Shown here: positions 1 through 64,000 of the stretch, one piece after another
Layout of the letters: each line of letters opens with the position of its first letter
Position numbering within the stretch: position 1 is the stretch's first letter
Source of the DNA: Cupriavidus taiwanensis
Lineage (GTDB): Bacteria; Pseudomonadota; Gammaproteobacteria; Burkholderiales; Burkholderiaceae
Direction of reading: 5' to 3'
NCBI RefSeq assembly: GCF_900250075.1
Contig: NZ_LT977071.1
Span: 2,623,901 to 2,687,900, forward strand
DNA: 64,000 nt
Translations under genes and position numbers: made by a program
The notes under the pieces: model-generated
The model's database searches: none
Told to the model about the DNA's origin: nothing
What the model saw: the letters and a program-made list of their open reading frames with translations, nothing else

Positions 1-666
1 ATCAGCAATGTCGCCGACGCCGACGTGGTCTTCGTGGTGGCGCGCACCGACAAGGCAAAGCGCGCCGGCGGCATCTCGATGTTCGCAGTGGAGACCGGCA
101 ACCCCGGCATGGTCCGGCGCGAGATTCCCATGCTCGGCGGCTTCGTCACGCATGAGCTGATCTTCGACGACTGCCGGGTGCCGGCGCATGCGCTGGTGAG
201 CAGCGAGGGCGGCGGCTTCCGCCAGGCGCAGCAGGCGTTGTCGGCGGCGCGCTTCGATGTGGCCGCGCGCGCGCTCGGCATCGCGCAGCGCTGTCTCGAA
301 ATGATGATTGCCTACAGCAAGGAGCGGAAGGTCTTCGGCGAGCCGCTGGCCGCGCTGCAGGCGACGCAGTCGGCCATCGTCGATTCGTGGGTGGAAATCC
401 AGCAGAACCGGCTGCTGGTCTACCGCAGCGCCGAGCGGCACGACGCCGGCGAGGACACACGCGTCGAAGCCGGCATGGTCAAGATGACCTGCACCGAGAT
501 GGTCGATCGCGTCATCGACCGTGCCATCCAGCTCTACGGCGCCGCCGGCTGCGCGCTCGATAACCCGCTGGCGCATTGGTACAACCACCAGCGCCTGGCG
601 CGCATCTACGAAGGGCCGACCGAACTGCACAAGTACCGCGTGCTGGCCCGCCACCTGCTGTCCTGA
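1..666 (+). CDS. Acyl-CoA dehydrogenase, C-terminal part (5' end outside window)
   Basis: FAD-dependent dehydrogenase that introduces the alpha-beta double bond into an acyl-CoA thioester. The frame is open from base 1, so the N-terminal domain lies upstream of the window. About 221 residues remain: the end of the beta domain and the C-terminal four-helix FAD domain, with the family's ER(K)VFGEPL segment and the usual end YEGPTELHKYRVLARHLL. It is the first visible gene of a tight operon with acyl-CoA ligase, SDR and enoyl-CoA hydratase genes, so it probably carries out the first oxidation of the CoA thioester made by the ligase. The substrate cannot be read from the sequence. Confidence 0.93.
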   Translation: MSNVADADVVFVVARTDKAKRAGGISMFAVETGNPGMVRREIPMLGGFVTHELIFDDCRVPAHALVSSEGGGFRQAQQALSAARFDVAARALGIAQRCLEMMIAYSKERKVFGEPLAALQATQSAIVDSWVEIQQNRLLVYRSAERHDAGEDTRVEAGMVKMTCTEMVDRVIDRAIQLYGAAGCALDNPLAHWYNHQRLARIYEGPTELHKYRVLARHLLS

Positions 667-690
667 CCCGCCGGGACCCAAGGAGACAAC

Positions 691-2256
691 ATGCAAGCTT
701 CCGTAGAGACCGCGCAGGCGCCGCAGCCCGGCACCGTCGAGCACTGGGCGCGCGCGCGGCCCGATGCGCTCGCCGCCATCGAGGGCGAGCGCGCGCTGAG
801 CTGGGCCGCGCTCGACGACCAGGCCAACCGGCTCGCGCATGCCCTGTCGGCGCGCGGGCTGGGCCGCGGCGACATCGTCGTGGTCCGCACCCAGATCCGG
901 CTCGAGTGGATGGCCATCGCCGCGGCATGCGGCAAGCTCGGCTGCTCGCTGCTGGGCATGAACTGGCGGCTCACGCCCGCCGAGGTGCGCTACGTCCTCA
1001 ACAACAGCCGCGCCAACGCCATCGTCTGCGACGACGCCGACCCGGCCGCGCTGCTGCCGGCGTTCGACGGCCAGCCGCTGAAGGCCGCGGTGTCGCTGGA
1101 CGTCGCGGCGGCGGGCTTTGACCATTACGCCGATCTGGTCGCCGCCCCTGCCCCCGCGCGATACTCCGCGGGCCAGCCTGGCCTGATCATCTACACCTCC
1201 GGCACCACCGGCTTGCCCAAGGGGGTACTGATGCGCGGCAGCGCGGATATGTCGGACCCGATCGTCACCGAATATCTGGCGGATGTCGGCGCCCACCGCA
1301 CCACCTCGGCCGAGGCCTGCTTCCTGCTGACCATGCCCGTGCACCATGGCTCGGGCCCCTCGCAGATTTGGGCGGCGCAGAAGGCCGGCGCGCTCACCGT
1401 CATGATCCGGCGCTACGACCCGCTCGCCGTGCTCGACGCGATCCAGCGCTACCGTGTGAGCCACTGGACCGGCGTGCCGACCATGTTCAAGCGGCTGGCG
1501 GCGCTGCCGCCCGGCACGGTGGCACAGCACGACCTCACGTCACTGCGGTCGATCACGGTCGGCGCGGCGCCGGTGTCGGATGCGCTCAAGCAATGGATCA
1601 TCACGCATCTCGGCGACTGCCTTTACGAAGGCTACGGCTCGACCGAGACCGGCATGGTCAGCCGCATGATGGCCGGCGACCAGCGTCGCAAGCCCGGCTC
1701 GAGCGGCCGCCCCTACCGCCACGTGCGCATCGAGATCCGCGATGCCGACGGCCAGGTGCTGCCGGCGGGCCAGTCCGGCGAGATCTGGGCCTGGACGCCG
1801 GTGGCGATCCGCAACTACCTGAACGCCCCCGCGCTCGGCACCGACACGCGCGACGAGCGCGGCTTCTTCCGCACCGGCGACGTGGGGCGGCTCGACGACG
1901 AAGGCTTCCTCTACATCAGCGACCGCGCCAAGGACATGATCATTTCCGGCGGCGTGAACATCTATCCCGCCGAAATCGAGGCGGCGCTGCAAACCCACCC
2001 TGCCGTCGCCGACGCCGCGGTCATCGGCATCCCGGACGAAGAGTTCGGCGAGAGCGTGATGGCGTTCTGCGAGATCAAGCCCGGGCTGAGCGTGGACGAA
2101 CCTGCGCTGCTCGAACACTGCGTCGGCCAGCTCGCCTCGTACAAGCGCCCACGCAATATCCGCATCGTCGACGAACTGCCGCGCAATACCGTCGGCAAGC
2201 TGCTCAAGCGCGACCTGCGCGCGCCCTTCTGGAAAGACAAGGAGAAAAACGTATGA
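691..2256 (+). CDS. AMP-dependent acyl-CoA synthetase/ligase
   Basis: ATP-dependent activation of a carboxylic acid to its CoA thioester through an acyl-adenylate. It is 521 residues, normal for the ANL superfamily. The P-loop [11 protein letters not shown] lies near residue 170, the YGSTETG motif near 315, the RTGDVG hinge near 393, and the C-terminal catalytic lysine is in [12 protein letters not shown] near 505. The ATG at 691 has an AAGGAGAC ribosome site just upstream. The stop overlaps the next gene's ATG (ATGA), so translation is probably coupled. It should feed the neighbouring dehydrogenase and hydratase; the acid is unknown. Confidence 0.94.
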
Positions 2257-3044
2257 ACAACCTGCTCAGCCTCAGCGAACGCGTGATGCTGGTGACCGGC
2301 GCCGGGCAAGGCGTGGGGCGCCAGATCGCGCTGCATGCCGCCGCCCACGATGCCGAAGGCGTGGTGGTCAACGACTACTTCCTAGACCGCGCCGAAGCGG
2401 TGGCCGAGGAAGTGCGCGCCGCCGGCGGCCGCGCCATCGCCGTGCAGGCGGACGTGACCAGCCATGAAAGCGTGCAGGCGATGTTCGCCACGGCACGCGA
2501 GGCCTATGGCCGTGTCGACGTGCTGGTCAACAACGCCGGCAATGCCGGCGCCACGCCCAGCGCCGATGCGCGCAAGCCGTTCTGGGAGACCGGCCCCGAT
2601 GCATGGAACAGCTTTATCGGCGTCAACTTCTACGGCGTGATCCACTGCACCGCCGCCGCGATCCCGGACATGATCGCGCGCCAGTCGGGCCGCATCATCA
2701 CCATCATCTCCGACGCGGGCCGCATGGGCGAAGCGAACCTGGAGGTGTATTCCGGCGCCAAGGCCGGCGCGGCCGGCTTCATGCGCGGCGTGGCGCGCGC
2801 CATGGGGCGCCACCACGTCACGGCGAACTGCGTCGCGATCTCGGCCACGGTGACCCCGGCCATCGAAGCACGGCTGAAGGCCGACCCCGAGCGCACCAAG
2901 AAGATCATGGAGAGATACGTGATCCGCCGTCCGGGCCGGCCCAACGACGTCGCCAACATGGTGACCTTTCTCGCCTCGGATGCCAGCAGCTGGATCACCG
3001 GCCAGACCTATCCGGTCAACGGCGGTTTCTCGTTCGCCCTGTAA
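2253..3044 (+). CDS. SDR family NAD(P)-dependent oxidoreductase
   Basis: Classical short-chain dehydrogenase of 263 residues with a Rossmann fold. Visible are the N-terminal cofactor loop [10 protein letters not shown], the NNAG motif near residue 94, and the active-site Tyr and Lys in VYSGAKAG. It ends in the usual SDR C-terminus with [12 protein letters not shown]. The ATG overlaps the ligase stop. In this operon it may oxidise a 3-hydroxyacyl-CoA or an alcohol intermediate; that is inference from context. Confidence 0.92.
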
Positions 3045-3053
3045 GGAGACGCC

Positions 3054-3842
3054 ATGTCAGATACCCGTACTGACACCCAGACGCCGCGCGTCCTGACCGA
3101 GCGCCATGGCCATGTGCTGGTCATCACCATCAACCGGCCGGAGGTGAAGAACGCCTGCGACGGGCAGACCGCGCTGCAGATGAACGCGGCCATGGACCAG
3201 CTGGACAACGATCCCAGCCTGTTCCTCGGCATCGTCACCGGCGCCGGCGGCGACTTCTCCGCCGGTGCCGACCTGAAAGCAGCGGCGCGCGGCGAACTGC
3301 GCGAGCGCCCGCCGCGCGGCGGCTTCGGCGTGTTCAAACGGCCCGCGCGCAAGCCATTGATCGCGGCGGTCGAAGGCGTAGCGGTTGGCGGTGGACTGGA
3401 ACTGTGCCTGTCGTGCGACCTGATCGTCGCCGCGAAGAACGCGCGCATGGGCCTGCCGGAAGTGCGCCACAACCTCGCAGCGATTGGCGGCGGGCTGTTC
3501 CGGCTGCCGCGGCGCATCCCCTACCACATCGCCATGGAGCTCGCACTGACGGGCGAGCTGAAGGATCCATCTTTCTTCGCACCGCTGGGGCTGGTGAACC
3601 GCGTGGTCGAGCCCGGGCAGGCGCTGGACGAAGCACTGGCCCTGGCACAAAAGCTGATGGCCAACGGCCCGACGGGTCTTGCGGCGGCCAAGGAAATCAT
3701 CTTCCAGTCCGCCAATTGGACGGATGAAGAAGCCTGGGAGAAGCAGATGCCCATCGCCGCCGTGGCGATCGAATCGGAAGATCGCAAGGAGGGACTGAAG
3801 GCCTTCGTGGAGAAGCGCAAGCCGGTGTGGCGCGGGGTGTAG
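3054..3842 (+). CDS. Enoyl-CoA hydratase/isomerase (crotonase family)
   Basis: Crotonase-fold enzyme of 262 residues that would hydrate an enoyl-CoA. The oxyanion-hole segment GAGGDFSAGADLK lies near residue 62 and the second one, VEGVAVGGGLEL, near 107. The catalytic Glu region GLPEVRHNL follows near 134. A GGAGAC ribosome site precedes the ATG, nine bases after the SDR stop. It is the last gene of the operon; a hairpin follows at 3855-3880. Crotonase members also include isomerases and hydrolases, so the exact reaction is open. Confidence 0.93.
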   Translation: MSDTRTDTQTPRVLTERHGHVLVITINRPEVKNACDGQTALQMNAAMDQLDNDPSLFLGIVTGAGGDFSAGADLKAAARGELRERPPRGGFGVFKRPARKPLIAAVEGVAVGGGLELCLSCDLIVAAKNARMGLPEVRHNLAAIGGGLFRLPRRIPYHIAMELALTGELKDPSFFAPLGLVNRVVEPGQALDEALALAQKLMANGPTGLAAAKEIIFQSANWTDEEAWEKQMPIAAVAIESEDRKEGLKAFVEKRKPVWRGV

Positions 3843-3854
3843 CGGGCGACAGGA

Positions 3855-3880
3855 GCTTCATCGCCGGACGGCGGTGAAGC
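3855..3880 (+). terminator. Hairpin after the acyl-CoA operon
   Basis: GCTTCATCGCC (3855-3865) pairs with GGCGGTGAAGC (3870-3880) around a 4-base loop, with one G-T wobble. It lies 13 bases after the hydratase stop. No T-run follows, so it may be a weak terminator or a 3' stabilising hairpin. Confidence 0.4.
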
Positions 3881-3927
3881 CTGTGCGGCACAACGGGGGA
3901 TTGGGTCCGGAATCCCTGCGACATCGC

Positions 3928-3976
3928 TTGCGGTAACCGATCCCGTCGCCTAATATGCAACCACTTAGTTGCATAT
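3928..3976 (+). promoter_or_regulatory. Promoter with overlapping ArsR-type operator
   Basis: A -35 box TTGCGG (3928-3933) and a -10 box TAATAT (3951-3956) are separated by exactly 17 bases. A perfect 9-base inverted repeat, ATATGCAAC (3953-3961) and GTTGCATAT (3968-3976) with a 6-base spacer, overlaps the -10 box and the start point. The ArsR-family gene two reading frames downstream is the obvious candidate to bind it and repress its own operon. Confidence 0.7.
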
Positions 3977-3998
3977 CAATCCCCCCAGGAGATCGCCC

Positions 3999-4463
3999 AT
4001 GCCTTCCGACACCGACCGCATCGAACGCAGCATCCTGATCGAAGCCCCGGTCGCGCGCGTCTGGCACGCGCTGACCGATGCCGATACCTTCGGCAGCTGG
4101 TTCGGCGTCCGCTTCGACGGCGCCACCTTCGCGCCTGGCCAGCGCGTGGTGGGCAGCATCACCTATCCGGGTTACGAATACCTGAAGTTCGACGTCCACG
4201 TCGAACGCATGGAGCCGGAACGGCTGCTGTCGTGGCGCTGGCATCCGGCGCCGCTGGAGCGCGGGCGCGACTACTCGGACGAGCCGGCCACGCTGGTGGA
4301 GTTCACGCTGCGCGAGGTGGAAGGCGGCACCATGCTCACCGTGGTCGAGTCCGGCTTTGACCGGATCCCGCCGGAACGCCGCCAGGAAGCGTTCCGTATC
4401 AACAGCGGCGGCTGGGATGCGCAGGTCGACAATATCCGCAAGCATGTCGCCGGCGCTGCCTGA
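3999..4463 (+). CDS. SRPBCC (AHSA1-like) domain protein
   Basis: Small START/Bet v1-like protein of 154 residues. The N-terminus matches the family pattern (IERSILIEAPVARVWHALTDADTFGSWFG), as does the later stretch of WRWHPAP and LVEFTLREVEGGTMLTVVESGFD. The ATG at 3999 is chosen because AGGAGAT stands 7 bases upstream; an upstream TTG lies inside the operator and is unlikely. The 3' end overlaps the arsR gene by 20 bases. SRPBCC/ArsR pairs are common in bacteria, but the ligand of the hydrophobic pocket is generally unknown and is unknown here. Confidence 0.9.
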   Translation: MPSDTDRIERSILIEAPVARVWHALTDADTFGSWFGVRFDGATFAPGQRVVGSITYPGYEYLKFDVHVERMEPERLLSWRWHPAPLERGRDYSDEPATLVEFTLREVEGGTMLTVVESGFDRIPPERRQEAFRINSGGWDAQVDNIRKHVAGAA

Positions 4464-4791
4464 AGCGCCTGAACTGCGGCAATCCGCCGCGGTCTTTGCG
4501 GCGCTTGGCGACGAAACGCGGCTGCGGCTGGTGGCGGCGCTGTGCGCCGGCGGTGCGATGTCGATCGCGCAGCTGACCGCGGGCAGCGCCATGACGCGGC
4601 AGGCTGTGACCAAGCACCTGCAGGTGCTGGCGCAGGCCGGGCTGGTGCACGACAGCCGCGCCGGACGCGAGCGCCTGTGGCAATTCGAGCCCGGCCAGCT
4701 CGATGCCGCGCGCCGGTCGCTGGAAGCGATCGGGCGGCAATGGGAGTTTGCGCTGGGCAAGCTGAAGCTGGCGGTGGAGGGCGAGCATTAG
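4444..4791 (+). CDS. ArsR-family winged-helix transcriptional regulator
   Basis: DNA-binding repressor of 115 residues. The winged helix spans about residues 10-90, with ALGDETRLRLVAAL, the recognition segment SAMTRQAVTKHLQVLAQAGLV and the wing DSRAGRERLWQFEP. No CxC metal-binding motif is present, so it is not an arsenic sensor of the classical type. The ATG at 4444 lies inside the end of the SRPBCC gene, indicating translational coupling. It probably binds the inverted repeat at 3953-3976 and regulates both genes. Confidence 0.9.
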   Translation: MSPALPEAPELRQSAAVFAALGDETRLRLVAALCAGGAMSIAQLTAGSAMTRQAVTKHLQVLAQAGLVHDSRAGRERLWQFEPGQLDAARRSLEAIGRQWEFALGKLKLAVEGEH

Positions 4792-4809
4792 ATGGCTGCC
4801 TCAATTTGT

Positions 4810-4852
4810 GCTGCCGCTTTGCGCCCGTCTCCCGCACGCGGAAGAGGGAGCA
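4810..4852. repeat. Dispersed intergenic repeat, copy 1 (degenerate)
   Basis: This stretch after arsR aligns with 9229-9270. Both begin GCTGCCG, continue with TTTGC, CCC and TCTCCC, and end in GAGGGAG. In this copy the hairpin is imperfect. Two related copies 3' of genes within 4.5 kb suggest a REP-like or terminator-derived family. Confidence 0.4.
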
Positions 4853-4947
4853 ATCAAGTGGTCGTTGGCTGCCTCGCACGCCACGAAGTCTCGCCTTATC
4901 ACCGCTATACTGACAGCCCCGCCCATTCCGGCAAAAGGAAGCGCGCA

Positions 4948-6162
4948 GTGGCTGACCACGACCTGTCCAGGCTCAAGATCGACCGGCAAGCCGCCGCGGC
5001 CGGCGTGCATTTGCGCCCGCGGCGCCGATGGCTGCGCTACGCGGCCATCGCGCTGGTGCTGCTGGCGCTGGCCGGCATTGCCATCCGGCTGGCCAGCCCG
5101 CGGCCGGTGCAGACCGCCACCGTCACCTCGGCCTACCCCACGCAGAACTTCACGATGCTGAACGCGACCGGCTATGTCGTGCCGCAGCGCAAGGCGGCGG
5201 TTGCGTCGAAGGCGCAGGGCCGGCTGGAATGGCTGGGCGTGCTGGAAGGCTCGCGCGTGAAGAAGGACGAGGTGATCGCGCGGCTGGAAAGCAAGGACGT
5301 GGCCGCGTCGTTCGCGCAGGCCCAGGCGCAGGTGCAGGTGGCGCAGGCCAACCTGGCGCTGCAGCAGGCCGAGCTGAAGGACGCGGAGGTGAACCTGCGC
5401 CGTTCCAGGATCCTGATCGTGCCGAACGCGATCTCGCGCACCCAGTACGATGCCGACGTGGCGCGCTTCGACAAGGCGCGGGCCTCAGTGAACAGCTCGC
5501 GCGCGTCGGTGGTGTCGGCGCAGGCCAATGCGCGCGCGGCCGAGGTGGCGGTCGAGCAGACCGTGGTGCGCGCGCCGTTCGACGGCGTGGTGCTGGTCAA
5601 GCATGCCAACGTGGGCGACAACATCACGCCCTTCTCCGCCGCGGCCGACACCAAGGGCGCGATCGTCACCATCGCCGACATGGAAACGCTGGAAGTCGAG
5701 GCCGATGTCGCCGAATCCAATATCGCCCGGATCCGCGTCGACCAGCCCTGCGAGCTGCTGCTCGACGCCCTGCCCGGCCTGCGCCTGGCCGGACAGGTTT
5801 CGCGCATCGTGCCGACGGTGGACCGCTCCAAGGCCACCGTGCTGGTCAAGGTGCGCTTTGTCGACCGCGATGCGCGCGTGCTGCCGGACATGAGCGCCAA
5901 GATTGCCTTCCTGTCGCGCGCGGCCACCGCGCAGGACCGCCAGCCGGTGGTCGCGGTGCAGCCGGCGGCAATCGCCACGCGCGACGGCCGCCAGGTGGTC
6001 TATGTGGTCCGGGACGGCAAGGCGCACGAGATGACGGTCAAGACCGGCGCCAAGCTGGGCGAACTGGTGGCCGTGCAGGGCGTCAAGCCGGGCGACGTGG
6101 TGGTGCTGTCGCCCGGCGACCAGATCAGCGACGGCAGCCGCGTGACCACGGCCAAGCCATGA
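4948..6162 (+). CDS. Efflux ABC system periplasmic adaptor (HlyD/MacA-like)
   Basis: Membrane-fusion protein of 404 residues that would link the inner-membrane ABC permeases to an outer-membrane channel. One N-terminal membrane segment lies near residues 30-50 (YAAIALVLLALAGIAIRL). A biotinyl-lipoyl half domain, an alanine/glutamine-rich alpha hairpin (about 120-190), the second lipoyl half (RAPFDGVVL) and a beta-barrel region follow. The start is GTG at 4948, placed by AAAAGGAA upstream; the frame is open further upstream but lacks a better site. The stop overlaps the ATPase ATG (ATGA). Substrate unknown. Confidence 0.9.
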   Translation: MADHDLSRLKIDRQAAAAGVHLRPRRRWLRYAAIALVLLALAGIAIRLASPRPVQTATVTSAYPTQNFTMLNATGYVVPQRKAAVASKAQGRLEWLGVLEGSRVKKDEVIARLESKDVAASFAQAQAQVQVAQANLALQQAELKDAEVNLRRSRILIVPNAISRTQYDADVARFDKARASVNSSRASVVSAQANARAAEVAVEQTVVRAPFDGVVLVKHANVGDNITPFSAAADTKGAIVTIADMETLEVEADVAESNIARIRVDQPCELLLDALPGLRLAGQVSRIVPTVDRSKATVLVKVRFVDRDARVLPDMSAKIAFLSRAATAQDRQPVVAVQPAAIATRDGRQVVYVVRDGKAHEMTVKTGAKLGELVAVQGVKPGDVVVLSPGDQISDGSRVTTAKP

Positions 6163-6866
6163 GTGAGGCCCGCATGAGCGCCGCGCCGCTGGTGCAGATC
6201 GACCACGTCGCCAAGTCCTACCGGCGCGGCATGCAGACGGTGCCGGTGCTGACCGATATCTCGCTGGAGATCGGCGAAGGCGATTTCGTCGCGCTGATGG
6301 GGCCGTCCGGCTCGGGCAAGAGCACCCTGCTGAACCTGATTGCCGGCATCGACCGGCCCGACCGCGGCACGCTGCGCGTCGCGGGGCGGGACATCACGCA
6401 GTTGCCCGAAGCGGCGCTGGCCGACTGGCGCGCCGCCAATGTCGGCTTTATCTTCCAGTTCTACAACCTGATGCCGGTGCTGACCGCGTTCGAGAACGTC
6501 GAGCTGCCGCTGATGCTGACGCGCCTGCCGCGCGCGGAGCGGCGCGCGCGCGTGGAACTGGTGCTGGACATGGTCAACCTCGCCGACCGCATGAGCCATT
6601 ATCCGTCGGAGCTGTCGGGCGGCCAGCAGCAGCGCGTGGCGATCGCGCGCGCGCTGATCACCGACCCCGCGCTGATCGTCGCCGACGAGCCCACCGGCGA
6701 TCTCGACCGCACCTCGGCGGCCGAGATCCTGGCGATGATGCAGCGACTCAACGCCGATGCCGGCAAGACCATCATCATGGTCACGCACGATGCGCACGCC
6801 GCCGCCGCGGCCGGCTCGCTGGTGCACCTGGAAAAGGGGGAGCTGATCCGTGGCGAGCCGGCCTAG
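6159..6866 (+). CDS. ABC transporter ATP-binding protein (MacB/LolD type)
   Basis: Nucleotide-binding subunit of 235 residues. Walker A GPSGSGKST lies at about 48-56, the Q-loop follows at FIFQFYN, the signature LSGGQQQR near 150, and Walker B LIVADEPTGDLD. The sequence is typical of the LolD/MacB group that powers FtsX-type permeases. It overlaps the adaptor gene by 4 bases; a second in-frame ATG at 6174 is an alternative start. With the adaptor and two permeases it forms a complete export or periplasmic mechanotransmission system. Confidence 0.93.
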   Translation: MSEARMSAAPLVQIDHVAKSYRRGMQTVPVLTDISLEIGEGDFVALMGPSGSGKSTLLNLIAGIDRPDRGTLRVAGRDITQLPEAALADWRAANVGFIFQFYNLMPVLTAFENVELPLMLTRLPRAERRARVELVLDMVNLADRMSHYPSELSGGQQQRVAIARALITDPALIVADEPTGDLDRTSAAEILAMMQRLNADAGKTIIMVTHDAHAAAAAGSLVHLEKGELIRGEPA

Positions 6867-6878
6867 CCTCGATTCACC

Positions 6879-8033
6879 ATGTACGCGCTCAAGCTGATCG
6901 CCCGCAATGCGCTGCGGCACAAGCTGCGCACCACGCTGACGGTGTTCGGGCTGGTGATCGCGGTGCTGGCGTTCGGGCTGCTGCAGACCGTGATCGATGC
7001 CTGGTATGCCGGTGCCTCGGCCGCCTCCAGCGCGCGGCTGGTCACGCGCAATGCGATCTCGCTGGTGTTTCCGCTGCCGCTCAGCTACGAAAGCCGCATC
7101 AAGGGCATCGACGGCGTGACCATGGTGGCGCGCTCCAACTGGTTTGGCGGAGTTTATCGCGATCCCAAGAACTTCTTCGCGCAGTTCGCGGTCTCCGACA
7201 ACTACCTGGACCTCTACCCCGAGTTCATCGTCCCGGACGCGCAGCGCGCCGACTACCAGCGCGACCGCAAGGGCGCGCTGGTGGGGCGCCAGCTGGCCGA
7301 CCAGTTCGGCTTCAAGGTGGGCGACGTCATCCCCATCAAGGGCACCATCTATCCCGGGACCTGGGAGTTCGTGGTGCGCGGCATCATGGACGGGCGCGAC
7401 GAGAGCACCATCACGCGGCAGATGGTGTTCCACTGGGAATACCTGAACGAGACCGTGCGCAAGCGCACCCCGCGCCAGGCCGACCAGGTCGGCGTCTATA
7501 TATTGGGCGTCGGCAACCCCGACAACACCGCGGCGATCTCGCGCCAGGTCGACGGCGTGTTCCGCAATTCGCTGGCCGAAACCCTGACCGAAACCGAGCA
7601 GGCCTTCCAGCTGGGCTTTGTCGCGATGTCGAACCAGATCATCGCGGCGATCCGCGTGGTGTCGTACGTGGTGATCGTGATCATCATGGCGGTGATGGCC
7701 AACGCCATGGCCATGAGCGCGCGCGAGCGCACCGTGGAATACGCGACGCTCAAGGCGCTGGGATTCGGCCCGGGCTTCCTGGCGCTGCTGGTGTTCGGCG
7801 AATCGCTGGCGCTGTGCGTGGCCGGCGGCGCGCTCGGCATGCTGGCCACGCCGCCGGTGGCCAGCGCCTTCAAGCAGGCGGTGGGCGGCGTGTTCCCGGT
7901 GTTCACGGTATCGCCGCAGACCATGCAGTTGCAGGCGGCATGCGCGCTGGCGGTGGGCATGTTTGCCGGCATCGTGCCGGCCGTGCAGGCGGCGCGCGTG
8001 CGCATCGTCGAGGGCCTGCGGGCCATCGGCTAG
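6879..8033 (+). CDS. ABC transporter permease, FtsX/MacB family (first)
   Basis: Membrane subunit of 384 residues. A transmembrane helix at about 15-40 is followed by a large periplasmic domain (about 45-260) and three C-terminal helices with the FtsX-like stretch MAMSARERTVEYATLKALGFGP. The end AARVRIVEGLRAIG resembles its neighbour's end (AARMNIVEALRAR), so the two permeases are probably paralogues forming a heterodimer. It lies 12 bases after the ATPase gene. Confidence 0.9.
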   Translation: MYALKLIARNALRHKLRTTLTVFGLVIAVLAFGLLQTVIDAWYAGASAASSARLVTRNAISLVFPLPLSYESRIKGIDGVTMVARSNWFGGVYRDPKNFFAQFAVSDNYLDLYPEFIVPDAQRADYQRDRKGALVGRQLADQFGFKVGDVIPIKGTIYPGTWEFVVRGIMDGRDESTITRQMVFHWEYLNETVRKRTPRQADQVGVYILGVGNPDNTAAISRQVDGVFRNSLAETLTETEQAFQLGFVAMSNQIIAAIRVVSYVVIVIIMAVMANAMAMSARERTVEYATLKALGFGPGFLALLVFGESLALCVAGGALGMLATPPVASAFKQAVGGVFPVFTVSPQTMQLQAACALAVGMFAGIVPAVQAARVRIVEGLRAIG

Positions 8034-8049
8034 CGCCAGGGAGACTGCC

Positions 8050-9216
8050 GTGGCGATCCCGCTGACCTATATCGCGCGCAACCTGTGGGCCCGGCGCCTG
8101 ACCACCGCGCTGACCGCGGCCGGCCTGGCGCTGGTGGTCTTTGTCTTCGCCACCATGCTGATGCTCGACGCCGGGCTGAAGAAGACCCTGGTCACCACCG
8201 GCGAGCACGACAACGTGGTGGTGATCCGCAAGGGCGCGGAGACCGAGATCCAGAGCGCTGTCAACCGCGACCAGGCCAGCATCATCGAGATGCACCCGGC
8301 CGTGGCCATGGGCCGCGACGGCCGGCCGCTGGCGTCGCGCGAGGCCGTGGTGCTGATCTCGCTGACCAAGGCCAGCACCGGCCAGCCGTCCAACGTGGTG
8401 ATCCGCGGCATCTCGCCGGCGGGCATGGACCTGCGCCCGCAGGTGCGGCTGGTGGCCGGGCGCATGTTCCGGCCGGGCTCGTCCGAGATCATCGTCGGCA
8501 GCAGCATTGCCGGCGGCTTTGCCGGCGTGCAGATCGGCGGACACTTGCGCTTTGCGCAGCGCGACTGGACGGTGGTGGGCCACTTCGACGCCGGCGGCAG
8601 CGGCTTCGACTCCGAGATCTGGGGCGACGTGGACCAGCTGATGCAATCGTTCCGGCGCAATTCGTATTCGTCGATGGTGGTCCGGCTGGCCGATTCCACG
8701 CTGTTCGAGCGCTTTCGCGCCGATCTCGACGTCGATCCGCGCCTGGCCGACGAGGCCAAGCGCGAGCAGGCTTTCTACAGCGACCAGTCCAAGGCCCTGT
8801 CGGGCTTTATCAATATCCTGGGCTTTACGCTGTCGACCATCTTCTCGATCGCGGCGATGATCGGCGCCATGATCACCATGTACGCCTCGGTGGCCAACCG
8901 CGTGGCGGAAATCGGCACGCTGCGCGCGCTGGGCTTCCAGCGCGCCAGCGTGCTGGCCGCGTTCCTGGCCGAAGCCGCGCTGCTGGGCCTGGTCGGCGGC
9001 GCCGCGGGCCTGGCGTGCGCGGCGCTGATGCAGTTCGCTTCGTTTTCGACCACCAATTTCCAGACCTTCGCCGATCTGTCGTTCCGCTTTATCCTGACCC
9101 CGGCGATTGCGCTGCAAACGCTGGCGTTCGCGATGGCGATGGGGCTGGTGGGGGGATTCCTGCCGGCGGTGCGGGCGGCGCGGATGAATATCGTGGAGGC
9201 GTTGCGGGCGCGTTGA
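8050..9216 (+). CDS. ABC transporter permease, FtsX/MacB family (second)
   Basis: Permease of 388 residues with the same plan as the preceding gene: an N-terminal helix (TALTAAGLALVVFVFATML), a large periplasmic domain and three C-terminal helices containing VANRVAEIGTLRALGFQRASV. The start is GTG at 8050 behind CAGGGAGACT. It closes the four-gene operon; a perfect hairpin repeat follows at 9244-9267. Confidence 0.9.
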   Translation: MAIPLTYIARNLWARRLTTALTAAGLALVVFVFATMLMLDAGLKKTLVTTGEHDNVVVIRKGAETEIQSAVNRDQASIIEMHPAVAMGRDGRPLASREAVVLISLTKASTGQPSNVVIRGISPAGMDLRPQVRLVAGRMFRPGSSEIIVGSSIAGGFAGVQIGGHLRFAQRDWTVVGHFDAGGSGFDSEIWGDVDQLMQSFRRNSYSSMVVRLADSTLFERFRADLDVDPRLADEAKREQAFYSDQSKALSGFINILGFTLSTIFSIAAMIGAMITMYASVANRVAEIGTLRALGFQRASVLAAFLAEAALLGLVGGAAGLACAALMQFASFSTTNFQTFADLSFRFILTPAIALQTLAFAMAMGLVGGFLPAVRAARMNIVEALRAR

Positions 9217-9228
9217 CCTATGCGCGCT

Positions 9229-9270
9229 GCTGCCGGTTTGCTCCCCTCTCCCCATGAGGGGAGAGGGAGA
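9229..9270. repeat. Dispersed intergenic repeat, copy 2, with terminator-like hairpin
   Basis: CCCTCTCCCC (9244-9253) and GGGGAGAGGG (9258-9267) form a perfect 10-base stem with an ATGA loop, 27 bases after the permease stop. The flanks match the repeat at 4810-4852. No T-run follows. It may end transcription of the ABC operon or be a mobile REP-like element. Confidence 0.5.
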
Positions 9271-9367
9271 ACACCATCGCCCTGGCGCGGCCCATCCTTT
9301 CCTTGCCTTCTCCCCCGTGTCCGACTACAACCCGTAGTGATGCATGCTACGCGTCAGGACGCCCCCG

Positions 9368-10558
9368 ATGAACCTTGACCTGCTGGCCTCATTGCTGACC
9401 GCCGTGGTGGTGCTGTTGATCGGTACGCTGGTCAACCGCAGCGTCGGCGTGCTGTCGCGCTACAACATTCCCGATCCCGTCACCGGTGGCCTGCTGTTCG
9501 CGATCGTCGCGTCGACGGCGCTGGCGGCGGTGAACTTCCGCGTGGTGATCGATCCCGGCATGAAGCCGGTGCTGCTGCTGATGTTCTTCGGCGGCGTCGG
9601 CCTCTGCGCCGACCTGCGCATGCTCAAGCGCGGCGGCAAGGCGCTGGTCATCTTCATCATCATCCTGCTGCCGTATATCGTGGTGCAGAACGTGGTCGGC
9701 GTGGCCATGGCGCGGGTGCTGGACCTGCACCCGATCTTCGGCCTGGTGAGCGGCTCCATCACGCTGGTGGGCGGGCACGGCACCGGCGCGGCCTATGCCG
9801 AGCGCTTTGCCGAGGTCAACAACCTGCAGGCGGTGATGGACCTGTCGATGACGGTGGCCACGGTCGGGCTGATCGTCGGCGGCATCATCGGCGGACCGGT
9901 GGCGCAATACCTGATCTCGCGCTACCGGCTGCGCTCGACCGCGCGCGAGGCCGGCGACACCGAGGAGGAAGCGGCGGCGGTCTCGCCCATCACCACGGTG
10001 GGCGCGCTGGCGTCGCTGGCCGGCATCCTGGCCGCGGTAATCGGCGGGCGCTGGATCGCCGCGCAGATGCCGACCGGCGCCATCACCATCCCGGGCTTCC
10101 TCTGGTGCATGATGCTCGGCATCGCCATCCGCAACCTGCTGCCCTTCGCCGGCATGCGCTTTGACGACCGCGCCACCGACCTGATCACCAATGTCTGCCT
10201 GTCGCTGTTCCTGGTGATGACGATGATGGCGCTGGACCTGGCCGACGTGGCGCTGTCCGCCGGCCCGTTCCTGCTGATCATCGCGATGCAGGTGGTGTTC
10301 ATCATCCTCTACGTGGTGCTGGTGTGCTTCCGCTTCATGGGGCGCGACTACGAGGCCGCCGTCACCTCGGCCGCGTTCATCGGCTTCAACATGGGCTCGA
10401 CCGCCACCGCCATGGCCAATATGCGCGCCATCACCGCGCGCTACGGGCCGGCACCGACCAGCTTCCTGATCACGCCGCTGGCCGGGGCGTTCTTCGTCGA
10501 CCTGATGAACGCGTTCGTGCTGACCATGATGCTGGCGCTGCCGCTGATCGGGGGCTGA
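9368..10558 (+). CDS. Sodium/glutamate symporter family protein (GltS-like)
   Basis: Integral membrane carrier of 396 residues with about ten to twelve hydrophobic helices. The N-terminus has the GltS-family pattern RYNIPDPVTGGLLFAI. It continues with SGSITLVGGHGTGAAYAERF (first half) and SAAFIGFNMGSTATAMANM (second half), the two repeated glycine/serine-rich regions expected for the sodium-coupled fold. The ATG at 9368 is preferred to one 24 bases upstream because AGGA precedes it. Glutamate is the family's type substrate but may not be the one here. It abuts a TAXI-type receptor gene. Confidence 0.85.
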   Translation: MNLDLLASLLTAVVVLLIGTLVNRSVGVLSRYNIPDPVTGGLLFAIVASTALAAVNFRVVIDPGMKPVLLLMFFGGVGLCADLRMLKRGGKALVIFIIILLPYIVVQNVVGVAMARVLDLHPIFGLVSGSITLVGGHGTGAAYAERFAEVNNLQAVMDLSMTVATVGLIVGGIIGGPVAQYLISRYRLRSTAREAGDTEEEAAAVSPITTVGALASLAGILAAVIGGRWIAAQMPTGAITIPGFLWCMMLGIAIRNLLPFAGMRFDDRATDLITNVCLSLFLVMTMMALDLADVALSAGPFLLIIAMQVVFIILYVVLVCFRFMGRDYEAAVTSAAFIGFNMGSTATAMANMRAITARYGPAPTSFLITPLAGAFFVDLMNAFVLTMMLALPLIGG

Positions 10559-10573
10559 GATGGGGGCTGAGAT
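10550..10573 (+). repeat. 12-bp tandem duplication at the gene junction
   Basis: GGGGGCTGAGAT occurs twice in direct succession (10550-10561 and 10562-10573). The first copy contains the stop codon of the symporter gene. Each copy ends in the AT of an ATG (10560 and 10572), so the duplication gives the next gene two in-frame candidate starts. The second is preceded by GGGGG. Confidence 0.8.
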
Positions 10574-12122
10574 GCGGCGCCGCGCCCTGCTGACCCTGCT
10601 GTTTGCCCTGCTGGCCAGCGCCTGGCTGGCGGGATGCGGCGCCGGCCCGGCCGCCGACGGCATCCGCGCCGGCGTCGAAGAGCGGCTGGCACTGGCGCTG
10701 CCGCCGGGCACGGTGCAGGTGGTGGGCCTTGAGCGCCGCGGCTCGCAGGCCGATACCAAGGCCCCGGCGGGCGAGACCCGCCGCATCGTCTATTTCGACG
10801 CCCAGCTGAAGCTGCTGCGCGACTATGACTTCGGCGCCTGGGATTCGCCCGGCGTGGCGGGCCTGGTGTCGGCGCTGGGCGCGGGCCCGCGCGGCATCAC
10901 CGGCATCACCAGTGGGGGCAACAAGGCCGGCGACATCATCCGCGCCCACGGCACCGCGCTGTACCGGCGCGACGGCGAGCGCTGGGTCGGGGTGCTGCCG
11001 GCCGGCTACCGTCCCGCCGAGGCCCCGGCGGTCGCCACCAATGCACCGAGCGGCCCGGCGGCGATCCTGGACGCGATGCGCAAGGTGATCGACTCGGTGC
11101 AGAAGGACGCGTCGCCGGCGCAGCGCGCGGTGATCGAGCAGGAGCTGACCACCGCGCACGCCAATATCCGCGCGCGGCTGGCGCGGGTCAATGAAGGCTA
11201 TGCCATTGCCGCCGGCGCGGAGCACGGCCAGTACTTGCGCTTTGCGCAGGCGCTGGTTGCCGGCACGCGCGTGCGCGCCATCCCGCTGGTCACGCACGGC
11301 GGCGAAGAGAACCTGCGCCTGCTGCGCGCGGGCAAGGTCTCGGTGGCGCTGGCGCAGGGGGATGCCGCGCTGGACGCTTACGAGGGCAAGGACGCCTTCG
11401 CCGAGGACGGCCCGCAGGCCTCGCTGCGCGCCATCGGCAGCCTCTATCCGGAACCGGTGCATGTGCTGGTGCGCGATGGCGATCCGGCGCGCTCGGTGTC
11501 GGACCTGCGTGGCAAGCGCATCGCGGTGGGCGAGCGCGGCTCGGCCTCGCGCCATACCGCGCTGCGCGTGCTGGGCGCGCATGGCCTGACGGACAAGGAC
11601 TTCAAGGCCGAGGAAGTGGGGCTGGGCACCGGCCTGGTGGCGCTGCGCCAGAACCAGGTCGACGCCGTGATCCAGGTGATCGGCGTACCCGCCGACAGCA
11701 TCCGCGATGCGCTCGCCGAAATGCCGCTGCGGCTGCTGCCGCTCGACGAAAAGGCCATCGTCGCGCTGGTTGGCCGCAAGGCGGGCTATTTCCGCGCATC
11801 GATCGCGCCCGGCACCTATCCCGGCCTGAGCGCGCCGGTGCGCACCATCGCCACTGCGGCCGTGCTGGTGACCGGCCCGGACCTGTCCGACAACGAAGTG
11901 GCCGACCTGACCCGGCTGGTCTACCGCAACGGGCGCGACCTGGTCGCGCGCGGCAGCGCCCAGGGCGGACAGATTTCGGTGGCCACGGCGCGCCAGGGCC
12001 TGATGATTCCGCAGCATCTGGCGGCGGCCAAGACGCTCGACGCCATGGGCGCGGGCGGCCGCGCGCCGGCCCCGGCCAGGCCGGCCAGCACGCCTGCCGC
12101 ATCCGCGACGCAGGCAAGGTAG
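10572..12122 (+). CDS. TAXI-family solute-binding lipoprotein
   Basis: Periplasmic receptor of the TRAP-associated extracytoplasmic immunogenic type, 516 residues. A lipoprotein signal with lipobox LAGC lies at about residues 13-16. The C-terminal two-thirds have TAXI features: VNEGYAIAAGAEHGQYLRF, VTHGGEENLRLLRAGKVSVALAQ and SDLRGKRIAVGERGSASRHTA. The roughly 150 residues before this domain and the alanine/proline-rich tail are longer than in a plain TAXI receptor. No DctQ/DctM-type membrane partner is present; the adjacent gene is a GltS-type symporter. The start is ATG 10572, with 10560 as alternative. Confidence 0.82.
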   Translation: MRRRALLTLLFALLASAWLAGCGAGPAADGIRAGVEERLALALPPGTVQVVGLERRGSQADTKAPAGETRRIVYFDAQLKLLRDYDFGAWDSPGVAGLVSALGAGPRGITGITSGGNKAGDIIRAHGTALYRRDGERWVGVLPAGYRPAEAPAVATNAPSGPAAILDAMRKVIDSVQKDASPAQRAVIEQELTTAHANIRARLARVNEGYAIAAGAEHGQYLRFAQALVAGTRVRAIPLVTHGGEENLRLLRAGKVSVALAQGDAALDAYEGKDAFAEDGPQASLRAIGSLYPEPVHVLVRDGDPARSVSDLRGKRIAVGERGSASRHTALRVLGAHGLTDKDFKAEEVGLGTGLVALRQNQVDAVIQVIGVPADSIRDALAEMPLRLLPLDEKAIVALVGRKAGYFRASIAPGTYPGLSAPVRTIATAAVLVTGPDLSDNEVADLTRLVYRNGRDLVARGSAQGGQISVATARQGLMIPQHLAAAKTLDAMGAGGRAPAPARPASTPAASATQAR

Positions 12123-12140
12123 GGGGTGCGCTGGCCGGCT

Positions 12141-12374
12141 TCAGCGCCGGCCCGATACGCCGTAGAACGTTCCTGCGCGTGGATTAGACACCACATAAGC
12201 GTGGCGCTGCGCCCAGAACTGTGCGGTACGGAAGGCTTCGGCCTCGCGCTCGCTCCAATCCGTTGCCAGCAACGGCAAAGCCTCGGCATCGGTGGTCAGG
12301 TAGACGCGCGCCTGATAGCGGGCGGTTTGCATCGTGCCGGTACGGATAGTGCGGATCGTGACGTGGAGGGTCAT
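12141..12374 (-). CDS. Small hypothetical protein (77 aa)
   Basis: Unrecognised 77-residue soluble protein, transcribed toward the preceding gene. The composition is protein-like (TARYQARVYLTTDAEALPLLATDWSE, then FRTAQFWAQRHAYVV) and lacks the arginine/proline excess of spurious frames in this DNA. GAGAAG lies upstream of the ATG. No motif suggests a function. Confidence 0.6.
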   Translation of the reverse strand: MTLHVTIRTIRTGTMQTARYQARVYLTTDAEALPLLATDWSEREAEAFRTAQFWAQRHAYVVSNPRAGTFYGVSGRR

Positions 12375-12535
12375 AGGCAGCTTCTCGACAGGGCAACTAC
12401 CAGATCATAACCACTTCCATGTGTTGGATTGGTGAAACCGTTGCGAATGTGCCAAGGCCGTCAACCTGCCACGGCGCTGTCAGGTTCCCGCGCCGGCGCC
12501 GACATACCGGCATCGCCATCCTTCCGGAGCCCGCA

Positions 12536-13009
12536 ATGACCGCCAGGCCCGCCATCCTCGTGCTGACCCACCTCGCCATGCTGGCGGCCGGCTTTGCCGC
12601 GGGCATCTATGTTCTGCCGATCCTGACGGCACAGCCGGGTGCCAGTGCCGGGCAGGTGCAGGCGGTGTCGCAACAGGCGCGCTATGCCGGCACCTTCCGC
12701 AAGGACCTGGCCGGCAGCGACGCGCTGCACTGGGCCAGCGGGCGGCTCCATGTCTCGGCCAATGCGCTCGCCTTCGAAGGCAGCGTGGCACCGGGACCGG
12801 ACTACCGGATCTACCTGGCGCCGGCCTTTGTCGACAACAAGGAAGCCTTCCTGCGGATCAAGGACCAGTCGCTGCAGGTGGGTGAACTGAAGACCTTCGG
12901 CAATTTCACCGTGGATTTGCCGGCCGGGGTGGATCCGTCCCGGTATGCGGCGGTGGTGATCTGGTGCGAGCGGTTCGGGCAGTTTATCGGGGCGGCTGGG
13001 TATAGATAG
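12536..13009 (+). CDS. DM13-domain exported protein
   Basis: 157-residue protein with an N-terminal hydrophobic segment (about 5-30, LVLTHLAMLAAGFAAGIYVLPIL) acting as signal or anchor. The rest is a DM13 domain: FRKDLAGSDALHWASGRLHV, then APGPDYRIYLAP, and near the end VVIWCERFGQFIGAAGY with the conserved Cys. DM13 domains have been proposed to take part in extracytoplasmic redox reactions. The ATG at 12536 follows CCGGAG. It stands alone. Confidence 0.85.
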   Translation: MTARPAILVLTHLAMLAAGFAAGIYVLPILTAQPGASAGQVQAVSQQARYAGTFRKDLAGSDALHWASGRLHVSANALAFEGSVAPGPDYRIYLAPAFVDNKEAFLRIKDQSLQVGELKTFGNFTVDLPAGVDPSRYAAVVIWCERFGQFIGAAGYR

Positions 13010-13074
13010 GAACCGGGCGCGGGAGTGCGGCTGGCGATGGCGTTGCCGGCGCAGCAGGGCAGCGGCGCAAGCGG

Positions 13075-13103
13075 AAAAAGGGGCCGGTCAAGGCAACCGG
13101 CCC
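13075..13103 (-). terminator. Rho-independent terminator of the porin gene
   Basis: On the minus strand a stem GGGCCGGT/ACCGGCCC (13096-13103 with 13081-13088, 7-base loop) is followed by a T5 tract (A5 at 13075-13079 on the plus strand). It lies about 100 bases after the porin stop. Confidence 0.75.
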
Positions 13104-13199
13104 AACGAACCCCGCAAGACCAGCCGCAGGTGTCGATATGAGCGTCAAGCACCCGCCCGTGCAGGCATGGGCGCCTGCCGGGCGGGCATCAGCTAATAA

Positions 13200-14267
13200 T
13201 CAGAAGCGATGACGCAGGCCGATGGTGGCGCCCGTCTGGTTCTCGCCGGCAACCACGGTGCCCACGCCGTTCAGGCCCAGCGCCGAGCCCGACTTGTTTT
13301 TCGCGTAGCCCACGTTCAGATACACGTCGGTGCGCTTGGACAGCGAGTAGTCCGCCGACAGCACGAACATCCACGGATCCGCGTCGCTGTTGCGGGTGTC
13401 GTTGTAGTACGCCGCGCCGGTCAGCAGGAACGCCGGCGTGAAGCGGTACTGCGCGCCGGCCCAGTAGACGTTGCTGCGGGTCTCGGCCGCGGTGGCGCTG
13501 GAGACGCCGTCGTCGCGCAGCCAGCGGTAGCCCGCGAACACCTTGGCCCCGCCGAAGGCATAGGCCGCACCCACCGCCGCGCGCTTGGCGGCGCGGTCCT
13601 GCAGCGCCACCGTGCCGCCGTGGAACTGGTCGTAGGCCGCGCCGACCGAGAGGCCGCCCGCCGCATACGTCAGGCCGCCGCCGAAGTTGCGCCCGACCTT
13701 GGTCTCGCCCGGGATTTCGTTGTTGTCGCGGCCGAAGCTGTAGAAGCCGGTGGCGGTCAGGCCGCCGAACTTGCCGGTGTACTTGACGGCGTTGTCGGCG
13801 CGGCCGTTGAAGGCCGAGTCGACGCTGTTGAGCGAGTAGCGCGGGCCCACGCCCATCGGGTCGAAGGCGCCGAACAGGTCGTACAGCGCGTTCTGCTGGC
13901 GGCCCAGCGTGACCGCGCCCCAGCCGCCCTGCAGGCCGACGTAGGCCTGGCGGCCGAACAGGCGGTTGCCCTGGCCCGAGGTGCCGGTGTCGACATCGAA
14001 GCCGCTTTCCAGCACGAAGATGCCCTTCAGGCCGCCGCCCAGGTCTTCGGTGCCGCGCAGGCCCCAGCGCGAGCCCGACAGGTTGCCCGAGTTCAGGCGC
14101 ACGGCCGTGCCTTCGGCGCCGCCGCTGCCCGGCACGTTGCTGATCACTTCGACGCCGGCATCGACGATGCCGTAGAGCGTCACGTTGGACGTGGACTGGG
14201 CCGACGCCACCCCGGATGCGGCCGACGCGGCCGCTGCTGCCGTCATTGCAAGGAGAGCTTTCTTCAC
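13200..14267 (-). CDS. Gram-negative porin (OmpC-like)
   Basis: Outer-membrane trimeric porin of 355 residues. The signal peptide is about 24 residues (KKALLAMTAAAAASAASGVASA), and the mature part opens QSTSNVTLYGIVDAGVEV, the usual start for beta-proteobacterial porins. The constriction-loop region and the terminal Phe in GLRHRF needed for barrel assembly are present. The start is GTG at 14267, behind AGAGAAA; the open frame upstream does not look like protein. A terminator lies downstream on the same strand. Confidence 0.93.
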   Translation of the reverse strand: MKKALLAMTAAAAASAASGVASAQSTSNVTLYGIVDAGVEVISNVPGSGGAEGTAVRLNSGNLSGSRWGLRGTEDLGGGLKGIFVLESGFDVDTGTSGQGNRLFGRQAYVGLQGGWGAVTLGRQQNALYDLFGAFDPMGVGPRYSLNSVDSAFNGRADNAVKYTGKFGGLTATGFYSFGRDNNEIPGETKVGRNFGGGLTYAAGGLSVGAAYDQFHGGTVALQDRAAKRAAVGAAYAFGGAKVFAGYRWLRDDGVSSATAAETRSNVYWAGAQYRFTPAFLLTGAAYYNDTRNSDADPWMFVLSADYSLSKRTDVYLNVGYAKNKSGSALGLNGVGTVVAGENQTGATIGLRHRF

Positions 14268-14590
14268 TGTAGTTTCTCTGTGTTCTGTTTGAGGCACGAC
14301 ACCGCACCGGACCCAGGGCAACGATCGCCATGGCGAGCCGTGGCGATCCGGCCCGGCCGGGCAACCCGGCAACGGCGCATCGTCCGCAATGAATTGCGGC
14401 CCGGGCATTGTGGCGGGGCAATATGAAAGCTTTGTGACCCATGCTCCGCAGCAGGAAGTGGCGCATCGCACCTGGGTGGGGGTTTTCCCTGTAACCGGCC
14501 GGAACGTTTTGGTAGGATGCAGGCTTTTCCGACGACGGTAATGCCAGTGTTCCGTGCCGCCCCGCGCCTGTGCCTCGACCGCTTCGCCTC
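14268..14590. other. 323-base divergent intergenic region (porin / PBP)
   Basis: Contains the leaders of the minus-strand porin and the plus-strand penicillin-binding protein. A possible -10 box TAGGAT (14513-14518) points toward the PBP gene but has no convincing -35. I see no strong operator repeat or coding potential. Confidence 0.5.
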
Positions 14591-17173
14591 ATGAAGCTGG
14601 CTGAGATCAAGACCCGGCTTGCCCCCCTGCTTGCCTCGTTCCAGGCTTCACTGCCTGCCCCCGTTCGCCAAGGCCTGTCTCGACTCGCTGCGCGCGGCGC
14701 GCGCGCCGGCCTGACCCGGCCCGGCACGCTGCGCCCCACGCGGCGCGGCCTGCTGGCCGGACTGGCCGCGATCCCGGCGGCATTGCTGCTTTATGTGCTG
14801 GTGCTGATTCCGTTCACGCCGGGCATCAGCGATATCCGCAAGGCCAAGTCCGAGCAGCCGGCCCAGGTGCTGTCCGCCGACGGCAAGGAGCTGGCGGTGT
14901 TCAAGTGGGCCAACCGCGACTGGGTGCCGCTCAAGCAAATTTCGCCCAACGTGGTGGCGGCGCTGATCTCCACCGAGGACCACCGCTTCTACCAGCACCA
15001 CGGCCTGGACTGGCGCCGCATCGCCTCGGCCGCGCTGCATACGTTTTCCGGCGACCGCCAGGGCGGATCCACCATTACCCAGCAGCTGGCGCGCAATCTC
15101 TATCCCGACGAGATCGGCCGCGCCCCCACGCTCACGCGCAAGCTCAAGGAAGCGATCACCGCGCTGAAGATCGAGGCGCTCTACACCAAGGACGAGATCC
15201 TCGAGACGTATCTCAACACGGTGCCGTTCCTGTACAACGCCTTCGGCATCGAGATGGCGGCGCGCACCTATTTCGACCGCCCCGCCCGCTCGCTCGACGT
15301 GCTGCAGAGCGCCACGCTGATCGGCATGCTCAAGGGCAACAGCTACTACAACCCGGTGCTCAACCCCGAGCGCGCGCTGGACCGGCGCAATACCGTGCTC
15401 GGGCAGATGGTCAAGCGCGGCAAGCTCGACGCGGCGCGCTACGAGCAGCTGAAGAAGCGCCCGCTGCGCATCGACTTCGAGCGGCAGACCGAGCCGCCCG
15501 GCCCCGCGCCGCACTTTGCGCAGCAGCTGCGCAAGTGGCTGATCGGCTGGGCCGACCGCAACGGCTACGACATCTACGCCGATGGCCTGGTGGTCCACAC
15601 CACCATCGACGCGCGCCTGCAGGCCATGGCCACGCAGGCCGTGGTGCAGCAGGGCAACCGGCTGCAGGCGGTCGCCAACGCCGCGTGGGCGCCGCGCGCG
15701 GGCTGGGCCGCCAACAAGCCGCTGGTGCAGGCCTTCGTGCGCGAGACGCCGGAATACCGCGCGGCGGTCGCCGCCGGCGCCGCGCCGGAAGAGGCGCTGC
15801 GCCACCTGATGGCCGACAGCGCCTTCCTGCGCGCGCTGCACCAGAACAAGACCCGGATCCAGGCCGGCTTCCTGGCCATCGACCCGCGCAACGGCGAGAT
15901 CCGCGCCTGGGTCGGCAGCCGCGATTACACCCAGGACGCGTTCGACCACGTGCAGCAGGCGCGCCGCCAGCCGGGCTCGACCTTCAAGCCCTTCGTCTAC
16001 GGCGCGGCCTTCGAAGAGGGCAAGACGCCCGACGACACGCTGGTGGACCAGCCGGTGGAAATCGAGCTGGCCGGCGGCGAGATCTGGCGCCCCAGCGACG
16101 AAGGCCGCCCCACCGGCCGCGCCATGACGCTGCGCGACGGCCTGGTCTATTCGCGCAACACCATCACCGCGCAGCTGATGCAGGAAGTGGGCCCCGCGCG
16201 CGTAGCGCGGCTGGCGCGCAGCATGGGCGTGCGCGACAGCGAGCTCGACGTGGTGCCGTCGCTGGCGCTGGGCACCAGCCCGGTCACGCTGAAGGAAATG
16301 GTGGCCGCCTACGGCACCATCGCCAATGCCGGCGACTACATCGCGCCGACCATGGTGACGCGCATCGAAGACCGCCAGGGCAATGTGCTGCAGGTGTTCC
16401 GCCCCGCGCGCGCCGAGCACGCGCTGCCCGCCGCCGCCACGCAAACCCTGCTGGACGTGATGCGCGACGTGATCGACCGCGGCACCGGCGCCGGCATCCG
16501 CTCGCGCTTCGGCATCCGCGCCGACGTCGCCGGCAAGACCGGCACCACCCAGGACAATGCCGACGGCTGGTTCATCCTGATGCATCCGGAACTGGTGGCG
16601 GGCGCCTGGGTCGGCTTCAACGACAGCCGCGTCACGCTGCGCAGCGACTACTGGGGCCAGGGCGCGCACAGCGCGCTGCCGATGGTGGGAGACTTCTACC
16701 AGCGCGCCCTGCGCGCGCGCATCATCGACGGCCGCGCGCGCTTTGCCGAGCACGAAGAGACGCACTTGTTTGCGTCGCTGGGCACGCAGCTGCGCGGCTG
16801 GTTCAGCCAGCTGTTCACGCGCGACAAGGCCAGCGAGAGCCCGGCACCGCGCCCGGCGCCGCGCCGCCCGGCATTGCCGGCGCAGGAAGCGGAGGTCGCG
16901 CCGCCGGCCGCTGCGTCCGCCGCGGCGGCCGACAGCGACCATGATGAGTCCAGCCTGGCGCTGGATCGGGGAGAGACGGTGATGGCGGTGCCGCCACCGG
17001 ACATCGCTGCAAGCGCGCCGCTTGCGCCGCCCCCGGCGAATGAACCGGCCCCTGCCACCATCCCGCCCCCTGCCTCCTCCACGCCAACGGCGCCGCCTGC
17101 GCCTGCGCCTGCGCCCGCAGTACCGATCACGCCGCTCGCACCCACCATCATCACCCCGGCCGGCCAACGCTAG
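14591..17173 (+). CDS. Class A penicillin-binding protein (PBP1A family)
   Basis: Bifunctional peptidoglycan glycosyltransferase/transpeptidase of 860 residues anchored in the inner membrane. The single TM helix lies near 60-78 (LLAGLAAIPAALLLYVLVLI). The glycosyltransferase domain shows EDHRFYQHHG and GGSTITQQLARNLY, with the catalytic Glu in the first. The transpeptidase has the SxxK motif STFK (in RQPGSTFKPFVYG), SRN and KTGTT. The last 70 residues are a low-complexity Pro/Ala tail. ATG 14591 is used; GTG 14570 is an alternative, and neither has a clear ribosome site. Confidence 0.92.
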   Translation: MKLAEIKTRLAPLLASFQASLPAPVRQGLSRLAARGARAGLTRPGTLRPTRRGLLAGLAAIPAALLLYVLVLIPFTPGISDIRKAKSEQPAQVLSADGKELAVFKWANRDWVPLKQISPNVVAALISTEDHRFYQHHGLDWRRIASAALHTFSGDRQGGSTITQQLARNLYPDEIGRAPTLTRKLKEAITALKIEALYTKDEILETYLNTVPFLYNAFGIEMAARTYFDRPARSLDVLQSATLIGMLKGNSYYNPVLNPERALDRRNTVLGQMVKRGKLDAARYEQLKKRPLRIDFERQTEPPGPAPHFAQQLRKWLIGWADRNGYDIYADGLVVHTTIDARLQAMATQAVVQQGNRLQAVANAAWAPRAGWAANKPLVQAFVRETPEYRAAVAAGAAPEEALRHLMADSAFLRALHQNKTRIQAGFLAIDPRNGEIRAWVGSRDYTQDAFDHVQQARRQPGSTFKPFVYGAAFEEGKTPDDTLVDQPVEIELAGGEIWRPSDEGRPTGRAMTLRDGLVYSRNTITAQLMQEVGPARVARLARSMGVRDSELDVVPSLALGTSPVTLKEMVAAYGTIANAGDYIAPTMVTRIEDRQGNVLQVFRPARAEHALPAAATQTLLDVMRDVIDRGTGAGIRSRFGIRADVAGKTGTTQDNADGWFILMHPELVAGAWVGFNDSRVTLRSDYWGQGAHSALPMVGDFYQRALRARIIDGRARFAEHEETHLFASLGTQLRGWFSQLFTRDKASESPAPRPAPRRPALPAQEAEVAPPAAASAAAADSDHDESSLALDRGETVMAVPPPDIAASAPLAPPPANEPAPATIPPPASSTPTAPPAPAPAPAVPITPLAPTIITPAGQR

Positions 17174-17209
17174 CCGCCGGACCCGGCGTGCGGCCGGCCG
17201 GAACGCGGT

Positions 17210-18541
17210 TCACACCAACCCGATATCCCGCCCCGCCACCCCCGGAAACACCTGCGCCAGCCGCTGCGCATCCAGCCCGTACAACCTGCGGAACAGGCCG
17301 CCCAGCAGCGCCCGGTACTCGTTGCGCACCGGCCAGTCGCGATCCTGGTTGAGCGTGGCCGCTTCCACCGCAACCTGCTCGCCGGCGATGCGCCCGCCGC
17401 GCACGGCGCCGCCCAGCACCCAGTAAACCGTGCCGTGGCCGTGGTCGGTGCCGCGCGTGCCGTTCTCGCGGAAGGTGCGGCCGAACTCGGACAGCACCAC
17501 CACGGTGGTCCTGCTCCATGCGGGACCCATCTCCGCGGCAAAGGCCGACAAACCGCGGCCCAGGTTGTCGAGCAGCCCGGCCAGCTGGCCCTGCGCGGCA
17601 CCCTGGTTGACGTGGGTGTCCCAGCCGCCCACGTCGATAAAGCCCAGGTTGAAGCGCTCGCGCATCAGCCCAGCCATGCGCCGGGCCTCGACCTCGAAGC
17701 CGCGCGCGCTGAGCGCGCGGCGGCTGGCGGCCTGCATCTCCTGCTGGCGCGACGCCATGGTGGCCGGGCCGGCGCCAGCCATGCCGCCCTGCGGCGCTTC
17801 CGCCTGCGCCTGGCGCGCGACGGTCTCGCGCAGCTCGAAGCCCTCGTCGATCAGTGACTCGAAACGCGTGCCGCGGTACATCTGCGCCAGCAGCCGCGCC
17901 TGGCGCGCATCGAAGGGGGCGCGGCCGCTGCCCTTGAGCGAGACGTTGGGCACGTCGCGCGGGCCGGACAGCACCAGCGGCAGCCCGTCGGTGAACGCCA
18001 CCGGCGCGGCCTGGCCGCCCATGGCCTGGGCCAGCCGGTTGAGGAAGCCGCTGCCGCGCAGGGCAGCCGCGGCCTGGCGGCTTTCGTCATGGCCGGGCAG
18101 GCCGGCCTCGATACCGTCCTGGGTTTCGAAGTGGCTGCGCGACAGGTCGTGCGTGCCGGCGAACGGCACGAAGGCCAGCTGGCCCTGCTGCCACAACGGC
18201 AGCAGGGTCGGCGCCAGCGCCGGGTGCAGGGCCCAGTCGCCGATGCCGCGTGCGGCGCTGTCGGCGCCAAAGGCGGATGCCAGCGCCACCGCGGCATTGG
18301 GATCCGCGTCGGCACCCGGCGCGGGCGGGCGGCGAATGGCGATATTGGGCCGCGCGGCGTAATAGAAGTCGCTGCCGGCCGGCACCAGCACGCTGGCGGC
18401 GTCATAGCCGCCGCGCAGGAAGACCAGCAGGAAGCGCGCATCGGCCTGCGCGGGCAGCGCGTAGACGCGCGCGGCGATGGCCGGCAGCGCCAGCCCGAGC
18501 GCGGCGCCACCCATCGTCTTGAGCCATTGTCGGCGTTGCAT
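17210..18541 (-). CDS. DUF1501 domain protein (Tat-exported)
   Basis: 443-residue protein of the DUF1501 family (alkaline-phosphatase-like fold, sulfatase-related by description of the family). The N-terminus RRQWLKTMGGAALGLALPAIAARVYA carries a twin-arginine motif, so export folded through Tat is likely. LVFLRGGYDAASVLVPAGSDFYY and VVVLSEFGRTFRENGTRGTDHGHG are the family's conserved segments. It lies 17 bases after the DUF1800 gene; the two families are commonly encoded together. Molecular function is not established. Confidence 0.88.
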   Translation of the reverse strand: MQRRQWLKTMGGAALGLALPAIAARVYALPAQADARFLLVFLRGGYDAASVLVPAGSDFYYAARPNIAIRRPPAPGADADPNAAVALASAFGADSAARGIGDWALHPALAPTLLPLWQQGQLAFVPFAGTHDLSRSHFETQDGIEAGLPGHDESRQAAAALRGSGFLNRLAQAMGGQAAPVAFTDGLPLVLSGPRDVPNVSLKGSGRAPFDARQARLLAQMYRGTRFESLIDEGFELRETVARQAQAEAPQGGMAGAGPATMASRQQEMQAASRRALSARGFEVEARRMAGLMRERFNLGFIDVGGWDTHVNQGAAQGQLAGLLDNLGRGLSAFAAEMGPAWSRTTVVVLSEFGRTFRENGTRGTDHGHGTVYWVLGGAVRGGRIAGEQVAVEAATLNQDRDWPVRNEYRALLGGLFRRLYGLDAQRLAQVFPGVAGRDIGLV

Positions 18542-18558
18542 GGTGCTCTCCGTTGCCT

Positions 18559-20163
18559 TCAGCGCTGCATCCATTCGGGCGAAGCCAGCAGCAGGGTGTT
18601 CCATTCCGCCTGCGACTCGGCCTGGCTCAGCGCGGCGCGCGTGGCGGGGCCAAGGGTGGCTTCGATCGCATCGTAGTAGAGCTTGTTGCCGATCGTCGGG
18701 AAGCGCGCGCCGCGTGGCGTGGTGCCGTCGCCCGCGAACAATCCCGCCGGCCCCGAGCCGATCGCGCGCGCGATCTCGAAGCGCCGCACCATCTGCCCCG
18801 AACTGGCCCACGCGCTTTCCGCCGACGGGTAGCCGTCGGGCGCCACGTGGCCGTACAGCGGCTCGCCCAGCTGGTTCAGCCAGTTCATCACCGGGCGCAG
18901 GTTGGCCACCTGCCGGCCTTCATAGGCCAGCCGCAGCGACGACACCACATAGACCATCGGGTCCTTGAACTTGCGCGGGGACGGGTCCGCCTGCCGGTCC
19001 AGTTCTGGCGCCAGCAACATGGTGCGCAGCACCGCGGCGATATCGCCGTCGGTGCGCGTGAAGGTCTGCGCCATGCGCTCGACCAGCGCGGGCGGCGGCT
19101 GGTCGGCGATGAAGTACGCAGCCAGCCTCGCGCTGACAAAGCGCGCCGTGGCCGGCTCGCGCGCCAGCATCGCCACCGCGCGCGCCACTTCGTCGAAACC
19201 GGATGGTTCGATGCGCTGGCCCAGCAGCAGCTTGGCGCCGAAGTCGTGGCGCGCGGGGTTGAACTCGAACAGGCCGTCGCTGCGGTACAGGCTTGCGCGC
19301 GCCGCCGGCAGCTTTGGCGGCGGCGTGCCGCGCAGGTTCACGCCCACGCCGGTCAGCACGCGCGCCAGTTCCTGCACATCCTGCTGCGTATAGCGCGAAC
19401 CGCTGGGGCCGCCAGAGACGCCCAGCGTATGCAGCTCCATCAGTTCGCGCGCGTAGTTCTCGTTGACGCGGTTGGCGCTGCTTTGAGCATTGTCGAGATA
19501 GATCAGCATCGCCGGCGCGGTCACCGTGGCCATCAGCAGGTCGCGGAAACGGCCGAGCGCGTGCGGCCGGATCGCGCGCTCTTCGTAGTCGGCCAGCAGC
19601 AGCCCGACCTGGCCCTTGCCCGCATAGACGTTGAAATGGTTCATCCAGAACCATGTCATCTGCTCGCGCAGCTGCGCCGGCGAATACAGCGCGCGCAGCA
19701 AGTGGCGCCGCGCCACATCGGCCACGATCTCGCGGCCCTGCAGGTTGAGCGCCTGGCGCGCCTGCTGCCGGCTCGCGTCGTCGGGCAGGGCATCGATGCG
19801 CTGGCGCGCCTCGCGCGCGGCCTGGACCTGCGCGGCGGCGCCGTCGCGCAGGTTGGGCAAGGCGTCGATGGCGGCCGCCAGCTCGGGCGGATCGGCCAGC
19901 GGCATCGCCAGCTGCTGCGCGAGGAAGCCCTTGCGGCCCAGCCGGTGCAGCGCGCCCAGCGAGGCCTGGTCGGCGCCGTAGGTGACGGTATTGAGCCAGC
20001 GCAGGTCGGCGGCGGCCGTGGCGCCACGGTCATCGCCGTTACCCGGCCCCACTCGCAGCTGGGCACAGCCCGCCAGGCACGCGGCCAGCGCCAGCACGGC
20101 GGCGGCGCGCCGGGCGGTCACGCGCCCGCGGCCAGGTGGTCTTGCATGCTGCGCTGGATCCAT
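18559..20163 (-). CDS. DUF1800 domain protein, lipoprotein signal
   Basis: 534-residue member of the DUF1800 family. The N-terminus has a lipobox-like ACLAGCAQL near residue 30, suggesting a lipoprotein. Typical family segments are WLNTVTYG, EQMTWFWMNHFNVY and VNENYARELMELHTLGV. The ATG at 20163 is set by a perfect GAGGTGA ribosome site six bases upstream. It is the first gene of an operon with the DUF1501 gene. The role is unknown; the pair is probably an extracytoplasmic complex. Confidence 0.88.
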   Translation of the reverse strand: MDPAQHARPPGRGRVTARRAAAVLALAACLAGCAQLRVGPGNGDDRGATAAADLRWLNTVTYGADQASLGALHRLGRKGFLAQQLAMPLADPPELAAAIDALPNLRDGAAAQVQAAREARQRIDALPDDASRQQARQALNLQGREIVADVARRHLLRALYSPAQLREQMTWFWMNHFNVYAGKGQVGLLLADYEERAIRPHALGRFRDLLMATVTAPAMLIYLDNAQSSANRVNENYARELMELHTLGVSGGPSGSRYTQQDVQELARVLTGVGVNLRGTPPPKLPAARASLYRSDGLFEFNPARHDFGAKLLLGQRIEPSGFDEVARAVAMLAREPATARFVSARLAAYFIADQPPPALVERMAQTFTRTDGDIAAVLRTMLLAPELDRQADPSPRKFKDPMVYVVSSLRLAYEGRQVANLRPVMNWLNQLGEPLYGHVAPDGYPSAESAWASSGQMVRRFEIARAIGSGPAGLFAGDGTTPRGARFPTIGNKLYYDAIEATLGPATRAALSQAESQAEWNTLLLASPEWMQR

Positions 20164-20361
20164 GTGGTTCACCTCGTCCGGTTCGATCCCCATCACCATG
20201 TTACGTGGCAAGCCCGGTCCGGTTGACGCGACGACGCCACGCGAGTGTTACCAGTGCTTTCAGTGCGAGATTGCCGGATTTGCCAAGACAGCGGCGCCGC
20301 GCCTGGCTAGCCTTGCCATTTTTCTGCCTTTTCCGCTCCCGCAGCGGAAACGCCTGACCGC

Positions 20362-21285
20362 ATGTCGCGCCCCCTGTCCACTGTCGCCTGGCTGCCCGCC
20401 ATGGCCTTCGTGCTGATCTGGTCCACCGGCTTTATCGTCGGCAAGGCGATCGTGCCGCTGGCCGACACCAGCCTGTTCCTGCTGGGCCGCTTTGCCGTGG
20501 CTGGGCTGATGTTCGTGGCGTGGTCGCTGGCAGCGCGCGCGGCCTGGCCGCCGCTGCGCGAAGCGCCACGCCACCTGCTGGCCGGCGCGCTGATGCAGGG
20601 CCTCTACCTGTGCGCCGGCTACGGCGCCGTCGCCCAGGGCCTGCCGCCGGCGATCATGGCGCTGCTGGGCGCGCTGCAGCCGCTGCTGACCGCGCTGCTT
20701 GCCATTCCCCTGCTGAAAGAGCTACCTTCCAGGCGGACCTGGCACGGCCTGGCGCTGGGTGCACTCGGCGTCGCGCTGGTGATCGCCCCCGCGCTGCAGG
20801 CCGGCCCGCACGGTGCGGCCCGCCCGGTGTCGCCGTGGATCATGCTGCTGGGCGTGCTGGCCATCGTCTCCATCACCATGGGAACCCTGTTGCAGAAAAC
20901 CGCCATCGCCGCCTGTGACCTGCGCGCCAGCTCGGCGTGGCAGAACCTGGGCGCCATGCTGGTCGCCGCCGCGATGGTGGCGATCCAGGCAGCCGGCGCG
21001 CCGCTGCACTGGCACGACGGCCCAGCGCTGTGGGCCGGGCTGGCCTGGGCCGCGATCGGCCTGTCCGGCGCCGGCACCTGGCTGCTGGTCAGCCTGGTGC
21101 GGCGCGGCCAGGCCGCCAATGCCGCGGCGCTGATGTTCCTGGCGCCGCCCCTGGCGGCGCTGCAGGCGTGGCTGCTGTTCGGCGAGCGCCTCGGCGCCGT
21201 GCAGATGCTGGGCATAGCGGTGGCGGGTGCCGGCGTCTGGCTGTGCCAGACCCGTGGCAGGATGCGGCATGCGCAAGCCCGCTGA
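20362..21285 (+). CDS. EamA/DMT-family transporter
   Basis: Drug/metabolite exporter of 307 residues with ten predicted helices in two EamA repeats. Each repeat starts with a family-like pattern (FVLIWSTGFIVGKAIVPLADT in the first). The gene's last 17 bases overlap the start of an AraC-type regulator, which suggests co-transcription and regulation by that protein. Substrate unknown; amino acids and related metabolites are the usual cargo. Confidence 0.9.
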   Translation: MSRPLSTVAWLPAMAFVLIWSTGFIVGKAIVPLADTSLFLLGRFAVAGLMFVAWSLAARAAWPPLREAPRHLLAGALMQGLYLCAGYGAVAQGLPPAIMALLGALQPLLTALLAIPLLKELPSRRTWHGLALGALGVALVIAPALQAGPHGAARPVSPWIMLLGVLAIVSITMGTLLQKTAIAACDLRASSAWQNLGAMLVAAAMVAIQAAGAPLHWHDGPALWAGLAWAAIGLSGAGTWLLVSLVRRGQAANAAALMFLAPPLAALQAWLLFGERLGAVQMLGIAVAGAGVWLCQTRGRMRHAQAR

Positions 21286-22033
21286 AGCGCGCGCCGCGCC
21301 GCTGGTCGAGCACCGGCGCTACCGGCCGCAGCCGGAGGGCCACCAGCACGGCTACCACCAGCTGCTGTTCGGCCTGGCCGGCGCCTCCGAGCTGGAGCTC
21401 GACGGCCACCTCTACCGCGTCGACGACCGCACCGGCCTGATCGTGCCGGCGGGCAGCCATCATGACTACATGGGTTATCAGGGGAACCTGCAGCTGGTGG
21501 CGGACTTCCCCGCGCAATCGGTGGCGCTGCCGGCGAGGCTGATGGCGCGTCCGCGCGCGTTCGCGCTGGACGGCGCCCTTGGCAACCGGGTGCGGGCGCT
21601 GGCGGCCGGGCGCACGGCGTGCGCGGCACGCGCGCCGCAGGCAGACTGGCACCTTGCGGCAACCCTGGCCGCGACGCTGGCCGACAGCCTCGGCATGCCC
21701 GCCGACCGCGAGGTCTTTCCGCTGATGTCCGTCGACGCCTACCTGCGCGCCAACCTGGCCGCGCCGCTGCGCGTGCCGGAACTGGCCGCGCATTTCGGCT
21801 GGAGCGTGCGGCGCTTCCAGACGCTGTTCGCCGAGGCCTTCGGCGATACCCCGCACCGCTACCAGACCCGGCTGCGGCTGGACCGCGCGCTGCAGTGGCT
21901 GTCGGACTCCCGGCTGCCGCTGGCCGAGATCGCGCTGATGTCAGGCTATCCGGACCAGACCACCTTCACGCGCAGCTTCACGCGGCGCTTCGGGCTGCCG
22001 CCGGGGGCATGGCGCGCGGCCGCGCGCGCCTGA
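21269..22033 (+). CDS. AraC-family transcriptional regulator
   Basis: 254-residue regulator with an N-terminal cupin-like sensor domain (HQHGYHQLLFGLAGASELELDGHLYRV) and a C-terminal AraC double helix-turn-helix. The latter shows VPELAAHFGWSVRRFQTLFAEAFGDTPHRY and the second HTH signature IALMSGYPDQTTFTRSFTRRFG. The ATG at 21269 lies inside the DMT exporter gene, so the transporter is a likely target. The effector is unknown. Confidence 0.9.
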   Translation: MRKPAEARAAPLVEHRRYRPQPEGHQHGYHQLLFGLAGASELELDGHLYRVDDRTGLIVPAGSHHDYMGYQGNLQLVADFPAQSVALPARLMARPRAFALDGALGNRVRALAAGRTACAARAPQADWHLAATLAATLADSLGMPADREVFPLMSVDAYLRANLAAPLRVPELAAHFGWSVRRFQTLFAEAFGDTPHRYQTRLRLDRALQWLSDSRLPLAEIALMSGYPDQTTFTRSFTRRFGLPPGAWRAAARA

Positions 22034-22065
22034 GACCGAGCGTGCTGACCGCCCGGCGCGATTGG

Positions 22066-22515
22066 TTACCGCGAGACGATATCCTTGCGCATCGGCCCCA
22101 GAATCGCCAGCAATTCCTTCTGCTCGCGCGCCGGCACCTTGAACTTGTCGAGCGATTTCACCAGGTCATCGACCAGCGCATCGAACTCGTCATTGCTGAT
22201 GGCCAGGCCGGCATGGGCGGTTTTCATATCGCGGCCCGAATAGGTACAGGGTCCGCCAGAACCCGCGCAGATCTGCTCGACCAGCCGCGTCTTCAGGCGC
22301 GGCATATCGGCATTGGCAAACTTGGCCTTGATGCGCGGGTCGGTCGCCAGGTTGCCGACGAAGTCGTCGACCACCGCGGTAATCGCCGGCATGCCGCCAA
22401 GCCGGTCGTATAACGACGAAGTCGTGGCCGGCTTGGCACGATCGGGCGTTGCGCAACCGGCAAGCCCCAGCACCGCCGCCACAACAAAACCGCACAGAAC
22501 AGGCGAGATACGCAT
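22066..22515 (-). CDS. Group 1 truncated haemoglobin with lipoprotein-type signal
   Basis: 149-residue protein. A leader VLCGFVVAAVLGLAGC with a lipobox is followed by a truncated globin: SLYDRLGGMPAITAVVDDFVGNL, then the heme-pocket segment GRDMKTAHAGLAISNDEFDALV, whose His should be the proximal ligand. The globin core is complete. Export to the periplasm is inferred from the leader. Possible roles are NO or oxygen chemistry or heme binding; none is shown by context. It converges with the AraC gene. Confidence 0.88.
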   Translation of the reverse strand: MRISPVLCGFVVAAVLGLAGCATPDRAKPATTSSLYDRLGGMPAITAVVDDFVGNLATDPRIKAKFANADMPRLKTRLVEQICAGSGGPCTYSGRDMKTAHAGLAISNDEFDALVDDLVKSLDKFKVPAREQKELLAILGPMRKDIVSR

Positions 22516-22727
22516 GGCTGACTCCTTCCTTTACCCGGTAGCTGCGGGATCGGAGCCAGTGCCCCGGCGCAAATTGCATTGACCGCATGCGGGGATAGCG
22601 CCGACCGCGCCGGCTTCGGCTGTTTCAGCATAGCAGGTTGGCTCTGCCTTGCTTTCACGCCGATGACGGCATGGCGTTTTCGATACCAACCGGCTAGAGT
22701 CGGAGACGACAAGACCCGGATGCGGCC

Positions 22728-23531
22728 ATGCCCAAGCCACAGATCCTTACCTATGTCGACGCCGGCGCGTCGGACTGGACCGCATGCCTGATGCGCACCA
22801 TCGGCCATCAGCTGCCCGCGGGGGCCTATGAAATCCGCGCGGTGATGGCCAGCGAGATCCGGCACGACGCCACGCTGTTCGACGACGCGGTGATGTTCGT
22901 CATGCCGGGCGGCGCCGACCTGCCCTATTGCGCCTTGCTGAACGGCGCGCCGAACGCGCGCATCCGGCAGTTTGTCGAACGGGGCGGCGTCTACCTCGGG
23001 ATATGCGCGGGCGCCTACTACGCCTGCCGCGAACTGGCCTTCCACGCCGGCACCCGCGGCGCCATCTGCGGCCCGCGCGAACTGCGGCTGGTGGATGCGG
23101 TGGCGGTCGGCTCCCTGCCTGAACTGACCGGCGGCAAGCTCTATGACGGCACCCCGCGCACCACCGCCGCGGTGGAACTGCGGACCACGGACAAGCTGAC
23201 CGAAGTCCCGCTATCGCTTTACACGCATTACCACGGCGGCTGCCGCTTCGACTTCGCCGACGCCCCCGGCCCCGGCACCGAGGTGCTGGCCGTCTATGCA
23301 GGCATCGCCGGCACACCGCCCGCCATCGTCAGCGCACAGGTCGGCAAGGGCCGCGCGCTGCTGACCGGGGTCCATTTGGAAATTTCTGAGCGGGAGTGCA
23401 AGGATGCGTTGCGCGGACACAGCGATATGTCCGAATACCTCCATGTGTGCGACCGGCTGGCGGAAACGGGCGACGCGCGGCTGGCGGTGTTTCGGCAGTT
23501 GCTGGCGCAGGGTGGGCTCGAACTGGACTGA
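22728..23531 (+). CDS. BPL_N-type glutamine-amidotransferase-like protein
   Basis: 267-residue protein similar to the N-terminal extension of eukaryotic biotin-protein ligase (BPL_N), a class I glutamine amidotransferase-like fold. The nucleophile elbow is GICAGAYYACR with Cys near 93, and MPGGADLPY precedes it as the oxyanion region. YTHYHGGCRFDF and GVHLEIS supply further pocket residues. No ligase domain is attached. Bacterial stand-alone members have no established function. Confidence 0.8.
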   Translation: MPKPQILTYVDAGASDWTACLMRTIGHQLPAGAYEIRAVMASEIRHDATLFDDAVMFVMPGGADLPYCALLNGAPNARIRQFVERGGVYLGICAGAYYACRELAFHAGTRGAICGPRELRLVDAVAVGSLPELTGGKLYDGTPRTTAAVELRTTDKLTEVPLSLYTHYHGGCRFDFADAPGPGTEVLAVYAGIAGTPPAIVSAQVGKGRALLTGVHLEISERECKDALRGHSDMSEYLHVCDRLAETGDARLAVFRQLLAQGGLELD

Positions 23532-23543
23532 AGGGGCGGCACC

Positions 23544-24698
23544 CTAGCGCGCCACCTTCCTCTCCGCCTCCTCGTTAAAGTGGTAAAGATGCGTATTGTC
23601 CGGCGCCTCGCCGATTCCCTCGCCACTCGGACGGAATTCGATATGGCGCTGGAATTTTTCGCTGTCGGCCCGGGCGTCGCGCTCGGCGGCCTGCAGCGCC
23701 TCGGCATAGGGCATCGGGTCCTTCGATTTCTCGATTTCCAGCAACAGGGTCTGTTCGTTGACCCGCACGCTGTACTTGCCGAGATTGAACAGCAGGTACA
23801 TCGCCAGCAGGTTGTCATAGTCCTGGTAAGCCCCGGCCTCGCGGCGGAAGTCGAGCGACAGCACCGACGGGAAGCGATCGGGCAGGTCCTTGAAGGCGAT
23901 TTTTTCTTCCTCTTGCGGATCGACATAGGCCGAGCCGCGATACTTCTTGTACAGCACTACATCCATGCCGTAGTTGCGCTGGCCCCATTCCCGGACCAGC
24001 TTCATCGCCATCTCGGTCGGGATATTGGCGGTGGCTGCCGCGATCATGCGCTGCCCTGAAAACAGCGTGGCGCCGGTCACTGCCAGGTCGCGGTAGCCGG
24101 CGCCATACTTGAAGGCGGCGCCGATGGTCTTGGCGCAGTTCAGGCGCAGGTAGTCGTAGCGGATCGGCCCGTGGTGATATTCGGTGTTGCTGCGTTGCTG
24201 GTGATAGTCGTCGTTGATGCGGCGGAAGTACGCGGCCAGCGCCGCCTTGTCCGCCGCCGGCACGCCATAGACCCGCACCCCGATGACCGAGCGCTTGTAG
24301 ATCTCGCCGAAGTCGAGCCCGAACGATGCGGTCTCGGCGACCGTGGATACGGTCTTGAACAGGTATTCCTGCTTGGGGATGGCGACCATCAGATCGGTGG
24401 TGTAGCGTCCGCTCGCGTGCGCGGGGTCGCGATCGGCGTAGAAGTTGGCCGAGTAGACCCGCTCTTCGCCCGCCGCGTCGTCACGCAGCGCCAGCGCGAT
24501 ATGGCCGGCGGATCCGCCCTTGGAGGTGCCGAAGCTGATCAGCAGTTCCAGGTCATACGGGTCCTCGCGCAGGCGTGACGCGATCTGTTGAAGGTTGGCA
24601 GGCTCCGGCCCGCCCTTGCTGCCGAATTCGCTGGACAGGGCCAACCGCGGCAAGACCAACACCATCGCGACGAACCACAGCACCGGCCTCGTTCTCAT
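23544..24698 (-). CDS. Exported protein with possible DUF4105/Lnb-like domain
   Basis: 384-residue protein with an N-terminal signal peptide (RPVLWFVAMVLVLPRLALSS). The middle part has GSAGHIALALRDDAAGEE and, about 150 residues later, YDYLRLNCAKTIGAAFKYGAGY. A spaced His and Cys in this arrangement recall the papain-like DUF4105/Lnb group of periplasmic enzymes, but I could not confirm family membership. The C-terminal 120 residues are charged and helix-rich. GGGGGGAA precedes the ATG at 24698. Function unknown. Confidence 0.7.
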   Translation of the reverse strand: MRTRPVLWFVAMVLVLPRLALSSEFGSKGGPEPANLQQIASRLREDPYDLELLISFGTSKGGSAGHIALALRDDAAGEERVYSANFYADRDPAHASGRYTTDLMVAIPKQEYLFKTVSTVAETASFGLDFGEIYKRSVIGVRVYGVPAADKAALAAYFRRINDDYHQQRSNTEYHHGPIRYDYLRLNCAKTIGAAFKYGAGYRDLAVTGATLFSGQRMIAAATANIPTEMAMKLVREWGQRNYGMDVVLYKKYRGSAYVDPQEEEKIAFKDLPDRFPSVLSLDFRREAGAYQDYDNLLAMYLLFNLGKYSVRVNEQTLLLEIEKSKDPMPYAEALQAAERDARADSEKFQRHIEFRPSGEGIGEAPDNTHLYHFNEEAERKVAR

Positions 24699-24797
24699 TG
24701 TTTCCCCCCGATCTTGGACGTCCCAGGGCATGACCATGACATGCCGACAATACCACGCGGCCCATCGCCCCGGCACACGCCTGCCCCAGCGATCCGG

Positions 24798-24803
24798 TAC
24801 AAT
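24798..24803 (+). promoter_or_regulatory. -10 box before the guanidine riboswitch
   Basis: TACAAT fits a sigma-70 -10 box; transcription would start near 24810, just before the first riboswitch hairpin. The -35 region is not well conserved. Confidence 0.5.
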
Positions 24804-24813
24804 GCTCCACTTT

Positions 24814-24861
24814 CGAGGACGACCTCGCCCGCACCGGGTATGAATGTCCGGGACGGCCCGG
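24814..24861 (+). ncRNA. Guanidine-II riboswitch (mini-ykkC)
   Basis: Two short hairpins with the diagnostic ACGR tetraloops lie directly before sugE. The first is CGAGG-ACGA-CCTCG (24814-24827) and the second CCGGG-ACGG-CCCGG (24848-24861), with 20 bases between them. In the known guanidine-II class the two loops pair with each other around guanidinium. Downstream, GGCTC (24860-24864) can pair with GAGCC (24874-24878) across the ribosome site AAGGAG. That pairing competes with the second hairpin, so guanidine should free the site and turn translation on. Confidence 0.9.
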
Positions 24862-24881
24862 CTCTTGATCAAGGAGCCATC

Positions 24882-25196
24882 ATGGCCTGGATATATCTCG
24901 TCATCGCCGGAGTGCTCGAGGTTCTTTGGGCGTACTCCATGAAGCTGTCCGAGGGCTTTTCGCGCCCCGGCTACTCGGCCATCACCATCGTGGCCATGAT
25001 TGCCAGTTTCGCCCTGCTTTCCCTGTCCATGAAAAGCCTGCCGCTCGGCACGGCCTACACCATCTGGACCGGCATCGGCGCCGTGGGCGCGTTCCTGGTG
25101 GGGCTGTTCGTGCTGGGCGAACCCGCCAGCGCAGTCAGGATCCTGGCCGCCGCACTGATCGTCAGCGGGCTCGTCATGATGAAGGTGAGTTCCTGA
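24882..25196 (+). CDS. sugE: SMR-family guanidinium exporter (SugE/Gdx)
   Basis: Small multidrug resistance protein of 104 residues with four membrane helices. The membrane-embedded Glu is in VIAGVLEVLWAYSMKLSEGF near residue 13. The WAYSMKLSEGF segment and the lack of the EmrE-type pattern place it in the SugE/Gdx subgroup, whose characterised members export guanidinium in exchange for protons. The riboswitch upstream supports this. The ATG at 24882 is six bases after AAGGAG. Confidence 0.93.
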   Translation: MAWIYLVIAGVLEVLWAYSMKLSEGFSRPGYSAITIVAMIASFALLSLSMKSLPLGTAYTIWTGIGAVGAFLVGLFVLGEPASAVRILAAALIVSGLVMMKVSS

Positions 25197-25220
25197 ACCG
25201 CAGTGTCGTTCCGGCCACGC

Positions 25221-25943
25221 TCAGAACGCCTTGCTCAGTTCCAGTCCGCCATAGAAGGACCGCGGCTCGCCCGCGGTCTTCCTGGCGCCGCCGAAGAATC
25301 CCAGGTTCACGCCCTTGCCGATGGCAATGCCGGTCACGACCAGGCCACCTTGCGTGGCGTGGTAGAACGGGTCGCCGTGCTTGATGAATTCCACGCCCGC
25401 CCAGGCGTCGCCGAAGACCTTGTAGAGCAGGCGCCCGCGCGCCCAGTAGGCCTTGGGTCCGAAGTTGTAGCTGGCGATGCCGTTGACCGCCCAGTTCCGG
25501 GCAAACTCCTGCTGGCCCAGCACGGTCAGCGCGAGGCCCCACTCGCCGCCGTCAGAGCGGTTGTCCGCCCCCTCCGGCGAGACGCGGTTATAGCGGTAGC
25601 GGGCGCCTGCCGAGAACTCGGCCCAGCCCGTCGACCAGCCCTTCTGCACGCCGAGCGCGGCCTCGGCCGCCTGTCCGTTCACCGTCACGGTGGTGCCGTT
25701 GGTACCGTACTTGTAGTGGTAGTCGCTGACCACGAACTTCTGCACCAGCAACGGCACCGGCAACAGCTTTCCGCTGATGCCGACGTATTCGCTGCGCTCG
25801 CCGCCGCCGGCCAGGCTGGCGCCGCCGAACACGAAGGGATCGGCCGCCGCCGGCAGCGAGGCCAGCAGCGCCAGCCCGCCGAACAGTGTCATCGTTGCCA
25901 GCCGCCGGCATGCTGCGCCATGGCCTCCGTACGCCATCATCAA
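25221..25943 (-). CDS. bcsS: Cellulose biosynthesis protein BcsS-like beta-barrel
   Basis: 240-residue exported protein with a signal peptide ending near LPAAADPF. The rest alternates aromatic and small residues as in an outer-membrane barrel (EYVGISGKLLP, WAEFSAGARYRYNRVS, and the end SFYGGLELSKAF with terminal Phe). The pattern and its place 12 bases after a cellulose synthase gene fit the BcsS family, known mainly from alphaproteobacteria. It may help export or anchor the polysaccharide. Assignment rests on similarity by eye and on context. Confidence 0.72.
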   Translation of the reverse strand: MMMAYGGHGAACRRLATMTLFGGLALLASLPAAADPFVFGGASLAGGGERSEYVGISGKLLPVPLLVQKFVVSDYHYKYGTNGTTVTVNGQAAEAALGVQKGWSTGWAEFSAGARYRYNRVSPEGADNRSDGGEWGLALTVLGQQEFARNWAVNGIASYNFGPKAYWARGRLLYKVFGDAWAGVEFIKHGDPFYHATQGGLVVTGIAIGKGVNLGFFGGARKTAGEPRSFYGGLELSKAF

Positions 25944-25955
25944 TATCTTCCCGGG

Positions 25956-28100
25956 TTAAGCCGCGCTATGCGGTGCAATGTTGTACAGGTGGAAATCACC
26001 GGTCGGCGTGGTGACCCGGCCCGTGGGGGTGAGCCGGACCGCCTGTTCCTGGACGGCGCCCGCCTGCGCCGCCATGGTCTGGCGCAGGGTTGCGCCGGCG
26101 CTGAGGTCCAGCTCGATGCTGCTGAACAGCAGCGGTGCCGCGCCGTCGATGGTGGCGATGGCCACCGGCAGCATGCCGACGCGCAACGGCTGCATCAACA
26201 GCGCGGCGGCCCAGCTGTACGCCGCGGACGGACTGCCCCCGTGACGCCCGAGGATCTCGGCAAGACGTGTCAGAGGCGGCGTCTCGGTCTCGCGCAGGGC
26301 TCCCATCTCGAGCTGGAGCCTGCTGCCGAACAGGAAGGTTTCCAGTGCACCGGTGTTGCCTTGCGCGCTCCAGTTGAAACGCAATCCGACCGACATGCCG
26401 TAGGCGGCGCCGGGCCGCGACGCCTTGACGAAGGTGGCGATGGCGGTGTCGTGGACGACGAGGTTGGGCAGATGCACCGCCACCTCGACCACGTCGCCCA
26501 GCGCCAGGCCGGGCATCGCTTCGCCCAGGTAGAGCGCGCCGTTCGGTGACAGGTCCGCGGTCAGTCCCAGACAGGTCTTGCCATCGACGGACAGGGTAGC
26601 CGGAACGCGCAGCGGAAAGCGGTATTCCGCGCGGCGGTTGCGCGAGTGCCTGTATGCGTATGCGCCCACCGCGATGGCCGAGCCCAGCGACATCAGCGTC
26701 CAGAACAGCGTCACCAGGCCGGCACCGAGCGGGATCCCGCCCGTGTAGATGCGGTACAGGCCGACCGGTATGCTCGCGGCGGCCACGGCACAGAGCACCA
26801 GCAGCGGCGACAGCCATAGCCACATCTTGCCGGTCTGAGACATCTGCTTGTCGGTCACGACAAACGGGATATTCTTGCGGAACAGCCCGACACTGGTCGA
26901 CATGAACGCAAAGAACCGCGCCATGGCGTACTGCTCGCTCAGGAACAGCGAGTTGTAGCCGCGCCCGAGTTCCAGGTGCACCAGGATCGAAAGCAGGTAA
27001 TACAGGCAGAACAGCAGCAGGAAATTGTCCAGCGGCGAGATGATCGGCAGCACACCGGTCAGGAACACCACGGGTGGCGTCAGGAAAAAGATCAGCTTCT
27101 GCCAGCCTTCGAAGAAGAACAGTGCCGAGGCCAGGTAATTCAGGCGCTGCCCGAGGGTGAGCCCGCGGCTGAACAGGATGTTCTCGCGCCGGAACACCTG
27201 CATCGCCCCCATGCCCCAGCGCATGCGCTGTTTCAGGTAGGTGTCGATGCTATGCGGCGCCAGCCCGAACGCCAGCGACTCGGCGTGGTAGACGGACTGG
27301 TAGCCGAGCTTGTGCAAGCGGATCGCGGTGTGCACGTCCTCGGTCACCGTTTCCGTCGCGAAGCCGCCGATCCGCGACACCGCGGTGCGCCGGATCACGG
27401 CACAGCTGCCGCAGAAGAACGCGGCATTGAGCGCGTCCTTGCCGCGCTGGATCACCTTGAAGAACAGCGCCTGCTCATCCCACACCCGCTTCTTGCCCAG
27501 GCGGTGGTTGAACGAATCGATGTTGAAGAAGTCCTGCGGCGTCTGCACGAAGGCGACCCGCTCGTCGCGGAAATAACCCAGGGTCTTGACCAGGAAATCC
27601 TTGCGCGGCGCGTGATCGGCATCGAAGATCGCAATGAAGTCGCCAGTGCTGTGCCGCAGCGCATGGTTCAGGTTGCCGGCCTTGGCGTGCGCGTTATCGC
27701 CGCGCGCGAGATAGCGGCAACCCAGTTCCTGCGCCAGCGCGCGCATCGATTCGCGGCGGCCGTCGTCGAGCAGCCAGGTGACATGCGGATAATCCATGCG
27801 CATCACCGCCAGCAGCGTGCGGCGGATCAGTTCGACCGACTCGTTATAGGTCGGCACGAAAACATCGACACTGAGGCCCGGCTCGGGCGGCGGCGCTTGC
27901 CGCACCGACAGCCGGTACGTCATCAGCACGAACAGCAGGCCGCTGATATAGCCGTAGACTTCCGCCGCATAGAGCGGGAAGGAAAACAGCGGTGCCGCGA
28001 GGTTGATCGTGTCGACGCGCCAGGCCAGGTACGCCAATCCCACCAGCACGTACACCATCACAAGCACCCTGATCGACCGGGTGGGCTGTTCCGTGTTCAT
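25956..28100 (-). CDS. bcsA: Cellulose synthase catalytic subunit-like GT2 with PilZ domain
   Basis: Processive UDP-glucose beta-glycosyltransferase of 714 residues in the inner membrane. All synthase motifs are present: DDG (112-114), DAD (160-162), FFCGS (228-232), TED (253-255) and QRMRW (291-295), plus the gating-loop sequence FVVTDK (413-418). A PilZ domain follows with RxxxR at 490-494 and DLSPNG at 516-521, so activation by cyclic di-GMP is likely. The ATG at 28100 is preferred; GTG 28130 is possible. No bcsB, bcsC, bcsZ or bcsQ gene is adjacent; only a bcsS-like gene follows. Confidence 0.9.
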   Translation of the reverse strand: MNTEQPTRSIRVLVMVYVLVGLAYLAWRVDTINLAAPLFSFPLYAAEVYGYISGLLFVLMTYRLSVRQAPPPEPGLSVDVFVPTYNESVELIRRTLLAVMRMDYPHVTWLLDDGRRESMRALAQELGCRYLARGDNAHAKAGNLNHALRHSTGDFIAIFDADHAPRKDFLVKTLGYFRDERVAFVQTPQDFFNIDSFNHRLGKKRVWDEQALFFKVIQRGKDALNAAFFCGSCAVIRRTAVSRIGGFATETVTEDVHTAIRLHKLGYQSVYHAESLAFGLAPHSIDTYLKQRMRWGMGAMQVFRRENILFSRGLTLGQRLNYLASALFFFEGWQKLIFFLTPPVVFLTGVLPIISPLDNFLLLFCLYYLLSILVHLELGRGYNSLFLSEQYAMARFFAFMSTSVGLFRKNIPFVVTDKQMSQTGKMWLWLSPLLVLCAVAAASIPVGLYRIYTGGIPLGAGLVTLFWTLMSLGSAIAVGAYAYRHSRNRRAEYRFPLRVPATLSVDGKTCLGLTADLSPNGALYLGEAMPGLALGDVVEVAVHLPNLVVHDTAIATFVKASRPGAAYGMSVGLRFNWSAQGNTGALETFLFGSRLQLEMGALRETETPPLTRLAEILGRHGGSPSAAYSWAAALLMQPLRVGMLPVAIATIDGAAPLLFSSIELDLSAGATLRQTMAAQAGAVQEQAVRLTPTGRVTTPTGDFHLYNIAPHSAA

Positions 28101-28372
28101 ATTCTTGTTCTTTGCGCGCGTTGTTCTCACTGGTCACGATGACGGGCTGCCAGGAAGGCAAGGGAGCAAGCGGAGTCGAGCGATACCGAGGGCATTGGCG
28201 AGAGGCCGAAACACCACCCCGTTACAGCATAGAAGATTTGGCACATTCAGTAAGTCGTGCACAGATCTGAAAAACGCTAATCTCAGAATTCAGTGTCTTT
28301 GCGGGTTGCATGCTCAGGCAGCATCCATGTCTTGCCAGGCCACGCCGGGGTGGTCCACACGCCCGTTTAAAA

Positions 28373-28561
28373 TTCTTCGCACGTGCCCGGCTCAATCGCG
28401 AGCTTGCCGAGATCGCCGCGTCGCCGGAGGTGCGCGCGATCCTGGAGCCGGACGGCTCGCGCCCGCTGGCCGCGACGCCCGCGGAGTTCGGCGCGCGCAT
28501 GAAGCAGGACCTTGCGCAGTGGAAGCGCATCGCCGTGGAACGCAAGATCGTCGCGGAATAG
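28373..28561 (+). pseudogene. Remnant of a Bug/TctC receptor gene (C-terminus only)
   Basis: About 62 codons encode a stretch that aligns with the C-terminal end of Bug receptors elsewhere in the window: ARLNRELAEIAASPEV, then TPAEFGARMKQDLAQWKRI and a VAE end. No signal peptide, N-terminal lobe or start codon with a ribosome site precedes it in any frame. It is best read as a gene truncated by deletion next to the bcsA unit. Confidence 0.75.
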
Positions 28562-28602
28562 GCGCGGCCCGCCCACGCCCTGCACCACCGCGCTTACGGG
28601 GG

Positions 28603-28682
28603 TAGAATCTGCGCCTCGCACCGAAGAAGGCCGCCCGATCCGCATGCCGGCTGGATCGCGGGCCTTCTGCCGTTTCGGAGGA
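28603..28682 (+). promoter_or_regulatory. Hairpin leader of the ABC exporter gene
   Basis: A -10-like TAGAAT (28603-28608) is followed by a long imperfect hairpin. AGAAGGCC (28625-28632) pairs with GGCCTTCT (28661-28668), and CGATCC (28636-28641) with GGATCG (28653-28658). Outside it, CCGAA (28621-28625) can pair with TTCGG (28674-28678), which overlaps the ribosome site GGAGGA (28677-28682). This could limit translation, but no known RNA family is recognised. The -35 is poor. Confidence 0.45.
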
Positions 28683-28686
28683 CCCC

Positions 28687-30543
<1,857 letters not shown>

Positions 30544-30575
30544 CGCGGCGGGCGCTCGGCAGGCACGCAAAGCGG

Positions 30576-31382
30576 CTAGGCGGCCATGGCCCGGCGTTCG
30601 TCTTCATCGAGCACTGGCCCGTCCAGCGTCACGCGCGAGTGGTCGGTGCGGAATTTCCGGATGATCGGCTTCAGCTCTTCCTTGACGTGCGCTTCGCTGT
30701 AGCCGTTGAACAGGTGCCCGAGCAGGCCGCGGCGCAGGTCGGACGTGCCCATGATGTAGTCAGCGATCGGGAACGTCAGGTTCATGTTGTACTTCATCAT
30801 GATGCCCATGTTGTGATGGGCGGTGTGGTGGCGCCGGATCGTATTGATGAAGGGCATGTTGCGCACGAACCAGTTGTCGTGCACATGGCAGCAATAGTGG
30901 AAGGTCTCGTAGATCAGGTACTGCGCCACCATGGTGATGAAGACAAAGTAGCCGGCGTTGGCATTGAAGATCAGCGATGCCAGGTAGCCCAGGCCACCGC
31001 CGCCCACGCCGAGCGTTGCCAGCACGCGCCACGGGAAGAACACGATGCGGAATTCGCGCGTGGTGTCGATGGTGGGTTCCTGGTCGGTGAAGTACTGGTG
31101 GTGCTGGCGCGTGTGGCGCTCATAGATGGCGCGCAGCGCGAAGACGTCGACGCGGCGGTGCATGACATAGCTGTGCATGAACCATTCCACGAAGTTGCCC
31201 GCCAGGAATACCGGCAGGATCAGCGCCCACTCCCAGGTTACGTGGTGCAGCTGCTGGATGGCCCACCACAGCGCGCCGGTGCCGACGCCGTAAATCACGG
31301 CGATATGCAGCAGGCCGTTGTAGAGCGGGCTGATATCGGCCTTGTATTGCTCCCTGAACTTGCGTTGGCGTTCCGTCATCAT
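30576..31382 (-). CDS. Sterol desaturase / fatty acid hydroxylase family protein
   Basis: Membrane-bound di-iron oxygenase of 268 residues. The histidine boxes that hold the two irons are visible: HSYVMH near 70, HTRQHH near 90, HYCCHVH near 163 and HHTAHHN near 186. Four hydrophobic segments surround them. The substrate is unknown (a lipid is likely). A motif resembling the promoter motif of the neighbouring catabolic unit lies 29-40 bases upstream (31411-31422). Confidence 0.88.
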   Translation of the reverse strand: MMTERQRKFREQYKADISPLYNGLLHIAVIYGVGTGALWWAIQQLHHVTWEWALILPVFLAGNFVEWFMHSYVMHRRVDVFALRAIYERHTRQHHQYFTDQEPTIDTTREFRIVFFPWRVLATLGVGGGGLGYLASLIFNANAGYFVFITMVAQYLIYETFHYCCHVHDNWFVRNMPFINTIRRHHTAHHNMGIMMKYNMNLTFPIADYIMGTSDLRRGLLGHLFNGYSEAHVKEELKPIIRKFRTDHSRVTLDGPVLDEDERRAMAA

Positions 31383-31410
31383 GATTGCATCTCCGTAAAT
31401 CCGCGCCGCA

Positions 31411-31422
31411 CTAACATATCAG
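31411..31422 (-). promoter_or_regulatory. Possible GntR-type site before the desaturase gene
   Basis: On the minus strand ACTGATATGTTA overlaps this stretch and matches ACTAATATATTA, found at the MFS and hydrolase promoters, at 10 of 12 bases. Membership in that regulon is inference. Confidence 0.35.
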
Positions 31423-31446
31423 TTGGATATAAAAATGCGGCGACCC

Positions 31447-31472
31447 AAAAAATGCCCCTGGTGGCCAGGGGC
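31447..31472 (-). terminator. Rho-independent terminator of the MFS gene
   Basis: On the minus strand GCCCCTGG/CCAGGGGC (8-base stem, 3-base loop, 31454-31472) is followed by a T6 run (A6 at 31447-31452 on the plus strand). It lies just after the stop of the minus-strand MFS gene. Confidence 0.88.
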
Positions 31473-31510
31473 GCCAATGCAGGCGCGGCGGGACGCCGCG
31501 CGGCGAACCG

Positions 31511-32890
31511 TCAATGCGAGACTTCTTCCAGCGCCTTGCCGCGGGTTTCAACCCCAAGCAGCAGGACCACCGCCGCCGCCACCGCAAAGGACAAGGCGCC
31601 GAGCGTGAAGACACCGCCCTGCCCCGCCACCGGCAGCAGCACGCCGACCAGGTAGGGGCCCGCCAGCGAGCCGATGCGGCCGATCGACGAAGCAAAGCCG
31701 GACCCGGTCGCGCGCGAACGCGTGGGATACAACTCCGGCGTATAGGCATAGAGCACCGACCACATGCCGAACAGGAAGAACTGCATGCACAAACCCGCGG
31801 CGATCAACTGCTCCACCGGCAGCCGGTGCACCGCCGCCTGGCCATAGGCATATGCGGCCACGGCGCTGCCGATCAGCATCAGCGCGCAGGTCGGCTTGCG
31901 GCCCCACTTTTCCAGCAGCCATGCCGAGAAGATGAAACCGGGAATGCCGGCCAGCGAGATATAGACCGTGTAGAGCACGGACTTGGTCACGGCATAGCCG
32001 GCCTGCTGCAGCAGCGCACCGAGCCACGTGGTCAGGCCGTAGTAGCCGAGCAGCGCAAAGAACCAGACCGACCACAGCATGATGGTGCGGCGCGCATAGG
32101 GGCCGCTCCACAGCTCCATGAAGCGCGCCTTGCGGCTCGGCGCCTGCGCGCCGCCGAAGGTGGCGGACACCGCCGGCAGCGGACGGCCCGAGGCGCGTTC
32201 CACGCGCTGCTCGATGCCGGCCATCACCGTATCGGCCTCCGACTTGCGGCCCACGTCTTCCAGCCAGCGCGGCGACTCCGGCACCATGCGGCGCACCACG
32301 AACACGAACACCGCCGGCACCGCCAGCGCGATAAAGATGCCGCGCCAGCCGATCACCGGCAGCAGCAGGTAGGTCAGCGCGCCGGCCGCGATAAAGCCGA
32401 TCGGCCAGAAACCCTCCAGGATCGCGACATACTTGCCGCGGCTCTTCGCGGGCACGATTTCCGACACCATCGACAGGCCGATCGGAAACTCCATGCCCAT
32501 GCCGAACCCGAGCAGCACGCGATAGATCATCAGCGAGGTCACGCTGTCCGCCAGCCCGCACATCAGGCTGCCCACGCCCCAGAAGATCATGCTGACCTGG
32601 AACACCGGCTTGCGGCCGAAGCGATCAGCCAGCAGGCCGGCGATGGCCGCGCCCAAAAACATGCCGAGGAAGCTGGAACTGGCCAGCAGGCCGGCCTGCG
32701 CCGCGCTCAGGCCGAACTCCGCCTTGATCGAGCCCAGCACGAAGGTCATCAGGCCCAGATCCATCGAATCGAAAAACCACGCCGTGGCGATGATGCCGAA
32801 CAGCGAGCGCTGGTAGCCGGTCATCGGCAATCGTTCCAGCCGCGCCGCGATACCGGCCTCCAGCCTGAGGGCGCCTGCAGACATGTCCAT
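31511..32890 (-). CDS. MFS transporter (aromatic/organic acid:H+ symporter type)
   Basis: Twelve-helix major facilitator of 459 residues. Conserved loops are LLADRFGRKP between helices 2 and 3, the helix-4/5 segment GFGMGMEFPIGLSMVSEIVPAKSRG, and VPESPRWLEDVGRKSEA before the central loop. This pattern is typical of AAHS/SHS-type uptake carriers for organic or aromatic acids. The ATG at 32890 follows CAGGAGACA; an upstream TTG is less likely. It probably imports the substrate handled by the alcohol dehydrogenase and hydrolase encoded upstream. Confidence 0.9.
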   Translation of the reverse strand: MDMSAGALRLEAGIAARLERLPMTGYQRSLFGIIATAWFFDSMDLGLMTFVLGSIKAEFGLSAAQAGLLASSSFLGMFLGAAIAGLLADRFGRKPVFQVSMIFWGVGSLMCGLADSVTSLMIYRVLLGFGMGMEFPIGLSMVSEIVPAKSRGKYVAILEGFWPIGFIAAGALTYLLLPVIGWRGIFIALAVPAVFVFVVRRMVPESPRWLEDVGRKSEADTVMAGIEQRVERASGRPLPAVSATFGGAQAPSRKARFMELWSGPYARRTIMLWSVWFFALLGYYGLTTWLGALLQQAGYAVTKSVLYTVYISLAGIPGFIFSAWLLEKWGRKPTCALMLIGSAVAAYAYGQAAVHRLPVEQLIAAGLCMQFFLFGMWSVLYAYTPELYPTRSRATGSGFASSIGRIGSLAGPYLVGVLLPVAGQGGVFTLGALSFAVAAAVVLLLGVETRGKALEEVSH

Positions 32891-32936
32891 GGTTGTCTCC
32901 TGTGTCAATGAGACGCGCTCTGTGGTGGCGCGCTTT

Positions 32937-32969
32937 GTAATATATTAGTTGCACATTTCTGATGTGCAA
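32937..32969 (-). promoter_or_regulatory. Promoter and operators of the MFS gene
   Basis: On the minus strand TTGCAC (-35) and TAATAT (-10) are 16 bases apart. A perfect inverted repeat, TTGCACAT and ATGTGCAA (32949-32956, 32962-32969, 5-base spacer), spans the -35. The adjoining ACTAATATATTA includes the -10 and recurs at the hydrolase promoter. The GntR regulator nearby is the likely binder of the shared motif. Confidence 0.6.
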
Positions 32970-33048
32970 GTAATGGTTTACCGCCAGGGCCAGGCAGCCG
33001 CTGGCGGCACGAGCGAGGAAAGCGCCGGATAAATCCCCTGTCAGCGCA

Positions 33049-34323
33049 CTACGCCACGCGGCGCCGCTGCGCCGGAGCGTGCGTTTCAGCCGAGAGCGTG
33101 CCCGCCCACGCATTGCGGACGATGGCGGCATAGCGCGCGGGCACGTCGGGCACGGGGAAGGCCTTGGCCAGGCGCGTGACAGCCAGTGCATCGCGCACCA
33201 GCGCATCGATGTCGCCCTGCCCGATACCGCAAGCCTGGAGCGTTGTCGGCAAGCCAACGGCTGCCACCAGTTCGCGCGCCACGCCGGGCACGCGTGCCAC
33301 GGCGATATCCGGATCGCAGTCGGAGACGTCCAGCAGGCGGGCAATCGCCAGCAATTCCTCGCGGCGCACGTCGGCCAGCGCATCGAGCACGTACGGCAGC
33401 ATCACCGCGTTGGTGGTGCCATGCGACAGGTGCGTCAGGCCCGCGACCGCGTAGGCAATGCCATGCACGGCGTTGAGTCCCGCGCTGCCATATGACAGCG
33501 CCGCATAGACGCTGGCGTAGCTCATGCCGATGCGCGCTTCGCGGTCAGTGCCGTCCTGGTAGCTGCGCAACAGGTACCGGCCGCACAGGCGGATCGATTC
33601 GTGCGCGAACAGCATCGTCAGCGCATTGCGGCCGCTGTAGCCGGGGTCCGCTTCGCCGCCGCGGTCAAAGCTGGCGGAATCGAGCGTCAGGCAGGACTCG
33701 ATCGCATGGGTCAGCGCGTCGATGCCGGCATCCGCGGTAACCCGCGGCGGACAGGTGTAGGTGAATTCGGGGTCGACCAGCGCCACGGCCGGGCGCAGCC
33801 GGTTATCCATGACCGCCACCTTGGTCGCGTTGTCCGGATCGACCAGGATCGCTCCGGGTGTCGCCTCCGAGCCCGTGCCGGCCGTGGTCGGCATCGCGAC
33901 CAGCGGCAGGATCGGAGTGCCGGCGTCGATGCTGCCAAGGAAGGCGCGCACGGGCTTGCCGCCAGGCAGGGTCAGGCACAGCGCCTTGGCCAGGTCGATA
34001 TTGCTGCCGCCGCCCAGTGCGATGACATGGTCGAGCGGTGCGCCGCCGAGCCGCTCCCGCACGGCCGCCGTGGCCGCATCGCACAGCGTGGTGGTGGGAT
34101 CGGGCATGCCGCCGTCATAGACCAGCAGCTCGACGCCGTGCGCGCGGGCGCCGGCGACGAGTTCATCCACCCACGGTGTGCCACCGGTGAAGAACGTGTC
34201 CGTCACCAGCAGGCCACGGCGATAGCCGAGCCGGCGCAACAGCGCAGGCAGCTGCGTACGGCATCCAGCGCCCATGACCAGCCGCGCCGGCGCGCAGAAA
34301 TATACGAGGTCTTCCACTCTCAT
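33049..34323 (-). CDS. Iron-containing (class III) alcohol dehydrogenase
   Basis: 424-residue NAD(P)-dependent dehydrogenase. The cofactor loop is ALGGGSNIDLAKAL near 105, with MPTTAGTGSEATPGAIL near 145. Metal ligands fall in DAGIDALTHAIES (Asp, His) and in the downstream His motifs GLNAVHGIAYAVAGLTHLSHGTTNAVMLP. The ATG overlaps an otherwise empty leader after the hydrolase gene. In the family, both alcohol dehydrogenases and maleylacetate reductases occur; the substrate is open. Confidence 0.9.
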   Translation of the reverse strand: MRVEDLVYFCAPARLVMGAGCRTQLPALLRRLGYRRGLLVTDTFFTGGTPWVDELVAGARAHGVELLVYDGGMPDPTTTLCDAATAAVRERLGGAPLDHVIALGGGSNIDLAKALCLTLPGGKPVRAFLGSIDAGTPILPLVAMPTTAGTGSEATPGAILVDPDNATKVAVMDNRLRPAVALVDPEFTYTCPPRVTADAGIDALTHAIESCLTLDSASFDRGGEADPGYSGRNALTMLFAHESIRLCGRYLLRSYQDGTDREARIGMSYASVYAALSYGSAGLNAVHGIAYAVAGLTHLSHGTTNAVMLPYVLDALADVRREELLAIARLLDVSDCDPDIAVARVPGVARELVAAVGLPTTLQACGIGQGDIDALVRDALAVTRLAKAFPVPDVPARYAAIVRNAWAGTLSAETHAPAQRRRVA

Positions 34324-34359
34324 GCTGTCTCCATTGGGGGGATTTCGGCTGGTCGGGCG

Positions 34360-35085
34360 CTATGCCAGCTGCGCCGGCCAGCGTGCACGCAGATGGCGGG
34401 CGATCTCCCGCATGCGTTGCGTCAGCACGCCATGGCCGGCGCCCTGGAGCACGAGCAGTTCGGCGTCGGCAATGCCGTTGGCCAGCATCTCGCCGTGGGC
34501 GAGCGGACAATCGTCGTCTTCGCTGCCGTGGATGACCAGCGTCCGGCAATGTATCTGTGCCAGCGCGGCACGCTGGTCGGTGTGGCGGATCGACTGCCAG
34601 GTCCACGCCACGGTGCGATGGTCCGCTGCCTCGCGCAGCCCCAGCCGCCGTTCGCGCATGGCAATGGCTTCCAGCAATGCTTCGCTGGTCGCGGCATCGA
34701 ACCATTGCACCGCGTTCAGCCGCGGCGTGCCGGAAATCAGCAAAAGCTCTGCAGGCATCGGCTGTTTCGGGTTGTTGCGTGCACCGGCAAGATAAGCCAG
34801 CGCCACCGATACGCCCAGGCTCCATCCAGCCAGCACGAAGGGGCCCCGCACGAACTGGCAGAGCGTGCGGCGCAGCACTTCGGCACCGGCATCGAGCGAG
34901 CAAGCCTGTGCATCGGCCGGTGGCATCGCCTTGCCGCGCCCCGGCAGGTTGGGCAGGACGAAGGTACAGCGCTCGGCCAGCTGTTGCGCCAACGGCATCC
35001 ACGCGTCGCGCGTGCCCTGGATGCCATGCATGGCAACCACCGTCACAGGCCCCTGCCCTACGACCAGTACGTCATCGTCCACCAT
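34360..35085 (-). CDS. Alpha/beta-hydrolase
   Basis: 241-residue hydrolase. MHGIQGTRDAW gives the oxyanion strand, AGWSLGVSVAL the nucleophile elbow with Ser, and VIHGSEDDDCPL and GAGHGVL the acid and His. The ATG at 35085 has GGAGGTGG upstream; the open frame continues further upstream but crosses the promoter. It is the first gene of the minus-strand unit with the alcohol dehydrogenase and MFS transporter. The fold resembles BioH-type carboxylesterases, but biotin genes are absent, so an ester- or lactone-cleaving catabolic role is inferred. Confidence 0.88.
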   Translation of the reverse strand: MVDDDVLVVGQGPVTVVAMHGIQGTRDAWMPLAQQLAERCTFVLPNLPGRGKAMPPADAQACSLDAGAEVLRRTLCQFVRGPFVLAGWSLGVSVALAYLAGARNNPKQPMPAELLLISGTPRLNAVQWFDAATSEALLEAIAMRERRLGLREAADHRTVAWTWQSIRHTDQRAALAQIHCRTLVIHGSEDDDCPLAHGEMLANGIADAELLVLQGAGHGVLTQRMREIARHLRARWPAQLA

Positions 35086-35102
35086 GCCACCTCCGCACAC
35101 AT

Positions 35103-35114
35103 CTAATATATTAG
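35103..35114 (-). promoter_or_regulatory. Palindromic site at the hydrolase promoter
   Basis: CTAATATATTAG is a perfect 12-base palindrome. On the minus strand it lies just downstream of a promoter TTGCGC, 16 bases, TATTAT, so it covers the start point, as expected for a repressor site. ACTAATATATTA recurs exactly before the MFS gene. Confidence 0.6.
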
Positions 35115-35221
35115 TAGGATAATAGCAGAAAGCAGGGCATGCGCAAGCCTGCGGACACCTGTGTACAGAAGCTGCGTATGGCTCATATACAATGGGCTTC
35201 CGAGTTCCCAAACCCTTGGCC

Positions 35222-35935
35222 ATGAACGCAAAAACCGCTACCCGCCCGCGCGCCGCCGCTGCACCAGAGCCTGAAGAGACGGCCAGCCAGCGCGGCAAGC
35301 TGACCGACCTGGCCTACGAGCAGATCGAGGAAGCGATCGTGACGCTGCAGCTAGCGCCGGGCAGCTCGGTGTCCGAGCTGCAGCTGAGCGAAATGACCGG
35401 CATCGGGCGCACGCCCATTCGCGAAGCGATCCAGCGGCTGGCGCGCGAGCACCTGATCATGGTGCTGCCGCAGCGCGGCTTGCTGATCGCGCCGATCGAC
35501 GTCGGCAGGCAACTGCGCCTGCTCGAGACCCGCCGCGAGGTGGAACGCCTGATCTGCCGCAGCGCCGCGCGGCGCGCGACGCCCGAGCAGCGCGATCATT
35601 TCAAGCGGCTGGCCAGGGAGTTCGAACAGTCCTCACGCAACGGCGACGATGTCGCCTTCGTCCGCGCCGATCGTGAATTCAACGAACTTTGCCTGGTGGC
35701 GGCGCGCAATGAATTTGCCGAGGGCGCCATGCGGCTGATGCATGGCCTGTCGCGGCGGTTCTGGTATCTCCACTACAAGGAAGCCGCGGACCTGCCCACC
35801 ATGTCGAAGCTGCACGCCGCGGTGGCCTCGGCCATCGCGCGCGGCGAGGTCGATGGCGCCGGCACCGCGCTCGACGCGCTGCTGGACAATATCGAGGAGT
35901 TCACGCGGGCCACGGTGCTGGGGGACTATCGATAG
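35222..35935 (+). CDS. GntR-family regulator (FadR/FCD subfamily)
   Basis: 237-residue repressor. The winged HTH spans about 25-90 with APGSSVSELQLSEMTGIGRTPIREAIQRL. The helical FCD effector domain follows with ADREFNELCLVAARNEFA and the late metal-binding-type His (KLHAAVASAIARGEVDGA). ATG 35222 is taken; ATG 35192 is an in-frame alternative and neither has a clear ribosome site. It is divergent from the hydrolase/dehydrogenase/MFS unit and probably controls it through the TAATATATTA motif. Confidence 0.9.
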   Translation: MNAKTATRPRAAAAPEPEETASQRGKLTDLAYEQIEEAIVTLQLAPGSSVSELQLSEMTGIGRTPIREAIQRLAREHLIMVLPQRGLLIAPIDVGRQLRLLETRREVERLICRSAARRATPEQRDHFKRLAREFEQSSRNGDDVAFVRADREFNELCLVAARNEFAEGAMRLMHGLSRRFWYLHYKEAADLPTMSKLHAAVASAIARGEVDGAGTALDALLDNIEEFTRATVLGDYR

Positions 35936-35955
35936 GTCGCTCCCATCCGGCCAAC

Positions 35956-36282
35956 TCAAAAGAGCTGGCGCCGGCCATCATAGTCGAGGACGATCCGGTT
36001 CATCGCGCCCAGCAGCTCCCGTTCCCCGCCGCTAAGCGACTGCTCGATCGAGCGCATATAGCCCAGCAACTGCGCCTGGGCGGCATTGGCCACATCGGTG
36101 GTAATCCCCTCGTCGTCATGCAGGATCACATACGACCGCGCAAACCCGTAGACCAGGAAGTACGCGGCGGCGTGGTCCGGATCGGCGGACATCAGGGCCA
36201 GCGATTGCTCCTTGACCTTGAGGAATGCGTCCGTCCCCGGCACGCTGCTGGCAAACTGCTCTGTAACCGTCTTGAAGTCCAT
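35956..36282 (-). CDS. Hypothetical protein (108 aa)
   Basis: Unrecognised soluble protein, mostly helical by composition (DAFLKVKEQSLALMSADPDHAAAYFLVYGFARSYVILHDDEG and then AAQAQLLGYMRSIEQSL). CTGAGAGA precedes the ATG. It shares its orientation with the XRE regulator, 32 bases downstream of that gene's stop, so the two may be co-transcribed. Confidence 0.7.
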   Translation of the reverse strand: MDFKTVTEQFASSVPGTDAFLKVKEQSLALMSADPDHAAAYFLVYGFARSYVILHDDEGITTDVANAAQAQLLGYMRSIEQSLSGGERELLGAMNRIVLDYDGRRQLF

Positions 36283-36314
36283 GGATAGTCTCTCAGGGGA
36301 AAAAAACGAACCGC

Positions 36315-37196
36315 TCAGACCTGCTGCAGCATGCGCCGCAACAGTCCGGCACCATCGGGGCCCTTGTAGGCGCGTTGCCAGAGTGCCTCGACCATGTTTG
36401 TGTAAAGCGATACCGCTTCCGGCGCGGCCGTCACCGAGGCGATGCCCGCCGAAATATTGGGAAATTCGCCGAAGCGGAACGGACTGATGGCCACATAAGA
36501 GCCGGTCGGCCGCTCGAAGATCTGGAACGTGGCATTCGGCATGCTCTCGTTAACGATGCCGATCCGCATTCCCGCATGCTGCTGTTCCAACAACACCGCG
36601 ATGCGCTCCACTTCCGCGCGCGCCGCCAGCGATCGCTCCATGCGCGTCGCGGGGGGCAGGTCCATCCGGCCGACCAGCCCGAAATGGACAAAGCGTTCAA
36701 GCTCGCGCAGCCCGATCAGGCTCAGGATCGGCGCCGGGTGCGAGGCATACGATTCCTTGCGCTCGCGCAGCAAGGCCATGACGGCCTGGATGCGGCCGTC
36801 GTCGTTGTCGCCGCTCTCCCTGAGCATCTGCTCGAGATAGCGGTCATAGTCCGGCGAGGTCAGCAGGAACGAAATCGGCTCGAAGTGCGCAAGGATCCGG
36901 GTGGCGCCCTGCTCGAGCTGGCGCATGCGTTCGATGTAGGCGATGGCTGACGGGTAGTATTCCGTGCCCGCGCCGAGCAGCGATTCCAGCGAGGTATCGA
37001 GGATGCCGGCCAGGCGCTCGAGCGTCTCGATCTTGACGATCTCGCCCTTCTCCATGCGATAGACCGCTGCGCGGGAAATCCCAAGCACCTCGGCAATCTG
37101 CTCGGCCCGCAGTTGCGCGCCCAGCCGGTAGGCACGCAGCCGCGCGCCCAGTGCCTCGAAATCGATCCCGCCGGTACCGGTGGCGCGACGTTCCAT
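36315..37196 (-). CDS. XRE-family regulator, divergent from the orotate genes
   Basis: 293-residue regulator with an N-terminal Cro/C1-type helix-turn-helix (about 15-70: LRAYRLGAQLRAEQIAEVLGISRAAVYRMEKGEI). A long C-terminal domain of unknown type follows, probably a ligand sensor (for example GMRIGIVNESMPNATFQIF and RPTGSYVAISPFRFGEFP). The ATG at 37196 follows GAGACAG. It is transcribed away from the MFS-pyrKD-hydrolase-pyrC-aspA-pyrE-malic enzyme run, so it is the likely local regulator. Orotate or dihydroorotate as effector is inference. Confidence 0.88.
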   Translation of the reverse strand: MERRATGTGGIDFEALGARLRAYRLGAQLRAEQIAEVLGISRAAVYRMEKGEIVKIETLERLAGILDTSLESLLGAGTEYYPSAIAYIERMRQLEQGATRILAHFEPISFLLTSPDYDRYLEQMLRESGDNDDGRIQAVMALLRERKESYASHPAPILSLIGLRELERFVHFGLVGRMDLPPATRMERSLAARAEVERIAVLLEQQHAGMRIGIVNESMPNATFQIFERPTGSYVAISPFRFGEFPNISAGIASVTAAPEAVSLYTNMVEALWQRAYKGPDGAGLLRRMLQQV

Positions 37197-37401
37197 GTCT
37201 GTCTCAATAATTAGATTGATGTCACTATAGCATGGTGCCGGCGCGGCGCACATCCCGTCGCCACAGCGGGTAGGGATAAACCCGGAAACACCAGAATAAC
37301 GCTTGCCATGCCGCGGAAGGCCGCATAGTCTAAAAAAATAGATTTTCATTGATGCCACGCAGTTCCTTTGGGCCATAGGTCACGAGGGAAGCGATGCAGT
37401 G

Positions 37402-37429
37402 ATTTTTAAGACCTATTCAGTCTAAAAAT
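37402..37429 (+). promoter_or_regulatory. Imperfect inverted repeat before the orotate operon
   Basis: ATTTTTAAGAC (37402-37412) and GTCTAAAAAT (37420-37429) form an inverted repeat with one extra base in the left arm, ending ten bases before the MFS start codon. GTCTAAAAA also stands at 37328-37336. These AT-rich half sites stand out in GC-rich DNA and are candidates for XRE regulator binding. Confidence 0.5.
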
Positions 37430-37438
37430 GGAGACAGC

Positions 37439-38677
37439 ATGACAAGCCAGCCCCTCACCCAACCGGTCGCCGCGACGGAGGCGCCGACATCGCCGTACGC
37501 GTGGAAAGCCCTGGCCGGCTCCGCCATCGGCTACGCCATGGACGGGTTCGACCTTCTGATCCTGGGCTTCATGCTGCCGGCGATCAGTGCCTCGCTTCTG
37601 CTGACCACCGGCCAGTCCGGTGCGCTGGTCACGTGGACGCTGGTCGGGGCCGTGGCCGGCGGAATCATTTTTGGTGCGTTGAGCGACCGCTATGGCCGCG
37701 TCAGGGTGCTGACGTGGACCATCGTCTTGTTTGCGGTATTTACGGGCATGTGTGCCCTGGCCCAGGGCTTCTGGGACCTGCTGGTCTACCGGACCATTGC
37801 CGGCATCGGGCTCGGCGGCGAGTTCGGCATCGGCATGGCGCTGGCCGCCGAGGCGTGGCCGGCGAGCAAGCGCGCGCGCGTGTCGTCCTATGTCGCGCTG
37901 GGCTGGCAATCGGGTGTGCTGATGGCGGCGTTGCTGACGCCGTTGCTGCTGCCGCTGGTGGGTTGGCGCGGCATGTTCGTGATAGGCGTGCTGCCGGCGC
38001 TGGTGGCATGGTTCATCCGCAACCGGCTGCATGAGCCCGAAGTGTTCGTGCGCAGCGCACGCACGGAGAAGAAGCCCAATGCATTCAGGCTGCTGGTCGC
38101 GGATGGCAAGACCGCTCGCACCAGCCTGGGCATCGTGATCCTGTGCTCGGTCCAGAACTTCGGCTACTACGGCATCATGATCTGGCTGCCCACCTACCTG
38201 TCCAAGGCGCTGGGCTTTTCGCTGACCAAGTCGGCCTTGTGGACCTCGGTGACCATCGTCGGCATGATGATCGGCGTCTATGTCTTTGGCCACCTGGCCG
38301 ACCGCATCGGCCGCAAGCCGACCTTCCTGATCTTCCAGGCTGGCGCGGTGGCAATGGTGCTGGCCTATGCCAGGCTGTCCGATCCCATGACCATGCTGTG
38401 GGCCGGCGCCGTCATGGGCATGTTCGTCAACGGCATGATCGGCGGCTATGGCGCGCTGATTTCCGAAGCGTACCCGACCGCGGCACGGGCCACCGCACAG
38501 AACGTGCTGTTCAACATCGGGCGCGCCGTCGGCGGGCTGGGGCCCATCGTAGTCGGCGCCATCGCCGCGGCGTATTCGTTCCAGCTGGCGATCGCACTGC
38601 TCGCGAGCATCTACGTGATCGACATGATCGCCACCGTCTTCCTGATCCCCGAACTGAAGGGCGTGGAACTGGAATAA
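37439..38677 (+). CDS. MFS transporter, probable orotate/organic acid uptake
   Basis: Twelve-helix AAHS-type symporter of 412 residues. The start of helix 1 GSAIGYAMDGFDLLILGFML carries the family's acidic DGFD motif. The helix 2-3 loop is ALSDRYGRVRV, and the second-half loop HLADRIGRKPTF. GAGACAG precedes the ATG. As first gene of the orotate cluster it probably imports orotate or a close relative by proton symport; the substrate is inferred from context. Confidence 0.88.
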   Translation: MTSQPLTQPVAATEAPTSPYAWKALAGSAIGYAMDGFDLLILGFMLPAISASLLLTTGQSGALVTWTLVGAVAGGIIFGALSDRYGRVRVLTWTIVLFAVFTGMCALAQGFWDLLVYRTIAGIGLGGEFGIGMALAAEAWPASKRARVSSYVALGWQSGVLMAALLTPLLLPLVGWRGMFVIGVLPALVAWFIRNRLHEPEVFVRSARTEKKPNAFRLLVADGKTARTSLGIVILCSVQNFGYYGIMIWLPTYLSKALGFSLTKSALWTSVTIVGMMIGVYVFGHLADRIGRKPTFLIFQAGAVAMVLAYARLSDPMTMLWAGAVMGMFVNGMIGGYGALISEAYPTAARATAQNVLFNIGRAVGGLGPIVVGAIAAAYSFQLAIALLASIYVIDMIATVFLIPELKGVELE

Positions 38678-38748
38678 CGCCGGAACCACGCACCAGCCAT
38701 TGCTCCGCTGCGCCGCCCGGCGCAGCGCCATCCTCAGGAGTTACCAAC

Positions 38749-39597
38749 ATGTGTGCCACCGTGTGTAGCGCGGATTCCGCGGCTACCGTAGCCTCCTATC
38801 GCTGTCGAATCGTTGAACATGCCTGGGTCAACCAGCGCTACAAGTACATCCGGCTCGAATCGGAGGCCCCGCTCGCGGCGATGACCCGGCCGGGACAGTT
38901 CTATCAGCTCAGCTGTCCCGCCACCGCCGAAGCCCAGCCCTTCCTGCTTCGGCCGATGAGCGTCTATGGCGCCGGCCCGGAAAGCGGGCGCATCGAGTTC
39001 CTCTACAACGTCACCGGCATTGGCACGCGCGCGATGGCCACGCTCCCGGTCGACGGCCATCTGGACATCGTCGGCCCGCTCGGCAACACGTTCACGTTCG
39101 AGCCCTCGTTCCGGCGCATTCTGGTGGTCGCGCGCGGCGTCGGGCTGGCGACCATGGCGCCGCTGATCCGCCAGGCTGCCGACGCCGGCACCGCCATCAC
39201 CGCGATCATGTCGGCACGCAGCCCGGCCGACCTGATGGAAAAAGAGTTCCTGCGCGGCGCCAGCGCCGAGGTGCACGCCGTGTTCGATGCTGACGGCACC
39301 TCCTCGGTCGAGACGGTCGAGGCCCTGGCCCGCCGCCTGATCGACACGCAACGTCCCGATGCGGTCTACACCTGCGGCTCGCACCGCCTGCTGATGCTGC
39401 TCCAGCGGGTACTGGAGGATCACCCTGGCGTCCAGGGCGAGGTCGCGATGGAGCAGCGCATGGCCTGCGGCATGGGCGTGTGCCTGTCGTGCGTGCGGCT
39501 GTTCGATTGCGATGGCGACAAGCAGTTCCTGCGCGTCTGCCGCGAAGGTCCCGTTTTCAAGATTCGCGAAGTGGTGGGGGAGGTGGAATTTGGCTAA
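38749..39597 (+). CDS. pyrK: Dihydroorotate dehydrogenase electron-transfer subunit (PyrK)
   Basis: 282-residue FAD and 2Fe-2S protein that connects NAD(H) with the FMN subunit of class 1B dihydroorotate dehydrogenase. The FAD site is RPMS (68-71). The NAD domain has ILVVARGVGLATM near 125-136. The cluster ligands are Cys 240, 245, 248 and 264 in the pattern CGMGVCLSC plus CREGPVF. The ATG at 38749 follows CAGGAG. It overlaps the pyrD gene by 8 bases. In this context the complex should run in the direction orotate plus NADH to dihydroorotate. Confidence 0.93.
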   Translation: MCATVCSADSAATVASYRCRIVEHAWVNQRYKYIRLESEAPLAAMTRPGQFYQLSCPATAEAQPFLLRPMSVYGAGPESGRIEFLYNVTGIGTRAMATLPVDGHLDIVGPLGNTFTFEPSFRRILVVARGVGLATMAPLIRQAADAGTAITAIMSARSPADLMEKEFLRGASAEVHAVFDADGTSSVETVEALARRLIDTQRPDAVYTCGSHRLLMLLQRVLEDHPGVQGEVAMEQRMACGMGVCLSCVRLFDCDGDKQFLRVCREGPVFKIREVVGEVEFG

Positions 39598-40540
39598 TCT
39601 GACTGTACGGGTTGGCGACCTGACGTTGCGCAACCCCGTGATGCCCGCATCCGGCTGCTTCGCCATCGAGTACCGCGAGGCGATGGATCTCAACCGGCTG
39701 GGCGCGCTGGTCATCAAGAGCGTCTCGCCCAGGTCGCGCGCGGGCAACCCCACCCCGCGCGTGGCGGAAACCTTCAGCGGGATGCTGAATTCGATCGGCA
39801 TTCCCAGCAAGGGACTCGACTACTACCGCCAGGAAGTCCTGCCCGCCTATACGCAATACGACACGCCCGTCGTCGTGTCGATTTCCGCCGATACGGCCGA
39901 AGAGTTCGGCGCCGCCTGCGAAGAGATGTCGTTGCCGGAAGTCGCCGTGATCGAGGCCAATATCTCATGCCCCAACCTGGAAGCCGACGGCATGGCCTTT
40001 GCCATGTTGCCCGAGACCACCTACAAGGCCGTCTCCGCGATTCGCCGCCGCACCCGGCATCCGTTCTGGGTCAAGCTGACGCCTAACGCGGGCAATATCG
40101 CCGCGGTCGCGCGCGCGGCCGAGGAAGCCGGTGCCGATGCGATCGTGATGGGCAACACCGTGCTCGGCATGGCGATCGATATCCGCACGCGCAAGCCCAA
40201 GCTTGGCAATGTCATGGGCGGCCTGTCCGGGCCGGCGATCAAGCCGATTGCCCTGCGGCTGGTGCACCAGTGCTATCGCGCCGTGCGCATCCCCATCATC
40301 GGCTGCGGCGGCATCCAGAGCGCCGAGGACGCGATCGAGTTCATGCTGGCGGGGGCGTCGGCGATCCAGGTCGGCACGGCCTCGTTCCGGGATCCCGGCA
40401 TCATGCAGAAGATCATCGACGGGCTCGATGCGTATTGCGAGCAAGCCGGCATCGCCTCGATCCGCGACCTGACCGGGCAGGTGATCCTCGACCGCCAACT
40501 CAGCGACCGCTGGCTGCGCTTCGCGCAGCAGTCGGGCTGA
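39590..40540 (+). CDS. pyrD: Dihydroorotate dehydrogenase catalytic subunit, class 1B
   Basis: 316-residue FMN barrel. NISCPN (124-129) contains Cys 127, the catalytic base of class 1 enzymes, whereas the membrane-bound class 2 enzymes of proteobacterial biosynthesis use Ser. VIKSVSPRSRAGNPTPR binds FMN, and CGGIQSAEDAIEFMLAGASAIQVGTA forms the phosphate site. The start is TTG at 39590 behind GGAGGTG, overlapping pyrK. With PyrK it forms the NAD-linked heterotetramer; a class 1B enzyme is the degradative one in Clostridium oroticum. Confidence 0.93.
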   Translation: MANLTVRVGDLTLRNPVMPASGCFAIEYREAMDLNRLGALVIKSVSPRSRAGNPTPRVAETFSGMLNSIGIPSKGLDYYRQEVLPAYTQYDTPVVVSISADTAEEFGAACEEMSLPEVAVIEANISCPNLEADGMAFAMLPETTYKAVSAIRRRTRHPFWVKLTPNAGNIAAVARAAEEAGADAIVMGNTVLGMAIDIRTRKPKLGNVMGGLSGPAIKPIALRLVHQCYRAVRIPIIGCGGIQSAEDAIEFMLAGASAIQVGTASFRDPGIMQKIIDGLDAYCEQAGIASIRDLTGQVILDRQLSDRWLRFAQQSG

Positions 40541-40550
40541 GCAACCGGAC

Positions 40551-41828
40551 ATGTCCATGGATATCCTGGAACTCAAGCCGCTGGCGGAACAATTGTTCGC
40601 CGACATCGGCGCGCTGACGTTCGACGGCGTCGGCATTACCCGCGACAGCTATGGCGCCGGCGAATCGGCCGCGGCCGACTACCTGCGGCGCTTTGCCGGG
40701 CAGCACGGGCTGGACGTACGGAGCGATCGCGCGGCCAACCTCGTGTTCGCCCTGCCCGATGAAGACCCTCGTGCACCGGCCGCGTGGGTCGGCTCGCATG
40801 TCGACTCTGTGCCGCAAGGCGGCAACTTCGACGGCCTCGCGGGGATCGTCGCCGGCCTGCTGTGCCTGATCGCACGCAAGGCGCAAGGCGGGTCCGGCGC
40901 CGCACCGCTGCGCGTGATCGCCTTCCGGGGCGAGGAAAGCGCGTGGTTCGGCAAGGCCTATATGGGATCGGGCGCCGCGCTGGGCAAGCTTGGCGCGGAC
41001 GACCTGGCGCTGAAGCACCGCAGTTCGGGCCAGACACTTGCCGATTGCATGGCCGCGGTCGGTGCCGACGTCGAGGCCATTGCGGCACAACAGCCCTTGT
41101 TTGACCGTGCGGCAGCCGCGGCATACCTGGAACTGCATATTGAACAGGGCCCGGTAATGGTGGCCCGCAAGCTGCCGCTGGCGGTGGTGCCCGGAATTCG
41201 CGGGAACATCCGGCACAACCGCATTACCTGCCTCGGCGAACCCGGCCATTCCGGCGCGGTGCCGCGCTGGCTGCGCAAGGATGCGATGTTCGCCGTGGCC
41301 GAGCTGATCACGCGGCTCGACGAACACTGGAAGGTGCTGCTCGAGCGCGGCATGGACCTGGTAGTGACCACGGGTGTGGTGTCCACCGACGCCGCGGAAC
41401 ATTCCATTTCACGGATTCCGGGCAAGGTCGAATTCAGCTTCGAGGTTCGCAGCAAGAGCGTGGACACGCTGGAAGGCTTCTACCAGTTGCTGCGCACGGA
41501 GTGCAAGGCCATCAGCCGCGACCGCAGCGTGCATTTCGAATTCGACCGCCGTGTCGAATCGGCCCCGGCGACGATGGACCCGGCGCTGTCTGGCCTGCTG
41601 CGCGACGCGTGCGCCGGCGCAGGGCTGCCGACTGAAATGGTGCCGAGCGGCGCCGGACACGACGCCGCGCTGTTTGCCAATGCCGGCATCCCCACCGCCA
41701 TGCTCTTTGTGCGCAACGAGCACGGCTCGCACAACCCCGACGAAGCGATGGACCTGGACGATTTCATGCTCGGCACCCAAGTCATGTATCGGGCACTCGA
41801 AAGCATCCGCGCCGGGAGGCAGCCATGA
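40551..41828 (+). CDS. M20 N-carbamoyl-amino-acid hydrolase (probable N-carbamoyl-L-aspartate hydrolase)
   Basis: 425-residue dinuclear metal amidohydrolase of the hydantoinase/carbamoylase (M20C) group. Metal ligands are His 83 (GSHVDSV), Asp 94 (GNFDG), Glu 128-129 (RGEES), His 196 (LELHIEQGP) and the C-terminal His in HGSHNPDE. Family members cleave N-carbamoyl amino acids, beta-ureidopropionate or allantoate to an amine, CO2 and ammonia. Between dihydroorotate dehydrogenase and dihydroorotase genes the substrate is most likely N-carbamoyl-L-aspartate. The stop overlaps pyrC by 4 bases. Confidence 0.88.
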   Translation: MSMDILELKPLAEQLFADIGALTFDGVGITRDSYGAGESAAADYLRRFAGQHGLDVRSDRAANLVFALPDEDPRAPAAWVGSHVDSVPQGGNFDGLAGIVAGLLCLIARKAQGGSGAAPLRVIAFRGEESAWFGKAYMGSGAALGKLGADDLALKHRSSGQTLADCMAAVGADVEAIAAQQPLFDRAAAAAYLELHIEQGPVMVARKLPLAVVPGIRGNIRHNRITCLGEPGHSGAVPRWLRKDAMFAVAELITRLDEHWKVLLERGMDLVVTTGVVSTDAAEHSISRIPGKVEFSFEVRSKSVDTLEGFYQLLRTECKAISRDRSVHFEFDRRVESAPATMDPALSGLLRDACAGAGLPTEMVPSGAGHDAALFANAGIPTAMLFVRNEHGSHNPDEAMDLDDFMLGTQVMYRALESIRAGRQP

Positions 41829-42868
41829 CTGTGCAGACCCTGACCGTCCGCCGTCCGGACGACTGGCACCTGCACCTGCGCGACGGCGACCTGCTGCGCG
41901 CGGTGCTGCCGGCGTCCGCCGGCCAGTTCGGCCGCGCCGTGGTGATGCCCAACCTGAAACCGCCGGTTACCACGGCGCAGGCGGCCATCGCCTATCGTGA
42001 ACGTATCGTTGGCGCATTGCCGCCGGGATCCGCCTTCACCCCGCTGATGACCTGCTACCTGTGCGACACCACTGCTGCGGCGGAGATCCGCGACGGGTTC
42101 GACGCCGGTGCCTTTGCCGCCGCAAAGCTGTATCCCGCCGGCGCCACCACCCATTCCGAGTACGGCGTGACGTCGATCGACCGTATTGCGGGCGTGCTGG
42201 CGGTCATGCAGGACATCGGCATGCCGCTGCTGATCCATGGCGAAAGCACCGATCCGGCGGTCGATGTCTTCGATCGGGAAGCAGCGTTCCTGCAGGCCAC
42301 GCTGCGGCCCCTGCTGGCCCGCTATCCGCGCCTGAAGGTGGTGCTGGAACACATTACCACCGCCGAGGCGGCCGACTTCGTCCTGCGCGACGCCAGCGGC
42401 AGGCTGGCCGCCACCATCACGCCGCAGCACCTGATGTTCAACCGCAACGCCATGTTCGCGGGCGGCATCCGGCCGCACTACTACTGCCTGCCGGTATTGA
42501 AGCGCGAGCGACACCGGCTGGCGCTGCGCCGTGCCGCGACCTCGGGCTCGCCGGCATTCTTTCTCGGCACCGACTCGGCGCCGCACGATATCGAAGTCAA
42601 GCAATCCGCATGCGGTTGCGCGGGGATCTTCAGCGCGCCGGTCGCCTTGCAGGCCTACCTGACCGTGTTCGAGGAGGAGCATGCCCTGGATCGCTTCGAG
42701 GCCTTCGCCAGCGACAACGGCGCGCGCTTCTACGGCATGCCGCCGAACCAGGACACGATCACGTTCCACCGCAGCCCCATGCACGTGCCGCAGCACGTCG
42801 AATTGCCGGACGGCCGGCGCATCCGCCAGTTCCTCGCCGGCGAGACGCTGCCATGGATGCTGGCCTAG
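41825..42868 (+). CDS. pyrC: Dihydroorotase (class II, PyrC)
   Basis: 347-residue zinc amidohydrolase, the length of E. coli PyrC. WHLHLRDG (14-21) holds the first two zinc His. Lys 101 in AAKLYPAGATTHSEYGV is the carboxylated bridging lysine. HGE and VLEHITT supply further ligands, and FLGTDSAPHD the catalytic Asp. It interconverts dihydroorotate and N-carbamoyl-aspartate; in this operon the hydrolytic direction is expected. Confidence 0.93.
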   Translation: MTVQTLTVRRPDDWHLHLRDGDLLRAVLPASAGQFGRAVVMPNLKPPVTTAQAAIAYRERIVGALPPGSAFTPLMTCYLCDTTAAAEIRDGFDAGAFAAAKLYPAGATTHSEYGVTSIDRIAGVLAVMQDIGMPLLIHGESTDPAVDVFDREAAFLQATLRPLLARYPRLKVVLEHITTAEAADFVLRDASGRLAATITPQHLMFNRNAMFAGGIRPHYYCLPVLKRERHRLALRRAATSGSPAFFLGTDSAPHDIEVKQSACGCAGIFSAPVALQAYLTVFEEEHALDRFEAFASDNGARFYGMPPNQDTITFHRSPMHVPQHVELPDGRRIRQFLAGETLPWMLA

Positions 42869-42899
42869 CCCACGCCAACCCTAATCGGATCCCATCACC

Positions 42900-44321
42900 A
42901 TGACCAATACCTATCGCACCGAAGCCGACCTGCTTGGCGAACGGCAGGTGCCGGCCGACGCCTACTACGGCGTCCACACGCTGCGGGCCTGGGAGAACTT
43001 CCAGATCAGCGGCACGCCCATCTCGTCGTGGCCGGAGCTGATCATCGCGCTCGCCTCGGTCAAGCAGGCCGCGGCCGAGGCCAATGCCGAACTTGGCCTG
43101 CTGCCCGCAAACCTGCGCGACGCCATCCTGGCCGCCTGCCACGACGTGCGCGAGGGCATGCTGCACGACCAGTTCATTGTCGACACGATCCAGGGCGGAG
43201 CCGGCACGTCGACGAACATGAATGCCAACGAGGTCATCTGCAACCGGGCGCTCGAGCACATGGGGCACGGCAGGGGCGAATACCGTTTCCTGCATCCCAA
43301 CGAGCACGTCAACATGGCGCAGAGCACCAATGACGTTTATCCGACGGCATTGCGCATTGCCACGTACTTTGCCATCGAGCACCTGCTCGAAGCGATGGAA
43401 GTCCTGCGCGCGGCGTTCGAACGCAAGTCGAACGAATTCTCCGGCCTGCTCAAGCTCGGCCGCACCCAGTTGCAGGATGCGGTGCCGATGACGCTGGGGC
43501 AGGAGTTCTCGACCTACGCGGTCATGCTCGAAGAAGACATGGCGCGCCTGCGCGAAACCGCCCTGCTGATCCGCGAGATCAACCTGGGCGCCACCGCGAT
43601 CGGCACCGGCATCACCGCGCACCCCGACTACGCGCCGAAGGCCTTGGCCGCGCTGCGCCGCATCACCGGCATCGACCTGTGCCTCGCGCCCAACCTGGTG
43701 GAAGCCACGCAGGATTGCGGTGCCTTCGTGCAGATCTCGGGCGTGCTCAAGCGCATCGCCGTCAAGCTGTCCAAGACCTGCAACGACCTGCGGCTGCTGT
43801 CCAGCGGGCCGCGCGCCGGCTTTGGCGAGATCAACCTCCCGCCGATGCAGGCGGGCTCGTCGATCATGCCGGGCAAGGTCAACCCCGTCATTCCGGAGGT
43901 GGTCAACCAGATCGCCTTCGAAGTGTTCGGCAACGACACCACCATCACCTTTGCCGCCGAGGCCGGCCAGTTGCAGCTCAACGCCTTCGAACCGGTGATT
44001 GCCGCCAGCCTGCTCCGCAGTTTCCGCCACCTGACCAACGGCTGCCTGACGCTGGCGCACAAGTGCGTCGACGGCATTACCGCCAACCCCGAACGCCTGC
44101 GCGAGACCATCGAGCGCTCGATCGCGCTGGTCACGGCGCTCAATCCCGTGATCGGCTACAAGAACGCGACCTCGGTCGCCGCCGAGGCCCATGCCAGGGG
44201 CACCACCATCCGCGAAGTGGTGCTGGCACGCGGCCTGATGTCCGCCGAGGCGCTCGACGAGGCCTTGCGCCCCGAAACCCTGATCCGGCCGCGTGCCGAC
44301 AAGCTCGGCGGCAAGCCATGA
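42900..44321 (+). CDS. aspA: Aspartate ammonia-lyase
   Basis: 473-residue member of the fumarase/aspartase superfamily, converting L-aspartate to fumarate and ammonia. The signature GSSIMPGKVNPVIPEV carries the catalytic Ser loop. The N-terminus TEADLLGERQVPADAYYGVHTLRA and AQSTNDVYPTALR follow the aspartase pattern rather than class II fumarase. It lies 31 bases after pyrC, and its stop overlaps the next gene's ATG. It should funnel aspartate from carbamoyl-aspartate into the TCA cycle. Confidence 0.92.
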   Translation: MTNTYRTEADLLGERQVPADAYYGVHTLRAWENFQISGTPISSWPELIIALASVKQAAAEANAELGLLPANLRDAILAACHDVREGMLHDQFIVDTIQGGAGTSTNMNANEVICNRALEHMGHGRGEYRFLHPNEHVNMAQSTNDVYPTALRIATYFAIEHLLEAMEVLRAAFERKSNEFSGLLKLGRTQLQDAVPMTLGQEFSTYAVMLEEDMARLRETALLIREINLGATAIGTGITAHPDYAPKALAALRRITGIDLCLAPNLVEATQDCGAFVQISGVLKRIAVKLSKTCNDLRLLSSGPRAGFGEINLPPMQAGSSIMPGKVNPVIPEVVNQIAFEVFGNDTTITFAAEAGQLQLNAFEPVIAASLLRSFRHLTNGCLTLAHKCVDGITANPERLRETIERSIALVTALNPVIGYKNATSVAAEAHARGTTIREVVLARGLMSAEALDEALRPETLIRPRADKLGGKP

Positions 44322-45013
44322 ACGAGAGCGTCCTCATGCCCCAACATCGAACCATGCTGACGCTGCAGGGGTCCGTCGGCCGCGCGCTGGTCGAGGCCGG
44401 CTGCGTCCGCTTTCGCGGCGACGAACCTTTTCGCCTGCCCTCGGGGTGGGCCAGCCCGGTCTATATCGATTGCCGCCGGCTGATCTCCTACCCGGCACTG
44501 CGCCGCGCGCTGGTGCAGCGCGGGGTGCAGCTGCTGCGCGAGCGCGGCCGCCTGGACGGCATCGACGTGGTCGCCGGCGCGGAATCCGGCGGCATCGCGT
44601 ACGCCGCATGGGTGGCCGAGCTGCTCGACGTGCCGATGGTCTACGTGCGCAAGGAAGCGCGCGGCATCGGGCCCAGCGCGCAGATCGTCGGCGAGATCCG
44701 AACGGGCGAGCGCGTGCTGCTGGTCGACGACATGATGGCAGCGGGACGGTCCAAGGCCGTCTTCTGCGCCGCACTGTCTGAGGCCGGCGCCGTGGTGCGG
44801 GACCTGCTGGTCCTGTTCGACTACGGCACCTTCCCGACGCAAGCGGTCCTGTCGCGCTGGCAGCCAGCCGTCCATGCGCTGGCGACATGGCGCGAGGTCC
44901 TCGACGCACTAAGCGGGTGCGGGGACGTCGCCGACACCGACCTGGCCGGATTGCGGGCCTTCCTGGCCGATCCGCCAGGCTGGTCCGGCAGGCACGGCGG
45001 CATCGCCGCGTAG
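44318..45013 (+). CDS. pyrE: Orotate phosphoribosyltransferase-like protein
   Basis: 231-residue type I phosphoribosyltransferase that would make OMP from orotate and PRPP. FRLPSGWASPVYIDCRRLISYP matches the OPRT N-terminal region. VAGAESGGIAYAAWVAELLDVPMVYVRKEARGIG gives the catalytic loop, and VLLVDDMMAAGRSK is the PRPP-binding motif (usually DDVxTTGGS, so slightly divergent). The ATG overlaps the aspA stop. In a degradative operon it may salvage part of the imported orotate into UMP synthesis. Confidence 0.87.
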   Translation: MNESVLMPQHRTMLTLQGSVGRALVEAGCVRFRGDEPFRLPSGWASPVYIDCRRLISYPALRRALVQRGVQLLRERGRLDGIDVVAGAESGGIAYAAWVAELLDVPMVYVRKEARGIGPSAQIVGEIRTGERVLLVDDMMAAGRSKAVFCAALSEAGAVVRDLLVLFDYGTFPTQAVLSRWQPAVHALATWREVLDALSGCGDVADTDLAGLRAFLADPPGWSGRHGGIAA

Positions 45014-45098
45014 CCCTCAACAACGGATTGTGTGCCGGCCGCTCGCCCGTCATCACGGGCGGTGGCCCCCTTTTGCCCAAAATTTCCCCGAACCCACC

Positions 45099-46403
45099 AT
45101 GGACGACGCCTTCAAGCAAAGCGCCCTCGCCTACCACTGCATCCCAACCCCCGGAAAGATCTCGGTCACGCCGACCAAACCCCTCGGCAACCAGCACGAC
45201 CTGGCGCTGGCCTACTCGCCTGGCGTGGCCGCCGCCTGCGAGGCCATCCACGCCGAGCCCCTGGACGCCCGGCACTACACCGCCCGCAACAACCTCGTCG
45301 GCGTGATCACCAACGGCACGGCGGTGCTCGGACTGGGCAACCTCGGGCCGCTCGCCGCCAAGCCCGTCATGGAAGGCAAGGCCTGCCTGTTCAAGCTGTT
45401 CGCGGATATCGATGTGTTCGACCTGGAGCTGGCGGAGACGGACCCTGGCAAGCTCGTCGAAGCCATCGCGATGCTGGAGCCGACCTTCGGCGGCATCAAC
45501 CTCGAAGACATCAAGGCCCCGGAGTGCTTCCACGTCGAACAGGCGCTGCGCCAGCGGATGCAGATCCCGGTGTTCCACGACGACCAGCATGGCACCGCCA
45601 TCATCGCCGCCGCGGCGATCCTGAATGGCCTCAAGGTGGCCGGCAAGTCGATCGACCGCGTCAGGCTGGTGTGCTCCGGGGCCGGCGCCGCCGCGCTGGC
45701 GTGCCTGGACCTGCTGGTCAGCCTTGGGCTGCCGCGCGGGCACATCGCCGTGCTGGATTCGCGCGGCGTCATCCTGACGGACCGGCAAGCGCTAGATCCC
45801 AGCAAGCGCCGCTTCGCGCAGGAACCTGCCATCTACGCAGCGCGAGCCCTGGGCGAGGCGCTGGAAGATGCCGACGTGTTCCTGGGCTGCTCCAGTGCGG
45901 GGGTGCTCAAGCCTGCCATGCTGCGCGGCATGCGCGAGAAGCCGCTGATCCTGGCCCTGGCCAACCCCGAACCTGAAATCCGCCCGGAAGCGGCGCGCCA
46001 GGCGCGACCGGACTGCCTGATCGCAACGGGCCGCTCCGACTACCCCAACCAGGTCAACAACGTGCTGTGCTTCCCGTTCATCTTCCGGGGCGCGCTCGAT
46101 GTCGGTGCGACCACCATCACCGAATCGATGAAGCTGGCTTGCGTACACGCGCTGGCTGCGTTGGCCGAAGAGGCGCCCGGGCCCGAAGTCGCCGCCGCCT
46201 ACCCCGGCAAGTCCCTGGTATTCGGCCCCGACTACCTGATCCCTACGCCGTTCGATCCGCGCCTGATCACCCGCCTGGCACCGGCAGTGGCCCAGGCGGC
46301 CGCCGACGCCGGCGTGGCGCGACGCCCGATCCAGGACATGGCGGCCTATCGCGCGCACCTGGCGGCGCGCCGCCGGCAAGTTTTTCCACACCACACCAAC
46401 TGA
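45099..46403 (+). CDS. NAD(P)-dependent malic enzyme, short form
   Basis: 434-residue enzyme that decarboxylates malate to pyruvate with NAD(P)H formation. [15 protein letters not shown], the catalytic Lys region [20 protein letters not shown] and [20 protein letters not shown], the latter with metal ligands, are present; [13 protein letters not shown] is the cofactor loop. The phosphotransacetylase-like C-terminal domain common in proteobacterial MaeB is absent. It ends the orotate run: fumarate from aspartase can reach pyruvate through fumarase and this enzyme, returning reducing power. Confidence 0.9.
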
Positions 46404-46422
46404 AAACAAGCTGGAGGAGACC

Positions 46423-47490
46423 ATGCAACGAAAACACTCGGCCCTGGCAGCGGCCGCCATGGCCGCGAGCCTTGGACACCCGGCCCTGGCCCAATCCGGC
46501 GTCACCCTGTATGGCCAGGTCGACGCCTTCGTCGGCAGCACCCGCGCCTCGGGCGGCGAGCGCACGGCCATCGTCGGCGCGGGCGGCATGCAGACTTCCT
46601 ACTGGGGCATGCGCGGCACCGAAGATCTCGGTAACGGGCTCAAGGCGATATTCGACCTGAACGGGTTCTACCGCGTCGACACGGGGCGCTTCGGCCGTTC
46701 CGACAGCGACGGCTTCCTGACCCGCAGCGCCTATGCCGGGCTGCAATCATCGAAGTACGGCACGGTTCGGCTCGGGCGCAATACCACGCCATATTTCCTG
46801 TCGACGATCCTGTTCAATCCGCTGGTCGATTCCTACAACTTTGGACCGTCGATCTTCCATACCTATAGGACGGCGACCGATGGACGCGTGTTCGATCCCG
46901 GGATCATCGGTGACTCCGGATGGTCGAACTCGGTCGTGTACTCCTCGCCAACCGCCGGCGGCCTGACGGTGAACCTGATCTACGCGTTTGGCGAGCAGCC
47001 GGGCAGCAACGGCCAGAACAAATGGGGTGGCAACCTAACCTGGTTCAACGGCGCCTTCGCCGCGACGGCCGCCTTCCAGCAGGTCAGGTTCAACACCGTC
47101 CCCGGCGACGTGACAGCGCCCGCGGCCCTCGCCGGCTTCGACAAGCAGACGGCGGCGCAGCTGGGCGTGACCTATGACTTCGGTGTCGCCAAGCTGTTCG
47201 GGCAGGCACAGTACATCCGCACCGCCATCAACGGCGCCCAGGGCGATATCCGGCATGCGAACGGCCAGGTCGGCGCGTCGATTGCGGTCGGGGCGGGCAG
47301 TGTGCTGGCCTCCTACGCCTATGGCAACACACGCAACGATGTGGCGGGAATGGGCCGGCATACGGCCGGCATCGCCTATGACTACAACTTGTCAAAGCGG
47401 ACCGATCTGTATGCCGCGTATTTCTATGACCGCGTAACAGGGCGGCCGCATGCCGAGACCATAGGGGCCGGCATGCGGCATCGGTTCTAG
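46423..47490 (+). CDS. Gram-negative porin (OmpC-like), downstream of the orotate genes
   Basis: 355-residue outer-membrane porin. A signal peptide of about 24 residues ends at ALAQ; the mature part starts SGVTLYGQVDAFVGS and ends in AGMRHRF with the terminal Phe. GGAGGAGACC precedes the ATG, 19 bases after the malic enzyme stop, so it is probably co-transcribed and may admit the operon's substrate through the outer membrane. Confidence 0.92.
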   Translation: MQRKHSALAAAAMAASLGHPALAQSGVTLYGQVDAFVGSTRASGGERTAIVGAGGMQTSYWGMRGTEDLGNGLKAIFDLNGFYRVDTGRFGRSDSDGFLTRSAYAGLQSSKYGTVRLGRNTTPYFLSTILFNPLVDSYNFGPSIFHTYRTATDGRVFDPGIIGDSGWSNSVVYSSPTAGGLTVNLIYAFGEQPGSNGQNKWGGNLTWFNGAFAATAAFQQVRFNTVPGDVTAPAALAGFDKQTAAQLGVTYDFGVAKLFGQAQYIRTAINGAQGDIRHANGQVGASIAVGAGSVLASYAYGNTRNDVAGMGRHTAGIAYDYNLSKRTDLYAAYFYDRVTGRPHAETIGAGMRHRF

Positions 47491-47539
47491 GGTCATTACC
47501 GCCGCGGAATCCGCCACTCCCGCCGCGCCGTCCGCCGGC

Positions 47540-48568
47540 TCAATCGAGCGTGATGGCTTCGCGCTGGATCACCGCCGTCCAGTTGCCTTCCTCCCTTGCC
47601 ACGCGCTTCGCGAAATTGGCCGGATCTAGCATCACGACATCGCCTTGCTGGCCCAGCGCTGTCTTGGCCTTGCTGTCCTCGAGCAGCCCCTGCGCGACCG
47701 CATGGAGCTTCTGGACGATCTGCGGCGGCGTGCCGGCCGGTACCAGCATGCCGATCCAGAAGGTCACGTCGAAGGGCGAGATGCCAAGCTCCTCCAGCGT
47801 TGGCACATCCGGCAACTGCGCCATGCGCTTCGGTGCGCTGACGGCGAGGGGCTTGAGCTTGCCGGCCTTGATCTGAGGCAGCGCCGTCCAGGTATCGAAG
47901 GCCGTATCCAGCTCACCGCTGATCACGGCCAGTTGCGCCTGTGCCGCGGACTTGTACGGAATGTGCGTGGTCTTGATCCTGGTGCGGTTGTTCAGCATGG
48001 CAAAGCTGAGATGCGCGATATTGCCCGGCCCGGCCGAGCCATAGCTGACCTTGCCGGGATGCTGCGTCGCGTAGCGCACCAGCTCCGGCACCGAACCGAC
48101 CCCGTTCTTCTGCGACCAGTCAGGGTTGGTGACGAGGATGAAAGGCGCCTCGAGGACCAGGGTGACCGGCGTGAAGTCCTTCGGCGAATAGGTGCCCTTC
48201 TTGTAGATCTGCGGGTTGATGGTGATGCTGCTGGAGTTGGTCACCAGCAAGGTATAGCCGTCGGGCGCAGCCTTGGCGACCTCGCCCACGCCGATCAGTC
48301 CGTTCGCGCCCGCCTTGTTTTCCACTACCACAGGCTGGCCGAGGGACTTGGTCAGCCGCTCCGAAAGAACCCGGGCCACGGTATCCGTGAACGACCCCGC
48401 CGGAAAGGGAACGATCATCCGGATCGGCTTGTTGGGCCAGCCCGCATTCTGCGCCGCGGCCGGCGCGGCCATCGTCGTGGCCAGGATGCCAAGCGCGGCC
48501 GCCGCCACGCTGAGTTTGCCGGCCTTTGCGCCTGCCTGGCAGCGCTGGATCCATGTCGGTTTGTTCAT
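47540..48568 (-). CDS. Bug/TctC-family periplasmic solute receptor
   Basis: 342-residue receptor of the tripartite tricarboxylate transporter type. The signal peptide ends near APAAAQ; WPNKPIRMIVPFPAGSFTDTVARVLSE and VVVENKAGANGLIGVGEVAKAAPDGYTLL are the family's anchor sequences. It is the last gene of the minus-strand carboxylase/CoA-transferase operon and probably captures its carboxylate substrate. No TctA/TctB membrane partner is encoded nearby. Confidence 0.92.
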   Translation of the reverse strand: MNKPTWIQRCQAGAKAGKLSVAAAALGILATTMAAPAAAQNAGWPNKPIRMIVPFPAGSFTDTVARVLSERLTKSLGQPVVVENKAGANGLIGVGEVAKAAPDGYTLLVTNSSSITINPQIYKKGTYSPKDFTPVTLVLEAPFILVTNPDWSQKNGVGSVPELVRYATQHPGKVSYGSAGPGNIAHLSFAMLNNRTRIKTTHIPYKSAAQAQLAVISGELDTAFDTWTALPQIKAGKLKPLAVSAPKRMAQLPDVPTLEELGISPFDVTFWIGMLVPAGTPPQIVQKLHAVAQGLLEDSKAKTALGQQGDVVMLDPANFAKRVAREEGNWTAVIQREAITLD

Positions 48569-48610
48569 GTCGTCTCCGTATCGTGAATGGTGTGCTGAAT
48601 GCTTGCCGGC

Positions 48611-51082
48611 CTATGTCGTTTCCTTCGCGTGCTTTGGTTTCGCGACGGTGCCGGTGATGCCCTGTTGTGCCAGGAGTGCGATCCGGTCCGCGCTGAGCCC
48701 AAGCACGCGGCGCAGCACCGTTTCGGTGTGTTCGCCCAGCGTTGGCGCGACATGGCGGATGGGCACGGGGTCCGGCCCGGTCCTGAACCAAGCGGTGCTG
48801 GCTGTGTAGGTGCCGATGTGGGCGCGCTCGACTTCGCGCCAGAACCCGCGCGCGCGCAGGTGGGGGTCCTGCAGCACCTGCGACATGGGCCGCACCACGC
48901 CCGCGGCGATTCGGGCCTGTTGCAGCTGGTGCATTGCCGCTTCGGCGTCGCGGACCACGCACCAGGACTTGATCGCCTGCTCGATCCTGTCCGCCTCGGC
49001 GCGCCGTCCCGCGGCCTGCGCCAGGCGGGGATCGGCGGCAAGGTCCGCCCGGCCGAGCGCCCCGCACAGCGCGGGCCAGTCCGCATCGGTCACCGTCAGC
49101 ACGATCCATGCATCGTCGCCTGCGCAACGGAAGCACCCATGCGGCGAATGCATCGGATGGCGATTGCCCTGCCGCGGCGACACGGCGCCGGTGACGGATT
49201 GCTCCAGCATGAACGGTGCGGCCATCGGCAGCATCGCCTCTACCTGCGACAGGTTGATGTGCCGCCCCTGCCCCGTCGTCTGCTGCGCAAACAGCGCAAG
49301 CAGGATCGCCGCGCCGCCGTTCAGGCCGCCGACGGGATCGCCATAGGCGTACGACGTCATGGCCGGCGGACCATCCGGGTGGCCCGTGTACAGCGGCAGC
49401 CCGCTGGCCTGCTCGAGCGTGCCGCCGTACGCACGGGTATTGCTCCACGCGTTGCCGAGTCCGAAGGCCGGCATCGACAGCATCACCAGCCGTTCGTTCC
49501 TGGCGCGCAGTGCTTCGTAGTCCAGGCCGAGCTTTGGCAGGACCTCGGCGGAGTAATTCTCGATGACCGCGTCGGCGCTTTCGACCAGCTGCAGCAGCAA
49601 CTGCTTGCCTTCGGGGCGCGTCAGGTCCAGCGTGATCCCCAGCTTGTTGCGGTTCATCAGGTTGAAGTTCGAGTTCTTCTCGTACAGCCTGTCCCGATAG
49701 AACGCCTCGGTGAAATTGGCACCGCGCCACCAGTCGGGATAGCCGGTGCTCTCGACCTTGATGATCTCCGCGCCAAAGTCGGCCAGCGTCCGCGCCGCCA
49801 GCGGCCCCGCCCAGCCCATGGTCAGGTCGACGACGCGAATGCCCTGCAGCGGCAAGCGCTCGCCGGCCGTGCGCCTGAGGCTCAGGCGCGGGCGATGATC
49901 CAGTCCCGCGGTGCGGTAGTGCAGGTCATGCGCGCCCTTCGCCGGCGCATTGCCGCCGGGCAGCGGCCCCGCCGCATCGAGGCGCAGCGGCACCACCGGG
50001 CCCTCGAACGAGGCGCCGCCCACGGCGACCGGCACGAAAGCGCCGCGCTGCCGGTGCACTGCCTGGCCAAGCAGGGTCTCCATGGTCGGCACGATCACGG
50101 CCGGATGCTTCTTGTCGCCCAGGATCTCGAACCACTGCCGCGCCGTGCGCGTCAGGAAGGCAGGCCTCAGCAGCGCGTCGATCTCGTCGGCGCGTTCCAT
50201 CCGTTCCGGGCCGCTGGCGTAGCGTGGATCGCTGCCGAGGTCCGGACGCCCGATGGCCTCGCACAGGCCCTTCCACTGCGGCAGCGTGTGCGTAAAGATG
50301 CCGATCCACCCTTCGGCGGTCTGGTAGATCCCGGCCGGATGCGTGCCGCAGAACCGGTTGACGCCAAGGCGCCGCAGCGGATGGCGCTGGTCCTGCACCA
50401 TGCCCGCTTCCATCTCGACCACGCCGAAGACCGCTTCGTGGGCGCTCAGCACATAGCGGCGGCTGCCCTGCCCGCTTCCGATCAGCGCCGCGACGGCGGC
50501 CGAGAATGCGCTCAGCCCGACCACGATCGCCGACTGCACGTCGTGCGGCATGTGCGGCGGCCCCTCCGCGGGGCCGCTGCCGTGCACGGCGCCGGCGAGC
50601 GCGCGGCACACGGCTTCGGCGCCGGCGTAATGGCTGTACGGCCCGCTCTCGCCGAACCAGGTCAGTGCCACCTCGATCGGCTCGTGCCGTTGCGTGTCGC
50701 CGGTCGCCCGCTGCCAGACCGGGGTGCCGAGAATGCCAGGGCCTTCAGCCAGCGCACGGGCGTCCAGCACCACGTCGCACGTCAGCGCCAGCTGCGCCAG
50801 CCACGCGGCGTCTTCTACGTCCCGGTCGTCGGTGGCAACGCTTCGCTTGTTGGTATTCAGCCACGCAAACAACGCGCTTTCCGGCTGGCCGGCATCCGCT
50901 GCGCTGACCAGCGGCGGCATCCGCCGCCACGCGTCGCCGGCGGGGCTTTCGACCTTGATGACTTCGGCGCCGAAGTCGGCAAACAGCTTGCCCGCGTACG
51001 CCAGCGCCGGGCCGCTGCCGACCTCGAGCACGCGCAAGCCGCCCAGCGCCAGCTGCGCCGGGTCAAACCCATGCTTCATCAT
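48611..51082 (-). CDS. Tandem-domain CaiB/BaiF CoA-transferase
   Basis: 823-residue protein with two complete class III CoA-transferase domains in one chain; single-domain members are about 400 residues. Domain 1 opens GGLRVLEVGSGPALAYAGKLFADFGAEVIKVE. Domain 2 starts near 410 with LQGIRVVDLTMGWAGPLAARTLADFGAEIIKVE. Each has the swivel region typical of the family. Class III enzymes act as interlocked dimers, so the fusion may make one intramolecular heterodimer. ATG 51082 follows AGAGGG. It lies between the fused carboxylase and the Bug receptor. Confidence 0.88.
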   Translation of the reverse strand: MMKHGFDPAQLALGGLRVLEVGSGPALAYAGKLFADFGAEVIKVESPAGDAWRRMPPLVSAADAGQPESALFAWLNTNKRSVATDDRDVEDAAWLAQLALTCDVVLDARALAEGPGILGTPVWQRATGDTQRHEPIEVALTWFGESGPYSHYAGAEAVCRALAGAVHGSGPAEGPPHMPHDVQSAIVVGLSAFSAAVAALIGSGQGSRRYVLSAHEAVFGVVEMEAGMVQDQRHPLRRLGVNRFCGTHPAGIYQTAEGWIGIFTHTLPQWKGLCEAIGRPDLGSDPRYASGPERMERADEIDALLRPAFLTRTARQWFEILGDKKHPAVIVPTMETLLGQAVHRQRGAFVPVAVGGASFEGPVVPLRLDAAGPLPGGNAPAKGAHDLHYRTAGLDHRPRLSLRRTAGERLPLQGIRVVDLTMGWAGPLAARTLADFGAEIIKVESTGYPDWWRGANFTEAFYRDRLYEKNSNFNLMNRNKLGITLDLTRPEGKQLLLQLVESADAVIENYSAEVLPKLGLDYEALRARNERLVMLSMPAFGLGNAWSNTRAYGGTLEQASGLPLYTGHPDGPPAMTSYAYGDPVGGLNGGAAILLALFAQQTTGQGRHINLSQVEAMLPMAAPFMLEQSVTGAVSPRQGNRHPMHSPHGCFRCAGDDAWIVLTVTDADWPALCGALGRADLAADPRLAQAAGRRAEADRIEQAIKSWCVVRDAEAAMHQLQQARIAAGVVRPMSQVLQDPHLRARGFWREVERAHIGTYTASTAWFRTGPDPVPIRHVAPTLGEHTETVLRRVLGLSADRIALLAQQGITGTVAKPKHAKETT

Positions 51083-51127
51083 GGAACCCTCTTGTGCTGT
51101 GTGCAGCGATTGGTCGGGCACGGTGCT

Positions 51128-54100
51128 TTACCACGCATCGATGAATCCGCGGCGCTCCCTGCGGCCGCGCAAGTCCGCCGAGGCGATGCCCTGGGCGATC
51201 CACTTGCGGGTCTGCGCGGGGTCGATCACCGCATCGATCTCGACCGCGGCCGCGGTGTTGATCGCGTGGCCGCGCTCGTAGGACTGGGCCACCAGCCTGT
51301 CGAACAGCGCCTTGCGCTCGGGACCATCCGGCACGGCCTCGAGCTCCTTCTTGAACCCCAGCCTGACCGCGCCCTCCAGACCCATCGGCCCGAATTCGCC
51401 GGTCGGCCATGACACGGTAAAACTTGCCGAGCGGAAGCCACCGCCCGCCATGGCCATCGCACCCAGGCCATAGCCCTTGCGCAGCGTCACCGCCAGCAAC
51501 GCGACCCGCAGCTTGGCCGCCGTCAGGAACATGCGCGACACGTGCCGCACCTGCGCCCGGGCCTCGCATTCCGGACCCACCATGAACCCCGGGGTGTCGA
51601 TCAGCGAGATGATCGGCAGGCCGTGCGCGTCGCACAGCTGCATGAAGCGCGACGCCTTGTCCGCGGCGTCCGCATCGATGGCGCCGCCAAGGTGATAGGG
51701 GTTGTTGGCCATGATGCCGACGGGCTGGCCTTCCACGCGGGCCAGCGCGGTGTGGATGCCCGCGCCGAAGCCGGCGCGCAGCATCAGCACGCTGCCGACG
51801 TCGGCGATGCCCTCGATGGCCTTGCGGGTGTCGTACACGCGCAGCCGGTTCTCCGGCACGACATGGCGCAGCGCCAGCGCTTGCGGCGCGCTCCAGTGTT
51901 CCACGCGCCCCTGGAACATCGACAGGTAGTGCTTCGCCGCCTGCACGGCCTGGGCCTCGTTGTCGACCAGGATATCGACCACGCCGTTGGCAACCTGCAC
52001 CGATGCGGGACCGACCTCCTCCGGACGGAAGACGCCGAGGCCGCCGCCTTCGATCATGGCCGGACCCGCCATGCCGATATTGGCCGACTTGTCGGCAATG
52101 ATGACGTCGCAGCAGCCAACGAAGGCCGCGTTGCCGGCGAAGCAGCGCCCCGAGACAATGCCCACCACCGGCACATTGCCGCTCAGCTCGGCAAAGGCGG
52201 CGAACGACGGCTGGTACAGCCCGGACACCGAAGGGAAATCCACGTCCCCGGGCCGGCCGCCACCGCCTTCGCCGAACAGCACCAGCGGCAGCTCGTCGCG
52301 CAGCGCCACCTCGACGATGCGGTCGGTCTTGATGTGGTTGCGCTTGCCCTGCGTGCCGGCCATCACCGTGGCGTCGTAGGCCATCACCGCGCTGCGTGCC
52401 CGCTCCTTGCCCACCAGTTCGCCGTTGATATGGCCAATGCCGGTGATCAGGCCATCGGCCGGGGTGTTGACGATCAGGTCCTGCTGGCTGCGGCGCGAAG
52501 CCTGCGCGGCAAGCGCCAGCGCCCCGTATTCGACAAAGGTATCCGGATCGCACAGGTCGGCAACGTTCTCGCGCGCGGTGCGCTGGCCGCGCGAGCGGCG
52601 CCTGGCGACGGCATCGGGGCGCGCGGCGTCATCCAGGTAGGCATGCCGGTCCAGCACGCGCTGCAGGTCCGCGCGGATCGCATCGGGATCGGCCTGCTGC
52701 GCGGCGGCCACGGCGATGCCATCGGCCTCGAGCTGCTCCAGCACGATCAGCACCTGGTTTTCCGCAGCCAGCGCGCCCGGCTCCAGCCGCAGGTCGACCA
52801 CGCGCCCGCCGCATTCGGCGACGATGGCGTGCTCCATCTTCATGGCGTCGAGCACCGCAACCGTCTGGCCGGGCTTGACGATTTCGTCCAGCGCGACGCC
52901 AATCTCCACCACCCTGCCCGTCAGCGGCGCACGGACCGCCACCAGGCCCTCGCCGATTTCCTCTTCCGCATCGGCGGGGCGCGGCGCGTGCGCCTGCGCA
53001 GCACGAGCCGCGCCGCCCAGCAAGGCTTCGTGCGCGCGTCCGGCCTGCGCCATGGCCTCCGCCGCCGCAGTCAGTTCGTGCACGATCGCCTCGAAGTGCC
53101 GGGTATGGACGTCCTGCGCGAGGAAATCGGCGCGCTGCACCAGCGCACGCAGCAGGTGGAGGTTGGTCGGCACGCCGGCGATGCGGAACTCCGCCAGGCT
53201 GCGCTGCAGGCGCCGTACCGCCGCGTCGAATTTCGGCGCTGCGCTGGTGACGATCAGCTTGGCCAGCAGGGTGTCGAAATTGGGCGACGGTTCATAGCCG
53301 GTGTAGCCATGGGAATCGACGCGAACGTCCGGGCCCGAAGGCGGATCGAAGCGCTCCAGCCGGCCGTGTGCGGGACGCGCCAGGCCCTGTGCATCGGTCA
53401 TCTCCGCATTGATGCGCACCTGGATGGCATAGCCGCGGGCTTGCGGCGGCGCAGCGGGATCCAGGCCGAGATCGGCGAGCGCCTGCCCCGCGGCGATACC
53501 GATCTGCAGCGCGACCAGGTCGACGCCGGTGACCTGCTCGGTGATGGTGTGCTCGACCTGCAAGCGCGGATTGGCTTCGATGAAGACAAAGTCCTTCTGC
53601 TCGCCCGATTCGGTTTCCTCGACCAGGAACTCGAAAGTGCCCAGGCTCTGGTAGTTGACGCGGCGCGCCAGCCTGAGCGCCGCCTTGATGATCTGCTCGC
53701 GCAGCTGCGGCTTCAGCACCGGGCTGGGGGCAATCTCGACCAGCTTCTGGAAGCGGCGCTGCAGGGTGCAATCGCGTTCGCCGAGGGCAATCACGTGCGC
53801 GCCGTCGCCGGCGATCTGCACTTCGATATGGCGCGCGCGCGCAACCAGCCGCTCGGCGTAGACGGCATCGATGCCAAAGGCCGAGCCCGCCTCGGAACGG
53901 CAGCGCGCATAGGCTTCGGCCAGGTCTTCGCGCCGGCGTACCACGCGCATGCCGCGACCGCCGCCACCGCCGACCGCCTTGATCACCACGCCCGCGCCGC
54001 CTTGCTGGTCGAAGAAACTGGCGATGTCTTCCAGCGAGGCCGCGCCGCGCGTCGCCGGCATGACCGGCACGTCGCTGTCGGCCGCCAGTTCAAGCGCTCG

Positions 54101-54445
54101 CCCCTTGTCGCCGAACAGCGCGAGCTGCTCGACGGTGGGGCCGATAAAGCGGATGCCGGTGTCCTCGCAGGCCTGGGCAAAGTCCGCCCGTTCGCTGAGG
54201 AAGCCATAGCCCGGATGGATCGCATCGCAGCCGCATGCCTTGGCCGCGGCGATGATGCCTGCCATGTCGAGGTACGCCGCCGGCCCTGCGCCGTCGAGGG
54301 CGACGGCCTCGTCGGCCAGGATCCGGTGCAGCGCGCCCTGGTCGTCCTGCGAATAGACCGACACGGTCCCGATCTCGAGATCGCGTGCGGCGCGCAGCAC
54401 GCGCAGCGCGATCTCCCCTCGATTGGCGATCAACAGCTTCTTCAA
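51128..54445 (-). CDS. Fused biotin carboxylase-BCCP-carboxyltransferase
   Basis: 1105-residue acyl-CoA carboxylase with all three functions in one chain. The biotin carboxylase domain (about 1-450) starts KKLLIANRGEIALRVLRA and has GGGGGRGMRVV and the MVEH-like IEANPRLQVEHTITE. The biotinyl domain near 510-590 has the AMKM motif for biotin attachment. A carboxyltransferase domain (about 610-1105) includes SGRCFAGNAAFVGCCD and LIDTPGFMVGPECE. The start is TTG at 54445 after GAGGAGACTG. It is encoded with a separate carboxyltransferase gene, so two CT subunits accompany one biotin source. Substrate unknown. Confidence 0.9.
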   Translation of the reverse strand: MKKLLIANRGEIALRVLRAARDLEIGTVSVYSQDDQGALHRILADEAVALDGAGPAAYLDMAGIIAAAKACGCDAIHPGYGFLSERADFAQACEDTGIRFIGPTVEQLALFGDKGRALELAADSDVPVMPATRGAASLEDIASFFDQQGGAGVVIKAVGGGGGRGMRVVRRREDLAEAYARCRSEAGSAFGIDAVYAERLVARARHIEVQIAGDGAHVIALGERDCTLQRRFQKLVEIAPSPVLKPQLREQIIKAALRLARRVNYQSLGTFEFLVEETESGEQKDFVFIEANPRLQVEHTITEQVTGVDLVALQIGIAAGQALADLGLDPAAPPQARGYAIQVRINAEMTDAQGLARPAHGRLERFDPPSGPDVRVDSHGYTGYEPSPNFDTLLAKLIVTSAAPKFDAAVRRLQRSLAEFRIAGVPTNLHLLRALVQRADFLAQDVHTRHFEAIVHELTAAAEAMAQAGRAHEALLGGAARAAQAHAPRPADAEEEIGEGLVAVRAPLTGRVVEIGVALDEIVKPGQTVAVLDAMKMEHAIVAECGGRVVDLRLEPGALAAENQVLIVLEQLEADGIAVAAAQQADPDAIRADLQRVLDRHAYLDDAARPDAVARRRSRGQRTARENVADLCDPDTFVEYGALALAAQASRRSQQDLIVNTPADGLITGIGHINGELVGKERARSAVMAYDATVMAGTQGKRNHIKTDRIVEVALRDELPLVLFGEGGGGRPGDVDFPSVSGLYQPSFAAFAELSGNVPVVGIVSGRCFAGNAAFVGCCDVIIADKSANIGMAGPAMIEGGGLGVFRPEEVGPASVQVANGVVDILVDNEAQAVQAAKHYLSMFQGRVEHWSAPQALALRHVVPENRLRVYDTRKAIEGIADVGSVLMLRAGFGAGIHTALARVEGQPVGIMANNPYHLGGAIDADAADKASRFMQLCDAHGLPIISLIDTPGFMVGPECEARAQVRHVSRMFLTAAKLRVALLAVTLRKGYGLGAMAMAGGGFRSASFTVSWPTGEFGPMGLEGAVRLGFKKELEAVPDGPERKALFDRLVAQSYERGHAINTAAAVEIDAVIDPAQTRKWIAQGIASADLRGRRERRGFIDAW

Positions 54446-54499
54446 TGCAGTCTCCTCTCTGTAATTCGATGTCCGTGGGTGCCCGAGTCCAGCGCGCGC

Positions 54500-56050
54500 T
54501 CAGGGCCGGATGCCAAAGCGGCTGATCCCGGCCTCGCGCAGCGGCGCCGCCAGGTTGGCGAACTCGCACAGCAGCGCGCGGGTGTCGCGCGGGTCGATGA
54601 TGTCCTCGATGACGAAGGCTTCCGCGCTGCGGAAAGGCGAGGTCAGGCTGCGCACGCGCAGCTCGATCTCGGCGCGCTTCTGCACCGGATCGTCGGCGCC
54701 TTCGATCTCGGCCTTGTAGGCGACGTCGAGGCCGCCTTCGAGCGGCAATGCGCCCCAGTTGGCGGAAGGCCAGGCATAGCGGAAATTGAAGCGCCCCATG
54801 TGCTGGTGGGCGGCTGCCGACACGCCGTAGGCACGGCGCAGTAGCACCGAGCACCACGGCACCGTGGCCTGGTAGAGCGCCGACAGCGCGCGCACGCCGT
54901 AGCGCATGATCCCTGCCTTTTCGGCGTCCAGGCCTACCTGGAACCCGGCCGTATCGACCAGGTTGACCACCGGCAGGTGGAAGGCCTGGGCCATGTCGAC
55001 GAAGCGCGTGAATTTCTCGGCGCTGTCGCTGTCCCAGCTGCCGCCATGGAAGGACGGGTCGCTGGCGATCAGCGCCACCGGCCAGCCATCCAGGCGGGCC
55101 AGCGCGGTGATGACGGCGCAGCCCCAGTGCCTGCCGATCTCGAAGCAGGAGTCGGCATCCACCAGGGCCTGCAGGATCGGCCGGATCTTGTAATCCGCCC
55201 GGCTGTCCCGCGGAATCGCCGACAGCAGCCATTCGTCGCGGCGCGCGGGGTCGTCCCCGGGCTCCCGGCGCGGCGGCAGCTCAAAGACGGAAGGCGGCAG
55301 ATAGGACAGGAATTGGCGCGCGCGCGCGAAGGCCTCCTGCTCGGTGCCAACCTCATCGTCCACCACGCCGTTGCGGGTGTGGATCTGGCTGCCTCCCAGC
55401 TCGTTCTTGCTCAGCGCCTCGCCCACGCGGGCCACGACCGACGGCGGGCCCTCGCTGAACAGTTGCGAGGTTTCCCTGACCATCACCGAATAGTGGCTGG
55501 CGGCCACCCGCGCGGCGCCCATGCCCGCGACCGAGCCCAATGCCAGCGACACCACCGGCACCACCGACATGTTTTCCACCACGTGTTGCCAGACCTTCAT
55601 GGTGGGGATCAGGGTATGGCCCTTGATCTCGATATTGCGCACCGAACCGCCGCCGCCGGTGCCGTCGACCAGCCGGATCATCGGCAGCCGCAGGTCGTGC
55701 GCCATCTTCTCGGCGTGGACCAGCTTGTCGCCGACTGCGCCCTCGTTGGCACCCCCGCGCACGGTGAAGTCGTCCCCCACCAGCACCGCCGGCCGGCCGC
55801 CGACCTGCGCGCGGCCCATCACCAGGTTCGACGGCACCAGGTCCACCAGCCGCCCGTTGCTGTCGTAGCGGCCGCTGCCGGTCAGGCCCCCGACCTCGCG
55901 GAACGAGCCCGGGTCCGCCAGGGCATCGATGCGCTCGCGCACCGTCAGCTTGCCGGCCGCCTTGTGGCGCTCCACCTTGCCTTCGCCGCCCATCCGGGCG
56001 GCGAGCCGTCGACGGTGGGCCAGTTCATCGATTTCGGGCTGCCAGCTCAC
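54500..56050 (-). CDS. Acyl-CoA carboxylase beta (carboxyltransferase) subunit
   Basis: 516-residue carboxyltransferase of the PccB/AccD5 type. The N-half has VLVGDDFTVRGGANEGAVGDKLVHAEKMAHDLRLP, then RLVDGTGGGGSVRN and GSVAGMGAARVAASHYSVMVRET; the C-half has NLVDTAGFQVGLDAE and YGVSAAAHQHMGRFN. The start is GTG at 56050 behind GGAGAAG; ATG 56080 is an alternative. First gene of the minus-strand operon, 36 bases from the predicted sigma-54 start point. Confidence 0.88.
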   Translation of the reverse strand: MSWQPEIDELAHRRRLAARMGGEGKVERHKAAGKLTVRERIDALADPGSFREVGGLTGSGRYDSNGRLVDLVPSNLVMGRAQVGGRPAVLVGDDFTVRGGANEGAVGDKLVHAEKMAHDLRLPMIRLVDGTGGGGSVRNIEIKGHTLIPTMKVWQHVVENMSVVPVVSLALGSVAGMGAARVAASHYSVMVRETSQLFSEGPPSVVARVGEALSKNELGGSQIHTRNGVVDDEVGTEQEAFARARQFLSYLPPSVFELPPRREPGDDPARRDEWLLSAIPRDSRADYKIRPILQALVDADSCFEIGRHWGCAVITALARLDGWPVALIASDPSFHGGSWDSDSAEKFTRFVDMAQAFHLPVVNLVDTAGFQVGLDAEKAGIMRYGVRALSALYQATVPWCSVLLRRAYGVSAAAHQHMGRFNFRYAWPSANWGALPLEGGLDVAYKAEIEGADDPVQKRAEIELRVRSLTSPFRSAEAFVIEDIIDPRDTRALLCEFANLAAPLREAGISRFGIRP

Positions 56051-56096
56051 TGACTTCTCCTGTGTCTTTACGCGGTACATAGTGTCGCCAACACTC

Positions 56097-56112
56097 CGCA
56101 TGAGCCGTGCCA
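56097..56112 (-). promoter_or_regulatory. Sigma-54 (-24/-12) promoter of the carboxylase operon
   Basis: On the minus strand TGGCACGGCTCATGCG matches the sigma-54 consensus TGGCACG-N4-TTGCW with GG and GC at the exact required spacing; the -24 element is perfect and the -12 core GC is intact. Transcription should start near 56086. The divergent gene encodes a sigma-54 activator. A TCAAT/ATTGA inverted repeat (56125-56139) upstream is a candidate enhancer site. Confidence 0.82.
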
Positions 56113-56228
56113 GCCACAGAACCGTCAATTACGCATTGATTTCATTGAATAAATACCGGGGCGCCGTTAGGATGTCCGCCACAAGCACACAAACGTGTCC
56201 GCAGCAGAGGCACGCATGGAGACATCAA

Positions 56229-57992
56229 GTGTCCTCAATGACGACACAACACATCGACGGAATAGCGCTCGGGGTGCTGGTCTGTTCTCGCGACGGGGCC
56301 CGGCTGGCGGCGATCGGAGCCTGTACGGACCCCGCCATCGCCGATGCGGCGCTCGCAGCATGCGCGCACGCCAAGACGCCGGGCCAGGGGCGCCGGCTTT
56401 TCCCCGTCGAGGCAGGCACGCGGCGATTTACTGGCCTGAGCATGGAAGACGGCGACCACCAGCTGATCGTCCTGCATCGCGCCGATACCCAGGCCGTGCT
56501 GCTCGACTTCCTCGGCACGGTGCCGTTCGCCGGCGCGATCCTGGACTACTTCCTGAACGACCCGTACCAGGCCATCACCGTGGTCGACAAGGCGGGACGG
56601 GTGCGCTTCATCAGCCCCGTCCATGAGAAATTCCTGGGCCTCGACACCGGCGCCGGCATCGGCCGTCCGGCCGCCGAGGTCATCCCCAATTCGCGGCTGC
56701 CGCAGGTGGTGGCCAGCGGCAAGGCGGAGATCGGGCAGTTGCAGCAGCTTGACGGCGCCACCCGCGTGGTCAACCGCATGCCGATCCGCCAGGACGGCGA
56801 GGTGGTGGGCGCCATCGGGCAGGTCATGTTCAAGGGGCCGGAAGCGCTGGTCCGCATGCACAAGGAACTGGTTGAATTGCGCTCCGAGGTGGCGCGCTAC
56901 CAGCGCGAGGTCGATGGCCTTCGCCATGGCCTGCACGCACCGCAACCGACGTTCGGCCTGATCGGCGAAAGCGCGCCGATGCAGCGCCTGCGCCGCGAAA
57001 TCCAGACCGTGGCCCGGCTTGACGTGCCGGTGCTGATCCTGGGCGAAAGCGGCACCGGCAAGGAACTGGTGGCCCGCGCCATCCACGGCGCCGGCGCCGA
57101 GCCGGCCAGCGCGCGGCCGCTGGTCAGCCTGAACCTGGCGGCACTGCCCGCAACGCTGATCGAGTCCGAACTGTTCGGCCACGCGCCCGGCGCCTTCACC
57201 GGGAGCCAGCGCCAGGGGCAGGCGGGCAAGCTTGAACTGGCGGCGGGCGGCACGGTCTTTCTCGACGAGGTCGCCGACATCCCGATGGAAATGCAGGTCA
57301 AGCTGTTGCGCGTGCTCGAAGACCACATGGTCGAACGCCTGGGCAGCCGCCGCGCGCAGCGGGTCGAGTTCCGGCTGGTCTCGGCCACCAACCGCGACAT
57401 TCCCGAGCTGATCGACGCCGGGCGATTCCGCCTGGACCTGTACTACCGGCTCAGCGGCGTGGTGCTGCGCATTCCCGCGCTGCGCCAGCGGCGCGAGGAC
57501 ATCCCGGCGCTGCTGCAGCATTTCGTCGACGCCTTCTGCACGCGCAACGCCATGCCGGCGCCGGGCATCGACCACGAAGTGGCGCGTTACCTCGCCGGCC
57601 AGCCATGGCCCGGCAATGTGCGCCAGTTGCGCCAGCGCATCGAGGAGGCATTGGTGTTCTGCGATGGCCGGACGCTGCGCGTGGCGGACTTTGCCCGCGG
57701 CGAGTCGGCGCGCGGGCTAGCGGGACCGCAAAGCCAGCCCGCCGTGCATGCGCCCACGGCTGCGGATCCCTACGAGGCGGCCGCGACGGACGACCTGCCC
57801 TTACCCACTGCCGCACAGCGCTCGCCTGCCGAGCCCGCCGCGGGGATGCGGGAACTGGCCTATGCCGCGGTGACCGAAGCCGTCGCGCGCCACGGCGGCA
57901 ACAAGAAACGCGCGGCCGAGCAGCTGGGGATTTCCCGCTCGCACCTGTACAAGATCCTGGAGCGCGGGCCGCACGCGTTGCGATCGAAATAG
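56229..57992 (+). CDS. Sigma-54-dependent Fis-family activator with PAS domain
   Basis: 587-residue enhancer-binding protein. A variable N-terminal region is followed by a PAS-like sensor (about 105-200: [28 protein letters not shown]). The AAA+ domain has Walker A GESGTGKE, the sigma-54 contact loop GAFTGS and Walker B VFLDEVAD. The C-terminus carries a Fis-type HTH ([22 protein letters not shown]). GTG 56229 has GGAGA six bases upstream; ATG 56238 and 56172 are alternatives. It is divergent from the carboxylase operon and should activate its sigma-54 promoter. Confidence 0.9.
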
Positions 57993-58204
57993 GGGCGTAT
58001 CCGGATCCCAGAGAAAATGTCCCGGCAAGGCCGGGCCCATGCTGTGGCTGAGAGCCTGACTGGCGCAGCTGGCTCTTCTACACCCCGTGCCCTAACCGCT
58101 TCCATCCCTTGCCCCCCTTCTCCCCACGTCTTCCATCGTCGTCCCGCTTCCACTGAACATCCCGTTTTTCGCCCTTGACTTCATTCTCCCCTCGCCTACA
58201 CTGA

Positions 58205-58241
58205 TGTAATCGATTGCATTGCAGGTTTAGCGGTCTATGCT
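58205..58241 (+). promoter_or_regulatory. LacI-type operator O1 and promoter
   Basis: TGTAATCGATTGCA (58205-58218) is a near-perfect palindrome with the central CG typical of LacI-family sites; one base differs from O2. It overlaps a -35 box TTGCAT (58214-58219), which is 16 bases from a -10 box TATGCT (58236-58241). Binding here should block polymerase. Confidence 0.7.
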
Positions 58242-58268
58242 GCGGTTTCGCAGTATTTTTTGTACGAA

Positions 58269-58286
58269 AATGTAATCGATTACATT
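58269..58286 (+). promoter_or_regulatory. LacI-type operator O2 (perfect palindrome)
   Basis: AATGTAATCGATTACATT is a perfect 18-base palindrome with central CG, 66 bases centre-to-centre from O1 and about 30 bases downstream of the predicted -10 box. Two sites at this distance could be bridged by one tetramer. The LacI gene at 62386 in the same operon is the likely source. Confidence 0.8.
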
Positions 58287-58314
58287 GCGCCAAAACCACA
58301 CAGGAGACATCGAC

Positions 58315-59913
58315 ATGCAGGAACGCCGTCGGAAGTTTTATGGCTGGGGCTACGAAGGAGACACCGTCACGCCGCAGGAAATCTCGGAGTTCGAGGCCGC
58401 GTGGAGCCGGTTGCTGGGGGTCGAGCAATTCGAGGCCATGCCCTTCCCCACCGCGGACGAAATCGAACTTCGCGCGCCGCGCGTGCAGCCGCCTGCAACG
58501 CTGCGTGAGATCTGCACGACCGACCACTACGAGCGCCTTTATCACACCTATGGCGCCGGTACGGTGGACGTGGCGCGGGCCATTCGGAAGGAGTTCCCGA
58601 ATCCGCCAGACGTGGTAGCGTATCCCCGGACCGAACAGGACATCGTCGATCTCTTCGACTGGTGCGGCCGCCAACAGCTTGCCGTCGTTCCCTACGGCGG
58701 CGGCTCCAGCGTGGTCGGCGGGGTGAACCCTCCGGAGCACGATCGCTACCGGGGCGTCCTCACGCTCGACCTGAAACACTTCGACAAGGTGCTGGAAGTC
58801 GACCAGACTTCGCAAGCCGCGCGCATCCAGGCCGGCGTGCTCGGGCCAAGCCTGGAACGCCAGCTCAAGCCGACCGGGCTGACCATGCGCTTTTTCCTGC
58901 AGGCATGGGAATTCTCGTCGCTGGGGGGCTGGATCGCGACCCGCGCCGCCGGGCATTTCGCCACGGCATACACGCAGATCGACGACCACATCGAAAGCCT
59001 CAAGGTGGTGACCCCCGCAGGCAACATCGAGTCGCGCCGCTTTCCGGTATCGGGCTCGGGCCCCAATCCCGACCGGCTGTTCCTGGGCTCGGAGGGCGCG
59101 CTTGGCATCATTACCGAGGCCTGGGTCAAGCTGCACCGCCGCCCGGTCTACCGCAAGCAGACCACGGTGCGCTTCCGCGACTATGCCAAGGCCGTCGAGG
59201 CGACACGGCTGCTGTCCCAGTCTGGCCTGAACCCCGCGAACGCGCGCCTGGTCGAGCGCGAGGAGGCAGCCTACACCGGCTCCAGCGACGGCTCCTATGA
59301 CATCCTCGTGCTGGGCTTCGAGTCGGCGGATCACCCGGTCGATGCGTGGATGGCGCGCGCGCTGGAGATCTGCGCGGCGTGCGAAGGCGATTGGGAGACC
59401 GCTGCAACCAACGAGGAAGGTGCCGATTCGGCCACGGCAAGCTGGCGCAACAAGTTCCTGCGCGGCCCCTATCTGCGCGAGTACGCCATTGCACGCGGCG
59501 TCATGCGCGAAACCATGGAAACCGCCGTCACATGGGACCGCTTCGCCGCACTTCACCAGCACGTCAAGAACGAGACGCATCGCATCATCCGCGAAGTGAC
59601 GGGGCGCCCGGGCTCGGTGACGTGCCGCTTCACCCACCTGTATCCGGACGGCCCCGCGCCCTACTTCACCTGGTTTGCCTATGGCGACAAGGCCCGCATT
59701 CCCGAGCAGTACATGGCAATCAAGCGGGTGGCGGAACAGGCCATGGTGGACGCCGGCGGCACCGTCACCCACCACCACGCGCTCGGACGGGATCATCGTC
59801 CCTGGTATGACAAGGAGCGGCCCGAGCTGTTCTGCACCGCGCTCAAGGCGGCCAAGCAAGCGTTCGACCCGAAGCAGATCCTGAATCCCGGCGTGCTGTT
59901 CGACCCGAGCTGA
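58315..59913 (+). CDS. FAD-linked oxidase (VAO/PCMH family, AGPS-like)
   Basis: 532-residue flavoprotein. The PCMH FAD domain runs from about 125 to 300: VVAYPRTEQDIVDLFDWCG, the pyrophosphate loop VPYGGGSSVVGGV, FFLQAWEFSSLGGWIATRAAGHFATAYTQIDDH and GSGPNPDRLFLGSEGALGIITEAW. The C-terminal cap ends GRDHRPWYDKERPELF...AFDPKQILNPGVLF, resembling alkyl-DHAP synthase and D-2-hydroxyacid dehydrogenases. ATG 58315 follows AGGAGAC. First gene of the LacI-controlled operon; oxidation of a hydroxy acid is the most likely job. Confidence 0.88.
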   Translation: MQERRRKFYGWGYEGDTVTPQEISEFEAAWSRLLGVEQFEAMPFPTADEIELRAPRVQPPATLREICTTDHYERLYHTYGAGTVDVARAIRKEFPNPPDVVAYPRTEQDIVDLFDWCGRQQLAVVPYGGGSSVVGGVNPPEHDRYRGVLTLDLKHFDKVLEVDQTSQAARIQAGVLGPSLERQLKPTGLTMRFFLQAWEFSSLGGWIATRAAGHFATAYTQIDDHIESLKVVTPAGNIESRRFPVSGSGPNPDRLFLGSEGALGIITEAWVKLHRRPVYRKQTTVRFRDYAKAVEATRLLSQSGLNPANARLVEREEAAYTGSSDGSYDILVLGFESADHPVDAWMARALEICAACEGDWETAATNEEGADSATASWRNKFLRGPYLREYAIARGVMRETMETAVTWDRFAALHQHVKNETHRIIREVTGRPGSVTCRFTHLYPDGPAPYFTWFAYGDKARIPEQYMAIKRVAEQAMVDAGGTVTHHHALGRDHRPWYDKERPELFCTALKAAKQAFDPKQILNPGVLFDPS

Positions 59914-59941
59914 AGCCCGGGCATTCACAGGAGGCAAAACC

Positions 59942-61165
59942 ATGGCAGGACCTTTGGAAGGCGTCCGGGTGCTCGACCTGAGCCGCATCCTTGCGGGACC
60001 GTGGAGCACCCAGTTGCTGTCGGACCTCGGTGCCGACGTGATCAAGGTGGAGCGGCCCGGCAGCGGGGACGATACGCGCGCCTGGGGGCCGCCCTTCCTT
60101 GCCCGGGAAGACGGCACCCTGACGGCGGAGTCGGCCTATTTTCTCTGCGCCAATCGCGGCAAGCGCTCGATCACCGTGGACGTCAGCAGCGAGGCGGGAC
60201 AGACCGTGCTGCGCGAACTGGCTAAGACGGCCGACGTCTTCGTCGAGAACTACAAGTGCGGCGACATGCGGCGCTATGGGCTGGACTACGACACGCTGGC
60301 GGCGCTCAATCCACGCCTGGTGTACTGCTCGATCACCGGCTTCGGGCAGACCGGGCCGTACAGCCACCGGGCCGGCTACGACTTCGTGGTACAGGCCATG
60401 GGCGGGCTCATGAGCATCACCGGCGAGTGCGATGACCGCCCCGGCGGCGGGCCGCAGAAATGCGGCGTACCGATCTCGGACCTGATGACGGGGATGTACG
60501 CATCCGTGGCCATCGTCAGCGCCTTGTTCGAACGGGTCGGGAGCGCACGCGGCCAGTACATCGACATGAGCCTGCTCGACACGCAGGTCGCGTGGCTTGC
60601 GAACCAGGCGTCCAACTATCTGGTAGCGGGTGCCGAGCCACGACGTTGGGGGAACGCCCATCCGAACCTCGCGCCCTACCAGTCGTTCGCGACCAGCGAT
60701 GGCGCGCTGATCGTTGCCGTCGGCAACGACCGGCAGTTCGGCGCCCTGTGCGACGCACTGGACCTGGGCGAACTGGCACGCGACGAGCGCTACGCGACCA
60801 ACGCCGCACGCCTGAAGCACCGCGAGAGCCTGGTGTTCTTGCTGGCGGAGCGGTTCCGTGGCCGCGACACGGGAGGCTGGCTGGTCAAACTGGAAGCCGC
60901 CGGCGTGCCGTGCGGACCGATCCATACGATTCCGCAGGCCTTGTCGGATCCGCAAGTGCAGTCGCGCGGCATGGTGTTCTCGCTTCCCCATGGAAGCGGA
61001 GCGATCGCGCCACAGATCGCCAACCCGATCAAGTTCTCCCGCTCCACTGTCGAGTATCGGCGTGCGCCGCCGGTGCTCGGCGAGCATACGGACGACATCC
61101 TGAGCCGCGACCTCGGCTGGTCCGCGGACCGGATTTCGGGATTGCGCCGGGGGGGAACGATTTGA
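59942..61165 (+). CDS. CaiB/BaiF (class III) CoA-transferase
   Basis: 407-residue transferase that moves CoA between carboxylates. The N-terminus GVRVLDLSRILAGPWSTQLLSDLGADVIKVERPGSGDDTR binds CoA, and the segment ISDLMTGMYA holds the expected catalytic Asp. GEHTDDIL is the usual C-terminal motif. AGGAGGC precedes the ATG, 28 bases after the oxidase stop. It may activate the product of the oxidase. Confidence 0.92.
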   Translation: MAGPLEGVRVLDLSRILAGPWSTQLLSDLGADVIKVERPGSGDDTRAWGPPFLAREDGTLTAESAYFLCANRGKRSITVDVSSEAGQTVLRELAKTADVFVENYKCGDMRRYGLDYDTLAALNPRLVYCSITGFGQTGPYSHRAGYDFVVQAMGGLMSITGECDDRPGGGPQKCGVPISDLMTGMYASVAIVSALFERVGSARGQYIDMSLLDTQVAWLANQASNYLVAGAEPRRWGNAHPNLAPYQSFATSDGALIVAVGNDRQFGALCDALDLGELARDERYATNAARLKHRESLVFLLAERFRGRDTGGWLVKLEAAGVPCGPIHTIPQALSDPQVQSRGMVFSLPHGSGAIAPQIANPIKFSRSTVEYRRAPPVLGEHTDDILSRDLGWSADRISGLRRGGTI

Positions 61166-61226
61166 AGCGCAGGTAGCACAAGCGCGATCCCGAAGCAGGA
61201 TCGCATCAGGAGACAGGAGACCCATC

Positions 61227-62210
61227 ATGCATCGATATCTACGACAAGCGTCCGCCGCCCTGCTTTGCCTGGCAGCGATCTCCGCCTCGCCGCACGCGGC
61301 GGCCAAGGACTGGCCCGCCCAGCCGGTCCGGGTGGTCCTGCCCTATCCGCCCGGGGGCGCTTCGGATGTCACCGCCAGGCTGCTGAGCGCAAAGCTTAGC
61401 CAGGCTTGGGGAGAATCGGTCGTCATCGAGAACCGGCCGGGCGCCAACGGCATCATCGCCAACGAACTCGTGGCGAAATCGGCCGCGGACGGATATACGG
61501 TGCTGATGGCCAACCTTGGACCGAATGCCATCAATCCTGCGGTCTATTCGAAACTGCCTTATGACTCGGTCAAGGATTTCGCGCCCGTGATCCTGGCGAC
61601 CACGGTTCCGCTGGTCATCGTCACGGCGGCGAACTCCCCCATCAAGGATCTGAAGCAACTGATCGCGATGGCCAAGGATAAGCCTGGCGAGATTACCTTC
61701 GGCTCGGCAGGCAACGGGGCGAGCAACCACCTGGCGGGCGAGCTGCTCAATACCATGGCGGGCGTCAAGATGGCGCATGTCCCTTACAAGGGCGACGCAC
61801 CCTCGCTGACCGACGTGCTGGGCGGGCAGATCCATGTCGCGCTGCCGACGGCCCTGGCCGGCATGCCGCAGGTCAAGAGCGGCAAGCTGCGCGCGCTTGC
61901 GGTCACCAGCAAGAAGCGCCTCCCGTCCTTGCCGGATGTTCCCACGGTAGACGAAGCACTGGGCATTAGCGGCTATGAGGCCGTATCCTGGGGCGGCTTC
62001 ATGGTGCCGACCGGCACCCCGGCGGCCATCATCACCAAGATGAATGCCGAGTTCAACAAGGCGCTGCAATATCAGGACATCCGGGAGAAGCTGCTGGCTC
62101 AGGGCGCCGAGATCGTCGGCGGCACGCCGGAGTCGTTTGACGCCTTCCTTCGCGCCGAACTTGCCAAGTGGAAGAAGGTTGCGGACGCTTCGAAGGTGCG
62201 GCTCGACTAG
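61227..62210 (+). CDS. Bug/TctC-family periplasmic solute receptor
   Basis: 327-residue receptor. A signal peptide ends near PHAAAKD; WPAQPVRVVLPYPPGGASDVTARLLS and VVIENRPGANGIIANELVAKSAADGYTVLM are the family anchors, and the end TPESFDAFLRAELAKWKKVADA is the conserved tail. It lies within the LacI-controlled operon and probably delivers or senses its carboxylate substrate. No TctAB partner is nearby. Confidence 0.92.
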   Translation: MHRYLRQASAALLCLAAISASPHAAAKDWPAQPVRVVLPYPPGGASDVTARLLSAKLSQAWGESVVIENRPGANGIIANELVAKSAADGYTVLMANLGPNAINPAVYSKLPYDSVKDFAPVILATTVPLVIVTAANSPIKDLKQLIAMAKDKPGEITFGSAGNGASNHLAGELLNTMAGVKMAHVPYKGDAPSLTDVLGGQIHVALPTALAGMPQVKSGKLRALAVTSKKRLPSLPDVPTVDEALGISGYEAVSWGGFMVPTGTPAAIITKMNAEFNKALQYQDIREKLLAQGAEIVGGTPESFDAFLRAELAKWKKVADASKVRLD

Positions 62211-62385
62211 CCGCGGCAGGCGCCGGTCGCATGGCCTCGACCGGCGCTTGCATGGCGTTCCTGACCAGCGGACTTGTCCCTCGACGATACAATGCGGCGT
62301 CGGGCTGGGCCGCCAGGGCATCCTTGGACGGGCTCATCCTTCACTTCAACCTTGCTCTTCCCTTCGCTTTCGAGGCATGCCGAAT

Positions 62386-63408
62386 ATGGTCAACGTGAAA
62401 CAGGTCGCTCTCCTTGCCGGCGTGTCTTCCGCCACCGTATCGCGCGCGTTGTCGGCACCTGAACTGCTGCGGCCTGAGACGCTGAAGCGCGTGCAGGAAG
62501 CGATTGCCAGCCTCGACTACGTGCCTTTTGCCGCTGCCCGGATCCTGCGTTCGGGACGGACCATGTCCATCGGCATCATCGCCCCGACGCTGATGAACGA
62601 ACTGTACGCCAGAGCCGTGGACAGCCTGGAGAAGCAGCTCGAAGCGCTCGGCTATACCGTTCTTCTGACGTGCCATCGCGACAACAGCGAAATCGAGTTG
62701 CGCTGCGCGCGGGAAATGCTGGAGCGGCGCGTGGACGGCATCGCCATCATCGGCTCGCAGCACCACCCCGACGTCTTCTCGCTGATCCATAAGCACAATG
62801 TCCCCTATGTGCTGATGTGGGCAACGGATCGCGAAGGCAGCCATCCGACGGTTGGCTACGACAACCGGCTCGCGATGCGGCGGCTGACCGCCTATCTGGT
62901 AAACCTTGGGCACCGGGAATTCGCCGTCCTCCCGGGGCCGCTGCACACCCAGCACCTGTCGGTCCAGCGGCTCGAAGGCGTCAAGGACGTGCTCAGCGAA
63001 CATGGCATTGCACTGCGCGAGGAACTGGTCCTGCCCACGCCCTATGAGGTCGAGCCGGCGCGCGCCGCGGCGCGCGCCTGCCTGACCAGTCCACATCGGC
63101 CTACCGCGCTGATCTGCATAAACGACTTCATCGCGGTCGCCGCCATCGCAGAGTGCCGCGCCCTGGGCCGGTCCATTCCGGACGATATCTCTGTGACCGG
63201 TTTCGGGGACTGGCAGGTCGCCGAACTTATCACGCCGACCCTGACAACCATGCGGTCGAATCCCGTGCGTATCGGGGAACTGACCGCGCGGAACATTATT
63301 GCGCAGATAGAAGGCGGGGCACGGCGGGACGATCTGCAGGACGAATTCGAGCCGGAGCTGATCGCTCGGGAAAGTACTGCTGCGGTGAAAATCATAGCGG
63401 CGCCTTAG
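62386..63408 (+). CDS. LacI-family transcriptional regulator
   Basis: 340-residue repressor. The HTH is VKQVALLAGVSSATVSRALSAPELLRPETLKRVQEAI (about 3-45), followed by the hinge AARILRSGRTMSIGIIAPTLMNELY. The periplasmic-binding-like effector domain runs to the end (for example CINDFIAVAAIAECRALGRSIPDDISVTGFGD). ATG 62386 is taken with GAGG upstream; ATG 62377 is an alternative. It probably binds the two CG-centred operators at 58205 and 58269 and responds to the operon's substrate. Confidence 0.92.
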   Translation: MVNVKQVALLAGVSSATVSRALSAPELLRPETLKRVQEAIASLDYVPFAAARILRSGRTMSIGIIAPTLMNELYARAVDSLEKQLEALGYTVLLTCHRDNSEIELRCAREMLERRVDGIAIIGSQHHPDVFSLIHKHNVPYVLMWATDREGSHPTVGYDNRLAMRRLTAYLVNLGHREFAVLPGPLHTQHLSVQRLEGVKDVLSEHGIALREELVLPTPYEVEPARAAARACLTSPHRPTALICINDFIAVAAIAECRALGRSIPDDISVTGFGDWQVAELITPTLTTMRSNPVRIGELTARNIIAQIEGGARRDDLQDEFEPELIARESTAAVKIIAAP

Positions 63409-63507
63409 TCCCGTGCGGGCGCGGAAAACAGCGCCCCAAATCGTAGAGGGGACTTTGGGCTTGCCGCTTTGCCGATGTCCCGTACAGCGCGACGGGACAA
63501 ACGCAAT

Positions 63508-63541
63508 CGGCCCTTGAGACCAGACCAGGTCTCAAGGGCCG
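63508..63541 (-). terminator. Strong hairpin after the last Bug gene
   Basis: CGGCCCTTGAGACC (63508-63521) and GGTCTCAAGGGCCG (63528-63541) form a perfect 14-base stem with a 6-base loop. It lies 18 bases after the stop of the minus-strand Bug gene; on that strand it is followed by a moderately T-rich stretch. It may work in both directions, since the LacI gene converges on it. Confidence 0.75.
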
Positions 63542-63559
63542 TTCGCATTCCGGGCTGGC

Positions 63560-64000
63560 TTATTCAGCGACCACCTTTGCCGACTTCGCGACAGCGCCCC
63601 ACTTGTCGGTTTCGCTCTTGATATAGCGGGCAAACTCGTCAGGCCTGGTTGCCACCACTTCGGCACCAAGCGTCGCCAACTGGCTCTTCACTTCCGGCAT
63701 GGCAAGCACCTTCATCAGGGCGGCACTCAGTTGCTTGATGATTTCCGGCGAAGTTCCGGCGGGTGCAACGAGACCGCCCCACGAAGAGGCGTCGAATCCC
63801 TTAAGCACGGATTCATCGATTGTCGGTGCATCGGGGAACGCCGGCACGCGCTTCTTACTTGCCACAGCGATGAGCTTGAGCTTTCCTCCAGTCACGAAAG
63901 GACGCGCAGCAACGGCCGTAGTGAACATCATGGACACCTGCCCGGCCATCACATCGGTCAGAGCCGGGCCATCGCCCTTATAGGGCACGTGCATCATGTC
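63560..64000 (-). CDS. Bug/TctC-family receptor, C-terminal part (5' end outside window)
   Basis: The last 146 codons of a Bug receptor: MMHVPYKGDGPALTDVMAGQVSMMF, the PDAPTIDESVLKGFDASSWGGLVAPAGTS segment and the conserved tail RPDEFARYIKSETDKWGAVAKSAKVVAE. The signal peptide and first lobe are beyond the right edge. It converges on the LacI gene. Confidence 0.92.
   Translation of the reverse strand, partial: DMMHVPYKGDGPALTDVMAGQVSMMFTTAVAARPFVTGGKLKLIAVASKKRVPAFPDAPTIDESVLKGFDASSWGGLVAPAGTSPEIIKQLSAALMKVLAMPEVKSQLATLGAEVVATRPDEFARYIKSETDKWGAVAKSAKVVAE

Follow-up and report, generated by a model that had tools for sequence, protein, structure and literature searches.

A candidate orotate-degradation operon in Cupriavidus taiwanensis

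Here we describe a locus of the soil-type bacterium Cupriavidus taiwanensis that, judged from its genes and their relatives, is very probably (about 0.88 by our estimate) an inducible operon for orotate catabolism. Orotate, also a constituent of milk, is an intermediate on the way to the building blocks of RNA. Its breakdown is old biochemistry: in the 1950s, Clostridium (Zymobacterium) oroticum was found to convert orotate to dihydroorotate, carbamoyl-aspartate, and aspartate by way of an NAD-linked flavin enzyme. In the open-access literature, which leaves out most subscription journals, we found no gene cluster for orotate breakdown, and an earlier sequence-only reading of this DNA, which knew of no such cluster in Burkholderiales, holds to that extent.

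Gene content and organization of the locus

We analyzed a stretch of 64,000 nucleotides (the window). Open reading frames and family models bore out the order and strand given by the sequence-only reading for every named gene: MFS carrier, PyrK, class 1B PyrD, M20 hydrolase, dihydroorotase, aspartase, orotate phosphoribosyltransferase (OPRT)-like protein, malic enzyme, and porin, with a divergent XRE regulator on the minus strand (open reading frame 36315-37376). Two features absent from that reading, a 108-aa gene beside the regulator and two operator-like sites, are listed with them.

35956..36282, minus strand: 108-aa protein, proposed M20 partner (no known family; fusion; predicted fold)
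36315..37196, minus strand: XRE-type regulator with a phospholipase-D/TrmB-like C-terminal domain (HTH_31/HTH_3; fold matches)
37328..37343, no strand: operator-like site 1, GTCTAAAAAAATAGAT, one mismatch (palindrome match)
37420..37435, no strand: operator-like site 2, GTCTAAAAATGGAGAC, one mismatch, overlapping the GGAG that immediately precedes the MFS start
37439..38677, plus strand: MFS carrier closest to the aromatic-acid:H+ symporter type; candidate importer of orotate (TIGR00895, MFS_1)
38749..39597, plus strand: PyrK, FAD/2Fe-2S electron-transfer subunit (Pfam PF10418 over cut-off)
39590..40540, plus strand: class 1B PyrD, proposed NADH-linked orotate reductase (PRK07259 and TIGR01037 over cut-off; tree)
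40551..41828, plus strand: M20 amidohydrolase of the hydantoinase/carbamoylase family, proposed N-carbamoyl-L-aspartate hydrolase (TIGR01879; subfamily signature)
41825..42868, plus strand: PyrC, type II dihydroorotase (TIGR00856; PDB)
42900..44321, plus strand: AspA, aspartate ammonia-lyase (TIGR00839)
44318..45013, plus strand: divergent OPRT-like protein, PyrE-like (NF001729 and TIGR00336 below cut-off)
45099..46403, plus strand: malic enzyme, short form (Pfam malic and Malic_M over cut-off)
46423..47490, plus strand: porin (Porin_4 over cut-off)

Spacing from the MFS gene through the porin gene is +71, -8, +10, -4, +31, -4, +85, and +19 nt, in line with the overlaps and short gaps noted earlier, and because of this close spacing a single transcript is plausible. 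A promoter scan returned one site against 1.3 expected.

Enzymes of the proposed route and their housekeeping counterparts

By family, PyrK and PyrD would form an NAD-linked, PyrD/PyrK-type orotate reductase. PyrD scored 375 bits against PRK07259 (cut-off, 269); its best start is a TTG preceded by GGAGG, and our computations took 39596 as its first base. The DHODB Fe-S domain of PyrK exceeded its Pfam cut-off. PyrK fell below the cut-offs of all NCBIfam PyrK models (best score, 115.5, against 219 to 314), a shortfall that we count against an orotate operon. In a PyrD tree, the cluster PyrDs separated from 30 PyrD rows of M20-less loci, from other phyla, with branch support of 100/99; the class 2 branch inside this tree is very long, the root is uncertain, and the tree drew a warning about long branches. 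Older work placed the orotate/dihydroorotate potential at about -250 mV. The review PMC8097209 places it near -470 mV, at which reduction of orotate by NADH would be uphill, a further point against the proposed direction.

PyrC is a dihydroorotase by family (TIGR00856, 438 bits; cut-off, 293), with dihydroorotase 1xge as its best PDB match (E, 2.4e-131). AspA scored 688.5 against TIGR00839, just over the cut-off of 681, and 488 against the fumarase model, below its cut-off of 665; the next AspA copy in the genome is 44% identical. The malic enzyme matched PRK12861 at 674 bits, below cut-off, over the first 421 of 764 positions, and its two relatives elsewhere in the genome (67%) lie in longer open frames. 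The PyrE-like protein fell below both OPRT cut-offs (NF001729, 218.9 against 245; TIGR00336, 93.3 against 106.8) and may not be an enzyme; its Nitratireductor homologue, at 395.5, passes NF001729. Aligned with the housekeeping PyrE, the window protein is divergent.

Absence of a separate pyrC and pyrD elsewhere in the genome would have refuted the sequence-only reading, but both exist. Contig C1 carries a second pyrC (C1:765019; 59% identical; TIGR00856, 480 bits) and a class 2 pyrD (C1:1657344; TIGR01036, 415 bits), together with a housekeeping pyrE (C1:478871; TIGR00336, 183 bits). The locus therefore does not hold the only genomic copies of pyrC, pyrD, and pyrE, as a de novo locus would.

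A conserved core and a patchy distribution

The same neighborhood, for which the sequence-only reading had proposed a search, recurs in other genomes. We examined 92 loci, comprising the best 80 of 283 hits and 12 plasmid loci hand-picked from PyrK, PyrD, or M20 hits; in this non-random sample, PyrK, PyrD, and M20 occurred together in 59. Because the block recurs in this way, its grouping is more than chance. PyrK was present in all 59 clusters, while the 33 M20-less loci, under the same rule, had none of the other parts except PyrK and PyrD. An MFS carrier was present in 49 of the 59 clusters, a TRAP system took its place in 5, and an XRE regulator was present in 52. Other genes were less constant: a dihydroorotase (type I or II) lay near 19 clusters (two probes, within 9 kb), aspA near 20 (probe within 9 kb), a pyrE-like gene near 29, and a malic enzyme near 4. 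We therefore define the core as importer, PyrK, PyrD, M20, and regulator. The dihydroorotase and AspA counts imply that those steps must often use enzymes coded elsewhere, which weighs against our reading. The reductive orotate route proposed earlier is supported by the separate housekeeping copies and by the sister binding proteins described below, with the qualification that the dihydroorotase, aspA, pyrE-like, and malic enzyme genes lie outside the shared core.

These counts bear on what the locus is for. It could be a second, conditional locus for pyrimidine synthesis or salvage, supplying PyrC, PyrD, and PyrE for UMP, for example at low oxygen. Three of its genes bear biosynthetic names, and a PyrD linked to NAD would not depend on respiration. 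However, no pyrB, carA/B, or pyrF was present among the ten genes scanned; M20, AspA, and malic enzyme would draw intermediates away from such a pathway; dihydroorotase and pyrE-like genes accompany only some clusters, whereas M20 defines them; and the PyrE-like protein misses the OPRT cut-offs. We consider this explanation extremely unlikely. Within the catabolic reading, orotate might instead be a nitrogen source, or a toxic overflow product to be removed, rather than a carbon source. Probes around the 59 clusters found no AspA or malic enzyme near those of Pandoraea, Klebsiella, or alphaproteobacteria, which fits this variant. In the window, by contrast, the genes for AspA, malic enzyme, and a porin come soon after, all read the same way, favoring carbon use here, and the importers of the clusters argue against overflow removal; we regard the variant as unlikely, at perhaps one chance in four.

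The cluster is patchily distributed. Matches occurred in 16 of 60 Cupriavidus genomes, a count that includes fragments and 46% matches; full-length matches of at least 82% occurred in 13 of the 60, the window's own genome included. Phylum-wide, 1 of 299 genomes matched, again the window's own, in a search whose initial pass sent no more than 8 candidates per genome on to scoring. A compact form, new here, was found on 53 Klebsiella plasmids, with lacIZY alongside in 49.

Uptake genes of sister clusters point to orotate

The window's MFS carrier exceeded the Pfam MFS_1 cut-off, and its best model match was TIGR00895 (AAHS aromatic-acid transporters), at 344.7 bits below the 418.55 cut-off. Of the five TRAP clusters, we compared the binding proteins of three, and the nearest structure was by far 4NN3; it scored 439, 427, and 389 bits, whereas the runner-up reached 178, 174, and 162. 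According to PMC11668362, 4NN3 is a TRAP solute-binding structure with bound orotic acid, and the TRAP ligands listed in PMC5812351 include orotic acid. One cluster (L033) combines a 4NN3-type TRAP with a PyrD 84% identical to that of the window. Binding proteins of this type in sister clusters support the link of the enzymes to orotate independently of their names. The window's own carrier is an MFS protein, not an orotate-type TRAP, and we count this against our reading.

A related compound (dihydroorotate, N-carbamoyl-aspartate, or a 5-substituted hydantoin) could instead be the substrate, with PyrK-PyrD working oxidatively on part of it. The models and structures that the M20 enzyme matches take their names from several ureido substrates, and sequence assigns no substrate to the MFS carrier, both of which leave room for this explanation. 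Against it stand the 4NN3-type binding proteins and the presence of PyrK-PyrD beside M20 in all 59 clusters, where it would have no use if the cells fed on dihydroorotate or carbamoyl-aspartate, although that count arises partly by selection, the loci having been found via PyrD or PyrK and one via M20. We judge a related substrate very unlikely, and orotate remains our preferred one.

The M20 enzyme and its proposed partner

The M20 enzyme scored 265.8 bits against TIGR01879, over the curated cut-off of 204. Comparison of 18 cluster sequences, hand-chosen from 60 (59 loci and the window), with 6 outsiders revealed cluster-specific residues, among them R126 and R217, in a signature with extra arginines. 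The 108-aa gene, 32 nt downstream of the regulator, matched nothing in Pfam or NCBIfam. Its family has 31 sequences, the window's included, and in 34 of the 59 clusters (wider probes) the gene sits no more than 9 kb from pyrD. In three rhizobial plasmids (L099, L117, and L118) the protein is fused in frame with the M20 enzyme, and its predicted structure has five helices (pLDDT, 94.7). We propose from this that the orphan protein may be a partner of M20. An annotated small protein of Roseomonas (L101), tried as a homologue, is not one.

A regulator and an operator-like palindrome

The regulator frame opens at 37376, but alignment makes 37196 the more likely start. The fold of its C-terminal half is like the sugar-sensing domain of TrmB. 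A palindrome, GTCTA-N6-TAGAC, is newly recognized here as enriched near the clusters. With one mismatch allowed it occurred 71 times near clusters and once elsewhere; exact copies numbered 43 and 1, the top near count among 1,024 half-sites, in counts that include many closely related Pandoraea loci whose sites are not independent. As a control, the highest near count among 59 other half-sites of identical letter composition was 46, against 53 elsewhere. Two sites fall in the window against 0.20 expected (1 of 100 shuffles gave two), and the whole genome has 8 palindrome places compared with 36 for the pattern read backwards. At the stringency used, the palindrome was not found in 28 of the 59 clusters, alphaproteobacterial ones among them, and the two window copies carry one mismatch each; we count both points against our reading.

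Proposed mechanism

In the model that we favor, orotate would enter through the porin and then the MFS carrier, and PyrK-PyrD, running in reverse of biosynthesis with NADH, would reduce it to dihydroorotate. PyrC would open the ring to give N-carbamoyl-L-aspartate, which M20, helped by the 108-aa protein, would cleave to aspartate, CO2, and NH3. AspA would release a second NH3 to yield fumarate, and a presumed fumarase coded elsewhere, with the local malic enzyme, would carry the route on to pyruvate, with formation of NAD(P)H. The PyrE-like protein may draw some orotate into UMP or may have become an orotate sensor, while the XRE regulator would bind the GTCTA-N6-TAGAC operators and answer to orotate or a product.

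More tentatively, and at somewhat less than even odds, this may be a self-contained, horizontally spread proteobacterial orotate-use system equipped with an XRE/TrmB-like regulator and an operator of its own, in which the previously unnamed 108-aa protein serves a new N-carbamoyl-L-aspartate amidohydrolase as its dedicated subunit and the Klebsiella lacIZY form is an adaptation to orotate in ruminant milk. If the catabolic reading is right, orotate breakdown gains its genes, a probable switch, and a family of orphan proteins; many genes whose present names point to pyrimidine synthesis or the use of allantoate join one pathway; and milk-orotate use by plasmid-bearing bacteria becomes directly testable.

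Comparison with known systems

The orotate-binding protein 4NN3 shares 197 of 313 aligned residues with the binding protein of the Nitratireductor cluster, but it is a TRAP solute-binding protein, whereas the window has an MFS carrier. The de novo class 1B dihydroorotate dehydrogenases (PyrDb-PyrK, e.g., of Lactococcus lactis, 1EP1-3) belong to the same enzyme family (1ep1, 272 bits), but window-type PyrDs occupy a separate branch and have catabolic neighbors. ErtE of ergothioneine utilization (NF058540) is an M20 enzyme acting on a carbamoyl amino diacid, as proposed for the window M20; its model scored 283 bits on the window M20, against a cut-off of 520. Reductive uracil degradation (Pyd) yields beta-alanine. 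It follows the same logic of reducing the ring, opening it, and cutting the ureido group, as described in PMC7332683. The Pyd pathway uses PydA/PreA, and the PreA model reached 146.4 bits on the window, below its cut-off of 335. The route of C. oroticum, compared here by its biochemistry, runs from orotate to aspartate through the steps that we propose for the window and also uses an NAD-linked flavin enzyme. That organism is an anaerobic Gram-positive known by its enzymes, whereas the window offers a proteobacterial gene cluster that includes an aspartase, a carrier, a new small protein, and operator-like sites.

An intact gene run apart from the housekeeping pyrimidine genes

The window is part of contig C2 of a 6.77-Mb genome in 14 contigs, and its nearest named relatives are Cupriavidus. 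The sequence-only reading had claimed a complete orotate-degradation gene run here, and open reading frames, translations and family scores recovered the entire set (MFS carrier, PyrK, class 1B PyrD, M20 hydrolase, PyrC, AspA, PyrE-like protein, malic enzyme and porin, with a divergent XRE regulator). Starting at the MFS gene and ending at the porin gene, successive spacings are +71, -8, +10, -4, +31, -4, +85 and +19 nt, and PyrD most plausibly starts at a TTG at 39590, behind GGAGG and within the 3' end of pyrK. The regulator frame opens at 37376, and alignment with 22 relatives places a conserved start near 37196, which makes the intergenic stretch about 240 bp long. Scanning for promoters and terminators returned nothing informative. 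The exact operator-like palindrome GTCTA-N6-TAGAC, the proposed target of the regulator, also occurs at C2:310886-310901 of this genome, where it possibly marks a further regulon member. Judging translations by eye, we found genes of other kinds on both flanks, which we take to encode an iron-type alcohol dehydrogenase-like protein (33049-34323) and a tripartite tricarboxylate binding-protein-like protein (47540-48568).

The operon genes are not the housekeeping pyrimidine genes. Contig C1 carries a second dihydroorotase (C1:765019, 59% identical to that of the operon), a dihydroorotate dehydrogenase of the quinone-type class 2 (C1:1657344) and an ordinary pyrE (C1:478871). The aspartase lacks a near duplicate in the genome (the next copy is 44% identical), the malic enzyme has two relatives, 67% identical and in longer open frames, and the M20 gene scores lowest of the five carbamoylase-family M20 genes over the cut-off.

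Sister clusters link the enzymes to orotate

Four alphaproteobacterial plasmid clusters have the arrangement TRAP-PyrK-PyrD-M20-OPRT-small protein, the last being the 108-aa protein. When two of their binding proteins were compared with all solved structures, 4NN3, a TRAP solute-binding protein, was far ahead of any other (438.8 versus 177.7 bits and 426.6 versus 174.4 bits for the next structure), and one of them was identical to it at 197 of 313 aligned residues. Excerpts of the literature describe orotic acid bound in 4NN3 (PMC11668362) and include it among newly found TRAP ligands (PMC5812351). In a betaproteobacterial locus, L033, whose PyrD is 84% identical to that of the window, a 4NN3-type TRAP replaces the MFS carrier (388.9 versus 162 bits). 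Because such transporters occur in sister clusters, the enzymes are tied to orotate independently of their names.

Judged from sequence, the operon very probably serves orotate breakdown, as had been proposed. We infer the reactions and which way they run, what the M20 enzyme acts on and that orotate supports growth; a redox value excerpted from one review would make an NADH-driven first step uphill (PMC8097209). Interest in the finding is raised by an orotate link that stands apart from enzyme names, by the operator-like palindrome, by the orphan protein proposed as a partner of the M20 enzyme and by the occurrence of such clusters on plasmids.

A conserved core with add-ons

A PyrD scan of 84,980 species genomes gave 283 relatives. 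The best 80 of these 283 and 12 hand-picked plasmid loci were scored by one rule, and an M20 gene lay no more than 9 kb from pyrD in 59 of the 92 loci.

Parts near the 59 M20 clusters
PyrK: 59
XRE regulator: 52
MFS carrier: 49
108-aa protein: 34
PyrE-like protein: 29
Porin: 26
AspA: 20
Type II PyrC: 18
4NN3-type TRAP: 5
Malic enzyme: 4
Type I dihydroorotase: 1

These counts define a core of importer, PyrK, PyrD, M20 and regulator, to which pyrC, aspA and the malic enzyme gene are optional additions; clusters with no dihydroorotase nearby would have to use one encoded elsewhere. By the same rule, the other 33 loci had PyrK and PyrD and no other part. Thirty of these, which come from other phyla and have PyrD identities of 45-50%, are presumed to be biosynthetic, and a branch with support of 100/99 separates the cluster type from those 30 rows in a 92-row PyrD tree, in which the root and certain long branches are uncertain. 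Paraburkholderia loci L053, L054 (9117-13905) and L055 have PyrK-PyrD without M20 (PyrD identity 55-57%) and perhaps serve another pathway; in L054, the one locus whose neighbors were scanned, an asparaginase gene and an arylmalonate-decarboxylase-like gene follow.

The distribution of the cluster is patchy. Of 60 Cupriavidus genomes, 16 had a PyrK match at an E value of 1e-60 or better, and in 13 of these, counting that of the window, the match was full-length with at least 82% identity; across the phylum, the window's own genome was the only one of 299 at 1e-50 or better.

The M20, PyrE-like and 108-aa proteins

In an alignment, 18 hand-chosen cluster M20s share residues absent from six outsiders (four further carbamoylase-family members encoded in the window's genome, plus structures 3n5f and 1z2l). 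In window numbering, these are:
R126, G127, S130 and W132, in RGEESAW around the EE pair, presumably catalytic
R217 and N219, in GIRGN
H284 and N389
An additional arginine would fit the second carboxylate group of N-carbamoyl-aspartate.

The PyrE-like protein falls below both OPRT cut-offs. In four of the aligned relatives (Pusillimonas, two Variovorax and an uncultured Bordetella), the presumed catalytic loop is missing three residues, and the window's protein reads DDMMAAG where the housekeeping enzyme has DDVISAG, in what is presumably the PRPP loop. The closest relative's locus (L006) has the other parts, and no PyrE-like gene was found in it. A sensor or side role seems as likely as catalysis. 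An Agrobacterium plasmid cluster has a pyrF-annotated gene between regulator and pyrK (L099:5862-6719), with no pyrE annotated nearby.

The 108-aa gene lies 32 nt behind the regulator gene. Its product has no match in Pfam or NCBIfam, and one search found 31 sequences of its family, the window's counted; the 34 occurrences near M20 clusters come from wider probes. On two Agrobacterium plasmids (pAtCFBP7129a and pAt1) and on pHAMBI540a of Neorhizobium galegae, it forms an in-frame extension of the M20 C-terminus, a fusion that suggests a physical partner of the M20 enzyme. The AlphaFold model has five helices (mean pLDDT, 94.7), and comparison with solved structures revealed no clear relative.

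Plasmid forms

PyrK matches occur in 105 plasmid records, 53 of them from Klebsiella, whose PyrK is 60.1% identical among the 36 matches listed. L086 (CP120874.1, 128271-142469) and 52 further Klebsiella plasmid records bear a compact orotate cluster beside lacIZY. As annotated on one such plasmid, the MFS gene diverges from pyrK-pyrD-M20-pyrC-regulator-small protein, followed by lacY, lacZ and lacI; 49 of the 53 listed records contain 80% or more of the combined orotate-lac block. The named source is milk or mastitis for 9 of these 53 and a human host for 29, and an excerpt of PMC8122369 reports more orotic acid in cow's milk than in sheep's and goat's milk. Given these sources and this content, a milk link is only suggestive. 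The main text of a report on lac-bearing mastitis plasmids (PMC12724306) contains no word starting with orotate, orotic or pyr.

A Pseudomonas putida plasmid (L103) has the order MFS-PyrK-PyrD-M20-dihydroorotase-small protein-malic enzyme-chemoreceptor. The last gene, at L103:12467-14137 after the orotate cluster and the malic enzyme gene, encodes a methyl-accepting chemotaxis protein, possibly an orotate chemoreceptor. The order of duties on this plasmid is like that in the window, although its dihydroorotase is of a different kind.
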